64,000 nucleotides of DNA. Source: Winogradskyella undariae (GTDB lineage Bacteria; Bacteroidota; Bacteroidia; Flavobacteriales; Flavobacteriaceae). A model generated the notes under the pieces. That model was not told where the DNA came from. It made no database searches and saw only the letters and a program-made list of their open reading frames with translations. Each line of letters starts with the position of its first letter. Position 1 is the stretch's first letter. The translations under genes were made by a program, and so were the position numbers. The stretch spans positions 1 to 64,000 of the forward strand of contig NZ_JABTEL010000014.1 of the NCBI RefSeq assembly GCF_013285155.1, read 5' to 3'. Below, piece by piece: positions 1-64,000 of this stretch.

Positions 1-336
1 GCTTCTTGCTGTGCTTTTTGTTCAGCAACAAGTTTGGCTTGTGCATCTACTTCTTGTTGTGCTTTTTGTTCGGCAACAAGTTTAGCTTTTGCATCTGCTT
101 CTTGCTGTGCTTTTTGTTCAGCAACAAGTTTAGCTTTTGCATCTGCTTCTTGCTGTGCTTTTTGTTCAGCAACTAGTTTAGCTTTTGCATCTGCTTCTTG
201 CTGTGCTTTTTGTTGAGCAACCAGTTTGGCTTTTGCATCTGCTTCTTGTTGTGCTTTTTGTTCAGCAGCTAGTTTAGCTTTTGCATCTGCTTCTTGTTTC
301 GCTTTTTGTTCGGCTAGCAATCGTGCTCTTGTTTCA
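1..336 (-). repeat. 48-bp tandem repeats encoding a 16-residue coiled-coil unit
   Basis: Units begin at 1, 49, 97, 145, 193 and 241, with a diverged seventh at 289. On the minus strand each encodes about ADAKAKLVAEQKAQQE. Differences are mostly single bases (for example ggc/agc, gtt/gct), so the array is recent or homogenised. It continues to the left edge and probably beyond. Confidence 0.9.
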
Positions 337-1631
337 GCTCTTTCTTTTGCTATTCTATCTGCTTCAATCTTATCAGTTTCTGCTTTTGCATTAGCTAATT
401 CTGCAGCTTTTTGTTCTTCTAATTGTTTTGCTTTTCCTGCTGCTACTTGTTGAGCTGCTGATATTTCAGCTTGTTCATCTGCTTCAATTTTTGCTTTAGC
501 ATTCTGTTCTGCTATTAATGCCGCTTGTTTTTCAGACTCTGCTTTAGCTTTTTGTTCAGCAACTAATGCTTTTTGTTTATCAGCTTCTATTTTTGCTTGA
601 GTTGTGCTTGCAGAAGTACGACTAGCTACTTTTGATTTTGAAGTTTTAGTAACACGACGTCTCTTATTTTCATTTGAAAGAATACCACTTATTTCATCTT
701 CACGACTATAATCATAGTAGTTCTTGTTTTTAAAGCGATACGCTAAAGTAATTTCGTGTGAAGGACCAAAATTGCTTAAGTCACCAAAAGCAGTTTCGTA
801 ATTGTATTCTATAGCTATTTGTGTTGTAAGGTTAAGTCCTAAACCTCCAGAAGCTCCATAAAGTGTATTATAGCCTACTTGAGCCCAAATTCCTTTAGGT
901 ATAGTTATCATTGTTACAGCTGAAATAATGGTTTCTTCTTTTTGAAAATCAGACCTTAGTAAGGTTGTAAATTTACTATCGTCAAAAAATCCTCTATTTC
1001 TCATGTAACCTGTGTACATGAAGTGAGCTTGAAGACTTTGCTTAGGATTGTCTTCAATTAGAGTTGAAGAATTAACATTATATAATGCTAAGTTGTTAAT
1101 TGATAGTCCAAAATCTAAAAATTCTGTACCATAATTAATTCCTGGGTTTACTGTTAATAAAAAATTATCTGGGATGTTTTGTAAGGAAGGATCCTCAAAA
1201 TTAGTAATCACATTAGAAGTGTTAACCCCACTTTTATAAGCACCGATATTAATACCGAATGTTAAGTTATTATCAAGACCTAATTGTGCATTGTAAGCAA
1301 AATTAAGAATTCCTCCAAAGGTTGTTAAAACCCCATAGTTTTGCTGAAAAAGACCTAAACCAGCTCCAATATTCTCTCCAAAACGTCCTGAATAACTTGC
1401 TAAATAAGTGAGTGGTGCATTTTCGAACTGTACCCATTCTCTTTTATTGTAAAAACTGATGTATTTGTTTTGTTCTCTTACAAAGCTAAAAGTAGGGTTT
1501 AAGGTGTAACGATTAAAAGTTAGAGAATTACGTGTTGGCATGTCAAGTGAAACCACCCCATCATCTTCTTGAGAATAGAATTTTTGTGTAGAACAGACAC
1601 ATAATATAAGAAGTAAGACAAATGTTTTCAT
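1..1631 (-). CDS. PorP/SprF-like type IX secretion membrane protein with repeat tail (C-terminus cut by window edge)
   Basis: The frame is open from the ATG at 1631 to the left edge, so the C-terminus is missing. The N-terminus is a signal peptide (MKTFVLLLILCVCS...). The next ~300 residues have the look of the PorP/SprF family: alternating beta-strand pattern, 'NPTFSFVREQNKYISFYNKREW', 'GRFGENIGAGLGLFQQNYG'. These are outer-membrane barrel-like partners of type IX secretion substrates. From about residue 335 the protein becomes a charged Ala/Lys/Gln/Glu coiled-coil-like tail, ending in near-identical 16-residue repeats (unit like ADAKAKLVAEQKAQQE). Such a TolA-like tail is not part of the basic family fold. 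The start lies one base beyond the stop of the upstream secreted adhesin, so the two are probably co-transcribed. Family call is good; the role of the tail is unknown. Confidence 0.85.
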   Translation of the reverse strand, partial: MKTFVLLLILCVCSTQKFYSQEDDGVVSLDMPTRNSLTFNRYTLNPTFSFVREQNKYISFYNKREWVQFENAPLTYLASYSGRFGENIGAGLGLFQQNYGVLTTFGGILNFAYNAQLGLDNNLTFGINIGAYKSGVNTSNVITNFEDPSLQNIPDNFLLTVNPGINYGTEFLDFGLSINNLALYNVNSSTLIEDNPKQSLQAHFMYTGYMRNRGFFDDSKFTTLLRSDFQKEETIISAVTMITIPKGIWAQVGYNTLYGASGGLGLNLTTQIAIEYNYETAFGDLSNFGPSHEITLAYRFKNKNYYDYSREDEISGILSNENKRRRVTKTSKSKVASRTSASTTQAKIEADKQKALVAEQKAKAESEKQAALIAEQNAKAKIEADEQAEISAAQQVAAGKAKQLEEQKAAELANAKAETDKIEADRIAKERAETRARLLAEQKAKQEADAKAKLAAEQKAQQEADAKAKLVAQQKAQQEADAKAKLVAEQKAQQEADAKAKLVAEQKAQQEADAKAKLVAEQKAQQEVDAQAKLVAEQKAQQE

Positions 1632-1632
1632 G

Positions 1633-3096
1633 CTATTTTACTACCGTTATTGAGCCTTTTTTTGTGTTATTATCTTCTGTTGTTATCACGTAATAATATA
1701 CTTGACTGATGCTTGTTAAGTTTAAATCGTTTTCTGGCCAGTTGTTTTGATAGTTATTTGTTTTTAAAACAATTTTACCTTGAGTGGTCATTATAAGAAC
1801 TTCTGTATTTGTACCACTCACGTAATCAGATGGTATAATCCAAGTGTCATTTATAGTATCTCCATTTGGGCTGATGAGGTTTGGTATTTTTTCAACTTCA
1901 GGAAATAAATCTAATTCCTCTTCAATTGTAAATAAATATTCAATTGAAGCATTACATCCTGTAGTTTCGGTAATAACAACTTTGTATTCTCCAAATTCAG
2001 TTGCTTCAAAAATTGCATTTGTTGCACTAGGAATAATATTTTCATTTAAATACCATTCATATTCAGGGGTAATTGCAGTTGAGGTTACCGTTACCGTTAA
2101 AGTTTCTTCAGCTAACATTTCATTAAATTCTGGTACATCAATTGTACTATCAAATAATTCACTAACTAAATCAATTGAACCAGAAGCTAAACACTCTCCT
2201 AAATCTACTTGAACAGAATAAACACCAGATTCATTAGTTTGATACATTTGTTCTGTAGCGTCAGGAATAATATTTCCATCTTTATACCACTGATGGCTTA
2301 CTCCTCCGATGGTGTTTAAGGTTGTAAAACCTTGTTCTGGACAAAAAGGATTTCCTAGGCTTGAAACAATAGTTGCAGAAGCTTCACCAGATGCTGCTTG
2401 AGTAATTGTTACACGATTAGAAAAAGAATCTGAAGTACAGCTTCCGTAATTTGTTCTTACAAAATAAGTTCCTTCATTATTTACAGTTAAAGTAGGTCCA
2501 TCAGCAACAAAAGTAGATGTTGTAGGGCTTGTTTCTCTATACCACTTAAAGGTAAGACTTGGATATTGTAGCGGAGAGTCGTTTGTGTTATTTCCAGGAT
2601 TATCTATTGTTAATAAATAACTACCACCTGCACAAAAAGCACCTGTAGAAACTAGATTATTAATTGTGAAAGGTGAATCTTGAATTTTATAATAAGCAGC
2701 AAAAGGTACTGATCTAGAACTTGAAGCAATAGGGCCACTAGATTTAATTTTTATACGATAATTTTCTCCTGCTGTTGTTTCTGGTAACGAGAAGGCAATT
2801 GTTGCAGGAGAGCTTGTTATTTCTCCAGGAGCAGTGGTATGTATAATAGTAGGACTTAAAAATTCACCATCTACATCAGACATTTCAATACTAAATTGAT
2901 TTGAAGCACTTAATGAAGATTCAGGGCTAAAAATAAAAGTTGCATAATATGTGTTAAAAGAATCACTAGCACAAGCTTGAGTAAAACCTAAGTTTGGAGT
3001 CCCGATGACTATTTGAGCATTAGCATGTTTTACCATGAAAAAGGTAAAGAAGCAAAATCCAAATAAGAATCTATTGAGGTGGTTAGGTTTAAGCAT
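1633..3096 (-). CDS. Secreted protein with Ig-like domains and C-terminal type IX (type B) sorting domain
   Basis: The protein has 487 residues and begins with a signal peptide (LFGFCFFTFFMVKHANA). Several Ig/PKD-like repeats follow, recognisable from recurring 'TFKWYRE', 'HQWYKDG', 'YEWYLNEN' and 'GVYSVQV/GEYKVVI' strands with paired cysteines. The last ~85 residues are a gliding-motility-type C-terminal sorting domain: 'IPNLISPNGDTINDTW' followed by 'QVYYYVITTEDNNTKKGSITV'. This is the type B signal recognised by the type IX secretion system, so the protein is expected to be exported and held at the cell surface. It lies directly upstream of a PorP/SprF-like gene, the usual arrangement for a SprB-like adhesin and its dedicated partner. 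The ligand is unknown. Confidence 0.88.
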   Translation of the reverse strand: MLKPNHLNRFLFGFCFFTFFMVKHANAQIVIGTPNLGFTQACASDSFNTYYATFIFSPESSLSASNQFSIEMSDVDGEFLSPTIIHTTAPGEITSSPATIAFSLPETTAGENYRIKIKSSGPIASSSRSVPFAAYYKIQDSPFTINNLVSTGAFCAGGSYLLTIDNPGNNTNDSPLQYPSLTFKWYRETSPTTSTFVADGPTLTVNNEGTYFVRTNYGSCTSDSFSNRVTITQAASGEASATIVSSLGNPFCPEQGFTTLNTIGGVSHQWYKDGNIIPDATEQMYQTNESGVYSVQVDLGECLASGSIDLVSELFDSTIDVPEFNEMLAEETLTVTVTSTAITPEYEWYLNENIIPSATNAIFEATEFGEYKVVITETTGCNASIEYLFTIEEELDLFPEVEKIPNLISPNGDTINDTWIIPSDYVSGTNTEVLIMTTQGKIVLKTNNYQNNWPENDLNLTSISQVYYYVITTEDNNTKKGSITVVK

Positions 3097-3156
3097 TGAA
3101 GTAGTATTTGTAATTTAATTTCTAATCTATAAGCTAGTTTGGGGTTTTATCAGTGT

Positions 3157-3191
3157 CATAGTGTATTTAGAAACCATCTAAATACACTATG
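3157..3191. terminator. Perfect 15-bp inverted repeat between two secreted-protein genes
   Basis: Arms 3157-3171 and 3177-3191 are exact reverse complements around the 5-base loop AACCA. It sits just after the stop of the minus-strand beta-helix gene. No long T-run follows on the minus strand, so it may be a weak terminator or an mRNA-stabilising hairpin. Confidence 0.55.
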
Positions 3192-3228
3192 AATTAATGT
3201 TTGGTTTTATTGATATTTTGTATCTGTT

Positions 3229-4548
3229 TTAGTCTTCGTTATAATCATCATATAAATCATTTGAAGCTATAATTTTATTTATTCGTAATCTATAATCAGG
3301 ATATCTACTATTCTCAGAATCAATGAAGGTTTCATCATCTGGTCCTTTAGAATAAACATTATCAAAAGCTCTACTACCGTACCAGCTTTCTAAGTCATCA
3401 TTATTAGTATATCCTTTTCTAAAAATATTTCCTTTACAGTTATTAAAATAAGAACTAGTAAATTTTATTTTCGCTAGATTGGTATTGTTTATAGCAATTT
3501 TGCTATCTAAAATTACTGCTGGCTGAAAACCAGAGATAACACTTTTATTAATATGAAACGATGTGTCTGGTCCAATAAGAATAGCTTCTTGTACTAAACC
3601 AATTTGCATATCTGATTTTAGATTGTTACTTACATTAACCAAAGTAAGGTTTGTAGCATTTACAAATGTTTCTTTTTTAGAACTATCTGCATTTTCTTTT
3701 ATATCATATGAACTAATTGAAATACAACGAGAACCATCAGCACTTGAAATATAAGGAGATCTTATGGCTAAGGAATTTATTATATTGCTCTGCGTACCAA
3801 GATTAAAGTTATAATCGTTTTTATTAGATCTATAAGAAACAGTTCTTGATAAATTAACTTCACCACCTAAAACATTAAATGAACTTCCTTTACAATAGCT
3901 TACCATTACATTGTTTATTTCTGTGTTTGATCCAACACCTGCTAAAGTTAATGCACTAAAGTTTCCAAATTCCTTTGTTCTTTTTCCTGCATATTCAATT
4001 CTAACATATTTAAGAGAACCTGAGTTGCTCTGTATATTATCACCACCAAAAATAATATTTTCGGTTGCTGTAGGTTTTAGTCCGTAGTTTAGAGACGTTA
4101 CTTTTCCAAAAACATTTATAGGAGCATCTCCTAGTATAAATAAGCCTCCCCAGTCACCTGGTTTTTTATCTGCTTTATTAGATGTAAATACAATTGGATC
4201 GGTTGTTGTTCCTTCTGCAACAATCATAGAACCATTAGTTATAGTTAAAGATCCTTTACTTGTAAAGTCTCCTAATATAACTGTGCCAGGTTCAATTGTT
4301 AAAGTTGTGCTGTCAGTTACAAAAACATCTCCTAAAAGAAGGTAAGTGTTTCTTTTTGTTAATGTGATGTTTTCAGAAATATTGCCAGAAAGAATTTGGG
4401 TCGGTTCTTCATAGTTGGCTTTGTTAGGTTGGAAGTCTGTCCAAGAATCCAACCAATTATTATATCCTGTAATTCCTTTCTCTTGTTGAGCAAATAAATT
4501 ACTGAACACAACTAAAAATACGAGTGTAGTAAAAGTAATTTTTTTCAT
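3229..4548 (-). CDS. Secreted parallel beta-helix protein
   Basis: The protein has 439 residues with a clear signal peptide (ITFTTLVFLVVFSNLFAQ). Residues from ~50 show the ladder pattern of a right-handed parallel beta-helix: 'LTIEPGTVILGDFTSKGSLTITNGSMIVAEGT', 'GDWGGLFILGDAPI', 'LKYVRIEYAG', 'INNVMVSYCKGSSFNVLGG'. The 'GDWGGLFILG' motif recurs in Bacteroidota exported proteins that often accompany outer-membrane receptors. I see no C-terminal type IX sorting signal; the end is a plain acidic tail (NDLYDDYNED). No catalytic motif is evident, so a binding or adhesin role is only inferred. It has its own promoter (4599-4629) and ends before a strong hairpin. Confidence 0.75.
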   Translation of the reverse strand: MKKITFTTLVFLVVFSNLFAQQEKGITGYNNWLDSWTDFQPNKANYEEPTQILSGNISENITLTKRNTYLLLGDVFVTDSTTLTIEPGTVILGDFTSKGSLTITNGSMIVAEGTTTDPIVFTSNKADKKPGDWGGLFILGDAPINVFGKVTSLNYGLKPTATENIIFGGDNIQSNSGSLKYVRIEYAGKRTKEFGNFSALTLAGVGSNTEINNVMVSYCKGSSFNVLGGEVNLSRTVSYRSNKNDYNFNLGTQSNIINSLAIRSPYISSADGSRCISISSYDIKENADSSKKETFVNATNLTLVNVSNNLKSDMQIGLVQEAILIGPDTSFHINKSVISGFQPAVILDSKIAINNTNLAKIKFTSSYFNNCKGNIFRKGYTNNDDLESWYGSRAFDNVYSKGPDDETFIDSENSRYPDYRLRINKIIASNDLYDDYNED

Positions 4549-4598
4549 AATAGGCGAAATTTATGTTTAGATTTTATAGCTTTTTAAACATTTCTATT

Positions 4599-4629
4599 CA
4601 AATATATGAACTTTATCTACGAAACACAA
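4599..4629 (-). promoter_or_regulatory. Promoter of the beta-helix gene (TTG-N20-TATATTTG)
   Basis: On the minus strand TTG (4629-4627) is followed after 20 bases by TATATTTG (4606-4599), matching the Bacteroidota housekeeping promoter TTG-N17-23-TAnnTTTG. It leaves a leader of about 45 bases before the ATG at 4548. Confidence 0.7.
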
Positions 4630-4750
4630 ATAATATCGACAAAATGCACTTTATTATGTGTCATGTAATCTTAATACTACAATAAAAGGCGATTAATCGT
4701 TTTAAATGATAGTAAAATAAAATTTTAACAATAAAAATTTAATCATAAAA

Positions 4751-4775
4751 AAACCTTGACTTTTAGTCAAGGTTT
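4751..4775 (-). terminator. Intrinsic terminator of the small secreted protein gene
   Basis: The arms 4751-4761 and 4765-4775 are perfectly complementary (11 bp) around a TTT loop. On the minus strand the hairpin is followed by a T-run (complement of the A-run 4747-4753), as expected downstream of the gene ending at 4810. Confidence 0.85.
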
Positions 4776-4809
4776 AATAAAAATATATTTTACAATTTTA
4801 AAAAAAAAC

Positions 4810-5262
4810 TTATTCCTTTTTAAAATCTTCGTAAGTATGTAATGATTTTAATGTCGATTCATAAAATAGAATTGCGGCTATTAAGTCTATGGTATCAGAA
4901 TACGGTAATATCTTTTTTTGAAATTCTATTGTGCTCTCAAAATATAAGGTTGAAGCTTCAATGTTTTCTTCTAAAGCTTTTATGTTATCTTTTGTTTCTG
5001 GTATACCTAAACTTACCATTGTAACTCCCGGTTTTGTAGCAAATGCAATATTTGGAAGGATATTTACAATAACTTCTATTCTTTCTATATAAAGAACAAG
5101 TAAGTCTCCCTTTTTCATCTTTTTTAATTCATCACGACTGTGGTATTTTTTGATATTCACTTTACCACTAATAATGCTTTGTGACTTATCGTTATTTTGA
5201 GCAAAACTAACACTCATAATAAGTAGAAAAAGAGTGCAAAAAAAAGTAGATTTGATTTTCAT
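4810..5262 (-). CDS. Small secreted protein of unknown function
   Basis: The protein has 150 residues with a signal peptide (STFFCTLFLLIMSVSFAQ, cleavage after Ala-Gln). The mature part is about 130 residues, lysine/glutamate rich, with one hydrophobic stretch (VIVNILPNIAFATKPGVTMVSLG) that could be a beta-hairpin or weakly membrane-associating. I recognise no family. The gene is monocistronic: it has its own TTG-N19-TAGATTTG promoter and its own terminator. Real-gene confidence is high because of the signal peptide and the flanking signals; function cannot be assigned. Confidence 0.75.
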   Translation of the reverse strand: MKIKSTFFCTLFLLIMSVSFAQNNDKSQSIISGKVNIKKYHSRDELKKMKKGDLLVLYIERIEVIVNILPNIAFATKPGVTMVSLGIPETKDNIKALEENIEASTLYFESTIEFQKKILPYSDTIDLIAAILFYESTLKSLHTYEDFKKE

Positions 5263-5292
5263 GTTCGTGCTTTTAAATTAATCTTAGCATCG

Positions 5293-5322
5293 CAAATCTA
5301 TGCAATTTATTATATAAAACAA
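5293..5322 (-). promoter_or_regulatory. Promoter of the small secreted protein gene (TTG-N19-TAGATTTG)
   Basis: On the minus strand TTG (5322-5320) is followed after 19 bases by TAGATTTG (5300-5293), a full match to the Bacteroidota consensus, about 30 bases before the ATG at 5262. Confidence 0.75.
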
Positions 5323-5766
5323 TTTTATTTAAGGATTTTTAATAAAACATACTTATGTGTGAAATACCTATTTCGGGGTTAAACGGCTTAAATACTTGAT
5401 AAAACGTAATCTTTTATCGATGAAATACTTTTTGTTTTTAAAAGAGTATAAACCATATAATTGGAGTGCTTTTGTTAAAAATAAACTTTTTTTTTATTGT
5501 AAAACTTCTTTTTAGATGAATAGCATATTTCTTTTAAAATGACTCCTTCTTATTAATGATTATGTAAATTCTGTTTATCTTTATTAATATGAGAAAACAG
5601 CTTTTTACATGATAGAGTTAAAGTGTTAGTGATCAATAGTGTGTCTTTTGTCGGTGATTTTTGTTACTTTTTTCTGTTTATCGTAAATAATAAGCATTCA
5701 AATGATTTTTAGGGTATTATGATATAAAAACATCAATTTTGGTTAAACCCAAAATCATAGCCTAAG
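5323..5766. other. Intergenic region between divergent genes
   Basis: About 440 bases of very AT-rich DNA without a credible ORF. Apart from the minus-strand promoter at its left end, I see only a short inverted repeat (attttgg/ccaaaat, near 5736-5754) just before the next gene. No riboswitch or RNA gene was recognised. Confidence 0.5.
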
Positions 5767-6378
5767 ATGAAATATTTATTAAAATCTTTTTATATCCTTT
5801 GTTTTTTTATTGCTGCTAATCCTATTTTTGCACAAGAATTAGAACATCATATAGATTTTAATAGTCCTATTTATGATCGTGCTGAAGATCAGTTAACAAG
5901 TACGGATACCATTCCTGATTTTAGATCTAAAAAAAATAAATTAAAATTAACAGGGACTATATATTTAAGTGATGGTGTTACTCCTGCAAAAGATGTTATT
6001 TTATTTATAGAGCAGCCTAATGAAAATGGAGATTTCGATTTACGAAAAACAGGAGATGATCGTTATGTTTTTCATAGAAGTTGGGTTAAAACAGATGCTA
6101 ATGGTAAGTATACGTTATATACGTTTATTCCTGGTGGAGATAGAAGATACAATCAATTGCAACAAATTTTCCCATTAATTAAAACGCCTTCTAAACCTGT
6201 ATATGCAGTAGAATCTTTATTGTTTGAGGAAGATCCATTACTAACTAAAAGATGTGTGAAGCGCATGATGAAAAAAGGAGATGTAAATCGTATTCTTAAA
6301 TTAAAATCTGAAGATGGTATCTTAGTTGCTGAACATAATATTACTCTAGAGTCAGATAATACTTTAGCTAAATTATAG
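5767..6378 (+). CDS. Secreted intradiol-dioxygenase-fold protein, probably non-catalytic
   Basis: The protein has 203 residues with a signal peptide (FYILCFFIAANPIFAQ). The core 'LTGTIYLSDGVTPAKDVILFIEQPNENG' and 'RSWVKTDANGKYTLYTFIPG' matches the beta-sandwich pattern of intradiol ring-cleavage dioxygenases and related carboxypeptidase-regulatory folds. In true dioxygenases a Tyr/Tyr/His/His iron site follows, with a characteristic His-x-His; here the matching stretch reads 'KTPSKPVYAVESLLFEED' and no His-x-His is visible. I therefore infer a structural or binding role. It stands alone, followed by a strong terminator. Confidence 0.6.
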   Translation: MKYLLKSFYILCFFIAANPIFAQELEHHIDFNSPIYDRAEDQLTSTDTIPDFRSKKNKLKLTGTIYLSDGVTPAKDVILFIEQPNENGDFDLRKTGDDRYVFHRSWVKTDANGKYTLYTFIPGGDRRYNQLQQIFPLIKTPSKPVYAVESLLFEEDPLLTKRCVKRMMKKGDVNRILKLKSEDGILVAEHNITLESDNTLAKL

Positions 6379-6397
6379 TTTTAGTATAAAAAATGAG

Positions 6398-6432
6398 AAC
6401 GTCCTAAATATTTTTATTTAGGACGTTTTTTT
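6398..6432 (+). terminator. Intrinsic terminator
   Basis: The 13-bp arms 6398-6410 and 6415-6427 pair perfectly around a TTTT loop and are followed by a T-run to 6432, ending the dioxygenase-like transcript. Confidence 0.9.
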
Positions 6433-6504
6433 ATGTGCTTTTTTTTAAGAGCGTAAATAATATCTTCAGAATATTTATGTGGTCTTTAGATATTATTTTT
6501 AAAT

Positions 6505-7245
6505 TTAATCTTTAATTCGAATAGGCTTCAGTTTAATAATACCAAAAGCATCAAGTATTTTTATGATAACATAGGTAACATCGATTTCATACCATTTTAC
6601 ACCAAAATTAGCTCTACTAGCATATTTATGATGGTTATTATGGTAACCTTCTCCCATCATTAAAAAATCGAAACGGAATAAATTTTTACTGGTGTTTTTC
6701 ATTTTGAAATTAACGTAACCATATATATGTCCAAACCAATTAATAATAACACCATGAATAGGTGCCATTAAAAAAGTGATAGGTAATAATAGCCATTGCC
6801 ACCAAGCTGTAGCGAAGAAAGCAAAGAATAAAACATAAAGTGTTATCCATAATAACCTTGAGAATCTTGAACTAGCAAAACTATCAAAAGATTTCCACTG
6901 GGGCACATTTTTAGTAAACCGTTGATCGATCTCAATACGTTGTTTATTAATGTCTTGGTACACGTTTTTAGTTTTCCACATCATAGCAAAAACATTTGCG
7001 TCATAGGAAGGTGAATGCGGATCTTTTTCAGTATCTGTATAAGCATGATGCATTCTGTGCATAATACCATAGCCATAAGCACTTAAGTAGCTTGCACCTT
7101 GAAAAACCCAGGTTAATATAAAAGTAATACGTTCTACAGTTTTGGACATGGTAAATACTTGGTGAGCGGCATAACGATGCAAAAAGAAAGATTGAAAAAA
7201 TAAGCCTCCATACCAGAGTATTAAAACAAAAAGAATAATAATCAT
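6505..7245 (-). CDS. Membrane acyl-CoA/fatty acid desaturase
   Basis: A 246-residue integral membrane desaturase. It has the three histidine boxes of the stearoyl-CoA desaturase family that bind the diiron centre: HRYAAH (near residue 23), HRMHH (near 64) and HNNHH (near 203), separated by paired hydrophobic segments. It introduces a double bond into acyl chains at the cytoplasmic face of the membrane, which adjusts membrane fluidity. The frame stays open to a TTG at 7284, but a complete TTG-N20-TATCTTTG promoter lies at 7259-7289 inside that extension, so the ATG at 7245 (MIIILFVLILWYG) is chosen. It lies downstream of a Crp/Fnr regulator on the same strand, but this promoter allows independent expression. 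No ferredoxin or reductase partner is next to it. Confidence 0.9.
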   Translation of the reverse strand: MIIILFVLILWYGGLFFQSFFLHRYAAHQVFTMSKTVERITFILTWVFQGASYLSAYGYGIMHRMHHAYTDTEKDPHSPSYDANVFAMMWKTKNVYQDINKQRIEIDQRFTKNVPQWKSFDSFASSRFSRLLWITLYVLFFAFFATAWWQWLLLPITFLMAPIHGVIINWFGHIYGYVNFKMKNTSKNLFRFDFLMMGEGYHNNHHKYASRANFGVKWYEIDVTYVIIKILDAFGIIKLKPIRIKD

Positions 7246-7258
7246 AACATTTTTTTTG

Positions 7259-7289
7259 CAAAGATAAATTGATGTCTTGTGCAAAACAA
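7259..7289 (-). promoter_or_regulatory. Promoter of the desaturase gene (TTG-N20-TATCTTTG)
   Basis: On the minus strand TTG (7289-7287) precedes TATCTTTG (7266-7259) by 20 bases. Transcription would begin only a few bases before the ATG at 7245, giving a very short leader. This decides the start codon. Confidence 0.75.
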
Positions 7290-7314
7290 TGAACCCAAAT
7301 CAATTAAATAGATA

Positions 7315-7884
7315 CTATAATCGTTTTCTAATACGACTTAACGCTTGTGCTGTAACACCAATATAAGAACTGATATATTTAAGAGGAATCACTTTTAATA
7401 GTTCTGGGCGTTCTTTAAAAAGTTTTAAATAACGTTCTTCTGCAGTAAGGTTTAATAGGTTTTGTTCGCGTTTAGATTTTAATAAAAAAAGGCGTTCTGC
7501 AGTAAGCCGACCAATAAGATTTCCTATTTGAGTGTTTTTATAGACTTCTTGTAAATCTGAATAGGTCATACTTAACAACGTAGTGTCTGTAAGGGCTTGT
7601 AGTTGATAGGCGGAAGGTGTTTGGGTTAAAAAAGAATCGTAAGCACTAACAAACTGATCTTTAAAGCTAAAGCCAAACGTAATTTCCTTATCAGGGTTTT
7701 CTTTAGGAATGAATAATCGTACCACACCAGATTCAATAAAAGAAATATGGTTCTCTATTTTATTGGTCTTTAAAAAGATTGTTTTCTTTTTAATACACTG
7801 ACGTTGCAATTTTGATGTAAAAAAATCCCAATCAGGCTGTGATATTGTAGCTAGTTGGTCTAAGTAAGCTTTTATTTGTTGCAC
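7315..7884 (-). CDS. Crp/Fnr family transcription regulator
   Basis: A 189-residue protein of the short Crp/Fnr type common in Bacteroidota. The cyclic-nucleotide-binding-like beta-roll is seen at 'KTIFLKTNKIENHISFIESGVVRLFI' and 'EITFGFSFKDQFVSAYDSFL'. A C-terminal helix-turn-helix follows: 'VIPLKYISSYIGVTAQALSRIRKR'. There is no cysteine cluster for an Fnr-type Fe-S centre, and the residues that bind cAMP in E. coli Crp are not evident, so the ligand is unknown. The start is GTG; no ATG is available before an upstream in-frame stop. A TATCTTTG box lies 26 bases upstream. It precedes the desaturase gene and could regulate it, but this is only a positional inference. Confidence 0.88.
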   Translation of the reverse strand: MQQIKAYLDQLATISQPDWDFFTSKLQRQCIKKKTIFLKTNKIENHISFIESGVVRLFIPKENPDKEITFGFSFKDQFVSAYDSFLTQTPSAYQLQALTDTTLLSMTYSDLQEVYKNTQIGNLIGRLTAERLFLLKSKREQNLLNLTAEERYLKLFKERPELLKVIPLKYISSYIGVTAQALSRIRKRL

Positions 7885-7909
7885 GTTTTTATACTAAGTG
7901 TTTATCGTT

Positions 7910-7917
7910 CAAAGATA
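7910..7917 (-). promoter_or_regulatory. Promoter -7 box (TATCTTTG) of the Crp/Fnr gene
   Basis: TATCTTTG reads on the minus strand 26 bases before the GTG start at 7884. I see no TTG at the right distance, so only the -7 element is called. Confidence 0.55.
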
Positions 7918-8001
7918 CATATTCAAGGAATTATAAGAATGAAATTTTACAATATTCCGTGATATCTTAAGAATGATTCTTACAAACTCTATTATTTATA
8001 C

Positions 8002-8009
8002 TATTTTTG
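8002..8009 (+). promoter_or_regulatory. Promoter -7 box (TATTTTTG) of the cold-shock gene
   Basis: TATTTTTG lies 61 bases before the ATG at 8071, leaving a leader of roughly 55 bases, which is usual for cold-shock genes. The -33 element is not clear. Confidence 0.5.
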
Positions 8010-8070
8010 CAACCATAACGAAGAAAAGTAGTCGATTGCTTTTACATTTTAAGAATAATATATAATAGAA

Positions 8071-8325
8071 ATGATGATTAAAAACTTTATAAAAAAATTG
8101 TTTGGCGGCAGTAAGGAATTAGAAACGAAAGAAGGAGTCGTGAAGTTTTTTAACGCTAAAAAAGGATTTGGATTTATTATCATTAATGATTCTAACGAAG
8201 AGATCTTTGTTCACACAACAAATCTTATAGATAAGATTAGAGAGAAAAACAAAGTGTCTTTTAATATTGAAAAAGGTAAAAAAGGTCCAATCGCTACTAA
8301 TGTACGTGTGATTAAGAAATCTTAA
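8071..8325 (+). CDS. Cold-shock domain protein (CspA family)
   Basis: An 84-residue protein: a basic N-terminal extension of ~20 residues (FIKKLFGGSKELETKEG) and a single cold-shock domain. The nucleic-acid-binding motifs are both present: RNP1-like 'KKGFGFI' and RNP2-like 'EIFVHTT'. CspA-type proteins bind single-stranded RNA/DNA and melt mRNA structure. It is slightly longer than the usual ~65-70 residues because of the N-terminal extension. It diverges from the Crp/Fnr gene and has its own -7 box. It may be constitutive or cold-induced; the sequence does not say which. Confidence 0.92.
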   Translation: MMIKNFIKKLFGGSKELETKEGVVKFFNAKKGFGFIIINDSNEEIFVHTTNLIDKIREKNKVSFNIEKGKKGPIATNVRVIKKS

Positions 8326-8361
8326 GGATAAGCCTATATCCATTTTAATTAATAGTTTTTA

Positions 8362-8538
8362 TTCCTGAAAATTCAGGAAGCCCTTTAGAGTAAATAAAAC
8401 TATGACTGTTCCTTTTTGTAAAAAGGATTAGAGTAAGCGACCAATAATAAATTCAAAACGATCCTAATTATTATAGATAGGAGTTGAATTTAAATCTATA
8501 AAAAAAGATGTCTGAGTATATATTCAGACATCTTTTTT
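8362..8538. terminator. Bidirectional terminator with additional short palindromes
   Basis: The main hairpin has 15-bp arms at 8501-8515 and 8524-8538 (AAAAAAGATGTCTGA / complement). It carries A/T runs on both sides, so it can end both the cold-shock transcript and the minus-strand macroglobulin transcript. Two further perfect short palindromes lie upstream: 8362-8379 (ttcctgaa/ttcaggaa) and 8411-8426 (cctttttgtaaaaagg). Confidence 0.8.
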
Positions 8539-8565
8539 GTTTTTACTTTTTGTTCATTTAGAAAT

Positions 8566-11500
8566 TTATTCAACCAAAACTCTAACTCCTTTACTGTGGC
8601 TACTAAATTCTGGAGCATACATACTTTCAATAGTGCTTATACCATTACTCATATCTCCAGCATTATTCACTCGTAAATCGTATTCAAAAATATAAATTCC
8701 TTTAGGTAAATAGTCCATAAAGAAATTGGTAGCAGCATCTTTTGTACTTTCATAATAACCTAAACCATCTTGCCATTTGTATTGCGATAATACATTTACA
8801 GGTTCTAGACCTGCTGCACGCATATCTTTAAGATGCAAAAATTCCATGTTTCTATCAGTTCTTAATTCTATTCTCACTCTAACTAAATCACCAACTTTTA
8901 ATTTCGATTCTGAAGTGATTTCTGTGATTTCTTCACCTTTGTCTGTATTAGATTTTAAGAATAATTTTTTGCTCAATTTTAAAGGTGTTTCTGCGGAAGT
9001 AATTTTATCTAAATCTTCAAAATATTGCCAGTATAAAGCTCCCCAAGCAATGCCTTTTCCTTTTTTTGTAATGGTAACATCAGCTTGTTCGGGTTTTATT
9101 TCTGAGCCATTCCAACTTGTTTTATAATAACCTGTTCCGGCTTCAGATTTTACGTTTTCTAAAGTTGAAGGCGTAATAGTTTCATTACCAACTTTTACAT
9201 CTACTTGTTCAGTAATGCTTAACCAATCGCTGCCTTGTAATAATAACGCGTAAACGGCTTCAGTGGTTGCTTTAGTGGTTTTCCAACGGTTAGTTTGCTT
9301 GTTTTTAAGCAACCATATTTTTAGATTGTCTATAGCTTCGAGATTCTTCGTTTCGCTCATGATAACATTACCAGCTTCAGAAAACACTTCTACCATTAGG
9401 GCTTGAGTTTCAATTGGGGCTTGATACCAATGCCAAGAGTTTGTATTATCTTTCCAATACATACCTAGTTCTTCCGAAGTTATACTGTTCTCTTTTAAAG
9501 ACTTTAAAATTTCACCTGCAGTTCTGGTATCATTTTTTCGGTTCATCGTTAAGGCCATCAAGCCTTTTTCATATAAAGAACGACTTAACCAATACTTTTT
9601 AATCTGACCTTGGTAATAATCCATGATTTTTTCAACTTCAGATGAAGTCTTAATTTCAGGATAAAAACTTCGTGTGTATAAATAATGCAATTGTGTATGT
9701 GATAAATGATCTTTACTTAAATCTGCACTTTTATTATATTTTTTAATGTTTTTATATTCTTGAACAAATTCTGTATCTAAATAATTGATGGCATTTTCAA
9801 TCATAGACATCTCGACTGCACCTGATGTGACAGAAAGTTGTTTTAAATGTCCAAAGCCTGCAATAATATGTTGCGTGATAAAACGATTATCCCGTCCGCC
9901 ATTAAACCAAGGCCAAGCTCCGGATTCTTGTTGATTAGTCTTTAATTTTCGGACTGCAGATTGTAACTCATTATTCATTTTATTAAGGTCGAATAATAAC
10001 GCAATCCGTTTTTTCTGTTCCGTGTTGGATTGAGCATCACGTAACCAAGGGGTTTCTTGTATGAGTAATGATTTCAATTCTTGGTTCTTTTCTAAATTAG
10101 AAAGTAAGGCATCTGTAGATTTCCATTGATTAAAAACGGCTTCAATTCTTGGGTTCGATTTTACAATATGTTGTGCTAAAGCATTGGCATAATAACGTGA
10201 AAATGTTTGCTCATTACAATCGTAAGGATATTCCATTAAATAGGGCAGAGCTTGTACAGCATACCAAGCCGGATTTGAGGTCATCTCTAACGTTAACTTA
10301 TGGTTTGTTAAAGATGTAGAGGTGTTATTTTTTAACTTATCTAATGTAAATGTTTTAGTTTGGTTAGAACGAACCCACATCGGTAGTGTTTCAGTAACGA
10401 GCATTCTATTACTTAAAACAGGTAAGGCATTTTGTTCTCCGTCACTAAAATCTCCAGCTTTTGCTATGATTTTATATTGTACAGCTTGTAAGCCTTCAGG
10501 GATTTTTAATTGCCAAGAAACTTGCGTATTACCTTTAGCATCAACAACAAAATTTTGATTGTTTGAAGTACTCGACAAGATAAGTTGTTTTGAAACATCT
10601 TCACCAGAAACAGCATCTGTTAATACTAATTGAGTAATACCTGATAATTGACTTTCTGTAAGGTTAGAAATTTTAGTACTAATGGTAATTTCATCTCCTT
10701 CTCTTAAAAATCGAGGTGTATTTGGTATCACCATTAATTCCTTTTGTGTTACAGCTTCTAGTTGCGTTACAGCACTTTCTAATGTTTTGGTGTGCGCCAA
10801 AAGTTGTAATTTCCATTTGGTTAAGGCTTCAGGAGCTTTAAAATTGAAGCTTACATTTCCTTCTTTGTCGGTATGTAATTGTGGAAAGAAGAATGCGGTT
10901 TCGTTTAGGTTTTTACGGATGTTTACTTGTTGTAATTCTGTTAGACCAGAATTGGTAGTAATAAGAATAACTCCATTTTTTCCTCTTTCACCATAAAGTG
11001 TTAAATCTTGGGATTTATCAAGGACTGTAATTTCTGTAATATCGTTAGGGTTAAGTGCTGAAAAAGCATCAGCAGTTATAGCCTCTCCGTTTAATAGATA
11101 AAGGGGTTTATTATTTCCTAATAAGGAGGAATTACCTCTTATTCTTACTTGTGTTGCTGCTCCTGGCTGTCCGGATCCTGATACTACTTCCAGTCCATTA
11201 GTTTTTCCGCTTAATATATCATCAAAAGAACCAATTTCTTGTAATCCGGAAGAATCTTCCATTATTGGAGCTACACTTAGTCTAGATTTTCTTTTTAAAT
11301 AACGATTATTCTCAAAACTAAAACCAAACCAGTTTAATTCATCATAGCTTTGATGAGAGTAACTCGTGTTTGTTTTAAAATTATTATACACTCTAAAATT
11401 TGTATTTCCAAAACTTTTTCTAAATGTTTTATTGATTTTTCCGTAGTATAAAGGTTTTTTTAGAGGGTTGAAACTCCAATTATGAGATTTAAATTCATCT

Positions 11501-14500
11501 AAAGAAGCATCATACATGCTTGCTAATAATTCAGCCGAAACTTTATCTCCTTGAGGACCTTTAATTTTAAAACTCCAAGTTTCATCTTGTCCTGGTTGTA
11601 ACTTATCTCTAAATGTTATGGTTTCAATTTCCAAATCTGTTTTAGGGTAGGGAACATTTACGTTAAAACTTTGAGATTTAAATTCATTAAAAGCAGCAAA
11701 AGATGTATGCACAACAAATCCTCCTAAATCATTTTCTAAAACAGGAATTGATATAGTTTCTTTTGAGTTGTTTAGTTTAATAAGTTGTGTCTTTACAATT
11801 TTATTGTCCTTTTCAATTTCTACAGTCACTACAATGTTTTTTGCAGCAGAACCGATAGTGAGCAAAGCTGTATCACCAATGTTATAGCTAGGTTTATTTA
11901 ATTGTCCTTCAAATAATTGATTGTCTGCTATTGTTTTGTCATCAGTACTGAAAATTGAAATATTGGCTTCGTCTTTTAAAGCTTGTCCAAATTTGTCTTT
12001 ACTTTCTAAAACGATAATATATTGTCCGGAATCCCATTTTTTAAGATTCTTTAAGCTAATGCTTTTGTCTTTTTCGGTATTAAAATTAGAACTAAAAACT
12101 TCTTTACCTTTTTTCCATGATGTTACAGAAACTTCGTTATCATAAGATTCGTGAGGAAATAGTTTTTTAAATTCATCTTTAGATAAAACTTGATAGTCTG
12201 GTGCGCTCCATGGTCTTGTTCTTAAAACGTTTCGTGGTGCCTTTAATTTATAGATTTTTAAAGTGCCTTTAGCAGGTGCAAATTCCCCATTTAGATTTTC
12301 AGAAATTAGAGATAATTCTGAGTTCTTTTCTTTTTTATCGATGAATTTTGGAGCAACAACATTAACCGTCATACTATGATAGCCTACATTAACGGTCGTT
12401 GTTACTGTTCTGGTTTCTCCATTAATATCTGTAATGTCAGCAGTAACTTCGTAATTAAATACAGGAAGATTTTCTTTTAAAGCACCGTCATCTGGTAGTG
12501 CTTTAAAAGTGATGTTGAATTCACCTTTATTGTTGGTTTTGATTTCTCCAAAAGTAATTTCTTGTGCTTGAGAATTGTTATATGGTCGTCTCCAATAAAA
12601 CCAACTTGGGTATTGCACTTGGCGTTTTACTCGGTATACAACTTTTGCGTCTGTAATTGCGCTACCAGAAAAAGCAATGGCAGTTCCGTTTACCGTTATA
12701 CTGTCGTTAACTTTATAAGTTTCAGTGATGGGTTGAAACTCAGGTTTAAATTTAGGGCGTTTGTATTCTTCAACTGAAAAGTAATGCTGTTTATTAATGA
12801 TATCAGAAACTAATTTAATATAAAATTGACCTGTTAAACCATTATTTGGGAGGATGAATTCTCCGTGAATTGATCCAAATTCATTAGAAGTAAAAGATTG
12901 TTCTGATACTTTCTCACCATTTGTATTATATAATTCGGCCTTAATTTTTTGTCGTTTTACAACCGATGATTCTTCATTTTTAAATTTTGTAATTATACCT
13001 TTAAAATAAACAGTTTGTCCTGGTCGGTAAATACTTCGGTCTGTAAATAAAAAAGCATTGTATTTGGTGTCGTTATTCTTTATGTCTTCGTGATTTTTAT
13101 AAATACTGTGATTACCAAAATAAGCGGTATCATCTTTAGTACTAATTTTTATTTCAACATCTCTGTAGTAATTCTGATCCTTTTCAAATTCGAATTGAAA
13201 CCTTCCAAAATGATCTGTTGTAAATGTTTTATTAAATCGTTTATCTCTTTGGCTATTAGAATAGGTTATTTCAGCTTTAGCATTGGTAAAAGGTTCACCA
13301 TTTTGTCGATTGATAATTTGGTAATGCTGGCAACCACTTTCAGAACTCTCAATCAAAGCTATATCTGTAACTTGAATATCTGATGTGGCAAAAATATTAT
13401 CCTGAACATCTGCTTTAATAATGTATAGACCATTAGAAAGATTTGGCATTACAATTTCAGTAGTATGCATTTGGAAATCATGCTCTGTTTTTAAGTTTGA
13501 AGCAAAGTTTCTAAAGGTTTTAAGTGAATTTAGAAACTTCGCTTTCTCTTTATATTGATATAATTCGTTATATTTTTCTAATTGTTTTTGGTTGACTTTA
13601 TAAATCTTAAAATCAATGCTATTGATGTTTTTATAAGTCACTAAAACTTTAGAAGGTGTATTAATAGGAATATATTGTTCCCTTAGGATATTAAGGCTTG
13701 GCTCTTTTATTTTTTCAATTATAGACAGACTATTTTTAGTTCCTCTGCTATCTGGGTATTTAGAGCTTATTAAATTGTAAAGTTCTACTGCTTCCTTCAG
13801 TTTCCAACGGTGAGTTTCATCGATAACTCCTGCATTGGTATCACTGTCGTAGCGATTTCCTTGTTGGTAATAAAGTGATGCAATTTCATAATTATAAAGT
13901 GCAGATAATGGAGAATCCTTTAATAATTCAGCTTTTTCTTTAAGTGATTTAAGTAATAACTCTTCTTTGTTTTTAAATGTAGCGTGTTGAAATACAAAAT
14001 TTAAACGTTCAATATCTACAGTTATATACGCTTTTGAAGTTGAATCTTTACTGTGAAATTTTAATAAGTTTTGATAGATTTTTAAAGCATTTCGCTGTAA
14101 TGACAACGTATCTTTTGAAGACAAATCAATCGTTGTAAAAATTTTACTATTAGCAATAAAAGCATCATTATCAATAGTGAATTTGTTTGCTGGTTGTGTA
14201 ATACCGTTTTCGTCTGTTTTATAAAAACTAAGAGCGTTATGACTTAATAAATCATAAAGTGTAGGGCGATATTCTTTAGAGTTTTTAACTTCATTTAAAA
14301 GCGTACTATAATCGGTTAAAGGTGCTTTTTGAAGTAATAAATCATTTTGAAGAGAACGTTGGTAATGGATGTGAATTTCGTTAAATAAAGTTTCTAAATC
14401 CCATGTTCTAAAATCATCACTCGTTTTATTAGTTGTTTTAGATCTGTTGTAAAATTTATAACGATTGTCTCGGTAATATTGCCAATACATAGTGGCTAAC

Positions 14501-14820
14501 ATGTTTTCTAAAAGCTGTTTTGTTGTTGTGTCGTTAATGCTATTTATTTCATTCTTAAACCGATTCACAATATTGAATTGTGCATCTTCTTCAAGCACTA
14601 ACATATATTTACTTGTATATAATAATGCTTTAATACGTTGCTTTTTATTATTTTCTTCAAGGGCGTTATTATAAATAGTTTCAACTAAATCAGAAGCACT
14701 TTTAGTAAGTCCTTTCTTTTCTAATTGATCTACCTCTTTCCATTGATTCTCCTCTTTGTTTTGAGCATTAGAAAAAAAAGCAAAGCAAATTATCATAAGT
14801 AATATTATATAGTTTTTCAT
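8566..14820 (-). CDS. Alpha-2-macroglobulin family protein with embedded SusC-like TonB plug segment
   Basis: A 2084-residue exported protein. The ATG at 14820 gives a clean signal peptide (MKNYIILLMIICFAFFSNAQ); the frame extends 31 residues further but without a plausible export signal. The N-terminal ~400 residues are helical. Repeated macroglobulin beta-sandwich domains follow ('FLFTDRSIYRPGQTVYFKG' is the bacterial A2M signature). A thioester-type site 'DCNEQTF' near residue 1533 keeps the C-x-E-Q pattern, followed by an alpha/alpha-toroid-like region and a receptor-like C-terminus. Between about residues 1205 and 1285 is a segment typical of TonB-dependent receptor plugs: 'SGQPGAATQVRIRGNSSLL', 'KPLYLLNGEAI', 'LNPNDITEITVLDKS', 'LYGERGKNGVILITT'. 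Bacterial A2Ms are thought to trap proteases at the envelope. No PbpC gene is adjacent. The family call is secure; the plug's role is not known. Confidence 0.9.
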   Translation of the reverse strand: MKNYIILLMIICFAFFSNAQNKEENQWKEVDQLEKKGLTKSASDLVETIYNNALEENNKKQRIKALLYTSKYMLVLEEDAQFNIVNRFKNEINSINDTTTKQLLENMLATMYWQYYRDNRYKFYNRSKTTNKTSDDFRTWDLETLFNEIHIHYQRSLQNDLLLQKAPLTDYSTLLNEVKNSKEYRPTLYDLLSHNALSFYKTDENGITQPANKFTIDNDAFIANSKIFTTIDLSSKDTLSLQRNALKIYQNLLKFHSKDSTSKAYITVDIERLNFVFQHATFKNKEELLLKSLKEKAELLKDSPLSALYNYEIASLYYQQGNRYDSDTNAGVIDETHRWKLKEAVELYNLISSKYPDSRGTKNSLSIIEKIKEPSLNILREQYIPINTPSKVLVTYKNINSIDFKIYKVNQKQLEKYNELYQYKEKAKFLNSLKTFRNFASNLKTEHDFQMHTTEIVMPNLSNGLYIIKADVQDNIFATSDIQVTDIALIESSESGCQHYQIINRQNGEPFTNAKAEITYSNSQRDKRFNKTFTTDHFGRFQFEFEKDQNYYRDVEIKISTKDDTAYFGNHSIYKNHEDIKNNDTKYNAFLFTDRSIYRPGQTVYFKGIITKFKNEESSVVKRQKIKAELYNTNGEKVSEQSFTSNEFGSIHGEFILPNNGLTGQFYIKLVSDIINKQHYFSVEEYKRPKFKPEFQPITETYKVNDSITVNGTAIAFSGSAITDAKVVYRVKRQVQYPSWFYWRRPYNNSQAQEITFGEIKTNNKGEFNITFKALPDDGALKENLPVFNYEVTADITDINGETRTVTTTVNVGYHSMTVNVVAPKFIDKKEKNSELSLISENLNGEFAPAKGTLKIYKLKAPRNVLRTRPWSAPDYQVLSKDEFKKLFPHESYDNEVSVTSWKKGKEVFSSNFNTEKDKSISLKNLKKWDSGQYIIVLESKDKFGQALKDEANISIFSTDDKTIADNQLFEGQLNKPSYNIGDTALLTIGSAAKNIVVTVEIEKDNKIVKTQLIKLNNSKETISIPVLENDLGGFVVHTSFAAFNEFKSQSFNVNVPYPKTDLEIETITFRDKLQPGQDETWSFKIKGPQGDKVSAELLASMYDASLDEFKSHNWSFNPLKKPLYYGKINKTFRKSFGNTNFRVYNNFKTNTSYSHQSYDELNWFGFSFENNRYLKRKSRLSVAPIMEDSSGLQEIGSFDDILSGKTNGLEVVSGSGQPGAATQVRIRGNSSLLGNNKPLYLLNGEAITADAFSALNPNDITEITVLDKSQDLTLYGERGKNGVILITTNSGLTELQQVNIRKNLNETAFFFPQLHTDKEGNVSFNFKAPEALTKWKLQLLAHTKTLESAVTQLEAVTQKELMVIPNTPRFLREGDEITISTKISNLTESQLSGITQLVLTDAVSGEDVSKQLILSSTSNNQNFVVDAKGNTQVSWQLKIPEGLQAVQYKIIAKAGDFSDGEQNALPVLSNRMLVTETLPMWVRSNQTKTFTLDKLKNNTSTSLTNHKLTLEMTSNPAWYAVQALPYLMEYPYDCNEQTFSRYYANALAQHIVKSNPRIEAVFNQWKSTDALLSNLEKNQELKSLLIQETPWLRDAQSNTEQKKRIALLFDLNKMNNELQSAVRKLKTNQQESGAWPWFNGGRDNRFITQHIIAGFGHLKQLSVTSGAVEMSMIENAINYLDTEFVQEYKNIKKYNKSADLSKDHLSHTQLHYLYTRSFYPEIKTSSEVEKIMDYYQGQIKKYWLSRSLYEKGLMALTMNRKNDTRTAGEILKSLKENSITSEELGMYWKDNTNSWHWYQAPIETQALMVEVFSEAGNVIMSETKNLEAIDNLKIWLLKNKQTNRWKTTKATTEAVYALLLQGSDWLSITEQVDVKVGNETITPSTLENVKSEAGTGYYKTSWNGSEIKPEQADVTITKKGKGIAWGALYWQYFEDLDKITSAETPLKLSKKLFLKSNTDKGEEITEITSESKLKVGDLVRVRIELRTDRNMEFLHLKDMRAAGLEPVNVLSQYKWQDGLGYYESTKDAATNFFMDYLPKGIYIFEYDLRVNNAGDMSNGISTIESMYAPEFSSHSKGVRVLVE

Positions 14821-14970
14821 TGATCTCAGTTTTTCTACAAAGTACTCACAAAAGTTAGTCCAAAAAAAGGAAAAAATAGTGAAAGCTTCATATGAATGAG
14901 TGAAGTTAAACAATTTGCAAGTGAAATGGAACGTTATTCAATTAAGGCTTTATGACTAAAACTTAAATTG

Positions 14971-14978
14971 TATTTTTG
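14971..14978 (+). promoter_or_regulatory. Promoter -7 box (TATTTTTG) of the TPR gene
   Basis: TATTTTTG ends 18 bases before the ATG at 14997. A TTG start at 14976 would fall inside this box and is rejected. Confidence 0.6.
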
Positions 14979-14996
14979 TTTAATAACTATAATTAT

Positions 14997-15950
14997 ATGT
15001 ATCGATTCTTTTGGATTTTATTAGTGTCTTCAATGTGTTTTTCTCAGACATCAAAAGAAAAGGCAGAAACCTTTATTGAAAAAAAAGAGTTTAAAAAAGC
15101 ACAGAGTGAGTTGCTTTTGTTTTTGAAAACCAATCCTAAAGATATAGATGCTATTGAATTATTGGGAGACGCTTATGGGCATCAGAAAAAATGGGATGAT
15201 GCCATTTCTCAATATCAATATTTAAGTCAGAACCATCCTAAGAATGCTAATTATCAGTATAAGTACGGAGGTGCTTTAGGGATGAAAGCTTTGAGTATTA
15301 GTAAAATTAAAGCACTCGGTATTATCGGAGATGTAAAAGAAGCGTTTTTAAAAGCAGCAGAATTAGATCCAAAACATATTGATGCGCGTTGGGCTTTGGT
15401 AGAATTATATGTTTCATTACCAGGAATTATAGGAGGAAGTACATCTAAAGCCTTAGATTATGCAGAGGAATTAGAAAAATTATCTAAAGTAGATGGTTAC
15501 TTAGCAAAAGGTTATGTTTACGAGTATGATGACGAACCAAAACTTGCTGAAAAATATTATAGATTAGCGATTAAAGTTGGCGGGTCTATAACTTGTTTTG
15601 AAAAATTAACGTCCTTCTACGAAGGACAAAATCAACCTGATAAGGCAATTTCTAATTTAGAAGCAGCACAACAAAAGCACCAACGTAATGCAATGCATTA
15701 TCAAATAGGAAAAGTTTCTGCAGATTACAACATTCAGTTAGATAAAGGAGAAAAATGTTTAAAAGCTTATTTATCTCATCATTCTGCAAAAGATGGGGTG
15801 CCAAAAGCGTGGGCTTATTATCGATTAGCTCAAATTTATAAACATAGAGGTCATAAAACGGAAGCTTTAAAATGGATAAATAAAGCAATATCTGGTTTAC
15901 CAGAAATAGAAGTCTTTAAAAAAGAAAAAACAGTTATTTCTAAACTGTAG
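14997..15950 (+). CDS. Secreted or periplasmic TPR-repeat protein
   Basis: A 317-residue protein with a signal peptide (MYRFFWILLVSSMCFSQ) and at least four or five tetratricopeptide repeats. Examples are 'DAIELLGDAYGHQKKWDDAISQY', 'AFLKAAELDPKHIDARWALVEL', 'AEKYYRLAIKVGGS', 'PKAWAYYRLAQIYKHRGHKT' and 'EALKWINKAISGLPEI'. TPR arrays bind partner proteins; the partner is not identifiable. It diverges from the macroglobulin gene across a ~175-base spacer, which suggests but does not prove a shared role at the envelope. The ATG at 14997 follows the promoter box; the start is well supported. Confidence 0.85.
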   Translation: MYRFFWILLVSSMCFSQTSKEKAETFIEKKEFKKAQSELLLFLKTNPKDIDAIELLGDAYGHQKKWDDAISQYQYLSQNHPKNANYQYKYGGALGMKALSISKIKALGIIGDVKEAFLKAAELDPKHIDARWALVELYVSLPGIIGGSTSKALDYAEELEKLSKVDGYLAKGYVYEYDDEPKLAEKYYRLAIKVGGSITCFEKLTSFYEGQNQPDKAISNLEAAQQKHQRNAMHYQIGKVSADYNIQLDKGEKCLKAYLSHHSAKDGVPKAWAYYRLAQIYKHRGHKTEALKWINKAISGLPEIEVFKKEKTVISKL

Positions 15951-16042
15951 TTGATTAGTAACGTATCATTTACTCTTGTTTACCATTTATAAGTCATGAT
16001 ACTAATTTTTTGTTAATTATTTAAAATTAATAGCATTACTAT

Positions 16043-16050
16043 TATATTTG
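16043..16050 (+). promoter_or_regulatory. Promoter -7 box (TATATTTG) of the TetR/exporter operon
   Basis: TATATTTG ends 18 bases before the ATG at 16069. No TTG is found 17-23 bases upstream. A potential TTG start at 16048 lies within the box and is rejected. Confidence 0.6.
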
Positions 16051-16068
16051 CAATTAAATAATTTAAAT

Positions 16069-16743
16069 ATGAAAAGTTTACTTTCAAATATGAAAATATC
16101 TGTTCCAGATAAAATATATATTAAAGATCCAGAGTCTTCTAAATTGGGTAAACGAATTATTGAACATAGCATACTTCTCATCGATAAAATAGGGTTTGAT
16201 AGTTTTACTTTTAAAAAATTAGGTATTGAAATTGGTTCTAATGAAAGTTCTATTTATCGTTATTTTGAAAGTAAACATAAACTCTTAGTTTATCTTACTT
16301 CTTGGTATTGGGCTTGGATAGAATACCAAATGGTGTTTACTACATTTAATGTGCAAGAGCCTAAAGAGAAGTTGTTAAAAGCTATAGAAGTTGTTACAAA
16401 AACCATTGAACAAGATGATAGTTTTTCTCATATCAATGAAGTTTTACTTAATAAGATTATAATCGATGAATCTTCTAAATCTTATTTAACAAAAGAGGTA
16501 GATAACGAAAATAAAGACGGTTATTTTATTGTTTATAAACGTATGATTAAGCGTTTAAGAGATATGATTTTAGAGGTGAATCCGGAATATAAGTTTGCTT
16601 CTAGTTTGGCTAGCACTATTGTAGAAGGCGCATTACATCAGCACTTTTTAAAAGACCACTTTACATCCATTACTGATTGTAATGATAATGTATCACCTTA
16701 TGATTTTTTTAAAGAATTAACGTTTAATGCTATAAAAAAGTAA
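16069..16743 (+). CDS. TetR/AcrR family regulator of the adjacent exporter
   Basis: A 224-residue protein. The N-terminal helix-turn-helix is 'IGFDSFTFKKLGIEIGSNESSIYRYFESKHKLLVYL', the classic TetR DNA-binding signature, preceded by an unusual ~40-residue N-terminal extension (MKSLLSNMKISVPDKIYIKD...). The C-terminal helical half is the ligand/dimerisation region. It stops six bases before the ABC transporter gene, so it is the first gene of the exporter operon. It probably senses an exported compound and controls the operon, including itself. The ligand is unknown and no clear palindromic operator was found. Confidence 0.88.
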   Translation: MKSLLSNMKISVPDKIYIKDPESSKLGKRIIEHSILLIDKIGFDSFTFKKLGIEIGSNESSIYRYFESKHKLLVYLTSWYWAWIEYQMVFTTFNVQEPKEKLLKAIEVVTKTIEQDDSFSHINEVLLNKIIIDESSKSYLTKEVDNENKDGYFIVYKRMIKRLRDMILEVNPEYKFASSLASTIVEGALHQHFLKDHFTSITDCNDNVSPYDFFKELTFNAIKK

Positions 16744-16749
16744 CTATAA

Positions 16750-18408
16750 ATGAAAAAGAAAAATGTTATGTCGCCTTGGGAGCGCTTTGTAGGTCTTGTA
16801 AAGCTTGAAAAAAGAGATATTAGGCAAGTAATTTATTATGCTATTTTTTCAGGATTATTAAGCATGACTTTGCCTTTAGGGATCCAGGCTATTATTAATC
16901 TATTACAAGGGGCTCAGGTTAGTACGTCTTGGATGGTTTTGGTTATTTTGGTAACCTTGGGAGTTGCTTTTGTTGGTGTTTTGCAGTTAATGCAGTTAAG
17001 AATTATTGAAACAATTCAGCAGAGAATTTTTATGCGCGCTTCCTTTGAGTTTACGTATCGTTTTCCAAAAATGAAAATGAGTGAATTAAGAAGTCATTAT
17101 CCACCAGAATTAGCCAATCGTTTTTTCGATATTTTGAATATTCAAAAAGGTTTATCTAAAATTTTAGTTGATATTCCAGCTGCTATTTTACAAATTATTT
17201 TCGCCTTAATATTATTGTCTTTTTATCACCCTTTCTTTATTGCATTCGGTATTTTATTATTAGTCTTAATATATACGGTATTCAAATTTACTGCACAATC
17301 AGGTATGGATACCAGTTTGGTAGAATCTAAATTTAAATATAAGGTTGCACATTGGATTCAAGAAGTCGCAAGAGCTGTTGTTAGTTTTAAACTCTCTGGT
17401 CAAACGTCATTAGCGATTGATAAAAATGATGATTTAGTTCATGATTATTTAGAGTCTAGAGAAAAGCATTTTAAGATTTTAGTCATTCAATTTATACAAA
17501 TGATAGGCTTTAAAGTTTTAGTAACTGCAGGTTTATTGTCAATTGGTGGCTTATTGGTTTTAAATCAAGAAATGAATATAGGGCAATTTGTGGCAGCTGA
17601 AATCATCATTCTATTAGTAATTACCTCTGTAGAGAAATTAATTCTTAGCCTAGAGTCTTTTTATGATGTCTTAACCTCATTAGAAAAAATGGGACAAGTA
17701 GTTGATAAAAAATTGGAAAACCAAGAAGGTGATAAACCACTTTTTAATGGCGACTTTACTGTTGAATTAGATAATGTTTCTTACGGAGTTCCTAACAGAG
17801 AATTACATATTTTAAAGAAGATCTCTTTAAAAATAACGACTAATTGTAAGTTACTAATAACCGGTGAGAGTGGTTCGGGTAAATCTAGTTTATTACGTTT
17901 AATAGGAGGGGTAGTTGAACCCACAAAAGGGCGTGTTTTTATAAATGATTATGATGTAAAAAACATTAATATCAATCATTATAGATCACATGTCGGCTTA
18001 TCGCTTTCAGATGAAACACCTTTTGAAGCAACCATTAGGGAAAATATCACCTTCGGAAATAAAAATATTTCAGAAGAACAATTATTATGGGCTATAGATA
18101 AAGTAGAATTGAATCAATTTGTAAAAGAAAGTCCAAAAGGATTAAACACCATATTAAACCCAGAAGGAAAACAAACATCATTTACAATTACCAAAAAAAT
18201 AGCTTTAGCACGAGCCATTGTAAATAAGCCTAGGTTATTAATTTTAGAAGACCCTTTAGAGTATTTTGAGGCTGATGAATCAGATAGAATAGTAGATTTT
18301 TTAACCGATACGGCAAATCCTTGGGCTTTAGTAGTCGTGAGTAAAACCGATAATTGGAAGAAAAATTGTACTCAAGTAATTACGCTTAAAAAAGGAGAAA
18401 TAATTTAA
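16750..18408 (+). CDS. ABC exporter subunit (membrane and ATPase domains fused) with degenerate ATPase motifs
   Basis: A 552-residue half transporter: about six transmembrane segments in residues ~25-310 and a nucleotide-binding domain from ~340. There is no N-terminal C39 peptidase. Walker A is intact (GESGSGKSS, near residue 370). However, the LSGGQ signature is replaced by 'TSFTITKKIALARAI', Walker B ends in LLILED rather than LLLDE, and the switch histidine region reads VVVSKTD with no His. These changes affect residues needed for ATP hydrolysis in ordinary ABC proteins. The gene is intact and sits in an operon with HlyD and TolC partners, so the protein is probably functional, perhaps as a slow or regulatory ATPase. 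Substrate unknown. Confidence 0.88.
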   Translation: MKKKNVMSPWERFVGLVKLEKRDIRQVIYYAIFSGLLSMTLPLGIQAIINLLQGAQVSTSWMVLVILVTLGVAFVGVLQLMQLRIIETIQQRIFMRASFEFTYRFPKMKMSELRSHYPPELANRFFDILNIQKGLSKILVDIPAAILQIIFALILLSFYHPFFIAFGILLLVLIYTVFKFTAQSGMDTSLVESKFKYKVAHWIQEVARAVVSFKLSGQTSLAIDKNDDLVHDYLESREKHFKILVIQFIQMIGFKVLVTAGLLSIGGLLVLNQEMNIGQFVAAEIIILLVITSVEKLILSLESFYDVLTSLEKMGQVVDKKLENQEGDKPLFNGDFTVELDNVSYGVPNRELHILKKISLKITTNCKLLITGESGSGKSSLLRLIGGVVEPTKGRVFINDYDVKNININHYRSHVGLSLSDETPFEATIRENITFGNKNISEEQLLWAIDKVELNQFVKESPKGLNTILNPEGKQTSFTITKKIALARAIVNKPRLLILEDPLEYFEADESDRIVDFLTDTANPWALVVVSKTDNWKKNCTQVITLKKGEII

Positions 18409-18419
18409 AAGAATTTGCA

Positions 18420-19769
18420 ATGTTAAACATATCTCATAACCAACTTAACAAGTCTGTAGATTTAAAAAAATTTAAATCAGGACAGCGTATTTTCAACGGT
18501 AGATATTATAAATATTTTAATCGTTTTTTATTAGGTGCTGCAATTGCAATTGCTTTCATTTTGTTTTTGCCGTGGACTCAAAATATATCTGGTAACGGAA
18601 ATGTTACCACATTAAGCTTAGACCAAAGGCCGCAAACTATTCAGTCCCCAATTCCTGGTAGAATAGAAAAATGGTTTGTTTCGGAAGGTAACTTTGTGGC
18701 TAAAGGCGATACTATTATGGAGATTTCGGAAATAAAAAGTGAATATTTTGATCCGGATTTAGTAAAAAGAACAGGAGAACAACGTAGCTCTAAAGCACAA
18801 TCTGTTGGTTCTTACCAAGAAAAAGTAAAAGCTTTAGATCGCCAAATTGCAGCTTTATCTAGAGACAGAGGTTTAAAATTAGAGCAATCAAAAAATAAGC
18901 TATTACAATCTAAACTTAAAGTAAAAAGCGATAGTATCGATTTTGAAGCTGCTAAAACAAATATTGCCATCGCACAGTCTAAATATGAAAGAACAGCGAC
19001 TTTACAAGAGGAAGGCTTTAAGGCCACAAAGGATGTTGAGGATGCAAGATTAAAACTTCAAGAAACAGAGGCTAAGTTAATTTCACAAGAAAACAAATTA
19101 TTGGCTAGTAGAAATGAAATTATTAATGCTCAGGTTGAAATTTCTAGAGTAAATGCCATGTATGCTGATAAAATTTCTAAAGCACAAAGTGATAAGTATA
19201 CAGCACAATCTAGCCAGTTTGATACTGAAGCGCAAGTTTCAAAATTAGATAATGCGTATTCAAATTACCAAATGCGTAGCGATCTTCGGTATGTTAGAGC
19301 GCCTTATGATGGTTATATAAATAAAGCGATAAGAGGAGGGGTTGGACAAACCTTTAAAGAAGGAGAAGATTTAGTTGGAGTAATGCCTGCTAATGTAGAT
19401 TTAGCGGTAGAAACTTATGTAGCACCAATTGATTTACCTTTAATTAATATAGGCGAAAAAGTACGTGTACAATTTGATGGTTGGCCAGCAATGATTTTTA
19501 GCGGTTGGCCAGATATATCTTATGGAACTTATGGTGCAAAAGTAGTTGCTGTAGAAAATTTTATCAGTCCCAATGGTAAATTTAGAGTGCTTCTAGCACC
19601 AGATAAAGAAACGCAAGCTTGGCCAGATGCTATTAGAGCAGGTTCAGGAGCATATACTATGGCGTTGTTAGAAGATGTGCCTATTTGGTACGAATTATGG
19701 AGACAACTTAACGGATTTCCACCTAATTATTATCAACCAAAAGCATCTGCTAATACTAAAACGAAGTAA
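18420..19769 (+). CDS. HlyD-family periplasmic adaptor (membrane fusion protein)
   Basis: A 449-residue protein. One N-terminal transmembrane helix (RFLLGAAIAIAFILFLPW, residues ~37-56) anchors it. The split lipoyl/biotinyl-like domain begins at 'IQSPIPGRIEKWFVSEGNFVAKGDTI'. A long alpha-helical coiled-coil hairpin spans residues ~115-285, and the second lipoyl half is 'LRYVRAPYDGYINKAI'. The C-terminal beta-barrel region follows. It bridges the inner-membrane ABC protein and the outer-membrane TolC-like channel encoded on either side. The start is 11 bases after the ABC stop and the stop is two bases from the next gene, showing tight operon structure. Confidence 0.92.
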   Translation: MLNISHNQLNKSVDLKKFKSGQRIFNGRYYKYFNRFLLGAAIAIAFILFLPWTQNISGNGNVTTLSLDQRPQTIQSPIPGRIEKWFVSEGNFVAKGDTIMEISEIKSEYFDPDLVKRTGEQRSSKAQSVGSYQEKVKALDRQIAALSRDRGLKLEQSKNKLLQSKLKVKSDSIDFEAAKTNIAIAQSKYERTATLQEEGFKATKDVEDARLKLQETEAKLISQENKLLASRNEIINAQVEISRVNAMYADKISKAQSDKYTAQSSQFDTEAQVSKLDNAYSNYQMRSDLRYVRAPYDGYINKAIRGGVGQTFKEGEDLVGVMPANVDLAVETYVAPIDLPLINIGEKVRVQFDGWPAMIFSGWPDISYGTYGAKVVAVENFISPNGKFRVLLAPDKETQAWPDAIRAGSGAYTMALLEDVPIWYELWRQLNGFPPNYYQPKASANTKTK

Positions 19770-19771
19770 AA

Positions 19772-21175
19772 ATGAAATATGTATTAACACTACTTCTCGT
19801 TGGTTATACGTCTTTAGGGTTTTCACAATCTAATGAGGTTTCTAAAGTGCTTCGTTTTGATGAATATCTAGGCTTCGTAAAAAAGTTTCATCCTATAGTT
19901 AAACAGGCCGAATTAGTCATTGATGAAAGTCAGGCGAAATTAATGAAGTCTCGTGGTGCTTTTGACCCCAAAATTGAAGTCGATTACAGTCAGAAGAAAT
20001 TCAAAAACACAGATTATTACGATAAGCTTAACGGAACATTTAAAATACCAACATGGTTTGGAGTAGAAGTAAAGGCCGCTTTTGATGATAACTCGGGGTA
20101 TTATTTAAATCCGGAATCTACCGTGCCAGATAACGGTTTGTATAGTGCAGGTGTTTCCGTTCCTCTAGGTCAAGGGTTGTGGATAAATAATAGAATGGCA
20201 GCTTTAAAACAGGCTAAACTGTATAGAGAGCAAGCAAAACTAGATAGAGATATTTATGTGAATACAATATTGTACGATGCTGCTTTGGTTTATTTTAAAT
20301 GGTTGCAAGCCTATAACGAACTTAAATTATTCGAAAATATTTTAGTGAATGCAGAGTTGCGTTACACAGGGATAGCTAAAGGAGTTGAGGTCGGTGAAAA
20401 TGCTGAAATTGAGGCTACCGAAGCAAGAATAGCAGTTAATGATAGAAAATTAAGTTTAGAGCAATCTAAAGTAAAATTGATGAAAGCAGCTTTAGAGTTG
20501 TCTAATTATTTATGGTTAGAGCATAATGTGCCGGTAGAATTACAACCCGATATGATTCCGGATGTTAATTCAGAATCTATAATAGATTCTACTTTTGATA
20601 TTAATCAACTAAGAGAACAAGACACCGTTTTAGAAGAACACCCTAAAATGTTATCTCTAAATTATAAACTAGAAAGCTTAGATGTAGAACGAAAATTAAA
20701 GGCTAATAAATTATTACCAAAGATAAAAGCAGAGTACAATTTCTTGAGCGAAAAACCAGAAGAAACCCAAACGTTTAATACCGCAGATTATAAAGGAGGG
20801 TTAACGCTTAGCTTTCCTGTTTTTTTAAGAAAAGAACGCGGCGATTTAAAACTCGCAAAATTAAAACAACAAGATGTTGAATTTGAAATTGATGCTACAC
20901 GTGTTAATCTTCAAAATAAAATTTCAGCTTTAAAACAAGAGCTAGAATCTTACACGGTTCAGAATGAAATTACCATAGAAATGGTTTCCGATTATGAGCG
21001 TATGTTACAGGCAGAAGAACGCAAGTTTCAATTGGGAGAAAGTTCTCTGTTTTTGGTTAATTCTAGAGAGTCTAAATTAATAGACGGTCAATTGAAAGCC
21101 ATCGCTATTCAGAATAAATTTTTTAATACAAAAGCAAAACTATTTAATAGCCTAGCGGTTAATCCTGAATTGTAA
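19772..21175 (+). CDS. TolC-family outer-membrane efflux channel
   Basis: A 467-residue protein with a signal peptide (YVLTLLLVGYTSLGFSQ) and two repeated long helical regions typical of the TolC/outer-membrane-factor family. Examples are 'FVKKFHPIVKQAELVIDESQAKLMKSRGAFDP' and the second-half heptads 'LAKLKQQDVEFEIDATRVNLQNKISALKQELESY'. It forms the trimeric outer-membrane exit duct of the tripartite exporter. It is the last gene of the operon; I see no strong terminator in the following 190 bases. Confidence 0.92.
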   Translation: MKYVLTLLLVGYTSLGFSQSNEVSKVLRFDEYLGFVKKFHPIVKQAELVIDESQAKLMKSRGAFDPKIEVDYSQKKFKNTDYYDKLNGTFKIPTWFGVEVKAAFDDNSGYYLNPESTVPDNGLYSAGVSVPLGQGLWINNRMAALKQAKLYREQAKLDRDIYVNTILYDAALVYFKWLQAYNELKLFENILVNAELRYTGIAKGVEVGENAEIEATEARIAVNDRKLSLEQSKVKLMKAALELSNYLWLEHNVPVELQPDMIPDVNSESIIDSTFDINQLREQDTVLEEHPKMLSLNYKLESLDVERKLKANKLLPKIKAEYNFLSEKPEETQTFNTADYKGGLTLSFPVFLRKERGDLKLAKLKQQDVEFEIDATRVNLQNKISALKQELESYTVQNEITIEMVSDYERMLQAEERKFQLGESSLFLVNSRESKLIDGQLKAIAIQNKFFNTKAKLFNSLAVNPEL

Positions 21176-21367
21176 AAAGGAATTCAAATGTTCTTTTTTT
21201 TTAATTATTGAGACTTTAATTATATTAGAGAAGTGTAGAATATTTATATAATCAACGCTATTCAAATCAACTATAAATTTCATTTGTTTTAGCTTAGAGG
21301 TATCCCTTTTAGTTCTTCACATTTTAAAAAACTTGTAGTATTTTTACGGTATATATTTTAGGATACA

Positions 21368-22726
21368 ATGAACGTACATTTTATAGCAATTGGTGGTGCT
21401 GCAATGCACAATTTAGCCCTAGCACTTCACAATAAAGGTTATATCGTAACAGGAAGTGACGATACCATTTTTGAACCTTCAAAATCAAGATTAAACGTTA
21501 AAGGTTTATTGCCTGAAGCTTTTGGGTGGTATCCTGAAAAAATTACATCATCTTTAGATGCTATTGTTTTAGGGATGCATGCTAAAGCAGATAATCCAGA
21601 ACTTTTAAAAGCACAAGAACTTGGCTTAAAAATCTATAGTTATCCTGAGTTTTTATATGAACAAGCCAAAAATAAAACACGAGTAGTTATTGGTGGAAGT
21701 CATGGAAAGACAACGATTACATCTATGATTTTACACGTTATGCATTATCACGATCGTGATGTAGATTATATGGTGGGCGCACAACTTGAAGGTTTTGACG
21801 TTATGGTGAAACTTACCGACGACAATGATTTTATGATTTTAGAAGGCGATGAGTATTTAAGTTCTCCGATTGATATGCGTCCAAAATTTCATTTATATAA
21901 GCCGAATATAGCTTTGTTAAGCGGAATTGCTTGGGATCATATTAATGTGTTTCCAACGTATGAAAACTACGTAGAGCAATTCAAAATATTTGTAGATTCT
22001 ATTGTTAGAGGAGGAAGTATTAATTACAATGAAGAAGATGCTGAGGTGAAGCGCATAGTAGAAGCTTCTGAAAATCAGATCAGAAAAATACCTTATACAA
22101 CACCAGAATATACGGTTGAAGATGGAGAGACTTTATTAGAAACTCCTGAAGGACCAATGCCTATTGAAGTCTTTGGGGCGCATAACTTAAATAATTTAGC
22201 AGGAGCCAAATGGATTTGCCAACACATGGGGATCGATGAAGATGATTTCTACGAAGCTATATCTACATTTAAAGGCGCAAGCAAGCGTTTAGAGAAAATT
22301 GCCGAATCTAAAACAAGCATTGCTTATAAGGATTTTGCCCATTCGCCAAGTAAAGTAGAAGCGACTACAAAAGCTGTAAAAGAGCAATACAGTAACAGAA
22401 CTTTAGTAGCGTGTTTAGAATTACATACTTACAGTAGTCTTAATGCTGAATTTTTAAAAGAATATAAAGGCGCTTTAGATGCCGCAGATGTTGCCGTTGT
22501 TTTTTACTCTCCACATGCTGTCGAAATTAAAAAACTAGAAGAAGTTTCTAAAGAACAAATTGCGAATGCTTTTCAACGCGATGATTTAATTATTTGTACC
22601 AATCCAGAAGAATTTAAGGACTTTTTGTTTTCTCAAAACTTTAATAACAAATCGTTATTGTTAATGAGCTCAGGTAATTATGGTGGTTTAGATTTCGATG
22701 AGGTAAAAGCACTTATTACAGATTAG
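21368..22726 (+). CDS. mpl: UDP-N-acetylmuramate:L-alanyl-gamma-D-glutamyl-meso-diaminopimelate ligase
   Basis: A 452-residue Mur ligase family protein. It has the N-terminal Rossmann motif 'FIAIGGAAMHNLALALHNKGYIVTGSDD', the ATP-binding loop GSHGKTT (near residue 110), the central-domain 'EGDEYLSSPIDMRPKF' and 'GAHNLNNLAGA'. The N-terminus resembles MurC, but the combination GGAAMHN and DEYDSA-like 'GDEYLSSPID' is that of Mpl, which reattaches the recycled murein tripeptide to UDP-MurNAc in the cytoplasm. It is a single gene followed by a strong terminator. Confidence 0.9.
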   Translation: MNVHFIAIGGAAMHNLALALHNKGYIVTGSDDTIFEPSKSRLNVKGLLPEAFGWYPEKITSSLDAIVLGMHAKADNPELLKAQELGLKIYSYPEFLYEQAKNKTRVVIGGSHGKTTITSMILHVMHYHDRDVDYMVGAQLEGFDVMVKLTDDNDFMILEGDEYLSSPIDMRPKFHLYKPNIALLSGIAWDHINVFPTYENYVEQFKIFVDSIVRGGSINYNEEDAEVKRIVEASENQIRKIPYTTPEYTVEDGETLLETPEGPMPIEVFGAHNLNNLAGAKWICQHMGIDEDDFYEAISTFKGASKRLEKIAESKTSIAYKDFAHSPSKVEATTKAVKEQYSNRTLVACLELHTYSSLNAEFLKEYKGALDAADVAVVFYSPHAVEIKKLEEVSKEQIANAFQRDDLIICTNPEEFKDFLFSQNFNNKSLLLMSSGNYGGLDFDEVKALITD

Positions 22727-22779
22727 TATATTTCATTTTATTTGAATTAATCTGAAGGTAAGAAGCCTCTTATGATTAT

Positions 22780-22824
22780 AAAGTAAAGCTTGTTTTTTAT
22801 AAAGAAACAAGCTTTACTTTTTTT
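22780..22824 (+). terminator. Intrinsic terminator of mpl
   Basis: 16-bp arms (22780-22795 and 22805-22820, core AAGTAAAGCTTGTTT) close a 9-base loop and are followed by a T-run. Confidence 0.9.
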
Positions 22825-22894
22825 ATTGATTAGATTTTCTGTTAGCGCTGACGTATTAAATGGTTATTTCTTTTATTTAGACTCTTGCTTTTTT

Positions 22895-22938
22895 AGGTAC
22901 GGACTGGGTACGGAGTATCTATGGAGTATATACGCTAT
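22895..22938 (+). repeat. Degenerate 11-bp tandem repeat (GGGTACGGAGT-like)
   Basis: Four consecutive 11-base units: AGGTACGGACT, GGGTACGGAGT, ATCTATGGAGT, ATATACGCTAT. The unit length and GGGTA(C/T)G core match the array at 29924-29978 read on the other strand. It is intergenic, between mpl and the helicase gene. Just after it, 22944-22958 carries a 15-mer also present in the 7-bp repeat region at 50544. Confidence 0.65.
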
Positions 22939-23088
22939 ACCTATTATTTGTGAATGGTTTTGAAATAGGAGGTATTTATTATGGATTTCTACTTTTACAG
23001 AAATGACAACGTTTAAACTTTTATTCTTTATGAGATTTCTCATGTTTCGGAATGATAATTTTTTTTCCATTACCAAAAACGGTATTCT

Positions 23089-23096
23089 TACCTTTG
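23089..23096 (+). promoter_or_regulatory. Promoter -7 box (TACCTTTG) of the helicase pair
   Basis: TACCTTTG ends 15 bases before the ATG at 23112. The frame is open upstream to 23052, but that extension contains this box and is rejected. Confidence 0.6.
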
Positions 23097-23111
23097 CAAA
23101 AATTATATTTT

Positions 23112-24452
23112 ATGTCTAAGCACTTTTCCGATTTAGGAATCAACGCAGAACTTATACAAAGTTTAGCGGAATTAAAGATTTCTGTTCCAACAGATATTCA
23201 AGAAAAAGCCATTCCTGTTATCCTTAATAGAAAGGATGATGTTGTAGCAATTGCAAAAACAGGAACAGGGAAAACTGCTGCTTTCGGTTTGCCATTATTA
23301 CAATTAATTGATGTTGAAGATACCAATATTCAAGCTGTAATTTTAGCACCAACAAGAGAATTAGGACAACAAATTCATGCTAATTTAGTAGACTTTTCAA
23401 AGCATAGTTCAGCAATTTCTATAGCGGCGACCTTTGGAGGGATTCCTATAAAGCCACAAATAGAACGATTAACAGAAAAGACGCATATTATTGTAGCAAC
23501 ACCAGGTCGTTTGGTAGATTTAATAAGTCGTGGAGCTGTAAATATTAAAACGCTTAAATATCTTGTTTTAGATGAAGCAGATGAAATGGTAAGCGCTTTA
23601 AAAACGGATTTAGATATTATCATTAAAGCGATTCCTAAAGCGAGACGTACGTTTTTGTTTACGGCAACACTTTCTGGTGCCATTAAGCAATTGGTACAGA
23701 ATTACATGTCTAAGCATGTGGTTCAGGTTGAAGCAGACATGGAAACTTTAGGGCATCAAGGCATAGATCATCAATTTGTTGTTGTAGAACCTATAGAAAA
23801 GCTAGAAATTTTAATGCATTTCTTAAATTCTAAAGCAGGGCAACGCGGTATTATTTTCTGTAAAACTAAAGCTGCTGTAAATAAGTTAGCTAAAAATTTA
23901 GCTATAAATAAGTTTTCTTCAGGAGCACTTCATGGAAGTTTGTCTCAAGGTATTAGAGATCGTATTATGGGACAATTTAGAGAAGGCCACATTTCAATAT
24001 TAGTTGCTACAGATTTAGCAGCTCGTGGTATTGATGTAAAAGATATTTCTTATGTGGTTAATTATCATTTACCAGATACTTATGAAGCGTATGTGCACAG
24101 AAGTGGACGTACTGCAAGAGCAGGAGCAAAAGGTTTGTCTTTAACGGTTTTACAGGAAGAAGAAGTTATTGATATTGATGGTTTTGAAGATGAATTAGGA
24201 ATCACTTTTAAAGAAATTAAAAAAGCAAATGCTCAGAGTATTGAAGATAATAATACCTTATTATGGGCGAAAAAAATATTTAAAACAAAACCGAATCGTG
24301 AGGTTTCTGAAGGTTTAAAATCTGAAATAAAAACTATATTTCATCATTTAACGAAGGAAGAATTAGTCGATAAAATTCTTGCAAATTATTTGTTACAAAC
24401 GCAAAGCAAGGTCGAAAAACCAGAAGCTTCAAAACCAAAGAAAAAGAAGTAA
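23112..24452 (+). CDS. DEAD-box ATP-dependent RNA helicase
   Basis: A 446-residue helicase with all core motifs in order: Q motif 'PTDIQEKAIP', Walker A 'AKTGTGKT', 'PTRELGQQI', 'ATPGRL', 'DEAD', 'FTATLS' (TAT rather than the usual SAT), 'DLAARGID' and 'HRSGRTARAG'. The C-terminal ~75 residues are charged and end in a polylysine tail (KPKKKK) likely to bind RNA. It unwinds RNA duplexes, with a role in ribosome assembly, mRNA decay or cold adaptation; the exact subfamily is not clear. The ATG at 23112 (MSKHFSDLGI) is chosen on the promoter position. The next helicase begins two bases after its stop. Confidence 0.92.
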   Translation: MSKHFSDLGINAELIQSLAELKISVPTDIQEKAIPVILNRKDDVVAIAKTGTGKTAAFGLPLLQLIDVEDTNIQAVILAPTRELGQQIHANLVDFSKHSSAISIAATFGGIPIKPQIERLTEKTHIIVATPGRLVDLISRGAVNIKTLKYLVLDEADEMVSALKTDLDIIIKAIPKARRTFLFTATLSGAIKQLVQNYMSKHVVQVEADMETLGHQGIDHQFVVVEPIEKLEILMHFLNSKAGQRGIIFCKTKAAVNKLAKNLAINKFSSGALHGSLSQGIRDRIMGQFREGHISILVATDLAARGIDVKDISYVVNYHLPDTYEAYVHRSGRTARAGAKGLSLTVLQEEEVIDIDGFEDELGITFKEIKKANAQSIEDNNTLLWAKKIFKTKPNREVSEGLKSEIKTIFHHLTKEELVDKILANYLLQTQSKVEKPEASKPKKKK

Positions 24453-24454
24453 TT

Positions 24455-25765
24455 ATGGCAGAACCCGTAAAGAATCAAGCTGAAATATTAGAAAAATTAA
24501 ACATTTCAGCTTTAAACCCTATGCAAGAAGAAGCCTTGCAAATCATTCCTAATACAGCAAATACCATATTGCTTTCACCAACAGGAACAGGAAAAACCTT
24601 AGCATTTGCTTTGCCGTTGATTCAAAGTTTAGATCCTGATTGTGAAAATATTCAGGCTTTAATTTTAGTGCCTTCAAGAGAATTAGCCATTCAGATAGAG
24701 CAAGTGATTCGTTCTATGGGGTCTGGTTATAAAGTCAATGCGGTTTATGGTGGTAGAGCGATGTCTAAAGATAAGATTGAATTAAAACATGCACCAGCTA
24801 TTTTAGTAGGAACACCAGGGCGTGTTGATGATCATTTCTCAAACGAGCGTTTTATTAAAGAAGATATTAAAACATTGGTTTTAGATGAATTTGATAAATC
24901 ATTAGAAGTCGGTTTTGAATATGAAATGCGTGGCATTATTAAAGATTTAACAGCTTTAAATAAACGTGTTTTAACTTCGGCGACACAAGGTGTTGAAATT
25001 CCTGATTTTGTAGGTTTGAAGAATCCGACTGTGATTGATTATTTACATACTAAGGTATCTAAACTCGCTATTAAATTGGTGATTTCGCCAGATAAAAGTA
25101 AACTAACTACTTTATTAGAATTGCTGAAGCATTTAGGGAGTCAGCAAGGTATTATTTTCTGTAATTTAAAGGATAGTATTCAAACTGTGAGCGACTTTCT
25201 AAATAAACATCGCATTACGCATGGTTGTTTTAATGGCGGCATGGAGCAGAAGGATAGAGAGCGTGCTTTAATTAAATTTAGAAATGGAACTTATCAATTA
25301 CTTATTGCTACGGATTTAGCCGCAAGAGGAATTGATGTACCAGAAATGGAATTCATTATACATTATGAATTACCATTACATAAAGAAGAGTTTATTCATA
25401 GAAACGGTCGTACAGCTCGTGTTTCTGCAAAAGGAACGGCTTATGTTTTAAAGTGGAAAGATCAGTTGTTACCTGAGTTTATAGACGCTACAGATGTTGC
25501 AGATATTTCTAATCAATCTACAATAAAACCAACCTATTGGGAAACCCTCTTTATTTCTGGAGGTCGAAAGGATAAAATCTCTAAAGGAGATATTGCAGGT
25601 TTATTTTTTAAACAAGGTAAGCTTAAGAAAGATCAATTAGGAATTATTGAATTAAAACAAGATTGTGCCTTTGTCTCTGTGCCAGCAAGCCTTGCGGAAG
25701 GTTTAGTTTCAGAATTGAATAATTCACGATTAAAGAAAAAGAAAGTTCGTGTTTATGTGGTTTAA
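24455..25765 (+). CDS. DEAD/DEFD-box RNA helicase with DbpA-like RNA-binding domain
   Basis: A 436-residue helicase. Motifs: 'SPTGTGKT', 'PSRELAIQIE', 'GTPGRV', 'LDEFDKS' (DEFD in place of DEAD), 'TSATQG', 'DLAARGID', 'HRNGRTAR'. The last ~75 residues ('TLFISGGRKDKISKGDIAG... CAFVSVP') match the DbpA RNA-binding domain, which targets helicase action to 23S rRNA in E. coli DbpA. It is therefore probably a ribosome-assembly helicase. It is translationally close-coupled to the preceding helicase and ends at a bidirectional terminator. Confidence 0.88.
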   Translation: MAEPVKNQAEILEKLNISALNPMQEEALQIIPNTANTILLSPTGTGKTLAFALPLIQSLDPDCENIQALILVPSRELAIQIEQVIRSMGSGYKVNAVYGGRAMSKDKIELKHAPAILVGTPGRVDDHFSNERFIKEDIKTLVLDEFDKSLEVGFEYEMRGIIKDLTALNKRVLTSATQGVEIPDFVGLKNPTVIDYLHTKVSKLAIKLVISPDKSKLTTLLELLKHLGSQQGIIFCNLKDSIQTVSDFLNKHRITHGCFNGGMEQKDRERALIKFRNGTYQLLIATDLAARGIDVPEMEFIIHYELPLHKEEFIHRNGRTARVSAKGTAYVLKWKDQLLPEFIDATDVADISNQSTIKPTYWETLFISGGRKDKISKGDIAGLFFKQGKLKKDQLGIIELKQDCAFVSVPASLAEGLVSELNNSRLKKKKVRVYVV

Positions 25766-25787
25766 TAATTCGCCTATCTCTTAATAA

Positions 25788-25827
25788 AAAAAGACCTCAC
25801 TACTTTTAAAGTTGGTGAGGTCTTTTT
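25788..25827. terminator. Bidirectional intrinsic terminator
   Basis: 13-bp arms AAAAAGACCTCAC (25788-25800) and complement (25815-25827), with A/T runs on both sides, between the convergent helicase and esterase genes. Confidence 0.9.
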
Positions 25828-25848
25828 ATTTAGGCTTACTTAGAATAA

Positions 25849-26595
25849 CTATTTTTCAAGTAAAGGTTCTAAGGTTTTCCAAACGGTGTTTGCAACCAAT
25901 TTATGACCTTCAACTGTAGGGTGAATGCCATCTTTCTGATTTAACTCAGCAATACCACCAACGTCTTCTAAAATAAAAGGAATTAATTCTATTTCATTCT
26001 TTTCTGCAACATTCATAAAGATTTGTTTAAAATCTCTAGTATATTCTTGTCCCATGTTTGGCGGTAATTGCATGCCTGCAAGAACAATTTTAGTTTTCGG
26101 GCTTTTTGCTTTTACAGCATCTATAATAGCTTGAAGATTCATAGTGGTTTCTACAAGATTAACACCTCGTAAGCCATCATTAGCACCTAGTTCTAAAATA
26201 AAAATATCAACTTTTTGATTTAGAATCCAATCGATTCGTCCTCTACCACCTGCCGTTGTTTCTCCACTTACTCCAGAATTTACAACCGTATAATCTAAAC
26301 CTAAAGAGTCTATTTTTTGTTGAATCACACCAGGGAAAGCATCAGTAACATCATCTAAGCCATAACCTGCTGTAATACTATCACCAAAACATAAAATAGT
26401 TTTAGTACTTGCATCTGTAGCTTCTGTTTGTTCGGTCTCTTTTTCGGACTTAGCTTCATTTATTTTCTTTTCAGTGTTATTTTCTCCACAAGAAACGACT
26501 AAGAACAGAATTATAAAATAACAAAACTTTATGAATTTCTGAGCTACTGAGGTTAGTAGATTTAAATGCAATTGAGTATTTTGAGCCTTGGACAT
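25849..26595 (-). CDS. SGNH/GDSL arylesterase-lysophospholipase, TesA-like lipoprotein
   Basis: A 248-residue esterase. The N-terminus is long but contains a hydrophobic segment and lipobox (FIILFLVVSC, Cys near residue 36), so it is probably a lipoprotein. SGNH blocks are complete: 'CFGDSITAGYG' (catalytic Ser), 'NSGVSGETTAGG' (Gly), 'ELGANDGLRG' (Asn) and 'DGIHPTVEGH' (Asp/His). TesA hydrolyses acyl esters and lysophospholipids in the periplasm. It is divergent from a ybbA/ybbP-like pair, the same neighbourhood as tesA-ybbA-ybbP in E. coli. Only 27 bases separate the two starts, so their promoters must overlap coding sequence or each other. Confidence 0.88.
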   Translation of the reverse strand: MSKAQNTQLHLNLLTSVAQKFIKFCYFIILFLVVSCGENNTEKKINEAKSEKETEQTEATDASTKTILCFGDSITAGYGLDDVTDAFPGVIQQKIDSLGLDYTVVNSGVSGETTAGGRGRIDWILNQKVDIFILELGANDGLRGVNLVETTMNLQAIIDAVKAKSPKTKIVLAGMQLPPNMGQEYTRDFKQIFMNVAEKNEIELIPFILEDVGGIAELNQKDGIHPTVEGHKLVANTVWKTLEPLLEK

Positions 26596-26622
26596 AAAGT
26601 GTCTTATTTAATTAAAATTAGT

Positions 26623-27312
26623 ATGCCAAATATATTAAAGATAACTGGTCTAGAAAAGACTTATTCTAGCGGTAACAAACAATTAACGGTCTTACATGAT
26701 ATTTCTTTTGCAGTAGAAAAAGGTCAGACATTTTCTATTGTAGGGCCATCAGGAAGTGGTAAAACGACTTTATTAGGCTTATGTGCTGGTTTAGACCAAC
26801 CAAATTCTGGTACTGTAGAGCTTTGCGGACAAGATTTAAATGCGCTTAATGAGGATGAACGTGCGCAATTAAGAAATAAAGATGTCGGATTTATATTTCA
26901 GAATTTTCAACTCTTACCAACACTAACGGCGTTAGAAAATGTGAGTGTGCCTTTAGAATTACAAGGCGATAAAGCTGCTGTTAAAAAGAGCACAGAATTA
27001 CTAGAGAAAGTAGGGTTAGGAAAGCGTATTCATCATTATCCGTCACAACTTTCTGGAGGAGAGCAACAACGTGTGGCTTTAGCAAGAGCTTTTGCAAATG
27101 CCCCTTCTATTTTATTTGCTGATGAACCTACAGGAAATTTAGATGAAGAAACCGGTGAAAAAGTGATTCAATTACTCTTTGAACTCAACAAAGAAGCAGG
27201 AACCACTTTAGTCATTATCACTCACGATTTAGATTTAGCGAACAGAACTCAGCAAATCTTAAGACTAAAAGGAGGACATATCTTAACTAATGAACGTACG
27301 GAAGTACTGTAA
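26623..27312 (+). CDS. ABC transporter ATPase, YbbA/LolD-like
   Basis: A 229-residue stand-alone ATPase with canonical motifs: Walker A 'GPSGSGKTT', Q-loop '[18 protein letters not shown]', signature '[15 protein letters not shown]', Walker B '[12 protein letters not shown]' and switch 'IITHD'. This is the MacB/LolD/YbbA group that powers FtsX-fold permeases. The frame extends upstream to 26566, but the ATG at 26623 ([14 protein letters not shown]) gives the standard family N-terminus and avoids overlap with the divergent esterase. The partner permease starts 14 bases after the stop. Confidence 0.92.
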
Positions 27313-27326
27313 ATATTTTACAATAC

Positions 27327-29852
27327 ATGAATAAAAATACAACCTGGCTATTTAAAATGGCTTGGAGAGATGCTAAGGCGAGTCGTGTGCGATTGTTGCT
27401 TTTTATGGCTTCAATTATATTAGGGATTTCGGCAGTCGTATCAATTCAGCTTTTTAGTAGCAATCTTAAAGACAATATAAAATTGCAATCTAAAGCCTTA
27501 ATGGGTGCAGATTTTACGCTAGATAGTAGGCAAGCACCGACAGCGCTTGAACAACAAATTATTGATTCATTACAACCCGATGCTAAGGAAATTAACTTTG
27601 TGTCAATGGTTGCTTTTCCTAAGAACGGAGGCACTAAACTAGTTAAAGTAAGAGGACTAGAAGGTGATTTTCCTTTTTACGGCACTATTGATACAGAACC
27701 AGCTACTGCATCAAAAAGTTATCAAGAGTTAGGTGGTGCGTTGGTTGATGCTACTTTAATGCTTCAATTTGATGTAAAACCAGGAGATTCTATAAAAGTT
27801 GGGAATTTAACATTACCTATTTCTGGTGCCTTAAAAGCCATACCAGGAAGTACGGCAATTTCAACCTCAGTAGCACCACCGATTATTATTCCTTTTGCAT
27901 CGATTGAGGCTACAGGATTGCTTCAATTTGGAAGTCGAAAAGAATATCAGTTTTTCTATAAAAGATCAGATACATTAGATATTGATAAATTTGCAAGAGC
28001 TATGCGTCCTTTACTAGAGGCTGTAGATTTAAATCTTGATACCCATACAAGTACGAGTAGACGTTTAGGTAAACGTTATGAGAATGTTGGGAACTTCCTG
28101 AATCTTGCTGCGTTTATCGCCTTGTTATTAGGTTGTATTGGTATTGCTAGCTCTGTGCACATTTATATAAAAGAGAAGCTAAGAGCCATCGCTGTACTGA
28201 AATGTATGGGCGCATCGCGTTTACAAAGTTTCCTTATATTCCTTATTCAAATTGCAGGTATTGGTGTTATTGGTGGGTTAATTGGCTCATTGATAGGTAT
28301 AGGCGTTCAGACTTTGTTTCCTTATTTACTGCAAGATTTTTTACCTTTTTCTGTTGAAATATCGATTTCTGTTCAACCTTTAATTATAGGTGTATTTCTA
28401 GGGCTGTTTATGTCTGTATTGTTCGCTTTACTACCATTGCTTAGAACTTGGTATGTATCGCCTTTAGAAGTGTTGCGTGTCGATGAAAAAGCTTCACAAG
28501 AACCCTTAAAAGTAAGGTTGTTTGTGTATGGTGCAATATTGGTTTTTCTGTTTTTATTCTCGTTTTGGTTACTTAATAATGCCGTCTATGCTTTAGCATT
28601 TGTAGTTGCAACCCTTATTACTTTTGCTGTATTAGCAGGTGTGGCTACGCTGAGTATAAAAGGCGTTAGACGTTATTTTCCATTGCGTTGGAGTTTTACA
28701 GCACGTCAGAGTTTATTAAACTTATTTAGACCTAACAACCAAACGGTAGTTTTAGTTGTGGCCATTGGTTTGGGGACTTTTTTAATCAGTACGCTTTATT
28801 TTACAAAAGATATTCTTTTAGCCAAAACAGATATTGAACAGAGTTCTGGTGATGCTAATTTAATTTTATTAGATGTGCAAACCGAACAACGTGAAGCTGT
28901 AGAGCAACGTATTAAAGCCAATGATTTACCAGTGATGTCTGCCATACCAATTGTAACGATGCGTATGCATAGTATTAATGGGGATTTGATAAATGATTTA
29001 CGTCAAGACTCTACAACGCAGGTAAGACGTTGGGTTTTTAGTCATGAATTTAGAGCCACGTACCGAGACTCGTTGATAGATTCTGAAACCTTAATGGAAG
29101 GTACTTGGACGCCAAGATTGGCAGCGGGTGATCCTATAGAAATTTCGATTTCAGATAATTTAGTAGAAAGCACGAAGCTTAAAGTAGGAGATGCCGTTGT
29201 GTTTAATATTCAAGGTGTTTTAATGGAAACGAGTGTAGGAAGTATAAGAGCTGTAGATTGGGGGCAACTACATCCTAATTTTACAGTATTATTTCCGGCA
29301 GGCGTATTGGAAGATGCCCCACAGTTTAATGTGATTATGACTTCAGTTCCTGATGAATTTCGCTCAGCTAAACTTCAAAGAGAATTGATTTCTGAGTTTC
29401 CTAATTTAACGGTTTTAGATTTGCGTCAAGTCTTTAATATTGTTGAAGATATTTTAGATAAAGTCTCTTGGGTGATTAATTTTATGGCATTCTTTAGTAT
29501 TGTTACAGGAATTATAGTGCTTATTGGCTCTGTAAGAACAAGTAAATATCAGCGCATAAAAGAAAGTGTTTTGCTAAGAACTCTTGGAGCTAAGAATGCT
29601 CAGATTTTAAAAATAACAGCATTAGAATATCTATTTTTAGGATTATTAGGGAGTTTAGTTGGTATTCTGCTCGCCTTATTGAGTAGTCTTTGTTTGGCGC
29701 TTTTATTATTTAATGAACCGTTTGTACCTTCAATGATTCCGTTTTTGGTGTTTTTGCCTGGAATTACGTTCTTAGTTTTAATTATAGGTCTAAGTAATAT
29801 TAGAACGGTATTAAAAAGCTCTCCATTAGCTGTATTACGTAAAGAAGGGTAG
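27327..29852 (+). CDS. FtsX-like ABC permease, YbbP family
   Basis: An 841-residue permease. There is one transmembrane helix near residues 20-40, a large periplasmic domain, and a helix cluster at ~250-370 ending in the FtsX motif 'RAIAVLKCMGASRLQSFLIFLIQ'. Two central helices and a second periplasmic domain follow, then a final cluster at ~715-835 with 'ESVLLRTLGAKNAQILKITALEY'. The duplicated FtsX arrangement and length fit YbbP. Together with the YbbA-like ATPase and the TesA-like esterase it forms a conserved cluster. E. coli YbbAP has been proposed to extract hydrophobic molecules from the membrane for TesA to hydrolyse; here that role is inferred from synteny. Confidence 0.9.
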   Translation: MNKNTTWLFKMAWRDAKASRVRLLLFMASIILGISAVVSIQLFSSNLKDNIKLQSKALMGADFTLDSRQAPTALEQQIIDSLQPDAKEINFVSMVAFPKNGGTKLVKVRGLEGDFPFYGTIDTEPATASKSYQELGGALVDATLMLQFDVKPGDSIKVGNLTLPISGALKAIPGSTAISTSVAPPIIIPFASIEATGLLQFGSRKEYQFFYKRSDTLDIDKFARAMRPLLEAVDLNLDTHTSTSRRLGKRYENVGNFLNLAAFIALLLGCIGIASSVHIYIKEKLRAIAVLKCMGASRLQSFLIFLIQIAGIGVIGGLIGSLIGIGVQTLFPYLLQDFLPFSVEISISVQPLIIGVFLGLFMSVLFALLPLLRTWYVSPLEVLRVDEKASQEPLKVRLFVYGAILVFLFLFSFWLLNNAVYALAFVVATLITFAVLAGVATLSIKGVRRYFPLRWSFTARQSLLNLFRPNNQTVVLVVAIGLGTFLISTLYFTKDILLAKTDIEQSSGDANLILLDVQTEQREAVEQRIKANDLPVMSAIPIVTMRMHSINGDLINDLRQDSTTQVRRWVFSHEFRATYRDSLIDSETLMEGTWTPRLAAGDPIEISISDNLVESTKLKVGDAVVFNIQGVLMETSVGSIRAVDWGQLHPNFTVLFPAGVLEDAPQFNVIMTSVPDEFRSAKLQRELISEFPNLTVLDLRQVFNIVEDILDKVSWVINFMAFFSIVTGIIVLIGSVRTSKYQRIKESVLLRTLGAKNAQILKITALEYLFLGLLGSLVGILLALLSSLCLALLLFNEPFVPSMIPFLVFLPGITFLVLIIGLSNIRTVLKSSPLAVLRKEG

Positions 29853-29923
29853 GCGTTTGTGTTTTAATACTTAAACTGCTTAAATTATAATGGATTAATA
29901 CCGTTAGAATTATAAATGGCTGA

Positions 29924-29978
29924 CCCGAGGCATACCCGACGTACACCCGAGGCATACCCGACGCATACCCGGGGGAGA
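29924..29978. repeat. GC-rich 11-bp tandem repeat array
   Basis: Five consecutive 11-base units: ACCCGAGGCAT, ACCCGACGTAC, ACCCGAGGCAT, ACCCGACGCAT, ACCCGGGGGAG. The reverse strand reads GGGTATGCSTC. It is strikingly GC-rich in an AT-rich spacer. No ORF covers it. The rest of the spacer (29853-30157) holds no recognised feature. Confidence 0.85.
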
Positions 29979-30157
29979 GCTCTGATTTTTAATAGTTATT
30001 AAAATAGGTAAAAAAGGTGATTGAATATATTTGGATATGATTATATATTCTTTGTATTTGAAACTGTTTGTGGTTGTGAATTTAGGTTTAAGTTAATTTT
30101 AAGATTAACCTAGTTATTGTTTTGTATTTTAAGAATGAACCTCTAAAGTACAGAACT

Positions 30158-30334
30158 ATGTTAAACAGTATGTCGTTTTTATTATTACAAACCCCAACAG
30201 GAACACCTAAACCAGGAAGTAATACGCCTATAGATGTCTCAAATCCTTTTGATGTTATTGTTTACATCGTTATGCCTATAGTTATTATTGCAGTGTTTTT
30301 TATTTTGAAGAAAAAGAAGAAAGACGATTTGTAA
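30158..30334 (+). CDS. Small single-span membrane protein
   Basis: A 58-residue protein: N-terminal short hydrophobic stretch, a Pro/Thr/Gly linker (TPTGTPKPGSNTPID), one transmembrane helix (VIVYIVMPIVIIAVFFIL) and a KKKKKDDL tail that should lie in the cytoplasm. The ATG at 30158 is preferred over a TTG at 30122. I do not recognise a characterised family, though small proteins of this shape are common in Flavobacteriia. It is convergent with the nuclease gene 34 bases downstream. Confidence 0.6.
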   Translation: MLNSMSFLLLQTPTGTPKPGSNTPIDVSNPFDVIVYIVMPIVIIAVFFILKKKKKDDL

Positions 30335-30368
30335 AGTGTATTGTAATTACATATGATTTTAAAAGGCT

Positions 30369-31706
30369 TTATATGGTTACAATATATGGTCTTAAGATTT
30401 TTTGAATGTCTCTATTGTTTTTCTGGGGTATTAAAAAGTCCTCTAGCTCTTCAACATGATTGATTTGTACTTCTTTTTCAATAAAACCATAGCCAAGATA
30501 TTCACCTTCTTTAATCATAATGAAGGCTTCTTCGTATTCGGTTCTTCCTTTTTCTTTTAGAATTATATCGGTTTTTTGATTAGAGACCTCATAGATCGCT
30601 TCGAGAACTCTATTATTATAGGTTTCTACAGGTTCTTCGTCTTTACAAATACCTTTACATTCGGTAAGGTTGTAGTGTGAGCATTCTGAAACATCTTCTT
30701 GTAAATGACAATATTTAGGACATAAATTATACTTTGCACACAGCTTTTCTAAAAAGGCTCTAACCTCTCTAAGGCTATAAAACGTAACGATAGGATTAGG
30801 AACAAGATTCCCTTTATTACTGGCTAAATGTATAATACCTTTTCGATCTTGGTAAGATACAATAGAGAAGGCTTGTGGTGCCCGTTTAGCTACTTTATTA
30901 TGAATTGGAAAATGGTGTTTTATAGCAGCATCTTCCATAAGGAGTGCTATAAGTTCGCTTCCTGAAGTTTCAAAATCGATATCACCGGTTTCTCTAACCA
31001 TATCTTGAGCTTTTTTTGTTTTGCTATAGAAATGACTTAGAACTCTTTTTTTAATATTAATAGCTTTACCTACGTAAATGACTTTGCCTTTTTTATTTTT
31101 GAAATAATAAATGCCCGCTGTAGTTGGTAAGGCTTCAAAAGTTTCTTTAGGAAGATTAGGCGGTAAGGTAGCTTCTCTAGAATTCTTATTTAAAAACTCT
31201 TTAAAAACGGCATCCGCTTCAGGTTGCTCTAACATAAGTTGAAACAATTTTACTGTAGCCTCTGCATCCCCTCTGGCACGGTGTCTCCCTACTAAATCTA
31301 TGTTTAAATCTTTGCATAGTTTCCCTAAACTGTACGAACGATGTCCGGGTAATAAGCGTCTAGATAATCTTACGGTACACAATTTCTTTCTGTTAAACTC
31401 TATGCCCAATTTCTTAAATTCACCACCAATGGCGTTATAATCGAAATTTACATTATGAGCTACAAAAACGGTGTCTTCGGTAATGTCTAAAATTTGTTGC
31501 GCAATATCTTCAAAAAGTGGGGCATTAGCAACCAAATTATTATCAATGCCTGTAAGTGCCGTGATGTGATCTGGTATGTAAATAATGGGGTTAATTAGTG
31601 ATGTAAATTCATCTATAACAGTGTTGCCATCAAATTTAAAAATTGAAATTTCGGTAAGACGGTTGCTTTTTCCTGTGGTTTCAACATCAATAATAGTGTA
31701 GATCAT
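30369..31706 (-). CDS. DnaQ-type 3'-5' exonuclease fused to a UvrC-type GIY-YIG nuclease domain
   Basis: A 445-residue two-domain nuclease. Residues 1-165 form a DEDDh exonuclease: 'IIDVETTG' (Exo I), 'VFVAHNVNFDYNAI' (Exo II) and 'HRARGDAEAT' (Exo III with His). Residues ~195-275 form a GIY-YIG domain: 'TAGIYYFKNKKGKVIYVGKAINIKKRVLSHF'. The C-terminal ~150 residues include a cysteine-rich patch (LCAKYNLCPKYCHLQ ... CKGIC). Such fusions resemble the Cho/UvrC-like incision module joined to an epsilon-type exonuclease and are presumed to act in DNA repair. The gene is single. Confidence 0.9.
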   Translation of the reverse strand: MIYTIIDVETTGKSNRLTEISIFKFDGNTVIDEFTSLINPIIYIPDHITALTGIDNNLVANAPLFEDIAQQILDITEDTVFVAHNVNFDYNAIGGEFKKLGIEFNRKKLCTVRLSRRLLPGHRSYSLGKLCKDLNIDLVGRHRARGDAEATVKLFQLMLEQPEADAVFKEFLNKNSREATLPPNLPKETFEALPTTAGIYYFKNKKGKVIYVGKAINIKKRVLSHFYSKTKKAQDMVRETGDIDFETSGSELIALLMEDAAIKHHFPIHNKVAKRAPQAFSIVSYQDRKGIIHLASNKGNLVPNPIVTFYSLREVRAFLEKLCAKYNLCPKYCHLQEDVSECSHYNLTECKGICKDEEPVETYNNRVLEAIYEVSNQKTDIILKEKGRTEYEEAFIMIKEGEYLGYGFIEKEVQINHVEELEDFLIPQKNNRDIQKILRPYIVTI

Positions 31707-32186
31707 GTTTTAAGGCTTGTTTTTTAATGTGTCTCTCGTTTTTTAACAGATTTTTTTGAGGGCACTCTTATGCATTGCAAGATAATTGTTTTTACTAGGG
31801 TTTTGAAATTTGATAGCGGTATAGTTGATATTGCTATATGATAGTTATTGATAGTGTTTGTAGTTTATTCTAAAACTTCAAAATCTAAGTGAGATTATCT
31901 TGAAGTTTTACTAAAAGTAGCCATGATATGGTTATTATAGACCTTTAACAAAGACTTAACCTTATTTATTAGATATTATGTAAGTAATAGGTTAACTTAT
32001 AAGTAATTGGTTATCAGTAAGGTAAAATTAACTGGATTATAACCTAAAATTCCTCAAATGAAACCTAAAACAAAAAAACGCGTAAAAAAAAATGCAGGCA
32101 TATCATTATTTAAATGACTTATTAATTATTAAAAATATTATAAAAGAATAAAATTTTTAAATTTTAATAATTAAAAAAATACGACC
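31707..32186. other. 480-base spacer with a hairpin, a direct repeat and a 19-codon ORF
   Basis: No conventional gene. A strong inverted repeat (TAAAACTTCAA, 31871-31881, with complement 31900-31910) contains a nested AATCT/AGATT stem and has no T-run. A 14-base direct repeat TAAGTAATWGGTTA occurs at 31981 and 32000 (19-base spacing). A 19-residue basic ORF runs 32058-32117 (MKPKTKKRVKKNAGISLFK). Confidence 0.5.
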
Positions 32187-32573
32187 ATGAGAATTCAATT
32201 TAATATCAATAAAAAGATAACGATAAATGAGAAAGATCAGTCTTATTTAAGATCTTTAATATCCGGTAGTTTAGAAGTTTATGAATCGGATATTGTAGAA
32301 TTAAAAGTTCATTTATCTGATGAGAATGAAAAAATAACAGCGTCTAATGCTATGCAATGTTTGTTAGATACAGAAGTTAAAAATGGTATACAACCATTGC
32401 CTGTAAGCTGTAAAGCTGAAAATATTGTATTAGCTATATTGATAGCTCTTGATAAGCTTACATTTTCTTTAGAAGCTATGTTTATGAGACTAAAAAATCC
32501 TAAAATTAGCTTTATGACTCCTCAAAAGCTTAAACTTCTAGCTACCATTCCGGTTCTGCAGTTACAAGTGTGA
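32187..32573 (+). CDS. HPF/RaiA-like (ribosome hibernation factor family) protein
   Basis: A 128-residue protein. The pattern 'MRIQFNINKKITINEKDQSYLRSLISGSLEVYESDIVELKVHLSDEN' and 'PVSCKAENIVLAILIALDKLTFSLEAMFMRLKN' follows the beta-alpha-beta-beta-beta-alpha layout of the S30AE/HPF family. The 'ELKVHLSDEN' strand and the basic helix 2 are the clearest parts. It lacks the long C-terminal dimerisation domain of long HPF. Proteins of this group bind the 30S subunit and silence ribosomes in stationary phase. The match is to a divergent Bacteroidota branch, so it may have another role. A terminator follows. Confidence 0.65.
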   Translation: MRIQFNINKKITINEKDQSYLRSLISGSLEVYESDIVELKVHLSDENEKITASNAMQCLLDTEVKNGIQPLPVSCKAENIVLAILIALDKLTFSLEAMFMRLKNPKISFMTPQKLKLLATIPVLQLQV

Positions 32574-32624
32574 TTAATATAAAATATTGTAGCAGAAAAA
32601 ATAAAAGTAGGAGCATTTTACATT

Positions 32625-32655
32625 ATAGTCCTAGTGTTTACTAGGGCTATTTTTA
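32625..32655 (+). terminator. Intrinsic terminator of the HPF-like gene
   Basis: ATAGTCCTAGT (32625-32635) pairs with ACTAGGGCTAT (32640-32650) with one G-T wobble and is followed by a T-run. Confidence 0.85.
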
Positions 32656-32681
32656 TGTTTAAATGTATTTTTTTATAAAGT

Positions 32682-33203
32682 TTACAATAAACGCTCTGCA
32701 ATTTCTAACCAATTAGAAACTCTTGTAAAACCTTTGTCATGTACGTTATGTGGTGAATTGAACAGTAATGTATCTCCATCAAACTTCTCTAAGTTATAGG
32801 TTCTGTCGTCTATTAATAGATCTCCTTTTAAAATAAATTTATGCCCACACATTATTTGGTGTTCCCAAGTAATAAAAGGCATATATTCTTCTAACCATTC
32901 ACTTTTTTCTTGTAAAGAATTAGGAAATTGCGTTGCAGCCGTAGCAATATAAACTTCGTGTTTTGCATACAAAGCTTCCATGATTTGTATGGCATCTTTT
33001 ATAGGTTTTAAATCTCTGAAGAAACCAGGTTGGTAGGCGTGTTTTAAAATACTTTTTTGGTGTATTTCTGGTACATTTTGCCACATTTCACCTTCTGTAA
33101 TTTTAGAGATAGATAATTCTTTTTTGTGTTCTAAATTGTACATTTCAATGTGTTTGCCGTAGGTGTCGGCAAGTACATCGTCCATATCTACAAATATTGT
33201 CAT
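32682..33203 (-). CDS. 5'(3')-deoxyribonucleotidase-like HAD phosphatase (NT5C type)
   Basis: A 173-residue HAD-superfamily protein. The N-terminal catalytic motif is 'FVDMDDVLADTYG', with the D-x-D nucleophile/acid pair. Motif II is around 'VYIATAATQF', and 'LLIDDRTYNLEKF' supplies the acidic metal-binding motif. The size and 'DMDDVLAD' start are those of the NT5C family, which removes phosphate from deoxynucleoside 5'-monophosphates. It is a single gene; substrate preference is not visible. Confidence 0.87.
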   Translation of the reverse strand: MTIFVDMDDVLADTYGKHIEMYNLEHKKELSISKITEGEMWQNVPEIHQKSILKHAYQPGFFRDLKPIKDAIQIMEALYAKHEVYIATAATQFPNSLQEKSEWLEEYMPFITWEHQIMCGHKFILKGDLLIDDRTYNLEKFDGDTLLFNSPHNVHDKGFTRVSNWLEIAERLL

Positions 33204-33491
33204 TGGGTTTGTTTTTTACTAAGGTCAGGATAATGTAAGGAAAAGGCAAATAAGGAAGGCATTTTAATATTTATTTAATGTTTCTTGTTGAATTAAGGTA
33301 TGACTCCATTTTTATAGCATTCTCGGTGCATATCTTGACAAAAAAAAGTCAGACATTTGAATAACGATTGACTGACTGAAGCCTTCTTTTAAAACTGTAA
33401 TGATAGAACTTAATTTTGTTAATACCCAGGTCTTGATAAGCAAGATAGGGTACTTGATCTAATATTATTTTTTTATAAAAAATAAGACAAG

Positions 33492-33779
33492 TTATTTAGC
33501 CTGATCTATATCTTGCTCTAAATTTTCATTATGTTCGCTTCCTAAGCTGTGGTGACGGTTTTCTTCATCAGCATGCCTGTCGTTAGTTAAAGGTCTAGCA
33601 TTTCTACCACCAGGAATATCTAAATCATTTGCAGCAAAGTCTGGTTTATTTTTGCGTTTTTTAAGGATCTCATCATCTCCGTTATCTTGCCTTAAATTTC
33701 CTGATTGATCACCTAAAATTTTTTTGTCTTCTTTGGTGATTTCTGAATTGTATGTTGTTTTCTGGTCTTCACTTTTCAT
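33492..33779 (-). CDS. Small hydrophilic, probably disordered protein
   Basis: A 95-residue protein of extreme hydrophilicity, rich in Asp, Glu, Lys, Asn and His, with no hydrophobic core or signal peptide. A central segment reads 'DLDIPGGRNARPLTNDRH'. I recognise no characterised family; the composition recalls stress- or desiccation-related disordered proteins, which is only an impression. A TAATTTTG promoter box lies at 33803-33810 just upstream. Confidence 0.65.
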   Translation of the reverse strand: MKSEDQKTTYNSEITKEDKKILGDQSGNLRQDNGDDEILKKRKNKPDFAANDLDIPGGRNARPLTNDRHADEENRHHSLGSEHNENLEQDIDQAK

Positions 33780-33802
33780 GTTACTTTATTTTGAGGTTCA
33801 TT

Positions 33803-33810
33803 CAAAATTA
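33803..33810 (-). promoter_or_regulatory. Promoter -7 box (TAATTTTG) of the small hydrophilic protein gene
   Basis: The box reads on the minus strand, 23 bases before the ATG at 33779. A -33 TTG at normal distance is not seen. Confidence 0.45.
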
Positions 33811-33883
33811 ATAATTAGGTAGTGAGACGCTTGACTTAATCCCTCAAAATTTTAATGCTTTTCAAAGTCTAAGAAATTTAAAA

Positions 33884-36037
33884 TCATTTATTAGTGTTTT
33901 CTCCTTCGGCGAGTTTGAATAGCTGTGCTTGTTTTAAGATCCGTTGCGTGACCTCTGTAATGTTAAACAATAGGCTATATTCTATACGTACGGCTTCTTC
34001 TTCTTTCTTAGAATGTAATAATTGTCGTAATTCTTCTAAATTATTTTCAATATGATTTATTTGGCTGTTATCTACAATTGTTAACCAATTAAAAGATTCT
34101 TCTAAGGTTTTTAAGATATGATTTTCAAAAGATAATATGTTTAAAGGTTGTTTCTTGTTTTGGTCTCTATGTGCACCAAGAGCTGATAGATAAGAAAGTA
34201 GTGCATGGTTAAGGTAGGTTAATCTAAAAGCTGTTGCTTTAAGTTTTTGATGCTTTTTAGGGTCTAATTGCATATTTTGCCATGCTTTAACCAAAGCATT
34301 ATCGGCTCTGTGTGCTTCCCTTCTTGCTATTCTATACTCTAAATCGTCTACTAAAGGTTTTTCGTATTCATTTAAAATGGCTTTTAAATAAGCAGAATTT
34401 TTAAGAACAGCTTCACTTAAAAGATGAGGTAATTTTTTGTATTGCCAATTAGGCCATAAAAACCGGACGATTAAAAACGAAATAAAAGCCCCTATTACAG
34501 TGTCTATTAAGCGTGGTCCCATAACATCAATGCCTTTATTAGCTATGATATTGAAAGCACACATAACAAAGAAGGTAACATAAATAACACTGATTGAGTA
34601 TTTTCGTTTTAACCAAAAGAAGAATAGATAAGCTGAAGCTATCATTAAAGCAATTTGCCCGTAAAATGTAAATAGTTTAATGATTATAATACCACTGAGT
34701 ACACCAGCTAAAGTTCCTAAGATTCGCTGAAATAAAAACTTTCTGGTTTCACTATAGCTTGGTTGAAGGACTAATAAAACGGTGAGTACAATCCATTCTC
34801 CTTTTTCAATTTTAAAATATTTGTAAGTTGCGTAAGAAACTAAAAAAGCTAAACTTAACTTTAATGCATAGCGCATTTTAGGATGGTTTATATTTAGTTG
34901 GAGCTTAAACCGTTCATAATAACTATGTGTTTCTTTTTCTAATTTAGGTAATAAAATGACATTGTAATTTTCTTTAATATTTTTTAAAAGATTGTGTGAC
35001 TGCGTTAAATTTATAATCAATAATTTTATAGGAACAGATGGGTTTAAGTTATCGTTTTTAACGGAGTTAGAAACAGCGTTCATTAACCAGTCAACAACTG
35101 TTGGGTGTTTATAAGGAATGCCAGTAAGTAAACTTATTCCGAATCTTTGAGTTGCGGTAGACAACTCTTTTAATAATTGGCGTATACCTCCAATTAAATC
35201 TCTATTAGAAGGGTTTGTACTTAATAAATCATAACGTTCGTGGCTAGATGTAGCACGTTCGTGTAAGCTTTGCAATACCATAAAATAGTACAAGTAAGGC
35301 TTTAGTGGGGTTTGATCATTTAATGATTCACTATAACTATTTAGCACTTCTTTACAGCGGTCTAAAGCTTCAACCGTTTGTACATTTAATACTGCTAATT
35401 TTGTTCTAATTTCTTTTTCTCTTTCTTTAGTAACAGGGAATAGTTTTGATTTTTCGTTGAGATATAATGAAAGAGCAGAAAACCCTCTAGCAAGTTGTTC
35501 TTCTAATAAACTATAGGGTTTAATACGTAATAATATATATGAAAATGTTCCGTAAATAAAAGCACCTGAGATAAGTAAAATAGGTTGAATGTACCAGTTA
35601 GGACTAATCTGAGTTCCTATCATCGTATAGATTCCTATTAATAAACCACCAAAAGTAACCCCTCTAAACCGTTCACTAATGCCACCAATTAAAATAAATA
35701 AGATAGTTGATAAAGCCAGTCCAATCCCTAAGATAATAGGATAAGGTTGTAACAGTTCTACCGAAAAACTAGCGATTGCAAAGCTAAGTACTTTTAAAGC
35801 CATAGATTTTAAACGCCCGTTAGGGTGATCGTCTGTTTCAGAAAGTGCACCAGCTAAAGCTCCTAAGCCTAAAGTTACGGCATAAAAAGGTAAGCCTAAA
35901 CTGACCATAATAATGATAAGAGGACCAATTACAAAAGTCGCTTTAACAGATAAAATTCTATTAGGGTTGCTTAAAAATGCAGTTCTAAATGAAGAAAACC
36001 AAGGGTTTTGTTTTAAATAAGAAGTTAATTGCTTCAT
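33884..36037 (-). CDS. FUSC family (YccS-like) inner-membrane protein
   Basis: A 717-residue protein with two sets of about six transmembrane helices, at residues ~30-170 and ~385-530, each followed by a helical cytoplasmic region. The repeated motif is seen in 'KATFVIGPLIIIMVSLGLPFYAVTLGLGALAGAL' and 'LKLSLAFLVSYATYKYFKIEKGEWIVLTVLLVLQPSYSETRKFLFQRILGTLAGVL'. The latter is the FUSC/aromatic acid exporter signature. Length and layout match YccS/YhfK. Members are putative exporters of aromatic or other organic acids; the substrate is unknown and no membrane-fusion partner is adjacent. Confidence 0.88.
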   Translation of the reverse strand: MKQLTSYLKQNPWFSSFRTAFLSNPNRILSVKATFVIGPLIIIMVSLGLPFYAVTLGLGALAGALSETDDHPNGRLKSMALKVLSFAIASFSVELLQPYPIILGIGLALSTILFILIGGISERFRGVTFGGLLIGIYTMIGTQISPNWYIQPILLISGAFIYGTFSYILLRIKPYSLLEEQLARGFSALSLYLNEKSKLFPVTKEREKEIRTKLAVLNVQTVEALDRCKEVLNSYSESLNDQTPLKPYLYYFMVLQSLHERATSSHERYDLLSTNPSNRDLIGGIRQLLKELSTATQRFGISLLTGIPYKHPTVVDWLMNAVSNSVKNDNLNPSVPIKLLIINLTQSHNLLKNIKENYNVILLPKLEKETHSYYERFKLQLNINHPKMRYALKLSLAFLVSYATYKYFKIEKGEWIVLTVLLVLQPSYSETRKFLFQRILGTLAGVLSGIIIIKLFTFYGQIALMIASAYLFFFWLKRKYSISVIYVTFFVMCAFNIIANKGIDVMGPRLIDTVIGAFISFLIVRFLWPNWQYKKLPHLLSEAVLKNSAYLKAILNEYEKPLVDDLEYRIARREAHRADNALVKAWQNMQLDPKKHQKLKATAFRLTYLNHALLSYLSALGAHRDQNKKQPLNILSFENHILKTLEESFNWLTIVDNSQINHIENNLEELRQLLHSKKEEEAVRIEYSLLFNITEVTQRILKQAQLFKLAEGENTNK

Positions 36038-36180
36038 TTAAAATAGAGGCGTAATATATGTTATAATTGACTGTAAAATTAAGGAATAGTGATTAATTAG
36101 TATAGTGAAAATGAGAGTTTATTATTCGTTTAAATTTGATATTTACGATTGCTAATTAGTCTTTGCTTTATGTGAGATTG

Positions 36181-36399
36181 AGGTTAAATTGAAGTAAAAG
36201 CTAAAAGAAGAGCAATCTGAACAATTTGAAGCACATCAAAGCTCTTAAAAAAGAATTAAACGAAAAGTTAGCGCAAGTAAAAGAACTGAACTGTTCTAAG
36301 GCTGAAATTGAAAATTTAAAGTAAAAAAAAAGACGAATTAAAGAGGTTTTTGAAGCTGATTATCAGAAAAATATGAATGAGAGTACTAAAGATTCTTAA
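36181..36399 (+). pseudogene. Decayed gene for a charged coiled-coil protein
   Basis: No single frame is open, but adjoining pieces in different frames continue one lysine/glutamate-rich coiled coil. 'KLKEEQSEQFEAHQ' ends in one frame near 36236; 'KALKKELNEKLAQVKELN' then 'CSKAEIENLK' continues in another to a stop at 36321-36323. 'IKEVFEADYQKNMNEST' follows in a third and ends at 36397-36399. At least two frameshifts are needed to rebuild it. The original family is not recognised. There is no start codon or promoter at a sensible position. Confidence 0.5.
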
Positions 36400-36518
36400 T
36401 CCAATTGTTAAAAGGTAATATTGAGGAATGGGTTATTGTTTTCTAGGCTAATACTTCGTTTTTTGTTCTTAGGTTGTTCTTTTTTACTGAGAAATTTCTG
36501 ATAGGTTGTTCTATGGTT

Positions 36519-36558
36519 TTTAAACGTTAAATCTGTATTAATTGATTTAACGTTTAAA
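36519..36558. promoter_or_regulatory. Perfect 15-bp inverted repeat upstream of the OYE gene
   Basis: TTTAAACGTTAAATC (36519-36533) and its exact complement GATTTAACGTTTAAA (36544-36558) flank the 10-base spacer TGTATTAATT. It lies 55-95 bases upstream of the ATG at 36613, with no T-run after it. It is a candidate operator, or a relic terminator of the decayed gene. Confidence 0.55.
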
Positions 36559-36612
36559 GATATTGGTGATTGAAATTCGTAACTTTAATACTTCTAATTA
36601 AAAAAAAAGACA

Positions 36613-37707
36613 ATGAAAACAGAAATTCTTTTAACACCTTATCATAAAAATATATCATTAAATAATCGTGTTGTTATGGCACCAATGACGCGGAGTCGTG
36701 CAGATAATAAAGGTAAAGTTGCAACAGATGATTTGCAGGGGTTGTATTATGAACAACGTGCGTCTGCAGGTTTAATTATAACGGAAGGCTCACAAGTTTC
36801 AAAGGAAGCCGTTGGTTATATAAATACACCAGGAATACACTCTAAAGCTCAAATTGAAGGATGGAAAACCGTAACCAGTCGTGTTCACGATAAAGGCGGT
36901 AAGATTTTTATTCAGTTATGGCATGTGGGGCGTATTTCGCATCCCGATTTCCATGATGGTGAATTACCGGTTTCTGCTTCAGCTATTAACCCTAAAGCAC
37001 AATCGTTTACGCCTTCGGGTTTTAAAGAAACGGTGACGCCGAAAGAAATGACTATTGAAGATATAAAACGTACGGTTAAAGATTTTCAAAAGGCAGCGGT
37101 TAATGCTATTGAAGCTGGATTTGATGGGGTAGAGATTCATTCTTCAAATGGCTATTTATTTCAACAATTTTTTAATAATTGTTCCAATCACAGAACGGAT
37201 GATTATGGGGGAAGTATAGAAAATAATGCACGTTTCTTTTTTGAAGTTTTAGATGCTATAAAAGAAGTGATTCCTGAAGAAAAGATTGCCGCCCGTTTTA
37301 ATCCGTCGGCTCATGGTATATTTGGAATTACGGTAGATGAAGACACCATTCCGACGTTTGAATATATTATTAAGAAACTAAACGACTATAATTTGGCTTA
37401 TGTCCATTTATCAGAACCCTTTACAGATGTTACAGATGTACCGTTTGCGGTTACTGAAATTGCTAAGCACTTCCGTCCGTTATATAATGGAACATTAATG
37501 ATTAATGGTGATTTTGATCAGGAAAAAGGAAATAAAGTGATTGCAGATGGTGATGCCGATTTAGTGGCTTATGGTAAAGTTTATATTTCTAATCCGGATT
37601 TGGTAGAACGCTTTGAAAACAATTTGCCGTTGACAGATTGGGATACGGATACATTTTATACGCCTGGAGAAAAAGGCTATACCGATTACCCGTTTGCTTC
37701 TAAATAA
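36613..37707 (+). CDS. Old Yellow Enzyme family alkene reductase (NemA-like)
   Basis: A 364-residue FMN-dependent TIM-barrel enzyme. Typical OYE landmarks are present: 'NRVVMAPMTRSRADNKG', 'GLIITEGSQVSKEAVGY', 'IQLWHVGRISHPDF', the substrate-binding pair in 'GVEIHSSNGYLFQQFF' (His and Asn, usually HGANGYL), 'DDYGGSIENNARFFFEV' and 'GKVYISNPDLVERF'. These enzymes use NAD(P)H to reduce activated alkenes, enones and nitro compounds in the cytoplasm. It is a single gene with a strong palindrome upstream and a terminator downstream. It fits functionally with the electrophile-detoxification operon 16 kb away, but the two are not linked. Confidence 0.93.
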   Translation: MKTEILLTPYHKNISLNNRVVMAPMTRSRADNKGKVATDDLQGLYYEQRASAGLIITEGSQVSKEAVGYINTPGIHSKAQIEGWKTVTSRVHDKGGKIFIQLWHVGRISHPDFHDGELPVSASAINPKAQSFTPSGFKETVTPKEMTIEDIKRTVKDFQKAAVNAIEAGFDGVEIHSSNGYLFQQFFNNCSNHRTDDYGGSIENNARFFFEVLDAIKEVIPEEKIAARFNPSAHGIFGITVDEDTIPTFEYIIKKLNDYNLAYVHLSEPFTDVTDVPFAVTEIAKHFRPLYNGTLMINGDFDQEKGNKVIADGDADLVAYGKVYISNPDLVERFENNLPLTDWDTDTFYTPGEKGYTDYPFASK

Positions 37708-37731
37708 AAGAATTTATATTACAATAGAAAT

Positions 37732-37769
37732 AGCATCGCTTAACTTATGTTGAGTGATGCTTTTTTTTT
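37732..37769 (+). terminator. Intrinsic terminator of the OYE gene
   Basis: AGCATCGCTTAAC (37732-37744) pairs with GTTGAGTGATGCT (37749-37761), with two wobbles, and is followed by eight T. Confidence 0.85.
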
Positions 37770-38117
37770 GATTAAAATATAAAAAAACTTCATTTTACAG
37801 CGATTTAAATCCTCTATATTTCTTTATTAACGTAGCATACGTTAAGATTTGCTCTTTAGTGTTCTTTAGGTATTATTAATTATAATAATGTTAAATTTTT
37901 ATTTCAATATTATTTTTACTGTTAAATTATTGGAATCGTAAAGTGTGTTACTGTATTAGTATCTATATGATATTTTTTGTACTTTGTTGGAATGCAATGA
38001 CTAGTATTACCTTATCATTATATTTTATTAACTCAATTCGCCTTTAAGTGTTAATTGAGCTTTTTAGCTTAATATAAATATCTAAAAACGCGTTTAAAAT
38101 TTGTATTTGAAACACTT
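37770..38117. other. Intergenic region upstream of the ATP-grasp operon
   Basis: About 350 bases without an ORF. It contains a small stem (CTCAATT 38032-38038 / AATTGAG 38053-38059) followed by C and TTTTT, which could end an unannotated short transcript. No confident TAnnTTTG box was found just before the ATG at 38118; ATTTGTATTTG near 38099-38109 is the nearest match. Confidence 0.4.
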
Positions 38118-39554
38118 ATGCCAAAACTAGATTTCTCCGCTTACGATTCTAATGGGTTCTATGACGAAATGTTTGATGAAAATAATATTGTTAGACCTAA
38201 TTACAAACTGTTTTTAGAACGGCTTGAAAAAATGAGTCTAAGAAAATTAAAACAACTGCAACATGCTACAGATCGATCACAGCTTTCTTTGGGTATGACT
38301 TTTAATGTTTATAATGACAATCAGGGTATAGAACGGATTCTGCATTTAGATATTATTCCACGTATTATTAATAATAAAGAATGGAATCATTTAGAAAAAG
38401 GTTTGCAGCAGCGTATCCGTGCATTAAATATGTTTATTCAAGATATTTATAATGATCAAAATGTCTTAAAAGATAAGATTATTCCTAAAGAGATGATTTT
38501 TTCAAGTGTTTCATATTTAAAAGAATTAGAAGGTTTTAAGCCTCCAAAAGATGTTTGGTGTCATATTACAGGTTCCGATTTAATTAAAGGAGGAGATGGT
38601 CAATATTATGTGCTTGAAGATAATTTGAGGTGTCCTTCAGGAGTTTCTTATATGTTAGAAAATAGAGAAATTTTGAAGCGTACATTTCCTGAATTATTTG
38701 AGAAATTAGATGTGAAACCAGTTTATAATTACACACATATTTTAAGAGACACTTTAGAATCTCTTTCAGAAGTAGATAACCCAACTGTTGTTGTTTTAAC
38801 CCCAGGAACTTACAATTCGGCTTATTTTGAACACTCTTACTTAGCGCAGCAAATGGGAGCAGAGTTAGTAGAGGGTCGCGATTTAATTGTGAAAAATGAT
38901 ATTGTTTATATGATAACAACGCATGGCTTACAACGTGTAGATGTTATTTATCGTCGTGTGGATGATGATTTTATAGATCCAGAAGTCTTTAATAAAAACT
39001 CGCTATTAGGAACCCCTGGTTTATTTAGAGCTTATTTAAAAGGGAATGTTGTTTTAGTTAACGCGCCAGGAACAGGAGTGGTTGATGACAAAGCTGTTTA
39101 TGCCTATATTCCAAGAATTATAAAATACTATTTGGGTGAAGATATGATCTTACCAAATGTAAAAACATATATCTGTGATGAAGAAAGTGACCGAAAATAT
39201 GTGATTGAAAATATCCATAATTTAGTCGTCAAACAAACGGATGCTTCAGGAGGTTATGGGATGCTCATTGGGCCAAAATCAACGAAAGCAGAGCAACAAG
39301 AATTTATAACAAAGATTAAGCAAAAACCACGTAATTATATAGCACAGCCTATGATTAATTTATCTCGTGTACCAACGCTTACAGATGATACTATTGAAGG
39401 ACGTCATGTAGATTTAAGACCCTATGCCTTATTTGGTGACGATATTAAGATTATTCCGGGCGCATTAACGCGAGTGGCATTAAAGAAAGGATCTATAGTT
39501 GTAAACTCTTCTCAAGGCGGAGGAAGTAAAGATACTTGGGTATTAAACAGTTAA
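38118..39554 (+). CDS. Circularly permuted type 2 ATP-grasp protein
   Basis: A 478-residue predicted carboxylate-amine ligase. Family landmarks: 'GMTFNVYNDNQGIERILHLDIIPRII', 'QQRIRALNMFIQDIYNDQNVL', 'YYVLEDNLRCPSGVSYMLENR', 'VIYRRVDDDFIDPEVF', 'LVVKQTDASGGYGMLIGP' (Gly-rich ATP loop), 'GRHVDLRPYALFGDDI' and 'SSQGGGSKDTWVL'. These correspond to the permuted ATP-grasp group that accompanies alpha-E and transglutaminase proteins. ATP-grasp ligases join an amine to a carboxylate via an acyl phosphate; the substrate here is unknown. It is the first gene of a three-gene plus-strand operon; the alpha-E gene starts nine bases after the stop. Confidence 0.9.
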   Translation: MPKLDFSAYDSNGFYDEMFDENNIVRPNYKLFLERLEKMSLRKLKQLQHATDRSQLSLGMTFNVYNDNQGIERILHLDIIPRIINNKEWNHLEKGLQQRIRALNMFIQDIYNDQNVLKDKIIPKEMIFSSVSYLKELEGFKPPKDVWCHITGSDLIKGGDGQYYVLEDNLRCPSGVSYMLENREILKRTFPELFEKLDVKPVYNYTHILRDTLESLSEVDNPTVVVLTPGTYNSAYFEHSYLAQQMGAELVEGRDLIVKNDIVYMITTHGLQRVDVIYRRVDDDFIDPEVFNKNSLLGTPGLFRAYLKGNVVLVNAPGTGVVDDKAVYAYIPRIIKYYLGEDMILPNVKTYICDEESDRKYVIENIHNLVVKQTDASGGYGMLIGPKSTKAEQQEFITKIKQKPRNYIAQPMINLSRVPTLTDDTIEGRHVDLRPYALFGDDIKIIPGALTRVALKKGSIVVNSSQGGGSKDTWVLNS

Positions 39555-39563
39555 AATAAAATT

Positions 39564-40520
39564 ATGTTAGGTAGAGTTGCAAACACTATATATTGGATGA
39601 ATAGGTATCTTGAACGTGCTGAAAATTATGCGCGTTTTATGGATGTTAATTTTAATTTATCACTAGAATTATCTCCCAATGAGGAGCAACAATGGAAACC
39701 TCTTGTGGTTATAACAGGAGATTGGCCTTTGTATGAATCGTTGCATGAAAAAGCAGAGAAAAATAAAGTCATAAATTTTATGGCTTTTGAATCAGAGAAC
39801 CCAAATTCTATTTGTAATTGTATTATCAATGCAAGAGAAAACGCACGTGCTATACGACCTGAAATCACAAAAGAGGTTTGGGAGCAAATTAATGCATTGT
39901 ATTATTTGGTAAAAAAGGCTTCAGAAAAAAAGCGTTTAAATGATTCTGAAGTGCGTCATTTTTTTAGTGATATAAAAAATGGATGTCAATTATTGTACGG
40001 AATTTATGACGCTACAATTTCTAGAAATGAAGGTTGGAATTTTGCTAAACTTGGTCAACTTATAGAACGTGCAGACAAAACATCTCGAGTTCTAGATGTT
40101 AAATACCATCTACTTTTAGGTTCTGCAAACCAAGTGGGGTCTTCATTAGATTTAATACAATGGACGGCACTATTAAAATCAGTAAGTGCTTACGATATGT
40201 ACCGAAAAAAATACGGAAAATTATCTTCAACGAGTATTGCGGAATTCTTAATATTAGATACTGATTTTCCAAGATCTATACTTAATTGTTTAATACGAGC
40301 AGAACAATCTATTGTTAGACTATGTGGTAGTTCTTTTGGTTACTGTAATAATGCACAAAGGCAATTAGGAGCTTTAAAAGCTCAGTTAGAATTTACAGAT
40401 ATTAACGATATTATAGCAGAGGGTTTACATGAGTATTTAGATAACATTCAAGGGAAACTAAATGATATTTCTACAGCAATTTATGAAGCTTTCTTTTCTA
40501 TAGAACCCCATGTTAATTAA
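39564..40520 (+). CDS. Alpha-E domain protein
   Basis: A 318-residue all-helical protein of the alpha-E family. The N-terminus 'MLGRVANTIYWMNRYLERAENYARFMDVN' is the family signature, with conserved 'ARENARAIRPEITKEVWEQINALYY' and 'GQLIERADKTSRVLDVKYHLLL'. Alpha-E proteins are found next to, or fused with, circularly permuted ATP-grasp ligases and are presumed to assist or regulate the ligation. The biochemical role is not known. Here the domain is a separate protein, while a second copy is fused to an ATP-grasp in the opposite-strand operon (42592-45144). Confidence 0.92.
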   Translation: MLGRVANTIYWMNRYLERAENYARFMDVNFNLSLELSPNEEQQWKPLVVITGDWPLYESLHEKAEKNKVINFMAFESENPNSICNCIINARENARAIRPEITKEVWEQINALYYLVKKASEKKRLNDSEVRHFFSDIKNGCQLLYGIYDATISRNEGWNFAKLGQLIERADKTSRVLDVKYHLLLGSANQVGSSLDLIQWTALLKSVSAYDMYRKKYGKLSSTSIAEFLILDTDFPRSILNCLIRAEQSIVRLCGSSFGYCNNAQRQLGALKAQLEFTDINDIIAEGLHEYLDNIQGKLNDISTAIYEAFFSIEPHVN

Positions 40521-40590
40521 ATTGAAAAATCAATTACATTTGCTTGTTACAGTATAAGTTAAAACAAAACAGTTTATACAGGAATTAAAT

Positions 40591-41643
40591 ATGAAGATAT
40601 TTCAATGTGGAAATTGTAATTATTCGGTGTTTTTTGAGAATTACACTTGTGATAACTGTGGGCATTTAACAGGTTTTAGAGCAGAGGATAGAATGATGCT
40701 CACTTTTAAACCTGATACAGAAGCGCTTATATCGGACCGAGAACATGTTGCATATAAATATTGTAAAAATCATTCTTATCACGTTTGTAATTGGGTTATA
40801 GAAAAAAATAGTCCTGAAGAGTACTGCAAAGCCTGTCAATTAAATAGAACCATTCCCAATTTATCGAATCCAGAATTAGATAATTTTGAAAATTGGCAAC
40901 ATCTTGAAATTGCTAAACATCGTTTAATATATCAACTTCAAAAAATAGGTTTACCGATCATTAGTAAACTAAGAGATCCTGATGGTTTTTGTTTCGATTT
41001 TGTAAAAAAGCAAGACGACCCTAAATTAATGACAGGGCATGCCAATGGTGTTATTACTATTTTAATAAGAGAAGGAAATTCTGTTTTAAGAGAGCAAGCT
41101 AGAAAAGATATGATTGAACCCTATAGAACATTAGTAGGGCATTTACGTCATGAAGTAGGGCATTATTATTGGGAACGTCTAGTAAGAAATAAACCGGAAA
41201 TATTATCTGAATTTAGAACTATTTTTGGGAATGAAACTCTAAATTATTCTGAAGCATTACAAACTTATTATAAATCAGGTCCGCCTAAAGATTGGCGAAA
41301 ATCATATATTAGTGCTTATGCCACAGCTCATCCTTGGGAAGATTGGGCAGAAACTTGGGCGCATTATTTACATATTATGGATATGGTTGAAACGGCTTAT
41401 TTCTTTCGACTTAATGTAAAACCCAAGTTTAAAACCAAAGCTTTAAAAACGAAAGTTTCATTTGATCCTTACACAAAAACTAATTTTGATGAAATTGTAC
41501 AAAAGTGTGTGCCTTTATCATTAGCCGTAAATAGTATTAATAGAGCGATGGGCATACCAGATGTTTATCCTTTTGTAATTTCACCTGCTATTATAGAAAA
41601 ACTAAGGTTTATCCATAAGCTGTTATTAGTAAAACGGAATTAA
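40591..41643 (+). CDS. Zinc-ribbon putative metallopeptidase (PF10005 type)
   Basis: A 350-residue protein. The N-terminus has a zinc ribbon (Cys 6, 9, 20 and 23: FQCGNC...YTCDNC), and a second CxxC pair lies near residues 79-82. The catalytic motif is 'LRHEVGHYYWERL' (HEVGH at 187-191), followed by 'HPWEDWAETWAHYLHIMD', which offers a further acidic or His ligand. This is the putative zinc-binding metallopeptidase family that recurs with ATP-grasp/alpha-E/transglutaminase genes. It probably trims or releases the peptide or modified protein made by the ligases; that is inference. No signal peptide: cytoplasmic. It is the last gene of the plus-strand operon and converges with the next gene eight bases away. 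Confidence 0.88.
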   Translation: MKIFQCGNCNYSVFFENYTCDNCGHLTGFRAEDRMMLTFKPDTEALISDREHVAYKYCKNHSYHVCNWVIEKNSPEEYCKACQLNRTIPNLSNPELDNFENWQHLEIAKHRLIYQLQKIGLPIISKLRDPDGFCFDFVKKQDDPKLMTGHANGVITILIREGNSVLREQARKDMIEPYRTLVGHLRHEVGHYYWERLVRNKPEILSEFRTIFGNETLNYSEALQTYYKSGPPKDWRKSYISAYATAHPWEDWAETWAHYLHIMDMVETAYFFRLNVKPKFKTKALKTKVSFDPYTKTNFDEIVQKCVPLSLAVNSINRAMGIPDVYPFVISPAIIEKLRFIHKLLLVKRN

Positions 41644-41651
41644 GTTAAATA

Positions 41652-42590
41652 CTATTGCTGAGATTGTGATTGACTTTGTATCACTCTTTCAATATCTTGT
41701 GATTTAGCAGGTCTTAAATCTACAGAAACTTCCATCGTGTTTTTTCCCATACTATAAATTACACCTTTTAAAGGTGGTACATCGTAATAATCTCGTCCAT
41801 GAGCCACAACAATGTGTTGGTTTTTTGGGATTTGATTATTTGTAGGGTCAAAATCTACCCAGCCATATGTTGGTATATAAACAGAAAACCAAGCATGTGA
41901 TGCATCGGTTCCTATTAATTTTTCCTTTCCTTCTGGGGGGATTGTTTCAATATAACCACTAACATATTTGGCAGGTAACCCCATAGAACGTACACAAGCA
42001 ATTGCAATTTGTGCAAAATCTTGACAAACCCCTTTCTTTGCTACCATCACTTCTTTTAAAGGTGTTGCAATATTTGTGAAGCCAGGAACAAAATCAAAAT
42101 CAGTATATATGCGTTGCATCAATTCGTAAGTGGCTTCATAAAAAGAGCGCTCAGGTTTAAAAGATACAGCAGCATAGGCTCTAATTTCTTCACTATTATT
42201 AGAGATTAAAGGTGATGGCATTACAAATTGGCGGACATCAATAATTTCAGAATCCGTAGCTTTTAAATGTACTTTTGTTTCTGCTATAGTAACTTTTTTT
42301 CCTTTTGCAAATTCTGCTTCATTAACTTGAGCTTCATAATTTCGATCTACTTTACTACGCGCAATAACAATCAATTCTTTATGGTGTTGCTGAATAGAGA
42401 ATCGCGTCACAGAATTTCCGAAGTAATCTAAACGTTCTGAAATATCTGTTGGTGTAGGTGTAATTTCTAAGCTATATTCTAAAAGTGTTTGTCCAAGAAA
42501 ACTCTTAGGTTTAATCGTCGTGATGTTGTGACAAAAGGAAGCTCCGTTTTCGTAAGAATATTTAGTTTTATGCCAAAGGTCAAAAATCAT
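41652..42590 (-). CDS. Transglutaminase-like cysteine protease family protein
   Basis: A 312-residue protein. Residues 1-80 form the bacterial transglutaminase N-terminal beta domain ('YSYENGASFCHNITTIKPKS'). The papain-like core has the full triad: Cys189 in 'KKGVCQDFAQI', His232 in 'ASHAWFSVYIP' and Asp248 in 'WVDFDPTNN'. Such proteins catalyse amide cleavage or transfer; in this family context a peptidase role is as likely as cross-linking. There is no signal peptide. It is the third gene of the minus-strand operon and starts one base after the ATP-grasp/alpha-E fusion. Confidence 0.9.
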   Translation of the reverse strand: MIFDLWHKTKYSYENGASFCHNITTIKPKSFLGQTLLEYSLEITPTPTDISERLDYFGNSVTRFSIQQHHKELIVIARSKVDRNYEAQVNEAEFAKGKKVTIAETKVHLKATDSEIIDVRQFVMPSPLISNNSEEIRAYAAVSFKPERSFYEATYELMQRIYTDFDFVPGFTNIATPLKEVMVAKKGVCQDFAQIAIACVRSMGLPAKYVSGYIETIPPEGKEKLIGTDASHAWFSVYIPTYGWVDFDPTNNQIPKNQHIVVAHGRDYYDVPPLKGVIYSMGKNTMEVSVDLRPAKSQDIERVIQSQSQSQQ

Positions 42591-42591
42591 A

Positions 42592-45144
42592 TTAATTTGT
42601 AATATTTCTGTTTACCAACTGCTTTTGTGGTTGAGAATGATTAAAATAAGTATCTGAAATAGACATGGATGTCGTGTGCAGCAACTCGCTTAAATCTGAT
42701 AATAAATCATCAAGATTCTGGCGCATATTAGATTTTTGGTCTATTTCTAACATATCTTCTAAATCTAAACTTTCCATTTTAGAAATAACAAGATTCATTT
42801 TTTCTTGACAAAGGGTGAGCTCAGCGTTTTTATTGGTAGCAGGTAATTTATCAATATCCTTTTTTAGTCGGTGTAATTGACAAGTTAAAGATCTTGAATA
42901 TTCTTTATCTAGGATGATTAAATTTATGACGTTCTCTATACTTAAGTAAGAGTTGTAACTGTATCTATAGATATTTAAACTTTCGTGACTGTTTAATAAC
43001 GATTCTAAAATTTCATATTCTAACTCTTCATCATAATTTACGATAAGCAAGGCTCTAAATTTTTCGATATTCATAGCACTTGTTTCTATCTGTAATCCAA
43101 TAAAATAGAGTAGAAGTCCTTGTCTAACCAAAATACTTTGCTCTGTAAGTGCCATAAAAGCAATGAGTCTGGTAATAATTTTATCGAAAAAACTAGTCAG
43201 TTTATAAACGGTATAATTTTCTTCTTTTTTTAAGTTTTTTATATGTTTTTCAATGCCATCAAAAACACGCCACATATCTCTAGACCATAAATTACGAAGT
43301 GCATAATAAGAGAAATGGAAACTTTGCATGGATTGTGCAAAACTGCCTATTTTATTTTCGTCAATTATAATGTCTTTAATTTCATTTAATGGGTTTTTTA
43401 AAACGTCTTCATCTTCCGTCATAAACCCAGGAAAGGTAGAGGTGATTTTAGTAATAGATTGAAATAAAATTTTTAAACTTTCAGATTCTGGTTTTCGGTC
43501 GTTGTATTGTGCGTGTGTCATTTGGCTCAATACCATTCTTAAATAGCGTGCCGTGATTAAAGCTCTTCCTATATATCTCCCGGACCAAAATAAATTTTCT
43601 GCAGTGCTGCTTGGTACATCGTTGATGTCTATTGATGGGCTAGAATTTGTTTTACTCCAAGAATAATTTTGAAGATTAGGCTGTGGTTTATCGTTAATAA
43701 CCCAAAAATCTTTACTTGTGCCTCCGCGTTGGTTAGATACAAATAACTCTTCACGTTCTGGCGCTACTCTAACCAATCCACCAGGCATAACACTATAACC
43801 ATCATCTTTTGCTATAGCAAATGTTCTGCAAGAAATCTTACGTGGTTCTAGCTGGTTTTTAATATAATTAGGTGCTGTAGAGAAGGATATTTTTTCTTGC
43901 GCTACAAATTTGTAAGGATATTGTAAGATTTCTTTTTTAAGATTTTTAAGTGCTTTTTTATCTAAAAATTCACAGAAATAAATATGTTCTCTATGGGATT
44001 TGTCTATTCGTTTTACTACAAATGATGGTAAGTCTGCTAAAACATGTTTTCTTTCTTTTTCTTGTCCACACCACCAAGAGGCGATTTGAGGTAAGATTAA
44101 TTCTTCGTCTAAAAAATATTTGCAAATATTTTCCATAAAAGGAATTAAAGCAGGGTTCTCTAAAATACCACTACCAATAGGGTTTATAATAGTTACATTT
44201 TGTAAACGAACAGCTTCGAGCAATCCTGCAACTCCTAAATAAGAGTCTTCTCGTAGCTCTAATGGATCCATAAAGGTATCATCAATTCGTCTTAAAATAA
44301 CATCAATTTGTTTTAGACCTTTTAGTGATTTTAACCAAACTTTTCCGTGTCTAACCACTAAATCATTCCCTTTAACTAATGGGTAGCCTAAGAAAGATGA
44401 TAAATAAGAATGCTCAAAATAAGTTTCATTATGCGGTCCGGGGGTTAAAATCACAACCATTGGACTTTCAACATTTGTACATGCTGAATTTTGCAACAAT
44501 GTATTAAAGTCGTTAAAAAAGTTAGAGGGTTGTGCTACGTTGATATCTGTATATAATTCTGGTATAATTTTGCTTGTAGAAAACCGATTCTCTAAAGCAT
44601 ATCCCATACCAGAAGGTGCTTGTGTTCTATCATTTACAACCCACAATCTTCCGTCAGGACCACGAGCTAAATCTGCCGCATAGATTGAAAGTTGTTTAGC
44701 GCTTTTATATTGTATCTGGTCGCAAGCACGTAAAAAACCACTATGTGCATAGATGGCTTCTGGTGGAATTATTCCATTTTTAAGTAACGCTCTGTTACCG
44801 TATAAATCTTTTAAAACAAGATTTAGAATTTCGGCTCTTTGCTGAATTCCTTTTTCTACTTGGTTCCATTCGTTTTGATGAATGATGTAAGGAACAATAT
44901 TTAAATCCCAAGGACGGTTTAATCCATTTGGATCGTTATAAACATTATAAGTAACACCATTTTCTGCTAAAAGCCAATTGATTTCTGTTTGCTTTATCGC
45001 TAAGTTTTCAGGACCAATATTCAATATGTTTTTAGACAATGTTTTCCAATTGTCTTTAATACTCATTTTAGAAGTGAGTAGCTCATCATAACTTTTTGAT
45101 GCTGAAAAATAATTTTCAAATAATGTCTTTGTTTTGGTCTTCAT
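42592..45144 (-). CDS. Circularly permuted ATP-grasp / alpha-E fusion protein
   Basis: An 850-residue fusion. Residues ~1-500 are a permuted ATP-grasp ('NGVTYNVYNDPNGLNRPWDLNIVP', 'QAPSGMGYALENR', 'VILRRIDDTFMDPLEL', 'MPGGLVRVAPEREELFVSNQ', 'RGGTSKDFWVIND'). Residues ~515-840 are an alpha-E domain ('STAENLFWSGRYIGRALITARYLRMVL'). Compared with the free paralogue at 38118, the Gly-rich loop is replaced by 'VVKRIDKSHREHIYF' and the DLRPYA motif by 'SCRTFAI', so the two ligases belong to different subtypes. A TTG at 45159 is in frame, but the ATG at 45144 is preferred. It is preceded by the DUF2126 protein (19 bases) and followed by a transglutaminase gene. Confidence 0.9.
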   Translation of the reverse strand: MKTKTKTLFENYFSASKSYDELLTSKMSIKDNWKTLSKNILNIGPENLAIKQTEINWLLAENGVTYNVYNDPNGLNRPWDLNIVPYIIHQNEWNQVEKGIQQRAEILNLVLKDLYGNRALLKNGIIPPEAIYAHSGFLRACDQIQYKSAKQLSIYAADLARGPDGRLWVVNDRTQAPSGMGYALENRFSTSKIIPELYTDINVAQPSNFFNDFNTLLQNSACTNVESPMVVILTPGPHNETYFEHSYLSSFLGYPLVKGNDLVVRHGKVWLKSLKGLKQIDVILRRIDDTFMDPLELREDSYLGVAGLLEAVRLQNVTIINPIGSGILENPALIPFMENICKYFLDEELILPQIASWWCGQEKERKHVLADLPSFVVKRIDKSHREHIYFCEFLDKKALKNLKKEILQYPYKFVAQEKISFSTAPNYIKNQLEPRKISCRTFAIAKDDGYSVMPGGLVRVAPEREELFVSNQRGGTSKDFWVINDKPQPNLQNYSWSKTNSSPSIDINDVPSSTAENLFWSGRYIGRALITARYLRMVLSQMTHAQYNDRKPESESLKILFQSITKITSTFPGFMTEDEDVLKNPLNEIKDIIIDENKIGSFAQSMQSFHFSYYALRNLWSRDMWRVFDGIEKHIKNLKKEENYTVYKLTSFFDKIITRLIAFMALTEQSILVRQGLLLYFIGLQIETSAMNIEKFRALLIVNYDEELEYEILESLLNSHESLNIYRYSYNSYLSIENVINLIILDKEYSRSLTCQLHRLKKDIDKLPATNKNAELTLCQEKMNLVISKMESLDLEDMLEIDQKSNMRQNLDDLLSDLSELLHTTSMSISDTYFNHSQPQKQLVNRNITN

Positions 45145-45163
45145 AGGATGAATATCCAATCTT

Positions 45164-48100
45164 TTATTTTTTACGTAAATCTAACGTATATGGGAATTCA
45201 AAATTAATAGGTAATTCTTTGTAAGTAAAACTTTTTGAACTATTATTTTTCTCAACCGATCTATTTGGACTTTCCGTTTCTTGATTAATGTTTTCTACCG
45301 GATTAATTTCACCTTGTGTATGACCAAATTCCCAAAAACGATTGATTCTTCTAGACTCAGCTTCAAAACTATTTATAGGATAAGCATCGTAAGATCTTCC
45401 GCCAGGATGTGCTACAAAATACGTACAACCACCAATAGATCGCTTATTCCAGGTATCTACAACATCAAAAACTAGAGGGGTATCTTCTGAAATGGTTGGG
45501 TGTAAAGCCGAATATGGATTCCATGCTTTATAACGAATACCTGCAACATATTCGCCGCGAACTCCTGTGTTCTTCAATTGTATTTTTACGCCGTTACAAG
45601 TCAATACAAAGCGTTCATCTATAAAATTAGAAACTTTTACTTGTAATCTCTCAAGAGAAGAATCTACATATCTTGCCGTTCCGCCGCCAGTCATTTCTTC
45701 ACCTAGAACATTCCAAGGTTCAATTCCTGCTCTTAATTCTAAATGAATATTGTTAATTTCAACCATACCATGCAGCGGAAATCTAAATTCGAAAAATGGA
45801 TTAAACCAATCTTCTTCAAATTGATAACCTGCTTTATTTAATTGAGAAACAATGTCTTTAATATCTTCTCTTACATAATGTTCTATTAAGAATTTATCAT
45901 GTAATTCGGTTCCCCAACGTACTAAATTATGTTCGTATGGTTTTTTCCAAAACCAAGACACTAAGGTTCTAACGAGCAACATTTGTACGAGACTCATTTT
46001 AGGGTGTGGTGGCATATCAAAACCACGTAATTCTAAAATCCCTAAACGTCCTGTTGAAGAATCTGGTGAGTATAATTTATCGATACAGAATTCTGCTCTA
46101 TGCGTATTTCCTGTTAAATCGGTTAAAAGGTGCCTAAATAAACGGTCGGTTAACCAAAATGGAACTTCGCCATCTTTTGGGATTTGGCTAAAGGCAATTT
46201 CTAGTTCGTATAAACTATCTGTTCTAGCTTCATCTATTCTTGGAGCCTGACTTGTTGGTCCCACAAATGATCCTGAAAATAAGTAACTTAAACCAGGGTG
46301 ATGTTGCCAAAAGGTTAATAAACTTCTTAGTAAACTTGGTTGACGAAGTAGTGGACTATCAGCTGGACTTGTACCTCCTAAAGTAACGTGATTTCCACCT
46401 CCAGTTCCGGTATGTTTACCATCGAGCATAAATTTCTCAGTTCCTAAACGCGATAATTTGGCTTGCTCATAAAAAGTAAATGTATTATGACATAAATCTT
46501 TCCAATTGGTTACCGGATGCACATTAACTTCAATAACACCTGGATCTGGTGTAATTTTAAGTGACTCTAGTCTGTTATCTTTTGGCGGATCGTAACCTTC
46601 CATAATAACAGGAACATCTAATTCTTTGGCTGTAAATTCAATCGCTGTAATTAAATCTAAGAAACTTTCTGCCGAATCTAAAGGCGGTAAGAATAAATAG
46701 AGTTTACCTTCTCTTACTTCTGCACAGATTGCTGTTCTTACAAAATAGTTAGGTTGGTTTGGGTCTAAACCGTTTTCAATATAATCTTGATGCCTTTTCT
46801 TTATGATATTTCTAAAACTTGGTAAACGTTTCTTTTTAGAAAATAGATCAGGTTCATAAGAAGGAAAAATTTCGTGCTCAGGTTTCTCTTGTAAAGAATT
46901 TAAAGGTAATCTTAATCCCATTGGCGAATTCCCGGGGGTTAGAAATAAATGTTGTCTTCTAAACGTCCATTCGCTTGTAAACCATTTTCCTTGTGTATTA
47001 TTTAAAGGTAATAAATGCCCCACAGGCTCGGATGTTCCACCTTCTAATATTTCCTTTAATTTATTTTTTACAAGTGTATTATCTCTGTCCTTGGTAGGGT
47101 CGATGTCTATAGGTAGGTTTCCGTGTTCCCATAAAAAGTAGAACGCATCTTCGAAACCAGGTAGAATATGCTGCGTAGAAACACCTAAGTATTTGGTTAA
47201 GGTTTCTAAAAATAACTTATCTGTATGTTTAGGAATAACAATAGCATCTGCAAAGGTTTCTAAATATTTTTTATCAAACCAAATAGGTCTTCCATCTTTA
47301 CGCCAACAAATTTCTATTTGCCATCTTGGTAAAGGTTCTCCAGGATACCATTTTCCTTGTGCATGATGAAAAACACCACGATGACCAAACTCTTCATATA
47401 ACCGTTTAGATAAGTCTTTAGCTAGTTTTCTTTTGTATGGACCATCTGCAGCTGTGTTCCATTCAGGGGATTCTAAATCATCAATTGAAATAAACGTAGG
47501 TTCGCCTCCCATAGTTAAGCGAACATCGTTTTTTTGAAGTTGTTTTTCTACTTTATTTCCAAGCTTATCTATGGCTTTCCATTGTTCTTCTGTATAAGGT
47601 TTTGTAACCCTTGGTGATTCTAAAATTCGTTTTACAGAATTTTCAAAGAAAAATTCTGTTTCACAAACATCTGTCATACCCGAAACCGGAGCTGCACTTT
47701 CAAAAGAAGGCGTACAAGCCAATGGTATATGACCTTCACCTGCTAATAACCCCGAAGTGGCATCAAAACCAATCCAACCAGCACCAGGTAGGTAAACTTC
47801 TGCCCAAGCGTGTAAATCTGTAAAATCTTCCTCAGGTCCTGAAGGTCCGTCTAAAGACTTTTCATCAGATTTTAATTGTACTAAATAACCGGAAACAAAA
47901 CGTGCCCCAAAACCTAAATGACGTAAGGTTTGTACAAATAACCAAGCATAATCTCTACAAGATCCTTTTTTAGTTTCAAGAGTTTCTTCGCAAGTTTGTA
48001 CACCAGGATCCATTCGGATATTATAACTTAGATATTCATAAATTTTCTGATTGATATCTATTAGAAAATAGATCGTTTTCCTCGGTGTATAATCTAAGGT

Positions 48101-48496
48101 TTTTAAAAAGCCTTCTAATAATTTGCCTTTATCTGTGATTTCTAAATATGGTTGTAATTCTTTCTTAACAGTATCGGTATATACAAAGGGATATTCTTCT
48201 GCATACTCTTCAATAAAAAAATCAAAAGGGTTTATGGTTTTTAAATCTGCAATAATTTCTACGTCTACAGACAATTCATCTGTTTTCTCAGGAAATACCA
48301 AACGTGCCACGTAATTACCAAATGGATCTTGTTGCCAGTTAAAAAACTGATCTTCTGGTGTTATTTTAATCGAATAAGATTCTATTGGTGTTCTAGAGTG
48401 AGGTGCTGGTCTTAATCTAAAAACATGTGGTGACAATGAAACTTTACGATCGTATTTGTAGGTCGTTTTGTGAGATATTACAATTTTTAATGCCAT
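45164..48496 (-). CDS. Transglutaminase-like protein with large DUF2126 domain
   Basis: A 1110-residue cytoplasmic protein. Residues 1-90 form the transglutaminase N-terminal beta domain and ~120-260 the core, with triad Cys180 ('KKGSCRDYAWL'), His229 ('DLHAWAEVYL') and Asp245 ('WIGFDATSG'). Residues ~310-1080 form the DUF2126 region, with conserved 'RLTMGGEPTFISIDD', 'GKWYPGEPLPRWQI', 'KHTGTGGGNHVTLGG', 'ELRGFDMPPHPKMSLVQ' and 'HPGGRSYDAYPINSFEAESRR'. DUF2126 has several invariant His/Glu/Asp clusters and distant resemblance to amidoligase-type folds has been suggested; no activity is established. It is the first gene of the minus-strand operon. Confidence 0.92.
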   Translation of the reverse strand: MALKIVISHKTTYKYDRKVSLSPHVFRLRPAPHSRTPIESYSIKITPEDQFFNWQQDPFGNYVARLVFPEKTDELSVDVEIIADLKTINPFDFFIEEYAEEYPFVYTDTVKKELQPYLEITDKGKLLEGFLKTLDYTPRKTIYFLIDINQKIYEYLSYNIRMDPGVQTCEETLETKKGSCRDYAWLFVQTLRHLGFGARFVSGYLVQLKSDEKSLDGPSGPEEDFTDLHAWAEVYLPGAGWIGFDATSGLLAGEGHIPLACTPSFESAAPVSGMTDVCETEFFFENSVKRILESPRVTKPYTEEQWKAIDKLGNKVEKQLQKNDVRLTMGGEPTFISIDDLESPEWNTAADGPYKRKLAKDLSKRLYEEFGHRGVFHHAQGKWYPGEPLPRWQIEICWRKDGRPIWFDKKYLETFADAIVIPKHTDKLFLETLTKYLGVSTQHILPGFEDAFYFLWEHGNLPIDIDPTKDRDNTLVKNKLKEILEGGTSEPVGHLLPLNNTQGKWFTSEWTFRRQHLFLTPGNSPMGLRLPLNSLQEKPEHEIFPSYEPDLFSKKKRLPSFRNIIKKRHQDYIENGLDPNQPNYFVRTAICAEVREGKLYLFLPPLDSAESFLDLITAIEFTAKELDVPVIMEGYDPPKDNRLESLKITPDPGVIEVNVHPVTNWKDLCHNTFTFYEQAKLSRLGTEKFMLDGKHTGTGGGNHVTLGGTSPADSPLLRQPSLLRSLLTFWQHHPGLSYLFSGSFVGPTSQAPRIDEARTDSLYELEIAFSQIPKDGEVPFWLTDRLFRHLLTDLTGNTHRAEFCIDKLYSPDSSTGRLGILELRGFDMPPHPKMSLVQMLLVRTLVSWFWKKPYEHNLVRWGTELHDKFLIEHYVREDIKDIVSQLNKAGYQFEEDWFNPFFEFRFPLHGMVEINNIHLELRAGIEPWNVLGEEMTGGGTARYVDSSLERLQVKVSNFIDERFVLTCNGVKIQLKNTGVRGEYVAGIRYKAWNPYSALHPTISEDTPLVFDVVDTWNKRSIGGCTYFVAHPGGRSYDAYPINSFEAESRRINRFWEFGHTQGEINPVENINQETESPNRSVEKNNSSKSFTYKELPINFEFPYTLDLRKK

Positions 48497-48659
48497 ATAA
48501 GAAGTATAAGGTTTTAGTAACGAAAGGTTGAAAGTGACCTATCTCTTTGCAAAATAAGATATTTTACCTGAAAATGATATTGTAGTAAAGTGTTTGTTAA
48601 ATTTTTATGAATTAATATAAAGAAAAGCAAAAATGATTTTAAAACCATAATTTAAGGGA

Positions 48660-49580
48660 TTAAAAAATACTCAATTCAGAATATGTTGTGACATCTTCAA
48701 GCAGTTCCATACCTTTAAAAGAATTGCCGTGTTTGTTTAGTTTAGGGCTCCACACAGCTATTGTGTAATTATTAGGATATAACGCTACAATACCACCACC
48801 AACACCACTTTTACCAGGTAAACCAACTCTAAAAGCAAATTCACCCGACTCGTCATAAAAACCACAAGTTAACATTAAAGCATTAATACGTTTTGATTTC
48901 GTTTTAGATATTATTTTTTTATCATCACTAATTTTACGACCATTATTTGCTAAAAAAGTAAAAGTCTGCGAAAGCTGCTGACAAGTCATTTCTAAAGAAC
49001 AGATATCAAAATAAAAATCTAAGACTTCAGCAGGATCATTTTCAATATTACCTAAGGCTTTAATAAAATTACAAAGCGCTACATTTCTAAAGCCTGTTCT
49101 TTTTTCTGAATCGGCAATCTTATCAGAGTAGGTGAGTGTTGGAATATCACTTAAATCTCTTACAAAATCTAAAAATTCTTCTTTCGCATTTTTTAAATGT
49201 GAAATTAAAACATCGCAAATGACTATAGCACCAGAATTTACAAACGGATTACGAGGAATCCCCCCATAGGTTTCAAGCAATAAAAGGGAATCGAATTTAG
49301 TACCTGAAGGTTCTACATCAATACGTTTCCATAAATCTTCACCTACAATTTTATACGCTAACGTTAAGGATAATACTTTAACGATACTCTGTATTGAAAA
49401 TTTTTCGAGATGATTACCAATTCCAAAATTAGTCCCGTCAATTTTAGTAACATGCACACCAAACATATCAGGATCTACATTAGCTAATTCAGGGATGTAA
49501 GTTGCTACTTTTCCTTCATCTTTAATCAGACTTATTTTCTTATATGCTTTCTCAATGATGATTGTAAAATCGGATCCCAT
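48660..49580 (-). CDS. glsA: Glutaminase
   Basis: A 306-residue glutaminase of the serine-dependent beta-lactamase-like family. Recognisable motifs: 'FGVHVTKIDGTNFGIGN', the catalytic S-x-x-K in 'FSIQSIVKVLSL', 'YGGIPRNPFVNSGAI', 'RTGFRNVALCNFIKALGN', and the C-terminal 'GLPGKSGVGGGIVALYPN'. It hydrolyses glutamine to glutamate and ammonia in the cytoplasm. It lies 34 bases after the EamA transporter gene on the same strand and may be co-transcribed with it. It borders the transglutaminase/ATP-grasp block, but a 160-base gap separates them and no functional link is evident. Confidence 0.93.
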   Translation of the reverse strand: MGSDFTIIIEKAYKKISLIKDEGKVATYIPELANVDPDMFGVHVTKIDGTNFGIGNHLEKFSIQSIVKVLSLTLAYKIVGEDLWKRIDVEPSGTKFDSLLLLETYGGIPRNPFVNSGAIVICDVLISHLKNAKEEFLDFVRDLSDIPTLTYSDKIADSEKRTGFRNVALCNFIKALGNIENDPAEVLDFYFDICSLEMTCQQLSQTFTFLANNGRKISDDKKIISKTKSKRINALMLTCGFYDESGEFAFRVGLPGKSGVGGGIVALYPNNYTIAVWSPKLNKHGNSFKGMELLEDVTTYSELSIF

Positions 49581-49614
49581 GTATAGTGCTTTGTTAAAAT
49601 TATTGATCTATTTT

Positions 49615-50514
49615 TTATGAATACAAAATTAAGCCTACACCGATCATAATACCTATTAGAGGCACTAATTTTTTTCGTTTGTTTTGTTCTTTAAAAACAA
49701 GACCTCCAACAACTACTGCTATTAGTATTTGGCTTCGTTTTATAGCAGACAACAACATGATTAATGCATCAGGATCCTGAAGTGCTTTAAAATAGAAGTA
49801 ATCGGCCGCTTGTAATAAAATACCAACGGCTATTATAGACCATCTAAACTTAAAAGCTTTACGTTTTTCGGTATGCGGAAACCAAGTTACGGTTAATATA
49901 ATTAATAGAATTAGAATGGTGTATAAACAAAACCAAAACTGTAAGGTTTGCGGATTTAAGGTCAGATTCTGAATTAAAAATTTATCGTATAATCCACTAG
50001 AAGCCCCTAAAAAAGTCGCGCCAATAATAGCAAAGATCCATTTATTACGCTTAAAGTTAATCCCTTCTTTTTTCCCGATTTTAGAATAGAGAATAACCGA
50101 GAAGATAATGAGGAAAAAACCAATCCATTGTAAAAAATTAGGACGTTCTTGATAAATTAAAATGGCGCCAATAAAGGTAAAAAACGGACCCGCCGATCGT
50201 ATTGGTGTTACAATGGTAATCGGTAAATGCTTAAGCGCTTGGTAGGCAAGAATCCAAGAACTCGCCATGATTATCGATTTTATAAAAATATAACCATGCG
50301 TTTGCCAAGGGATTTTCTGAAAATTATAACCGTTTGATAAGGCATATTCTGGAAAATACAAAGACAATACATAGAAACTCGCTACAAATAGAAACCCACT
50401 AGAAACGGTACCTAAAAGTACAGGGAATACTTCATTTCCTTGTACAGCATGTTTTTTACATAAGTTATGTAGTCCTAGAAAAAGTGCGGCTAATAAGCCT
50501 AAATACATCCACAT
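49615..50514 (-). CDS. EamA/DMT family transporter
   Basis: A 299-residue protein with ten predicted transmembrane helices arranged as two repeats of five, as in the drug/metabolite transporter family. Signature stretches are 'ALFLGLHNLCKKHAV', 'ITVVTPIRSAGPFFTFIGAILIYQERPNFLQWIGFFLIIFSVILYS' in the first repeat and 'LLSAIKRSQILIAVVVGGLVFKEQ' in the second. It likely exports a metabolite; the substrate is unknown. It lies between a ThiE-like gene and glsA on the same strand, and short heptad repeats lie right before its start. Confidence 0.88.
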   Translation of the reverse strand: MWMYLGLLAALFLGLHNLCKKHAVQGNEVFPVLLGTVSSGFLFVASFYVLSLYFPEYALSNGYNFQKIPWQTHGYIFIKSIIMASSWILAYQALKHLPITIVTPIRSAGPFFTFIGAILIYQERPNFLQWIGFFLIIFSVILYSKIGKKEGINFKRNKWIFAIIGATFLGASSGLYDKFLIQNLTLNPQTLQFWFCLYTILILLIILTVTWFPHTEKRKAFKFRWSIIAVGILLQAADYFYFKALQDPDALIMLLSAIKRSQILIAVVVGGLVFKEQNKRKKLVPLIGIMIGVGLILYS

Positions 50515-50521
50515 ATTTATT

Positions 50522-50570
50522 GTGATTGGTGATTGGTGATTCGTTATTTGTGAATGGTGATTTGTTGGTT
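50522..50570 (+). repeat. 7-bp tandem repeat (GTGATTG-like)
   Basis: Seven consecutive heptamers: GTGATTG, GTGATTG, GTGATTC, GTTATTT, GTGAATG, GTGATTT, GTTGGTT. The segment 50544-50558 (TTATTTGTGAATGGT) is identical to 22944-22958. It lies between the ThiE-like stop and the EamA start. Confidence 0.75.
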
Positions 50571-50592
50571 GTTTAGGTATTTGCTTAAGTAC

Positions 50593-51237
50593 TTATTCAA
50601 AAGTATGGCGTTGTTCTGCTGTAACAGCTGCTTTTAGTAAATGATTAAAGACTTTAATACTATCAAAATTTTGCGTGATGGCTTGGTCTACAGCAATTCC
50701 TGAAAGGCCAGATTCTAAGAGGTCAGTCACATCATCTGTGGTAATATTTCCAAAACCAAGTATTGGGATTTCTGTATTTAAAATAGCTGTGATGGCTTCG
50801 TAACCTTTTAATCCTAGCTCAGGAATCTGAGTTTCGCTAGTTGTAGAAGGTTTAAAAGGGCCCAAACAGATATAATCTACTTTTTTAGTGATTAAGGTTT
50901 CACAATCTTGAAGATTATGCGCTGCACTTCCTATAATTTGCCAAGTGTGTAAATGTTTTCTAACTTCAGTAGGGCAGACGTCAGTTGTTTCCAAATAAAC
51001 ACCTTCCGCTTTAACTTCTTTTGCTATTTTGTAATTTTTACTGATAACCAATCGGGTTTGAAAATGTAATGTAATTTCTCTAGCAGATTTAGCGACTTCC
51101 AATAGTTGGTCTTCAGATACATTTTGTAAATTTAGTTGCACTAATTCTACGCCAGAGGTACAAGCACTTTGTATGTTTTGTAAATGTTCTTCAGGTGTAT
51201 TTCCTTCAGATATATAATGTAGTTTAGATACGATCAT
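50593..51237 (-). CDS. ThiE/TenI-like thiamine phosphate synthase family protein
   Basis: A 214-residue TIM-barrel protein. The family pattern is visible in 'LHYISEG', 'GVELVQLNLQNVSEDQLLEVAKSAREIT', 'RLVISKNYKIAKEVKAEGVYLE', 'IIGSAAHNLQDCETLITKKVDYICLGPFKPSTT', and 'PILGFGNITTDDVTDLLESGLSGIAVDQAI'. ThiE joins the pyrimidine and thiazole halves of thiamine. There is no TPP riboswitch and no other thiamine gene nearby, so a TenI-like or salvage role is possible. A TATTTTTG box at 51274-51281 lies inside the longer reading frame, so the ATG at 51237 is used. Confidence 0.8.
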   Translation of the reverse strand: MIVSKLHYISEGNTPEEHLQNIQSACTSGVELVQLNLQNVSEDQLLEVAKSAREITLHFQTRLVISKNYKIAKEVKAEGVYLETTDVCPTEVRKHLHTWQIIGSAAHNLQDCETLITKKVDYICLGPFKPSTTSETQIPELGLKGYEAITAILNTEIPILGFGNITTDDVTDLLESGLSGIAVDQAITQNFDSIKVFNHLLKAAVTAEQRHTFE

Positions 51238-51273
51238 GTTTTTAATTAAGGTTATGATGTTGCAACAAGCATG

Positions 51274-51281
51274 CAAAAATA
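51274..51281 (-). promoter_or_regulatory. Promoter -7 box (TATTTTTG) of the ThiE-like gene
   Basis: The box is 36 bases before the ATG at 51237 on the minus strand and decides between the two possible starts. No clear -33 TTG. Confidence 0.5.
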
Positions 51282-51400
51282 CAAATGTTTAGTGGAGTGT
51301 ATGCTAATCATAGGAAGGTTACATAAGTTTTATTTAAATATATTTTAATAATTCCTATGTATTAAAAATTCAACATATCTTTAATTTTATAAATTACGAT

Positions 51401-52261
51401 ATGATGAAAGCCTTATTTATAATTATGACACTTATTTCTTCAAACCTATATGCACAGAATGATCAAATTTCAGGATCCTATGCTCAAAGCAGCGGTAACC
51501 CCGAAGGCGGTAGCACCTTTATTGTTCTACCCAACCAAACTTTTATAGTGGCTTATTTTGGTGGAGCAAGAAAAGGAACTTGGAAACTGAAAGCAGATGG
51601 TATTTATGAATTTACGTATCATGCCGAAGCGAAGTTTGTGCTATATGGACGTTTTAATTCAGAGCTTAAAGATTCTGTAAATGTTAGTATAGGTGTAGAT
51701 TCACGAGAAGATTTAGCCGTTCGTTTTAATAAAATAAGTGAAGAACCTTTTACACCAATATTTAATAAAAATGCAAATTGTTTCAGCTATCCTTACTATT
51801 ATAAGCAAAAGGGAAAATTAAATACCTTAGAAGTAAGTGTACCAAGAGACGACTATTATTATGAAGATGAGCCAACGGATAGTGTAAGTATTTATAGTTT
51901 TAAAGTTGAAGAAAATTACAATGATTTTATTTTGGCTGGTTTATCAGAAAACTATTCTCAAGCCGGTTCATTTATTGCGAAATACCATGACGGTGTTTTG
52001 TTGTTAGATGAATATACAAAGCTTAGAAAAGGTAAAAATTATGAAGATTTAAGTGAAGAAACTTTAAATTTTGCCAAAACGTATACCGAAAGAGAAATCT
52101 TGCCTCAAATATTAGAATATGGTAATGAGTTTTTTCCATATTATGAACATCCTAATGAAAATGATTTAAAACCATTTTATAAAATTGCTTCAGAAGTAAA
52201 AGATTTAAAAGGCATTACATTCACTGAAAACAGTTTATTTATTGCTACATGTGATGATTAA
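51401..52261 (+). CDS. Secreted protein of unknown function
   Basis: A 286-residue protein with a signal peptide (ALFIIMTLISSNLYAQ). The first ~100 residues of the mature part look like a lipocalin- or copper-resistance-like beta domain ('SGSYAQSSGNPEGGSTFIVLPNQTFIVAYFGGARKGTWKL'), with a tyrosine-rich acidic middle (SYPYYYKQKG, DDYYYEDEP). The C-terminus ends 'FIATCDD'. No family is recognised. Two ATGs are adjacent (51401 and 51404). A TATCTTTA sequence at 51376-51383 may be the promoter. It is a single gene with its own terminator. Confidence 0.75.
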   Translation: MMKALFIIMTLISSNLYAQNDQISGSYAQSSGNPEGGSTFIVLPNQTFIVAYFGGARKGTWKLKADGIYEFTYHAEAKFVLYGRFNSELKDSVNVSIGVDSREDLAVRFNKISEEPFTPIFNKNANCFSYPYYYKQKGKLNTLEVSVPRDDYYYEDEPTDSVSIYSFKVEENYNDFILAGLSENYSQAGSFIAKYHDGVLLLDEYTKLRKGKNYEDLSEETLNFAKTYTEREILPQILEYGNEFFPYYEHPNENDLKPFYKIASEVKDLKGITFTENSLFIATCDD

Positions 52262-52294
52262 ACACAACTGATTTTAATTACTAACTAAACAAAT

Positions 52295-52329
52295 AAAAGC
52301 CTGTAAACATAATGTTATACAGGCTTTTT
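52295..52329. terminator. Bidirectional intrinsic terminator
   Basis: AAAAGCCTGTA (52295-52305) pairs with TACAGGCTTTT (52318-52328), with an inner AACAT/ATGTT stem, followed by T. It separates the convergent secreted-protein and DJ-1/PfpI genes. Confidence 0.88.
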
Positions 52330-52360
52330 GTTATTAATTAGGGTAATTAATCTTGAGAGA

Positions 52361-53167
52361 TTATTTTAGTGCTTCCAATAATTTTTCAGCAACAAGTTCA
52401 GAAGATGCAGGGTTTTGTCCTGTAATTAAGTTTCCGTCTTGCACAGCGTAAGGTGCCCAATTCTCTTTATTAGAATACATCGCTCCATTTTCAATAAGCA
52501 TATCTTCTAATAAAAGAGGTACAACCTCTGTTAAACCAACAGCAGCTTCTTCTTTGTTAGAAAAACCAGTTATTTTTTTACCTTTAACTAAAGCTGTTCC
52601 ATCTGCATTTTTAACATCTTTTAAAACAGCAGGGGCGTGACAAACAAAAGCAATTGGTTTTTCTTGACGGTCAAACTTCTCAATTAACGCTACAGAATTA
52701 GCATCGTTAGTCAAATCCCATAATGGTCCGTGACCTCCTGGGTAAAATACCGCATCAAAATCATCAGCATTTATATCTGCTAATACTTTTGTGTTTGCTA
52801 TTTTTTGTTTTGCCTCATCATCTTTATTGTAACGTTCTGTTGCTGCTGTTGCTGCATCAGGACCATCACTACTTGGATCTATTGGTGCTGCACCACCTTT
52901 TGGTGTTGCAATAGTAATGTTTGCACCTTTATCTAATAAGGTGTAATATGGACTAGCGAATTCTTCAACCCAAAAGCCTGTTTTTTTTCCGGTGTCTCCT
53001 AATTGATCGTGAGACGTTAATACAAATAATACGTTCATTGTATGTTGTTTTTTAAATTCTTTTATAGCTTCTGAAACGTTTTCAGAAGGTGATTCTTTTT
53101 GTGCATTATTACAACTGAAAGCTGTTATACTGATGAGCACAATAGCCATGGTTTTTATTAATTTCAT
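52361..53167 (-). CDS. DJ-1/PfpI (Hsp31-like) family protein with lipoprotein signal
   Basis: A 268-residue protein. Catalytic landmarks of the Hsp31/glyoxalase III group are present: Glu in 'GFWVEEFASPYY', nucleophile-elbow Cys in 'IAFVCHAPAVL' and 'FYPGGHGPLWDL'. Members convert methylglyoxal to lactate or act as chaperones/deglycases. Unusually, the N-terminus is a lipoprotein signal (MKLIKTMAIVLISITAFSC, lipobox TAFSC), implying export; the classical fold begins near Met44 ('MNVLFVLTSHDQLGDTG'). It is the last gene of the electrophile-detoxification cluster, eight bases after the alcohol dehydrogenase, consistent with aldehyde detoxification. Confidence 0.88.
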   Translation of the reverse strand: MKLIKTMAIVLISITAFSCNNAQKESPSENVSEAIKEFKKQHTMNVLFVLTSHDQLGDTGKKTGFWVEEFASPYYTLLDKGANITIATPKGGAAPIDPSSDGPDAATAATERYNKDDEAKQKIANTKVLADINADDFDAVFYPGGHGPLWDLTNDANSVALIEKFDRQEKPIAFVCHAPAVLKDVKNADGTALVKGKKITGFSNKEEAAVGLTEVVPLLLEDMLIENGAMYSNKENWAPYAVQDGNLITGQNPASSELVAEKLLEALK

Positions 53168-53175
53168 TTCTAAAA

Positions 53176-54336
53176 TTAATAAGCCATTTTTACAATTTTC
53201 TCTACACGGTCTGGTGATAAGGTTTTATGCTCTCCTAATCCCATCCATTTACGTTCTACAAAACGTTTTGAAATTTCTTCAGCAGTCCCCTCATAATCTT
53301 TAGTGTAATCTGAAAGTTTAGTATCAATTCCTAATTCATGGAAAAATGCTTCCGTTCTATCAATGGCAGCATAAGCTTTGTCATTAGTAGTTCCTTCAGT
53401 AATATTCCAAACACGCTCAGCGTACTGTGCTAATTTTTCTTTTTTATCTTCAAAATTATATTTGTAATGGCTTGGTGCAATTACCGCTAAGGTACGTGCA
53501 TGATCAATTCCGAATAAGGCTGTTAACTCATGACCAATAGCATGAACGGCCCAGTCTCCAGGAACACCTTGTTGAATTAATCCATTTAAAGCCATAGTAC
53601 AACTCCACATAAAGTTAGAAGCGGCTTTATAATCTGTAGGATCTTTCAATACTTTTGGTGCGATTTCGATTAAGGTTTGCAAAATACTTTCAGCAAAACG
53701 ATCTTGCAATAAAGCGCCAATAGGATAGGTCATATATTGCTCTAAAACGTGTGTAAAAGCATCCGTGATTCCGTTTGCCAATTGACGTTGCGGAATTGAA
53801 GTAATGACTTGTGGATCTAAAATAGAAAACTGAGGAAACAAACCAGGACCTCCCATAGCTAGTTTTTCTTTAGTTTCTGCTCTTGTAATAACAGAACCAG
53901 AATTCATTTCAGAACCTGTTGCTGGCAAAGTTAAAACCGTACCAAAAGGCATTCCTTTTTCTGTTCTGATGTTTTGAGTTAAAATATCCCAAGGTGTATC
54001 GCCTTCATATAAAGCAGCAGCCGATAAAAACTTAGTCCCATCAATTACAGATCCACCACCAACAGCAAGTAAATAGGTGATGTTTTCGTCTTTAATTACT
54101 TTTAGAGCTTCCATTAATTTAGAATACTCTGGGTTAGCAGGAATACCTCCAAACTCAACAACATCGACTTTTGCTAAAGCTGTTTTTACTTGGTCGTAAA
54201 TGCCGTTCTTTTTAATACTTCCGCCTCCATAAAGTAATAAGACTTTTGCATCCTTAGGGATTTCGTTTTCTAGTTTTTCTATGGTATCCTTACCAAATAT
54301 GATTTTGGTAGGGTTTTTAAATTCAAAATTATTCAT
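53176..54336 (-). CDS. Iron-dependent alcohol dehydrogenase, YqhD-like
   Basis: A 386-residue group III dehydrogenase. N-terminal NADP-binding part: 'FGKDTIEKLENEIPKDAKVLLLYGGGSIKKNGIYDQV' and 'YLLAVGGGSVIDGTKFLSAA'. Metal ligands lie in 'LANGITDAFTHVLEQYM' (Asp, His) and 'HAIGHELTALFGIDHARTLAVIAP' (two His). The N-terminus 'MNNFEFKNPTKIIFGKDTI' is that of YqhD/BdhA enzymes, which reduce short and reactive aldehydes with NADPH. It sits in a cluster with other reductases and a DJ-1 protein, supporting aldehyde/electrophile detoxification. A 106-base gap upstream may hold an additional promoter. Confidence 0.93.
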   Translation of the reverse strand: MNNFEFKNPTKIIFGKDTIEKLENEIPKDAKVLLLYGGGSIKKNGIYDQVKTALAKVDVVEFGGIPANPEYSKLMEALKVIKDENITYLLAVGGGSVIDGTKFLSAAALYEGDTPWDILTQNIRTEKGMPFGTVLTLPATGSEMNSGSVITRAETKEKLAMGGPGLFPQFSILDPQVITSIPQRQLANGITDAFTHVLEQYMTYPIGALLQDRFAESILQTLIEIAPKVLKDPTDYKAASNFMWSCTMALNGLIQQGVPGDWAVHAIGHELTALFGIDHARTLAVIAPSHYKYNFEDKKEKLAQYAERVWNITEGTTNDKAYAAIDRTEAFFHELGIDTKLSDYTKDYEGTAEEISKRFVERKWMGLGEHKTLSPDRVEKIVKMAY

Positions 54337-54442
54337 TTTCTTTTCTTTTTTTAATTTTATTATTTACTCTAATCCATTCTAAAATGCTCTTTAATAGATC
54401 ATTTTATAAATGGAAATGTTGGGAGTAGTTGTCATTTGATTT

Positions 54443-55444
54443 TTAAATTTTAACAACCATTTTACCTTTATTCTTACCATCAAATAAGTCTATAAAAGCT
54501 TGAGGAATGTTATCAAAACCTTCAACTACAGTTTCAGAATAGGTTAATTTATCTTCAGCTAACCAAGTTGCTAATTGTTTAATCGCTTCTGGAAATTTAG
54601 CTGCATAATTAGAAACGATAAACCCTTGCATTAAAGCACTGTTTTTTACTAAAAATGGTTGTACACTTAAGCTTTTTGGTGCTTCTGTACTGTTGTAAAC
54701 TGAAATTGCACCACAAATTATGATTCTTGCTAATTGGTTAATATTCACTAAAACACCATCTGAAATAGGTCCTCCAACATTATCGAAATAAACATCTACA
54801 CCGTTAGGTGCTGCTTTAGCAATAGCTTCTTGCATGTTTTCAGTCGTGTTGTAATTGATGCCTTCATCAAAACCAAATTTTGATTTTAATAGCTCTACTT
54901 TTTCATCAGAACCCGCAATACCAATCACTCTTAATCCTAGTATTTTTCCGATTTGTCCAACCACAGAACCAACGGCTCCAGCAGCACCAGAAACCACTAA
55001 AGTTTCTCCTTTTTTAGGTTTTCCTATTTCTGTTAATCCACAATACGCGGTTAAACCAGTCATCCCTAAAATCCCTAAATAAGCACTTAATGGTGCTTTA
55101 GATGGATCTACCTTATTAAGTCCTTCACCATTAGAAACTTGTTTTGTTTGCCAGTTTAACATACCAGAAACATAGTCTCCTTCTTTAAATTTTTCATTTT
55201 TTGAACTGATCACTTTAGCGATAACGCCAGAATGTACAGGTTCGTTAAGTTTAAAAGGTGGTACGTACGATTTTGCATCGCTCATTCTTCCTCTTAAATA
55301 AGGATCTACAGAAACATAAGTGGTTTCTAAAAGGAGTTCTCCATCTTTAATTGATAATTCTGAATCGTCTGTTGTAAATTCAAAATTAGATAGTGATGGT
55401 TTTCCTTGAGGTCTATTTTTTAATGATATAGTCTTTGTCATCAT
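54443..55444 (-). CDS. NADP-dependent medium-chain reductase (CurA/leukotriene B4 dehydrogenase-like)
   Basis: A 333-residue zinc-independent medium-chain dehydrogenase/reductase. Signature parts: 'VSVDPYLRGRM' near residue 50, the nucleotide-binding loop 'VVSGAAGAVGSVVGQIGKILGLRVIGIAG' and 'GVDVYFDNVGGPISDGVL'. The family reduces alpha,beta-unsaturated ketones and aldehydes with NADPH. There are two adjacent ATGs (55444 and 55441). It lies nine bases after the nitroreductase gene in the same operon. Confidence 0.92.
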   Translation of the reverse strand: MMTKTISLKNRPQGKPSLSNFEFTTDDSELSIKDGELLLETTYVSVDPYLRGRMSDAKSYVPPFKLNEPVHSGVIAKVISSKNEKFKEGDYVSGMLNWQTKQVSNGEGLNKVDPSKAPLSAYLGILGMTGLTAYCGLTEIGKPKKGETLVVSGAAGAVGSVVGQIGKILGLRVIGIAGSDEKVELLKSKFGFDEGINYNTTENMQEAIAKAAPNGVDVYFDNVGGPISDGVLVNINQLARIIICGAISVYNSTEAPKSLSVQPFLVKNSALMQGFIVSNYAAKFPEAIKQLATWLAEDKLTYSETVVEGFDNIPQAFIDLFDGKNKGKMVVKI

Positions 55445-55453
55445 GTTTTGTTT

Positions 55454-56086
55454 TTATTTCATTACAGTTACTAATTCTTCCATAGGTTTTCTCACCTTAA
55501 CAAGATTTACTAACCAATCTTCATTTTCTTTTCTATAACCAATTGGCATTAAAACGGCACTGCGTAATCCTTTTTCTCGTAATCCAAGAATTTTATCTAC
55601 AGCATCTGGGTCAAAACCTTCAATTGGTGTCGCATCAACACCTTCAAAAGCAGCAGCAGTTAAAGCTTGAGAAAAAGCGATATAGGCTTGTTTAGCAGCG
55701 TGATTAAAATTCTCTTCAGCATCTTTTTGAGGATAAGAATTTAATAACATTTGTCTGTAGTCTTCCCAACCTTGATTTTTAAAACCACGAATATCATTTG
55801 TTAAATCGAACATATGATTAATACGCTCTGGTGTATACGTATCCCAAGCTGCAAAAACGAGTAGGTGAGAGCAATCTGTAATTACCGATTGGTTCCAAGC
55901 TACTGGTCTAATTTGTTCTTTTAAGTCTTTATTTTCAACTACTATGATTTCAAAAGGTTGTAAACCACTTGATGTTGGTGCTAAGCGTGCGGCTTCTAAA
56001 ATGTTATGTAATTTTTCTTCAGGAACAGTTTCACCGTTCATTGCTTTAGCTGCGTAACGCCATTTTAATTTATCTAATAATTCCAT
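55454..56086 (-). CDS. NAD(P)H-dependent nitroreductase family oxidoreductase
   Basis: A 210-residue FMN-binding nitroreductase (NfsB type). Motifs: 'LKWRYAAKAMNG' (N-terminal FMN-binding Arg/Lys), 'LEAARLAPTSSGLQPFEIIVVEN', 'ITDCSHLLVFAAWDTY', 'AYIAFSQALTAAAFEGVDATPIEGF' and 'VLMPIGYRKENEDW'. It transfers hydride to nitroaromatics, quinones or enones in the cytoplasm. It lies within the detoxification operon, ten bases after the preceding gene and nine before the next. Confidence 0.92.
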   Translation of the reverse strand: MELLDKLKWRYAAKAMNGETVPEEKLHNILEAARLAPTSSGLQPFEIIVVENKDLKEQIRPVAWNQSVITDCSHLLVFAAWDTYTPERINHMFDLTNDIRGFKNQGWEDYRQMLLNSYPQKDAEENFNHAAKQAYIAFSQALTAAAFEGVDATPIEGFDPDAVDKILGLREKGLRSAVLMPIGYRKENEDWLVNLVKVRKPMEELVTVMK

Positions 56087-56096
56087 ATTTTATTTT

Positions 56097-56765
56097 TTAA
56101 TTGTTATTACCTATTGTATTAATTTGATCTGAAGTAATAATGGCTTCAGTATGTTTTTTAGTATTTGCTGTCTTAATCATTGCCTCAGCAATAATAGCAG
56201 CATCAACAATTTTATATTTTTTTAAAGCTCCGATAAATAAGGGTTGAATAATTTTAAATAATGCTAGCCCTATTTTTTCTAAAGTTCTTTTTTCTTCACG
56301 ATTACCTCCAATTAAAGATGGTCTGAAGATATAAGTGTTAGCTATTTTTAGTGCTAATACATCTTGCTCCATTTCTCCTTTAGTTTTGTTATAAAAGACA
56401 CTACTCTTTTTATTCGCACCCATTGCAGAGACTACCAAAAAGGTGTTGATGCCATTAGCTTTTGCTAATTTTGAAGCTGCAACAGGAATACCATAATCAA
56501 TTCTTTTATACATCACCTTATCTGGTGTTTTTGATTTTGTAGTACCTATGCAACAGTATATTTCATCCGCTATAAAGTCGGTTTTAAATTGTTCTAACTC
56601 TAGTAAGTTTCCTGTAAACTGTTGTACTTTATTTTGAGGTAAACTTTCAATTCTAGATCTCGAAAATAATTTGATGGTCTCGTAACGTTCATCAGCAATT
56701 AACTTTTGAAGCACATGAGAGCCTGTTAAGCCTGAAGCTCCTAATAGGATAGCTGTTTTTTTCAT
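56097..56765 (-). CDS. NAD(P)-binding Rossmann protein (HTATIP2/YbjT-like)
   Basis: A 222-residue short-chain-like protein. The dinucleotide-binding motif is 'AILLGASGLTGSHVLQKL', followed by 'DEIYCCIGTTKSKTPDKVMYKRIDYGIPVAASKLAKANGINTFLVVSAMGA' and 'YIFRPSLIGGNRE'. This combination is typical of HTATIP2-like atypical SDR proteins, often annotated as oxidoreductases or semialdehyde-type dehydrogenases. The substrate is unknown. It lies one base after the TetR gene. Confidence 0.85.
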   Translation of the reverse strand: MKKTAILLGASGLTGSHVLQKLIADERYETIKLFSRSRIESLPQNKVQQFTGNLLELEQFKTDFIADEIYCCIGTTKSKTPDKVMYKRIDYGIPVAASKLAKANGINTFLVVSAMGANKKSSVFYNKTKGEMEQDVLALKIANTYIFRPSLIGGNREEKRTLEKIGLALFKIIQPLFIGALKKYKIVDAAIIAEAMIKTANTKKHTEAIITSDQINTIGNNN

Positions 56766-56766
56766 A

Positions 56767-57351
56767 TTACTTATTCACTTTAATACTATCCCAAGCCGCT
56801 TGATAAGCCTCTTCGATATGGGATTCATTTAACTGAAATGCACCTCTTTTTTGAGTAATCATTAAAAATGATAGAGGATTAATGGCATAGGCGTACAAAA
56901 TAAAATCAGATAGAGGTTTTACTAAACCTTCTTTTTTGCCGCGTTGCCAAAGATCGAGTAGGGGTTGTAGGTGTTTTATACCTTCAATTCTACTGGGTTC
57001 ATCTATCATTGGTGTATTATCACATTGGGCTAAAAACATAGCGTGTTCGCACTCTTTTAATTTAAAATCTGCTATGCGTTTCCAAATCAATTCAAAACCA
57101 TCTTCAACGGACATATTTTCTTCGTAAGTTGCAAAAGCATAATTGGTATATTCTGCTTTAACTTCGATATAAGTTTGATTAACTAAATCTTGTTTGTTTT
57201 CAAAATAGAGATAAATTGTTGCAGGCGATACTTTTGCCATTTTTGCAATTTTACTCATTGGAGTAGCGTGAAATCCATTGTTATTGACCAACTCTATGGT
57301 TGCTTTAACTAATGCGTTTCTTTTGTCTATACTTTTTTGAAGTTTTGCCAT
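56767..57351 (-). CDS. TetR/AcrR family repressor of the detoxification operon
   Basis: A 194-residue protein. N-terminal helix-turn-helix: 'ALVKATIELVNNNGFHATPMSKIAKMAKVSPATIYLYFENKQDLVNQTY'. The C-terminal helical domain contains two cysteines ('KLKECEHAMFLAQCDN') that could react with electrophiles. It is the first gene of the operon. A perfect 14-base palindrome AATGAACGTTCATT overlaps the promoter immediately upstream (57385-57398), so autoregulation and repression of the reductase genes is the natural reading. Confidence 0.9.
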   Translation of the reverse strand: MAKLQKSIDKRNALVKATIELVNNNGFHATPMSKIAKMAKVSPATIYLYFENKQDLVNQTYIEVKAEYTNYAFATYEENMSVEDGFELIWKRIADFKLKECEHAMFLAQCDNTPMIDEPSRIEGIKHLQPLLDLWQRGKKEGLVKPLSDFILYAYAINPLSFLMITQKRGAFQLNESHIEEAYQAAWDSIKVNK

Positions 57352-57370
57352 GATAATTTTAATTCTGGTA

Positions 57371-57398
57371 CAAATGTAAGTAAAAATGAACGTTCATT
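57371..57398 (-). promoter_or_regulatory. Promoter and TetR operator of the detoxification operon
   Basis: On the minus strand TACATTTG (57378-57371) is a -7 box 20 bases before the ATG at 57351. The perfect palindrome AATGAACGTTCATT (57385-57398) lies in the spacer between the -7 and -33 positions, an ideal place for a repressor to block RNA polymerase. Confidence 0.75.
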
Positions 57399-57588
57399 CT
57401 TTTTTTTAACAAAGGTTTATGTTTAGTCTTATTAAATAGATTCTTATCTACTATTAACAAGGATAACATTGTTTAGTGAAACGAGTCAACTAATAAATGA
57501 ATAGAGCTAAAATACCTTTACAAAGCCTATTACCTTTACACCATAGCGAATCACAAGGATTTGCATTAACTACAAAAACTCAAGAATT

Positions 57589-57789
57589 ATGTCAAAAGCA
57601 TGGGAAGATAAAGCAAAAGGAAATTGGAATATAGCTAAAGGAAAAATTAAGCAAAAGTGGGGAGAACTCACCGATGACGATTTAGATTATGTGGAAGGAA
57701 AGGAAGATGAATTAGTGGGGAGAATCCAAAAACGTACAGGAGAAACCAAAGAAAAAGTAAACGAATATTTAAATGATTTAATAAATTAA
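57589..57789 (+). CDS. CsbD family stress protein
   Basis: A 66-residue hydrophilic protein with the complete CsbD pattern: 'KAWEDKAKGNWNIAKGKIKQKWGELTDDDLDYVEGKEDELVGRIQKRTGETKEKV'. CsbD-like proteins are induced by general stress in several bacteria; their molecular activity is unknown. A TACCTTTA element repeated 20 bases apart (57509-57517 and 57529-57537 regions) may form the promoter. A strong terminator follows. Confidence 0.92.
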   Translation: MSKAWEDKAKGNWNIAKGKIKQKWGELTDDDLDYVEGKEDELVGRIQKRTGETKEKVNEYLNDLIN

Positions 57790-57812
57790 TAGACTATAAT
57801 TAGTCAGATAAG

Positions 57813-57838
57813 AATCCTACGAAAGTAGGATTTTTTTT
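57813..57838 (+). terminator. Intrinsic terminator with GAAA loop after csbD-like gene
   Basis: AATCCTAC (57813-57820), tetraloop GAAA, GTAGGATT (57825-57832), then a T-run. Confidence 0.9.
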
Positions 57839-57930
57839 GTTAAATTTTATTCAAAATGATTTACTGAGTCTAATTAAAACTAAATTATTAGTTGTTATTG
57901 ATGTTCAACTTTCATTTTGAAAAAAACACA

Positions 57931-57938
57931 TACTTTTG
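57931..57938 (+). promoter_or_regulatory. Promoter -7 box (TACTTTTG) of the AraC gene
   Basis: TACTTTTG lies 24 bases before the GTG start at 57962. The -33 element is unclear. Confidence 0.5.
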
Positions 57939-57961
57939 TTCTAAGTTAAAAGAAATATTAA

Positions 57962-58831
57962 GTGATATCAGGTATTCGAAAATATGGTTTTAAGCAGGGA
58001 TTACCTTACGAATTTGAACATCGTAACCTAAGAGCGCTTTATTCTAGTTCGTTTAATGAATTAATCATTCCGCACCGTGCCGATTTTTATCAAATTATAT
58101 GGTTTAAAACAGGTTTCCCTAAGCATGTGGTTGATCTTAATACCATTGAGATAATACCAAATACAATTTTATTTGTAGATAAAAATAGTGTTCAATGTTT
58201 TGATAAAACGGAGCAGATTGATGGAGAGGTTTTACTTTTTACAGATAATTTTTTCTGTAAAACAGAAGAAGATACTAAGTTTCTTATGAGTAACATGTTG
58301 TTTAACGATATGTTTTCAGTGACAACATTGAAGATAAAAAAGCTAATTCCGATTTTTAATAGTTTTTTTAAATTTATTAAAACAGAATTAGCTAATGACG
58401 TTGATATTTACAGTTCAGATATTATACGAAATCAGCTTAAGAACTTGTTATTGATATCAGAACGAGAAAAGCAAAATCAAAATAATGTTATTATAAATAA
58501 AGGAACTGATTTAGATTTTGTTATTAAGTTTAGAGATCTTATAGATAAGCATTTTAAAGTGCAAAAATCTGTAACAAAATATACTTTCCAATTAAACGTA
58601 ACTCAAAAACGATTAAGCTCAGCGACTTTAAAGGTTATGGCTATTACTCCAAAGCACATGATAGATGCAAGAGTTATTTTAGAGGCTAAACGTTTATTAG
58701 TACATACAGTTTATAGTGTGAAAGAAATAGGTTACACACTTGGTTTTGAGGAGCCTACTAATTTTGTGAAATACTTTAAAAAACATCAAAGTATAACGCC
58801 AACTGAATTTAGAAATAGATTTTCTAGATAA
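57962..58831 (+). CDS. AraC family transcription regulator
   Basis: A 289-residue regulator. The N-terminal ~150 residues form a cupin-like sensor domain ('FNELIIPHRADFYQIIWFKTG'). The C-terminal double helix-turn-helix is at ~190-285: 'RDLIDKHFKVQKSVTKYTFQLNVTQKRLSSATLKVMAITPKHMIDARVILEAKRLL' and 'VKEIGYTLGFEEPTNFVKYFKKHQSITPTEFRN'. The start is GTG; an in-frame TAA lies immediately upstream and no ATG is available nearby. The effector is unknown. The next gene, a small membrane protein, starts 116 bases downstream and could be a target. Confidence 0.9.
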   Translation: MISGIRKYGFKQGLPYEFEHRNLRALYSSSFNELIIPHRADFYQIIWFKTGFPKHVVDLNTIEIIPNTILFVDKNSVQCFDKTEQIDGEVLLFTDNFFCKTEEDTKFLMSNMLFNDMFSVTTLKIKKLIPIFNSFFKFIKTELANDVDIYSSDIIRNQLKNLLLISEREKQNQNNVIINKGTDLDFVIKFRDLIDKHFKVQKSVTKYTFQLNVTQKRLSSATLKVMAITPKHMIDARVILEAKRLLVHTVYSVKEIGYTLGFEEPTNFVKYFKKHQSITPTEFRNRFSR

Positions 58832-58947
58832 TTTTATTAGGGCGAAAAATTACCATTTATTGTTGCTTTTTTATCATTTTAAATTAAGGAGGTTGTTGCA
58901 AATTTGCTTCATGATTCACTTAAATAAAATGAAACAAATTAAGAGAA

Positions 58948-59208
58948 ATGAAATTAGTAATTGACGTATTAGGTTGGTCAGGTTCTGGCTTTTTAGTTCT
59001 TGCTTATGGACTAACAATTATAGAAAACAAAAGGTACTTTGACTATGCTAAGTACTTAAATCTTTTTGGAGCACTTTTAATTGCTATTAACTGTTATTAC
59101 TATAGTGCAATTCCGTCTTTCGTATCTAATATAATATGGAGTGTTATGGCAACATTGACTCTGTATAGAACTAAGAAAAAAGAAAGAATCTTGGTTTCAA
59201 TAAAATAA
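58948..59208 (+). CDS. Small CBU_0592-like membrane protein
   Basis: An 86-residue protein with three predicted transmembrane helices: 'VLGWSGSGFLVLAYGLTII', 'YLNLFGALLIAINCYYYSA', 'IPSFVSNIIWSVMATLTLY'. The tail is basic. The pattern (GWxGxxLxLxAY and xNxxGAxxLxxN) matches the CBU_0592-like domain of small bacterial membrane proteins of unknown function. It has its own terminator, and a short palindrome GCAAATTTGC (58898-58907) lies upstream. It follows the AraC gene, a possible regulator. Confidence 0.8.
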   Translation: MKLVIDVLGWSGSGFLVLAYGLTIIENKRYFDYAKYLNLFGALLIAINCYYYSAIPSFVSNIIWSVMATLTLYRTKKKERILVSIK

Positions 59209-59240
59209 TAGATTATTAAATTACATATTTAAGAATATAT

Positions 59241-59266
59241 AAGGCTGCTAATTTGTAGCCTTTTTT
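59241..59266 (+). terminator. Intrinsic terminator of the CBU_0592-like gene
   Basis: AAGGCTGC (59241-59248) pairs with GTAGCCTT (59255-59262) with one wobble, followed by T. Confidence 0.75.
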
Positions 59267-59329
59267 AGTTTGTATAATTTACTTTTTTTTGAATTAAAGT
59301 AACTTTAAGATATACAGAACATGTAATGG

Positions 59330-59686
59330 TTATATCTGATGATTTACGGAAGCTTTAAATTGTTGAGGCGTCATCATTTCCATTTTTTTAAATTGTCTAT
59401 TGAAGTAACTTGTATTATTAAAGCCAGATTGAAATGCTATTTCCGACATTCTTAAATTTTGAGATGATTTAATAAGTTTCTTAGAAAATTTAATTTTTTC
59501 TGAATTGATATAATTAATAGGCAAAATACCTAAAGTATTTTTAAACTGCTTATGAAAATGAGAAGCACTCATGTGAGCTTTATTAGCCAATTGATCTACT
59601 GTAATATCTTTATTATAAATTTTATTTTGAAAAAAGATCTATATACGTTGTGTGTAGGTCTTTTTTGATTTTGATAATTTATTCAT
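59330..59686 (-). pseudogene. AraC-type HTH gene interrupted by an in-frame amber codon
   Basis: From an ATG at 59686 the minus strand encodes MNKLSKSKKTYTQRI, then TAG at 59641-59639, then continues in the same frame 'IFFQNKIYNKDITVDQLANK' and 'AHMSASHFHKQFKN' up to the stop near 59330. Without the TAG this would be a 118-residue stand-alone AraC DNA-binding domain with both helix-turn-helix units intact ('RMSEIAFQSGFNNTSYFNRQFKKM'). The frame and family match continue straight across the stop, so a recent nonsense mutation is the simplest reading. Translation could still restart at an internal TTG (59590) or ATG (59575 region), giving a truncated protein. Confidence 0.75.
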
Positions 59687-59801
59687 TTATAATAATGAAA
59701 ATGGTAAATTTTAAGTTTAATTATTGTTGATTTGAAAATATTTTAACTATTTATTGTTGTGTATATTGCTAATTTGATATATTTATGCTAAATAACTATA
59801 T

Positions 59802-60221
59802 ATGACAATAGATTTGTGTCCAAATTGCAGTAGTGATCAGTATGTTAAGAGCGGAGTAGTCAATAAAAGACAGCGTTTTAAATGTAAAAAATGCAACTAC
59901 TATTTTACTGTTAATAAGATAGGGAAGAAGATAGACGACTATTATGTTAACAAGTCCTTACAACTCTATTTAGAAGGTCTCACCTATAGAGAAATTGAGC
60001 GCATTCTTGGTATTTCTCACGTAAGTGTAATGAATTGGGTTAAAAAGTATAACATAAAACGTCCTTATAACTCTAATTATCACCCAACTTACAAAATATT
60101 AAACGCTAATGAACTTAGTCGGTATTTTTCTGAAACAGAAAATATAAAAGGTGCAGGTGTTATTGTTACTGAGTTAGGTGACAAATTCATGTTGATTAAA
60201 TGGGAGCGTTTTAAAGATTAG
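59802..60221 (+). CDS. Transposase-derived zinc-ribbon/HTH protein (IS1 InsA-like), probable domesticated regulator
   Basis: A 139-residue protein. Residues 1-38 form a zinc ribbon with CxxC pairs ('LCPNCSSDQYVKSG', 'RFKCKKCNYYFTV'), as in IS1 InsA and related transposase N-termini. Residues ~50-82 form a helix-turn-helix ('LEGLTYREIERILGISHVSVMNWVKKY'). The last ~45 residues replace the catalytic part: no DDE domain, no InsB partner and no flanking inverted repeats are visible. It lies 110 bases upstream of the porin/DUF4212/symporter operon on the same strand. A TATATTTA box with TTG 18 or 21 bases upstream precedes it. A role as local transcription factor is an inference. Confidence 0.8.
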   Translation: MTIDLCPNCSSDQYVKSGVVNKRQRFKCKKCNYYFTVNKIGKKIDDYYVNKSLQLYLEGLTYREIERILGISHVSVMNWVKKYNIKRPYNSNYHPTYKILNANELSRYFSETENIKGAGVIVTELGDKFMLIKWERFKD

Positions 60222-60247
60222 TATATCAATTTAACAAATTAGTATAT
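60218..60247 (+). repeat. 10-bp direct repeat upstream of the symporter operon
   Basis: ATTAGTATAT occurs at 60218-60227 and 60238-60247, exactly 20 bases apart (about two helical turns), between the HTH gene and the porin gene. Candidate binding sites. Confidence 0.45.
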
Positions 60248-60330
60248 AAAATATGAATTAAAGAGATGTTTTTAAGAGCTTAGTGGTGCACACAAAACTA
60301 ATTTTAAGTACTAACTAATCTTTTTAAACA

Positions 60331-61578
60331 ATGAAGAATCAAACTTTTGTATTGATAGGACTGTTTATCATGTTCTTTCAATTTATGATTGCTCAAGGCT
60401 CGCCAGATTATTCTGGTGGACTTAAATTCAAATTCAACGAAGAAGGCTCTAAATATCTTCGTCTCATTTCTTGGGCACAAGTCCAAGCCAATTACAATAC
60501 AGATGAAACCTTTGATGGTAACGGAAACGAAAACAGTAAATTAAACTTTAATTTACGCCGTGCTAGAGTTTTAATGTTCGCTCAAATTAACAAGGACTTT
60601 TTAATTCTAACTCATTTTGGATTAAATAGTTTAACAAGTTCTACGTTAAGTCCAACCGGAAAAGGAGATGGTTCTCAACTGTTCTTTCACGATGTTTGGG
60701 CGCAATATAATGTAGGCGAAAATCATACTGTTGGTGGAGGTTTACATTATTTCAATGGTATTTCTAGATTAAACAATCAAAGTACACTTAATATCATGAC
60801 GCTAGATAACAACCGTCAGTCGTGGGCAACTATTGGTTTGTCAGATCAATTTGCAAGACATCTAGGTGTGTTTATGAAAGGGAAATTCAATAAGCTACAA
60901 TATCGCGTTGCTGTAAACGATGCATCTGTATCTTCTTTAGATGGTCGTACAGCTGTTGCAGGTGGTGATGCCGTTTATAATGGTCGCTCTAATCTTGGTT
61001 CTAAAGCCGCAGGAAAAACCTATGCTGGTTATTTCGATTATCATTTTTTAGATCAAGAGTCAAACTTTTTGCCTTATAAAGTTGGAACATACTTAGGAGA
61101 GAAAAAAGTATTCAATATTGGTGCAGGTTTCTTTTTACATCCTGAAGGTTCAGTAATTGATACAGGCACAGCTATTGCACCAAATCTTGAAGGTGAAGAT
61201 GTATCCATCTTTGCAGTCGATGCTTTTTATGATACACCAATTGGTGAAGACGGAAGTGCTATTACTGCGTATGCTGTCTATCAGAATAGTAACTACGGAA
61301 AAAACTATTTGTACAGCGCCTACGGAACAGGTGATATGCTTTATGGTCATGTTGGTTATGTTCTTAAAGGTGATAAGCTAAAAACAAGATTTCAACCCTA
61401 TGTAAGTTACGGAACACATAGTTATGATGCTGTTGATGATAACAGATCAACATTAGGTGTTGGTATCAATGCTTATATGAGTGGGCATAATTCAAAATTA
61501 ACTTTAGAATACATGAATCAAAGCTTTGGATCGGTAGACACTAGTACTATTTCGCTTCAAGCTATGATTTACCTATAA
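60331..61578 (+). CDS. Outer-membrane porin (phosphate-selective porin OprO/P-like)
   Basis: A 415-residue protein with a signal peptide (FVLIGLFIMFFQFMIAQ). The mature sequence is a sequence of amphipathic strands typical of a 16-stranded barrel: 'LRLISWAQVQANYNTDETFDGNG', 'SKLNFNLRRARVLMFAQINKDFLILTHFGLN', 'FFHDVWAQYNVGENHTVGGGLHYF', ending 'SFGSVDTSTISLQAMIYL' with a terminal aromatic/hydrophobic motif. It probably gives the substrate of the following symporter access through the outer membrane. It is the first gene of a three-gene operon, 13 bases before DUF4212. Confidence 0.85.
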   Translation: MKNQTFVLIGLFIMFFQFMIAQGSPDYSGGLKFKFNEEGSKYLRLISWAQVQANYNTDETFDGNGNENSKLNFNLRRARVLMFAQINKDFLILTHFGLNSLTSSTLSPTGKGDGSQLFFHDVWAQYNVGENHTVGGGLHYFNGISRLNNQSTLNIMTLDNNRQSWATIGLSDQFARHLGVFMKGKFNKLQYRVAVNDASVSSLDGRTAVAGGDAVYNGRSNLGSKAAGKTYAGYFDYHFLDQESNFLPYKVGTYLGEKKVFNIGAGFFLHPEGSVIDTGTAIAPNLEGEDVSIFAVDAFYDTPIGEDGSAITAYAVYQNSNYGKNYLYSAYGTGDMLYGHVGYVLKGDKLKTRFQPYVSYGTHSYDAVDDNRSTLGVGINAYMSGHNSKLTLEYMNQSFGSVDTSTISLQAMIYL

Positions 61579-61591
61579 AAACTAAGAAACT

Positions 61592-61852
61592 ATGAGTAAT
61601 AAACAGGATCACGCTACAGCGTACTGGAAAGAAAATGTGAAGTATCTAGCCATACTTCTAACAATATGGTTTGTAGTATCCTTTGGGTGTGGCATTCTAT
61701 TTAGAGAAGAGTTAAACCAATTTAAACTAGGTGGTTTTAAACTAGGATTTTGGTTTGCGCAACAAGGGTCTATATATGTTTTCGTGGTATTAATATTCGT
61801 TTATGTAAGATTAATGAACAAACTAGATAAAAAATACGGTTACGACGAGTAA
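61592..61852 (+). CDS. DUF4212 small membrane subunit of a sodium:solute symporter
   Basis: An 86-residue protein with two transmembrane helices: 'YLAILLTIWFVVSFGCGILF' and 'LGFWFAQQGSIYVFVVLIFVYVRLMNKLDKKYG'. This is the DUF4212 pattern ('YWKENVKYLAILLTIWFVVSFG'), a small protein regularly encoded just before the acetate-type symporter and thought to be its accessory subunit. It lies 31 bases before the symporter gene. Confidence 0.92.
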   Translation: MSNKQDHATAYWKENVKYLAILLTIWFVVSFGCGILFREELNQFKLGGFKLGFWFAQQGSIYVFVVLIFVYVRLMNKLDKKYGYDE

Positions 61853-61883
61853 GCCTTAACTAACAACATTAAATAAAAATATT

Positions 61884-63650
61884 ATGAGTGTACAAACATG
61901 GACTTGGTTATTAGTCGGCATTACTTTTGCGCTGTATTTCGGAATCGCAATTTGGGCTAGAGCTGGCTCAACTAAAGAATTTTATGTTGCGGGTGGAGGT
62001 GTTTCTCCATTAGCAAATGGTATGGCAACGGCTGCCGATTGGATGAGTGCCGCCTCCTTTATAAGTATGGCAGGTATTATTTCCTTCGCAGGTTACGATG
62101 GCTCTGTTTATCTTATGGGATGGACCGGAGGTTACGTGCTTTTAGCATTGCTTTTAGCGCCTTATTTACGAAAGTTTGGGAAGTTTACAGTTCCTGATTT
62201 TATTGGAGATCGCTACTATTCAAACACCGCAAGAACGGTGGCTGTAATTTGTGCGTTAATCGTTTCATTTACTTACGTTGCAGGCCAAATGCGTGGTGTT
62301 GGAATTGTGTTTTCTCAATTTTTACAAGTAGATATTACTGTAGGTGTGATTATAGGAATGACAGTGGTACTGGCCTTCGCTTTATTGGGTGGTATGAAAG
62401 GAATTACATACACGCAAGTCGCACAATATTGTGTTTTGATTTTTGCTTTTATGGTGCCAGCATTCTTTATTTCATTGCAAATGACAGGAAACATTATTCC
62501 TCAAATTGGAATGGGTGGTAAAGTTGAAGGCGGAGCATTTCTTCTCGATAAATTAGATTCTTTACATACAGAATTAGGGTTTCATGAATATACCAGCGGA
62601 ACCAAAAGCACTTGGGATGTATTAGCTATTACTTTAGCGTTAATGGCTGGTACTGCTGGTTTACCTCACGTTATTGTTCGCTTTTTTACAGTGCCTAAAG
62701 TGAAAGATGCACGTAAATCTGCAGGATATGCATTATTCTTAATTGCTATTTTGTATACAACAGCGCCTGCTGTAGCCGTTTTTTCTAGAACTAATTTAAT
62801 TGAAACGGTAAGTAACCAACGTTATGATGAAATTCCGGTTTGGTTTAAAAATTGGGAAAATACAGGCTTAATTGCTTGGTCTGATAAAAATGGCGATGGT
62901 AAAATTCAATATGTTGCAGGAAATGCATTGTCTAGTAGTAAACCAGAATTTACAGATGCTAGAGGAGAACATGGTGAGCGTATTGTTGCTAACAGTAGCG
63001 GTGAAGTCAATGAATTATATGTGGATAGAGATATCATGGTATTAGCAAATCCTGAAATTGCAAACTTACCAAATTGGGTCATTGGATTGGTAGCAGCCGG
63101 TGGGCTTGCAGCAGCTTTATCTACAGCTGCAGGATTACTTTTAGTAATTTCTACATCCGTTTCTCATGATTTAATTAAGAAACAATTGCGACCAGATATT
63201 TCTGATAAAAATGAATTAAGAGCAGCAAGAATTTCAATTTTTGTAGCGATTTTAATTGCAGGTTACTTCGGGATTAATCCACCAGGATTTGTCGCCGCCG
63301 TCGTCGCGCTCGCCTTTGGTCTTGCCGCCGCATCTTTTTTTCCTGCCATTATTTTAGGGATTTTTGATAAACGAATGAATAAAGAAGGTGCTATTGCAGG
63401 TATGATTGTTGGTATTACATTAATGATGTATTACATGATGCGCTTTAAACTCGATATGTTTGGAGGCGGAACCAGTGAAGATTGGTGGTTTGGAACTTCA
63501 CCAGAAGGTTTTGGAACCATTGCTATGTGCGTCAATTTTGTGATTTCGGTAGTTATTTCAAGATTATCAGTTGCACCACCTCAAGATGTTCAAGATATGG
63601 TTGAAAGTATCAGAATACCTTCAGGTGCAGGAGAAGCACAAGACCATTAA
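61884..63650 (+). CDS. Sodium:solute symporter (SSS family, ActP/VC_2705-like)
   Basis: A 588-residue inner-membrane symporter with about 13 helices. Motifs: 'FYVAGGGVSPLANGMATAADWMSAASFISMAG', 'YLRKFGKFTVPDFIGDRYYS', 'AGTAGLPHVIVRFFTVPKVKDARKSAGYALF' and 'AALSTAAGLLLVISTSVSHDLIKKQL'. Close relatives take up acetate or other monocarboxylates with Na+. A ~40-base stretch (63291-63331) is strikingly GC-rich for this genome. A long soluble insert (~residues 310-385, 'RYDEIPVWFKNWENTGLIAWSDKNGDG') with calcium-binding-like 'DKNGDGK' is notable. It is the last gene of the operon; a terminator follows. Confidence 0.92.
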   Translation: MSVQTWTWLLVGITFALYFGIAIWARAGSTKEFYVAGGGVSPLANGMATAADWMSAASFISMAGIISFAGYDGSVYLMGWTGGYVLLALLLAPYLRKFGKFTVPDFIGDRYYSNTARTVAVICALIVSFTYVAGQMRGVGIVFSQFLQVDITVGVIIGMTVVLAFALLGGMKGITYTQVAQYCVLIFAFMVPAFFISLQMTGNIIPQIGMGGKVEGGAFLLDKLDSLHTELGFHEYTSGTKSTWDVLAITLALMAGTAGLPHVIVRFFTVPKVKDARKSAGYALFLIAILYTTAPAVAVFSRTNLIETVSNQRYDEIPVWFKNWENTGLIAWSDKNGDGKIQYVAGNALSSSKPEFTDARGEHGERIVANSSGEVNELYVDRDIMVLANPEIANLPNWVIGLVAAGGLAAALSTAAGLLLVISTSVSHDLIKKQLRPDISDKNELRAARISIFVAILIAGYFGINPPGFVAAVVALAFGLAAASFFPAIILGIFDKRMNKEGAIAGMIVGITLMMYYMMRFKLDMFGGGTSEDWWFGTSPEGFGTIAMCVNFVISVVISRLSVAPPQDVQDMVESIRIPSGAGEAQDH

Positions 63651-63706
63651 AAAGCTAATGTCTATATAGTTTTATATATCATTATTTTAATTTTACTTAG
63701 TTAGAG

Positions 63707-63740
63707 AATCAGTATTGCAAATTTTGTAATACTGATTTCT
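63707..63740 (+). terminator. Intrinsic terminator of the symporter operon
   Basis: AATCAGTATTGCAA (63707-63720) pairs with TTGTAATACTGATT (63724-63737), one wobble, loop ATT, followed by a short T-rich tail. Confidence 0.8.
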
Positions 63741-63785
63741 TATATTAGTAGATATTTAGTTATTTCTATTAATAATTACGAATTC

Positions 63786-63980
63786 ATGAAAAAACGTCAC
63801 GAACAAAAGCTAGTGGTATTGTCAATAGCTTTGTTTTTTGTATTCAATATTCCCTTTGTCCTCATTTTTAATTTTGAAGGCGCCATTTTCGGGATTCCAA
63901 CACTATACTTCTCGTTATTTACGTTTTGGATGATTTCAATTGTGATTTCATATATCGTTTTAAAACGCCATTATGAATAG
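63786..63980 (+). CDS. Small two-helix membrane protein
   Basis: A 64-residue protein with two transmembrane helices ('LVVLSIALFFVFNIPFVLIF' and 'GIPTLYFSLFTFWMISIVISYIVL') and basic ends (MKKRHEQK..., LKRHYE). Proteins of this shape often precede and assist a second sodium:solute-symporter-type protein. Its stop overlaps the start of the next gene, showing translational coupling. Family name not certain. Confidence 0.75.
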   Translation: MKKRHEQKLVVLSIALFFVFNIPFVLIFNFEGAIFGIPTLYFSLFTFWMISIVISYIVLKRHYE

Positions 63981-64000
63981 TTACGCCGTAATCATTATCA
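63973..64000 (+). CDS. Start of a further gene (cut by window edge)
   Basis: An ATG at 63973 overlaps the stop of the small membrane protein by eight bases and reads MNSYAVIII... to the right edge. The hydrophobic start and coupling suggest a membrane protein, possibly another symporter-type protein, but only nine codons are visible. Confidence 0.5.

Follow-up and report, generated by a model that had tools for sequence, protein, structure and literature searches.

When the bait of an alpha-2-macroglobulin (A2M) is cut, the trap collapses onto the protease and the thioester is exposed, and it is the sequence of the bait that determines which proteases trigger the trap. PMC8267569 and PMC9352918 describe the bait as replaceable and as setting A2M specificity. 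According to PMC4498604, bacterial A2Ms trap a broad spectrum of proteases and their bait is for the most part disordered, and the periplasmic A2Ms of E. coli and Salmonella (ECAM/YfhM and SaA2M) have MG domains, a C-x-E-Q site and a bait inside one macroglobulin domain. The A2M family studied here resembles them in these respects. In E. coli A2M, however, the bait is mostly disordered, and none of the five SusC motifs used below occurs in the part of it that we tested; in our family a longer cassette, with domains of receptors, fills the bait position. Complement C3/C5 offers a parallel, in that its anaphylatoxin is a foreign folded domain placed where an A2M-superfamily protein is cleaved (PMC9352918); in our family the place is taken by a receptor plug or an NTE, and the cassette is strongly variable between species.

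The receptors concerned are of the SusC/RagA type (RagA, BT1763). In the cassettes one can recognise their NTE (PF13715, a domain with no known function according to PMC7782687), their TonB box and their plug, but there no beta-barrel follows and the parts are often partial or permuted. Among the listed matches of the open-access PMC literature we found no paper on SusC parts within an A2M.

An A2M gene with a SusC-type plug

The gene lies in a 64,000-nucleotide stretch of Winogradskyella undariae DNA, called the window. Its features are:

8566..14820, minus strand: A2M gene of the Bacteroidota type, 2084 aa counted from the ATG
14761..14820, minus strand: putative signal peptide, residues 1-20 (sequence read by eye)
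12802..13056, minus strand: MG2 domain, residues 589-673 (Pfam, 80.5 bits)
11566..11904, minus strand: A2M bait-region domain A2M_BRD (PF07703), residues 973-1085 (Pfam, 25.6 bits)
10918..11490, minus strand: bait-position insert, residues 1111-1301, flanked by SAELLASMYDASLDEF and RKNLNETAFFFPQL (orthologue alignments and comparison with the E. coli A2M profile)
10969..11259, minus strand: SusC-type TonB plug, residues 1188-1284 (Pfam Plug PF07715, TIGR04056, RagA 6sml_B)
10954..11043, minus strand: SusC/RagA signature TIGR04057, residues 1260-1289 (E 5.7e-5, below the model's cut-off)
10951..11100, minus strand: C-terminal plug half (residues 1241-1290), folded in the AlphaFold2 prediction
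10639..10899, minus strand: A2M domain PF00207, residues 1308-1394, immediately past the insert (Pfam, 63.3 bits)
10207..10218, minus strand: thioester motif C-N-E-Q, residues 1535-1538 (sequence)
8608..8979, minus strand: bMG10 domain, residues 1948-2071 (Pfam, 109.9 bits)

The reading frame is uninterrupted across its 2084 codons, an alternative upstream start is possible (TTG at 14913), and no lipobox was seen when the N-terminus was inspected by eye. As in bacterial A2Ms, the MG2, bait-region, A2M and bMG10 domains follow in that order (Pfam), and the insert comes after the bait-region domain and ahead of the A2M domain that follows, opposite the E. coli bait by profile matches that are weak. 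The C-x-E-Q thioester site noticed in an earlier note on this DNA is present, as C-N-E-Q at residue 1535. The thioester cysteine is kept in 148 of 154 members of the family and in 33 of 46 other orthologues, and CxEQ is found in 32 of the 34 plug carriers. The genome also encodes an ECAM-type A2M paralogue (L002) whose bait is short and plain.

The earlier note had also read a SusC-type plug within the A2M frame from the strings GQPGA, VRIRGNSSL, PLYLLNG and NPNDITEITVL, all of which are present in the protein, and curated models bear it out. Pfam Plug matches residues 1188-1284 with 35.6 bits (cut-off 23.9), and positions 109-219 of the 981 in the NCBIfam SusC model TIGR04056 match residues 1194-1305 (E 2.3e-27), a match that falls under the full-length cut-off of that model because only these positions are present. 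TIGR04057 scores 22.8 bits against its own cut-off of 46.2. Among solved structures, the stretch is closest to RagA/SusC receptors (6sml_B, E 4.7e-14, residues 1182-1293). The A2M plug is absent from the 35 matches of a six-frame genome search with the Plug model, but a genome search with the SusC model does detect it (G000:C5:10906-11241, E 3.4e-28). Chance resemblance to SusC is ruled out by the curated models and the shuffles.

The window protein thus has the TonB plug of a SusC/RagA receptor, but no TonB box was found ahead of it (T-box score -12.0 bits, with 185 of 300 shuffles equally good), the NTE domain PF13715 is not among its Pfam matches, and the 22-strand outer-membrane barrel is absent, the plug being followed by the A2M domain and TIGR04056 covering only the positions given above. 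AlphaFold2 gave residues 1241-1290 a pLDDT of 77-88 (10-residue blocks) within a model of mean 61.7, and it did not confirm the fold of the whole plug; residues 1143-1235 lie under 50. The overall quality of the two predicted models was poor (mean pLDDT 61.7 and 60.9), and the VIA-align rows for the window model, all filled by a single domain, do not list a SusC plug. The L103 model matched the SusC NTE 9hfj with a TM score of 0.88 (by target) and an rmsd of 1.6 A over 75 columns.

Position relative to the known bait

Pfam places the plug after the bait-region domain and before the A2M domain. In hhalign comparisons E. coli A2M residues 760-902 pair with window residues 972-1106, and 1024-1050 with 1365-1391, both weakly (probability 12 and 16%); if these matches are correct, the window plug falls opposite the E. 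coli A2M bait. Salmonella A2M 4u4j spans the plug region in the structure comparison (Z 9.1). A PDB search with a profile of the region found no significant A2M (best 7s62_A, E 0.97), and a match of the full-length protein to bacterial A2M in the PDB was confined to the surroundings of MG2 (E 0.006).

The earlier note had offered three readings of the plug, as a bait, as a docking site for a TonB-receptor partner or as a structural module reused outside a barrel, and these stand in part. Bait is the best supported because the plug sits where the bacterial A2M bait lies. Reuse outside a barrel is true as a description, as pieces of a SusC N-terminus are also found in two other proteins encoded by this genome, a YfbK-type VWA protein (L240) and an M56 peptidase (L230). 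Like the window A2M, both hold these parts without a barrel; unlike it, they hold them outside any bait position. As to the neighbouring genes, 38 of 70 loci have a relative of the TPR gene close by and 45 have one of a Mur ligase gene, and across these 70 loci no functional link of either with the A2M was seen.

The bait position as a replaceable cassette

Judged by sequence, the bait position in A2M orthologues of many Bacteroidota is a replaceable cassette that often holds SusC N-terminal parts, namely an NTE domain, a TonB box and plug pieces, sometimes in permuted order. In the window insert this hypervariable cassette is the portion downstream of WFGFSF. The family has 154 distinct inserts, and 113 of them (about 5.1 expected by chance) have at least one of the five SusC motifs, called where at most 1 of 300 shuffles was as good; so do 15 of 46 inserts outside the family (about 1.5 expected), leaving 41 and 31 inserts, respectively, without a significant motif. 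The motif matrices were built on 20 SusC proteins (21 of the 38 loci tried yielded one, minus L292), with background frequencies and pseudocounts chosen by hand. Of 79 segments scanned with curated models at E 0.01, 32 matched SusC, 15 NTE and 8 Plug.

The TonB box is the most frequent of the five motifs in the family, found in 84 of 154 inserts and missing in 70 at a threshold of at most 3 of 300 shuffles. It reaches 12 bits or more in 57 of 200 inserts versus none of 599 control chunks taken from these proteins, which are homologous chunks counted repeatedly; the shuffle test calls it in 48 of these chunks, where about 4 were expected, and none of the 48 reaches 12 bits. TonB box and helix stand in reversed order in 22 of 45 family inserts and in both of the two outside it. 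The inserted domains that can be named by eye are receptor N-terminus or NTE-like, with no barrel among them, and the left and right junctions appear, again by eye, to be shared among the long cassettes. The ECAM-type paralogue control comprised four of seven loci (L285, L287 and L288 were not located) and E. coli.

How well is the plug itself conserved, as the earlier note had asked? Its end (E_end motif, at most 1 of 300 shuffles) is found in 34 inserts out of the 200 distinct ones from orthologues, L109 among the 34 being a likely false match, and other genomes, two of them single-contig (G113 and G014), have a plug at the equivalent position (L065 and L068, respectively). The condition that the earlier note had set against its reading, orthologues without the segment, thus holds to the letter. 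The plug is not a chance insertion on that account, since the site is a dedicated cassette that recurrently holds other SusC N-terminal parts and, in the two well-dated pairs described below, is under purifying selection.

Turnover, selection and origin

Some relatives with 91-95% identical bodies have strongly different cassettes. For instance, Winogradskyella L081 and L082 are 94% identical in the body and 95% in the left flank but 28% in the cassette. For SusC-derived cassettes dN/dS was 0.12 and 0.21 in the two best-dated pairs, the only ones of 16 chosen with a cassette dS below 0.5, indicating purifying selection. A sign of exchange between L148 and L150 is weak, as blocks at residues 420-540 are equally alike as the cassette. 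The closest protein to the window insert among 58 other rows compared is SusC L233 of its own genome (54%). That the window insert was captured recently from one of the genome's own SusC genes is unsupported, since at the DNA level it matches none of the SusC/TBDT loci fetched from that genome significantly (best E 0.06).

Repeated and single capture were compared in a tree of 28 inserts with 24 SusC/TBDT plugs. It takes 6 label changes to place the inserts (17.5 on average after shuffling) and they form one clade in 0 of 200 bootstraps, yet the AU test does not reject a single clade (p 0.456). The receptors came from 58 loci (L231-L260 and L290-L318; L241, which is the A2M gene itself, was excluded), of which 26 gave a plug end. 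L292 was left out as a near copy, and the careful tree also leaves out L109_ins (the false motif match), L150_ins and L176_ins (near copies) and the long branches L256_sus, L021_ins, L155_ins and L221_ins.

Discussion

What would a receptor fragment do in a protease trap? In the reading that we prefer, and to which we give about even chances, the SusC-derived segment is a bait that gives the trap the cleavage profile of a TonB receptor. The plug, or in relatives the NTE domain, the TonB box or plug pieces, occupies the bait position of an A2M that has a thioester, and between some close relatives the cassette differs as a block in an otherwise constant protein; it would be the part that gets cut. 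A bait made of a receptor N-terminus would share its cleavage profile with the TonB-dependent receptors of the cell itself. As an integrated decoy it would lead to the trapping of proteases harmful to them, and turnover of the cassettes would follow changing proteases.

A TonB plug normally sits within a barrel and, because of this enclosure, target mimicry would be easier for an NTE or TonB box than for a plug; the window cassette holds the plug only, which counts against mimicry. The cassettes of the window's family are, moreover, long and partly folded, which counts against a bait, given that a longer bait is reported to predispose human A2M to collapse (PMC9352918).

It may instead be, though we doubt it, that the bait position takes any protease-sensitive sequence and that SusC identity is irrelevant. 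Human A2M is functional with a Gly-Ser bait (PMC8267569), and many inserts have no significant motif (41 of 154 in the family, 31 of 46 outside). The history that would go with such a filler, equally doubtful to us, is that one or a few captures of a SusC N-terminus were followed by decay, rearrangement and exchange of the cassettes among A2M genes; the AU result, the apparently shared junctions and the multicopy SusC genes of these genomes are consistent with it. The low dN/dS of the two best-dated pairs argues against a permissive filler, however, as do the motifs in 15 of 46 inserts outside the family, the retention of motifs despite altered order and the restriction of nameable domains to the receptor N-terminus or NTE-like.

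Alternatively, TonB might bind the TonB box and plug of the cassette and hold, pull or unfold the bait, positioning or priming the trap near the outer membrane. The frequency of the TonB box in family inserts would fit, as would the two non-barrel proteins of the genome that hold parts of the same module and the requirement of the box DEVVVTG for the function of the SusC BT1763 (PMC7782687). We nevertheless regard this coupling as improbable, because the window cassette itself has no TonB box and 70 of 154 family inserts lack the motif. The chance that a SusC fragment was misassembled into an A2M gene is close to nil: multicopy SusC genes can mislead assembly, but the frame is open throughout, the own-genome receptor loci compared gave no significant DNA match, and recurrence of the plug at the same place in many genera, including the two single-contig genomes, refutes an artefact.

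A wider form of the bait reading, which we consider improbable, would be an integrated-decoy defence throughout the Bacteroidota, in which baits made of TonB-receptor fragments are swapped quickly among lineages, proteases or protease-type toxins directed against receptor N-termini trigger the covalent trap, and the VWA and M56 proteins are parallel decoy sensors.

If the segment acts as bait, this would be a new way of aiming a protease trap. That the pieces at the bait position come from a single receptor family and change faster between close relatives than the rest of the protein, yet are under purifying selection in the datable pairs, suggests that the identity of the bait is important and indicates what the targets are. 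The finding makes it testable which proteases bacterial A2Ms encounter in nature, and why Bacteroidota place SusC N-terminal modules in proteins without a barrel.

The Window Protein and the Position of Its Plug

The features concerned are:

8566-14820, minus strand: intact alpha-2-macroglobulin (A2M) gene, 2084 residues
Residues 1188-1284 of its product: SusC-type TonB plug, Pfam 35.6 bits
14976-15950, divergent from the A2M gene: gene of a TPR protein

The earlier note had read a SusC-type plug within an A2M that keeps C-x-E-Q, and this was borne out by the Pfam match, by the SusC model TIGR04056 (positions 109-219 of 981, E 2.3e-27) and by the thioester C-N-E-Q at residue 1535. Pfam domains follow in the order MG2, A2M_BRD, A2M and bMG10, with the plug between the bait-region domain (ending at 1085) and the A2M domain (starting at 1308), and the solved structures closest to the plug stretch belong to RagA and SusC receptors (6sml_B, E 4.7e-14). 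The window protein has no barrel, TonB box or N-terminal domain of SusC receptors (PF13715, hereafter NTE), and classifies as an A2M rather than a SusC receptor. When the whole genome was searched, the SusC model found the place of the plug in the A2M, which was not among the matches listed for the Plug model. The four best named orthologues are all from Winogradskyella (83-84%). In 38 of 70 named loci, a relative of the TPR gene is found close to the A2M.

From alignment rather than a structure, we place the plug at the bait position, because the protein aligns with the A2Ms of E. coli and Salmonella and the E. coli bait falls between the two aligned blocks. In a profile comparison with one side a single sequence, residues 760-902 of the K-12 A2M align with window residues 972-1106 (E 0.0025, at a low probability of 12%) and 1024-1050 with 1365-1391 (E 0.0016, at a low 16%); crystal density is reported missing for E. 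coli bait residues 923-942 (PMC4498604). When window residues 971-1431 were modelled with AlphaFold2, the model matched Salmonella A2M 4u4j (Z 9.1, rmsd 4.2, 173 aligned; model 1-365, chain 751-985), as well as complement C3 and many macroglobulin/Ig-like entries. The quality of this model is low on the whole (mean pLDDT 61.7): residues 1143-1235 fall below 50, but the C-terminal half of the plug (1241-1290) reaches 77-88. A PDB sequence search with the bait-position region returned no significant A2M.

SusC Material in Orthologous Inserts

The part of the A2M after the plug was matched in 84 of 149 searched genomes of the same family, six of them weakly (E 7e-8 to 1e-3) and at the frame lengths of paralogues of the ECAM (E. 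coli-like) type, and an alignment of this part matched 75 of 296 genomes across the phylum, some weakly. Inserts were taken from 70 family loci, 78 of 80 named contigs (L143 and L158, whose left flank was not found, were left out) and 69 phylum-wide and extra family loci, giving 217 inserts, of which 200 were distinct (154 in the family, 46 outside). They range from 108 to 305 residues, and the longest resemble the N-terminal part of a SusC receptor: an NTE, which is a carboxypeptidase-regulatory-like domain, a TonB box (L-D-E-V-V-V-x-G-Y-G), then a plug extending to G-V-I-I-I-T-T-K. In SusC BT1763, the TonB box DEVVVTG is reported to be functional and the NTE to be PF13715 (PMC7782687). The best Foldseek match of a model of orthologue L103 (mean pLDDT 60.9) is the SusC NTE 9hfj (TM 0.88 by target, 1.6 A over 75 columns).

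For each of five motifs, a score matrix was derived from 20 SusC proteins; the family and outside counts in the table use a cut-off of 3 or fewer of 300 shuffles.

Table. Sequences with each SusC motif; counts here and in the text are of related sequences, not independent events. Controls are chunks of the same proteins, with about 4 expected for each of the last four motifs.
Motif	Family (of 154)	Outside (of 46)	Controls (of 599)
TonB box	84	8	48
Helix	75	9	1
IRG strand	46	8	5
PLYVVDG strand	31	2	2
Plug end	35	2	1
Chance, each	about 2.05	about 0.61	see caption

With the stricter limit of 1 or fewer of 300 shuffles, 113 of the 154 family inserts (chance about 5.1) and 15 of the 46 outside (about 1.5) carry one or more of the motifs. 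The TonB box, which scores in many controls under the shuffle test, reaches a raw score of at least 12 bits in 57 of 200 inserts versus 0 of 599 controls. None of the five motifs was found in the baits of four ECAM-type paralogues and E. coli A2M. Curated libraries, scanned at E 0.01 with 79 segments (the window and 78 named), agree with the motif statistics: the SusC model matched 32, PF13715 15, the SusC signature 11 and Plug 8. On conservation of the plug in orthologues, a check proposed in the earlier note, 34 of the 200 distinct inserts have a plug end at the stricter limit, one of them (L109) probably a false hit.

Among members with NTE cassettes (the cassette being the hypervariable part of the insert), the NCBIfam model BamP matched 9 of the 79 segments, and 9n2d_E, from the F. 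johnsoniae BAM complex, ranked second among the Foldseek matches of the L103 model; an NTE-like domain may therefore be common to a BAM subunit and the cassettes. One genome holds three neighbouring copies of the A2M (L074, L079 and L226; G033:C1, 488-509 kb), whose cassettes, by eye, are NTE-like in two and without recognisable SusC material in one. In another family of the phylum, the A2Ms L183, L185 and L186 have, by eye, a carboxypeptidase-regulatory-like bait stretch without SusC motifs, and NTE-like domains may therefore have entered the A2M bait more than once.

Permutation, Turnover and Constraint

Among inserts with a significant score for both the TonB box and the plug helix, 23 from the family follow the SusC order and 22 the opposite one, as do both of those from outside the family. 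On the tree of the A2M body (47 rows), the order changes at least 8 times. Deletion alone cannot explain this.

Among 91 pairs with a body identity of at least 84%, several keep both flanks and differ in cassette: L081/L082 of Winogradskyella (cassette 28%, body 94%, left flank 95%), L029/L098 (33%, 91% and 98%) and L013/L087 (37%, 95% and 89%). In 60-residue blocks, L081 and L082 are 83-100% identical everywhere outside the insert, and 76, 27 and 58% in the three blocks spanning it. The cassette is kept in L148/L150 (94% versus 87% for the body) and L174/L176 (87% versus 89%). Synonymous divergence in L148/L150 is 0.21 in the cassette versus 0.60 in the next 400 residues. Exchange would account for this difference, but the sign is weak, as this pair has further blocks that are as alike as the cassette. 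A parsimony count on the body tree requires 23 changes for the plug end (33 carriers; shuffled mean 31.0) and 37 for insert length class (shuffled mean 53.0). Of eight inserts viewed from Winogradskyella or the same genus, four have a plug and four none.

We computed dN/dS for 16 chosen pairs, a sample in which alignability favours conserved cassettes. The cassette is constrained in the two datable pairs, L148/L150 (0.12, dS 0.21) and L174/L176 (0.21, dS 0.39). Ten pairs gave 0.16-0.45, near saturation because cassette dS exceeds 1; L088/L094 gave 0.57, L183/L185 (no SusC motif) 0.28, the poorly alignable L013/L087 1.01, and the L081/L082 cassette no value. The body gave 0.04-0.18. Of the family proteins, 148 of 154 retain the thioester Cys (33 of 46 outside), and 32 of the 34 plug carriers have CxEQ, so the trap chemistry is preserved in plug-bearing proteins.

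Origin and Possible Function of the Cassette

Where did the plug come from? The window plug is closest to an own-genome SusC (L233, 54%), then to the insert of L073 (47%), and gave no significant DNA match to the own-genome SusC loci compared. The data neither establish nor reject a common origin of the plugs in all inserts. By eye, the junctions look shared on either side of long cassettes, and we therefore lean towards a capture long ago, after which cassettes were lost, rearranged and exchanged.

Other loci of this genome also touch on SusC parts or A2M. L240 (103-2187, minus; G000:C1, TIGR04056 match 69506-70126) is a YfbK-type VWA protein without a barrel; it opens with an NTE of SusC type, followed by what by eye resembles a TonB box and then by a plug. 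L230 (683-2623, plus; G000:C2, TIGR04056 match 46771-47007) is an M56 (BlaR1-like) peptidase in which the SusC model recognises a SusC plug's C-terminal half; it is not among the matches listed for Pfam Plug. A second A2M, L002 (G000:C43:37122-37367), is of ECAM type with a short plain bait.

Co-occurrence of A2M and SusC domains is likely visible in domain databases. Among the literature matches listed, all open-access PMC papers, none describes SusC parts within an A2M, and a Bacteroidota BAM paper (PMC12611786) does not use the word macroglobulin in its main text. The apparent novelty lies in the plug being one of the states of a changing bait cassette that occurs across the phylum.

Does the cassette mimic the receptors of the cell? 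Cutting of an A2M bait is reported to make it retract, so that the trap collapses and the thioester is exposed; protease choice can be engineered through the bait sequence, and human A2M is functional even with a Gly-Ser bait (PMC9352918, PMC8267569). For the cassettes described here, the analysis shows composition, turnover, the thioester and, in the two datable pairs, constraint, while alignment supports the position. Mimicry is the reading we prefer, with permissive filler at the bait position and TonB coupling of the cassette both live rivals. Counted against mimicry are the inserts without a significant SusC motif (41 of 154 in the family, 31 of 46 outside), the lack of a TonB box in the window cassette, and the report that a longer bait predisposes human A2M to collapse (PMC9352918). 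Under mimicry, the cassette, which by alignment lies at the bait position, would be what a protease cuts, and through its SusC identity the trap would share its cleavage profile with the receptors of the same cell.
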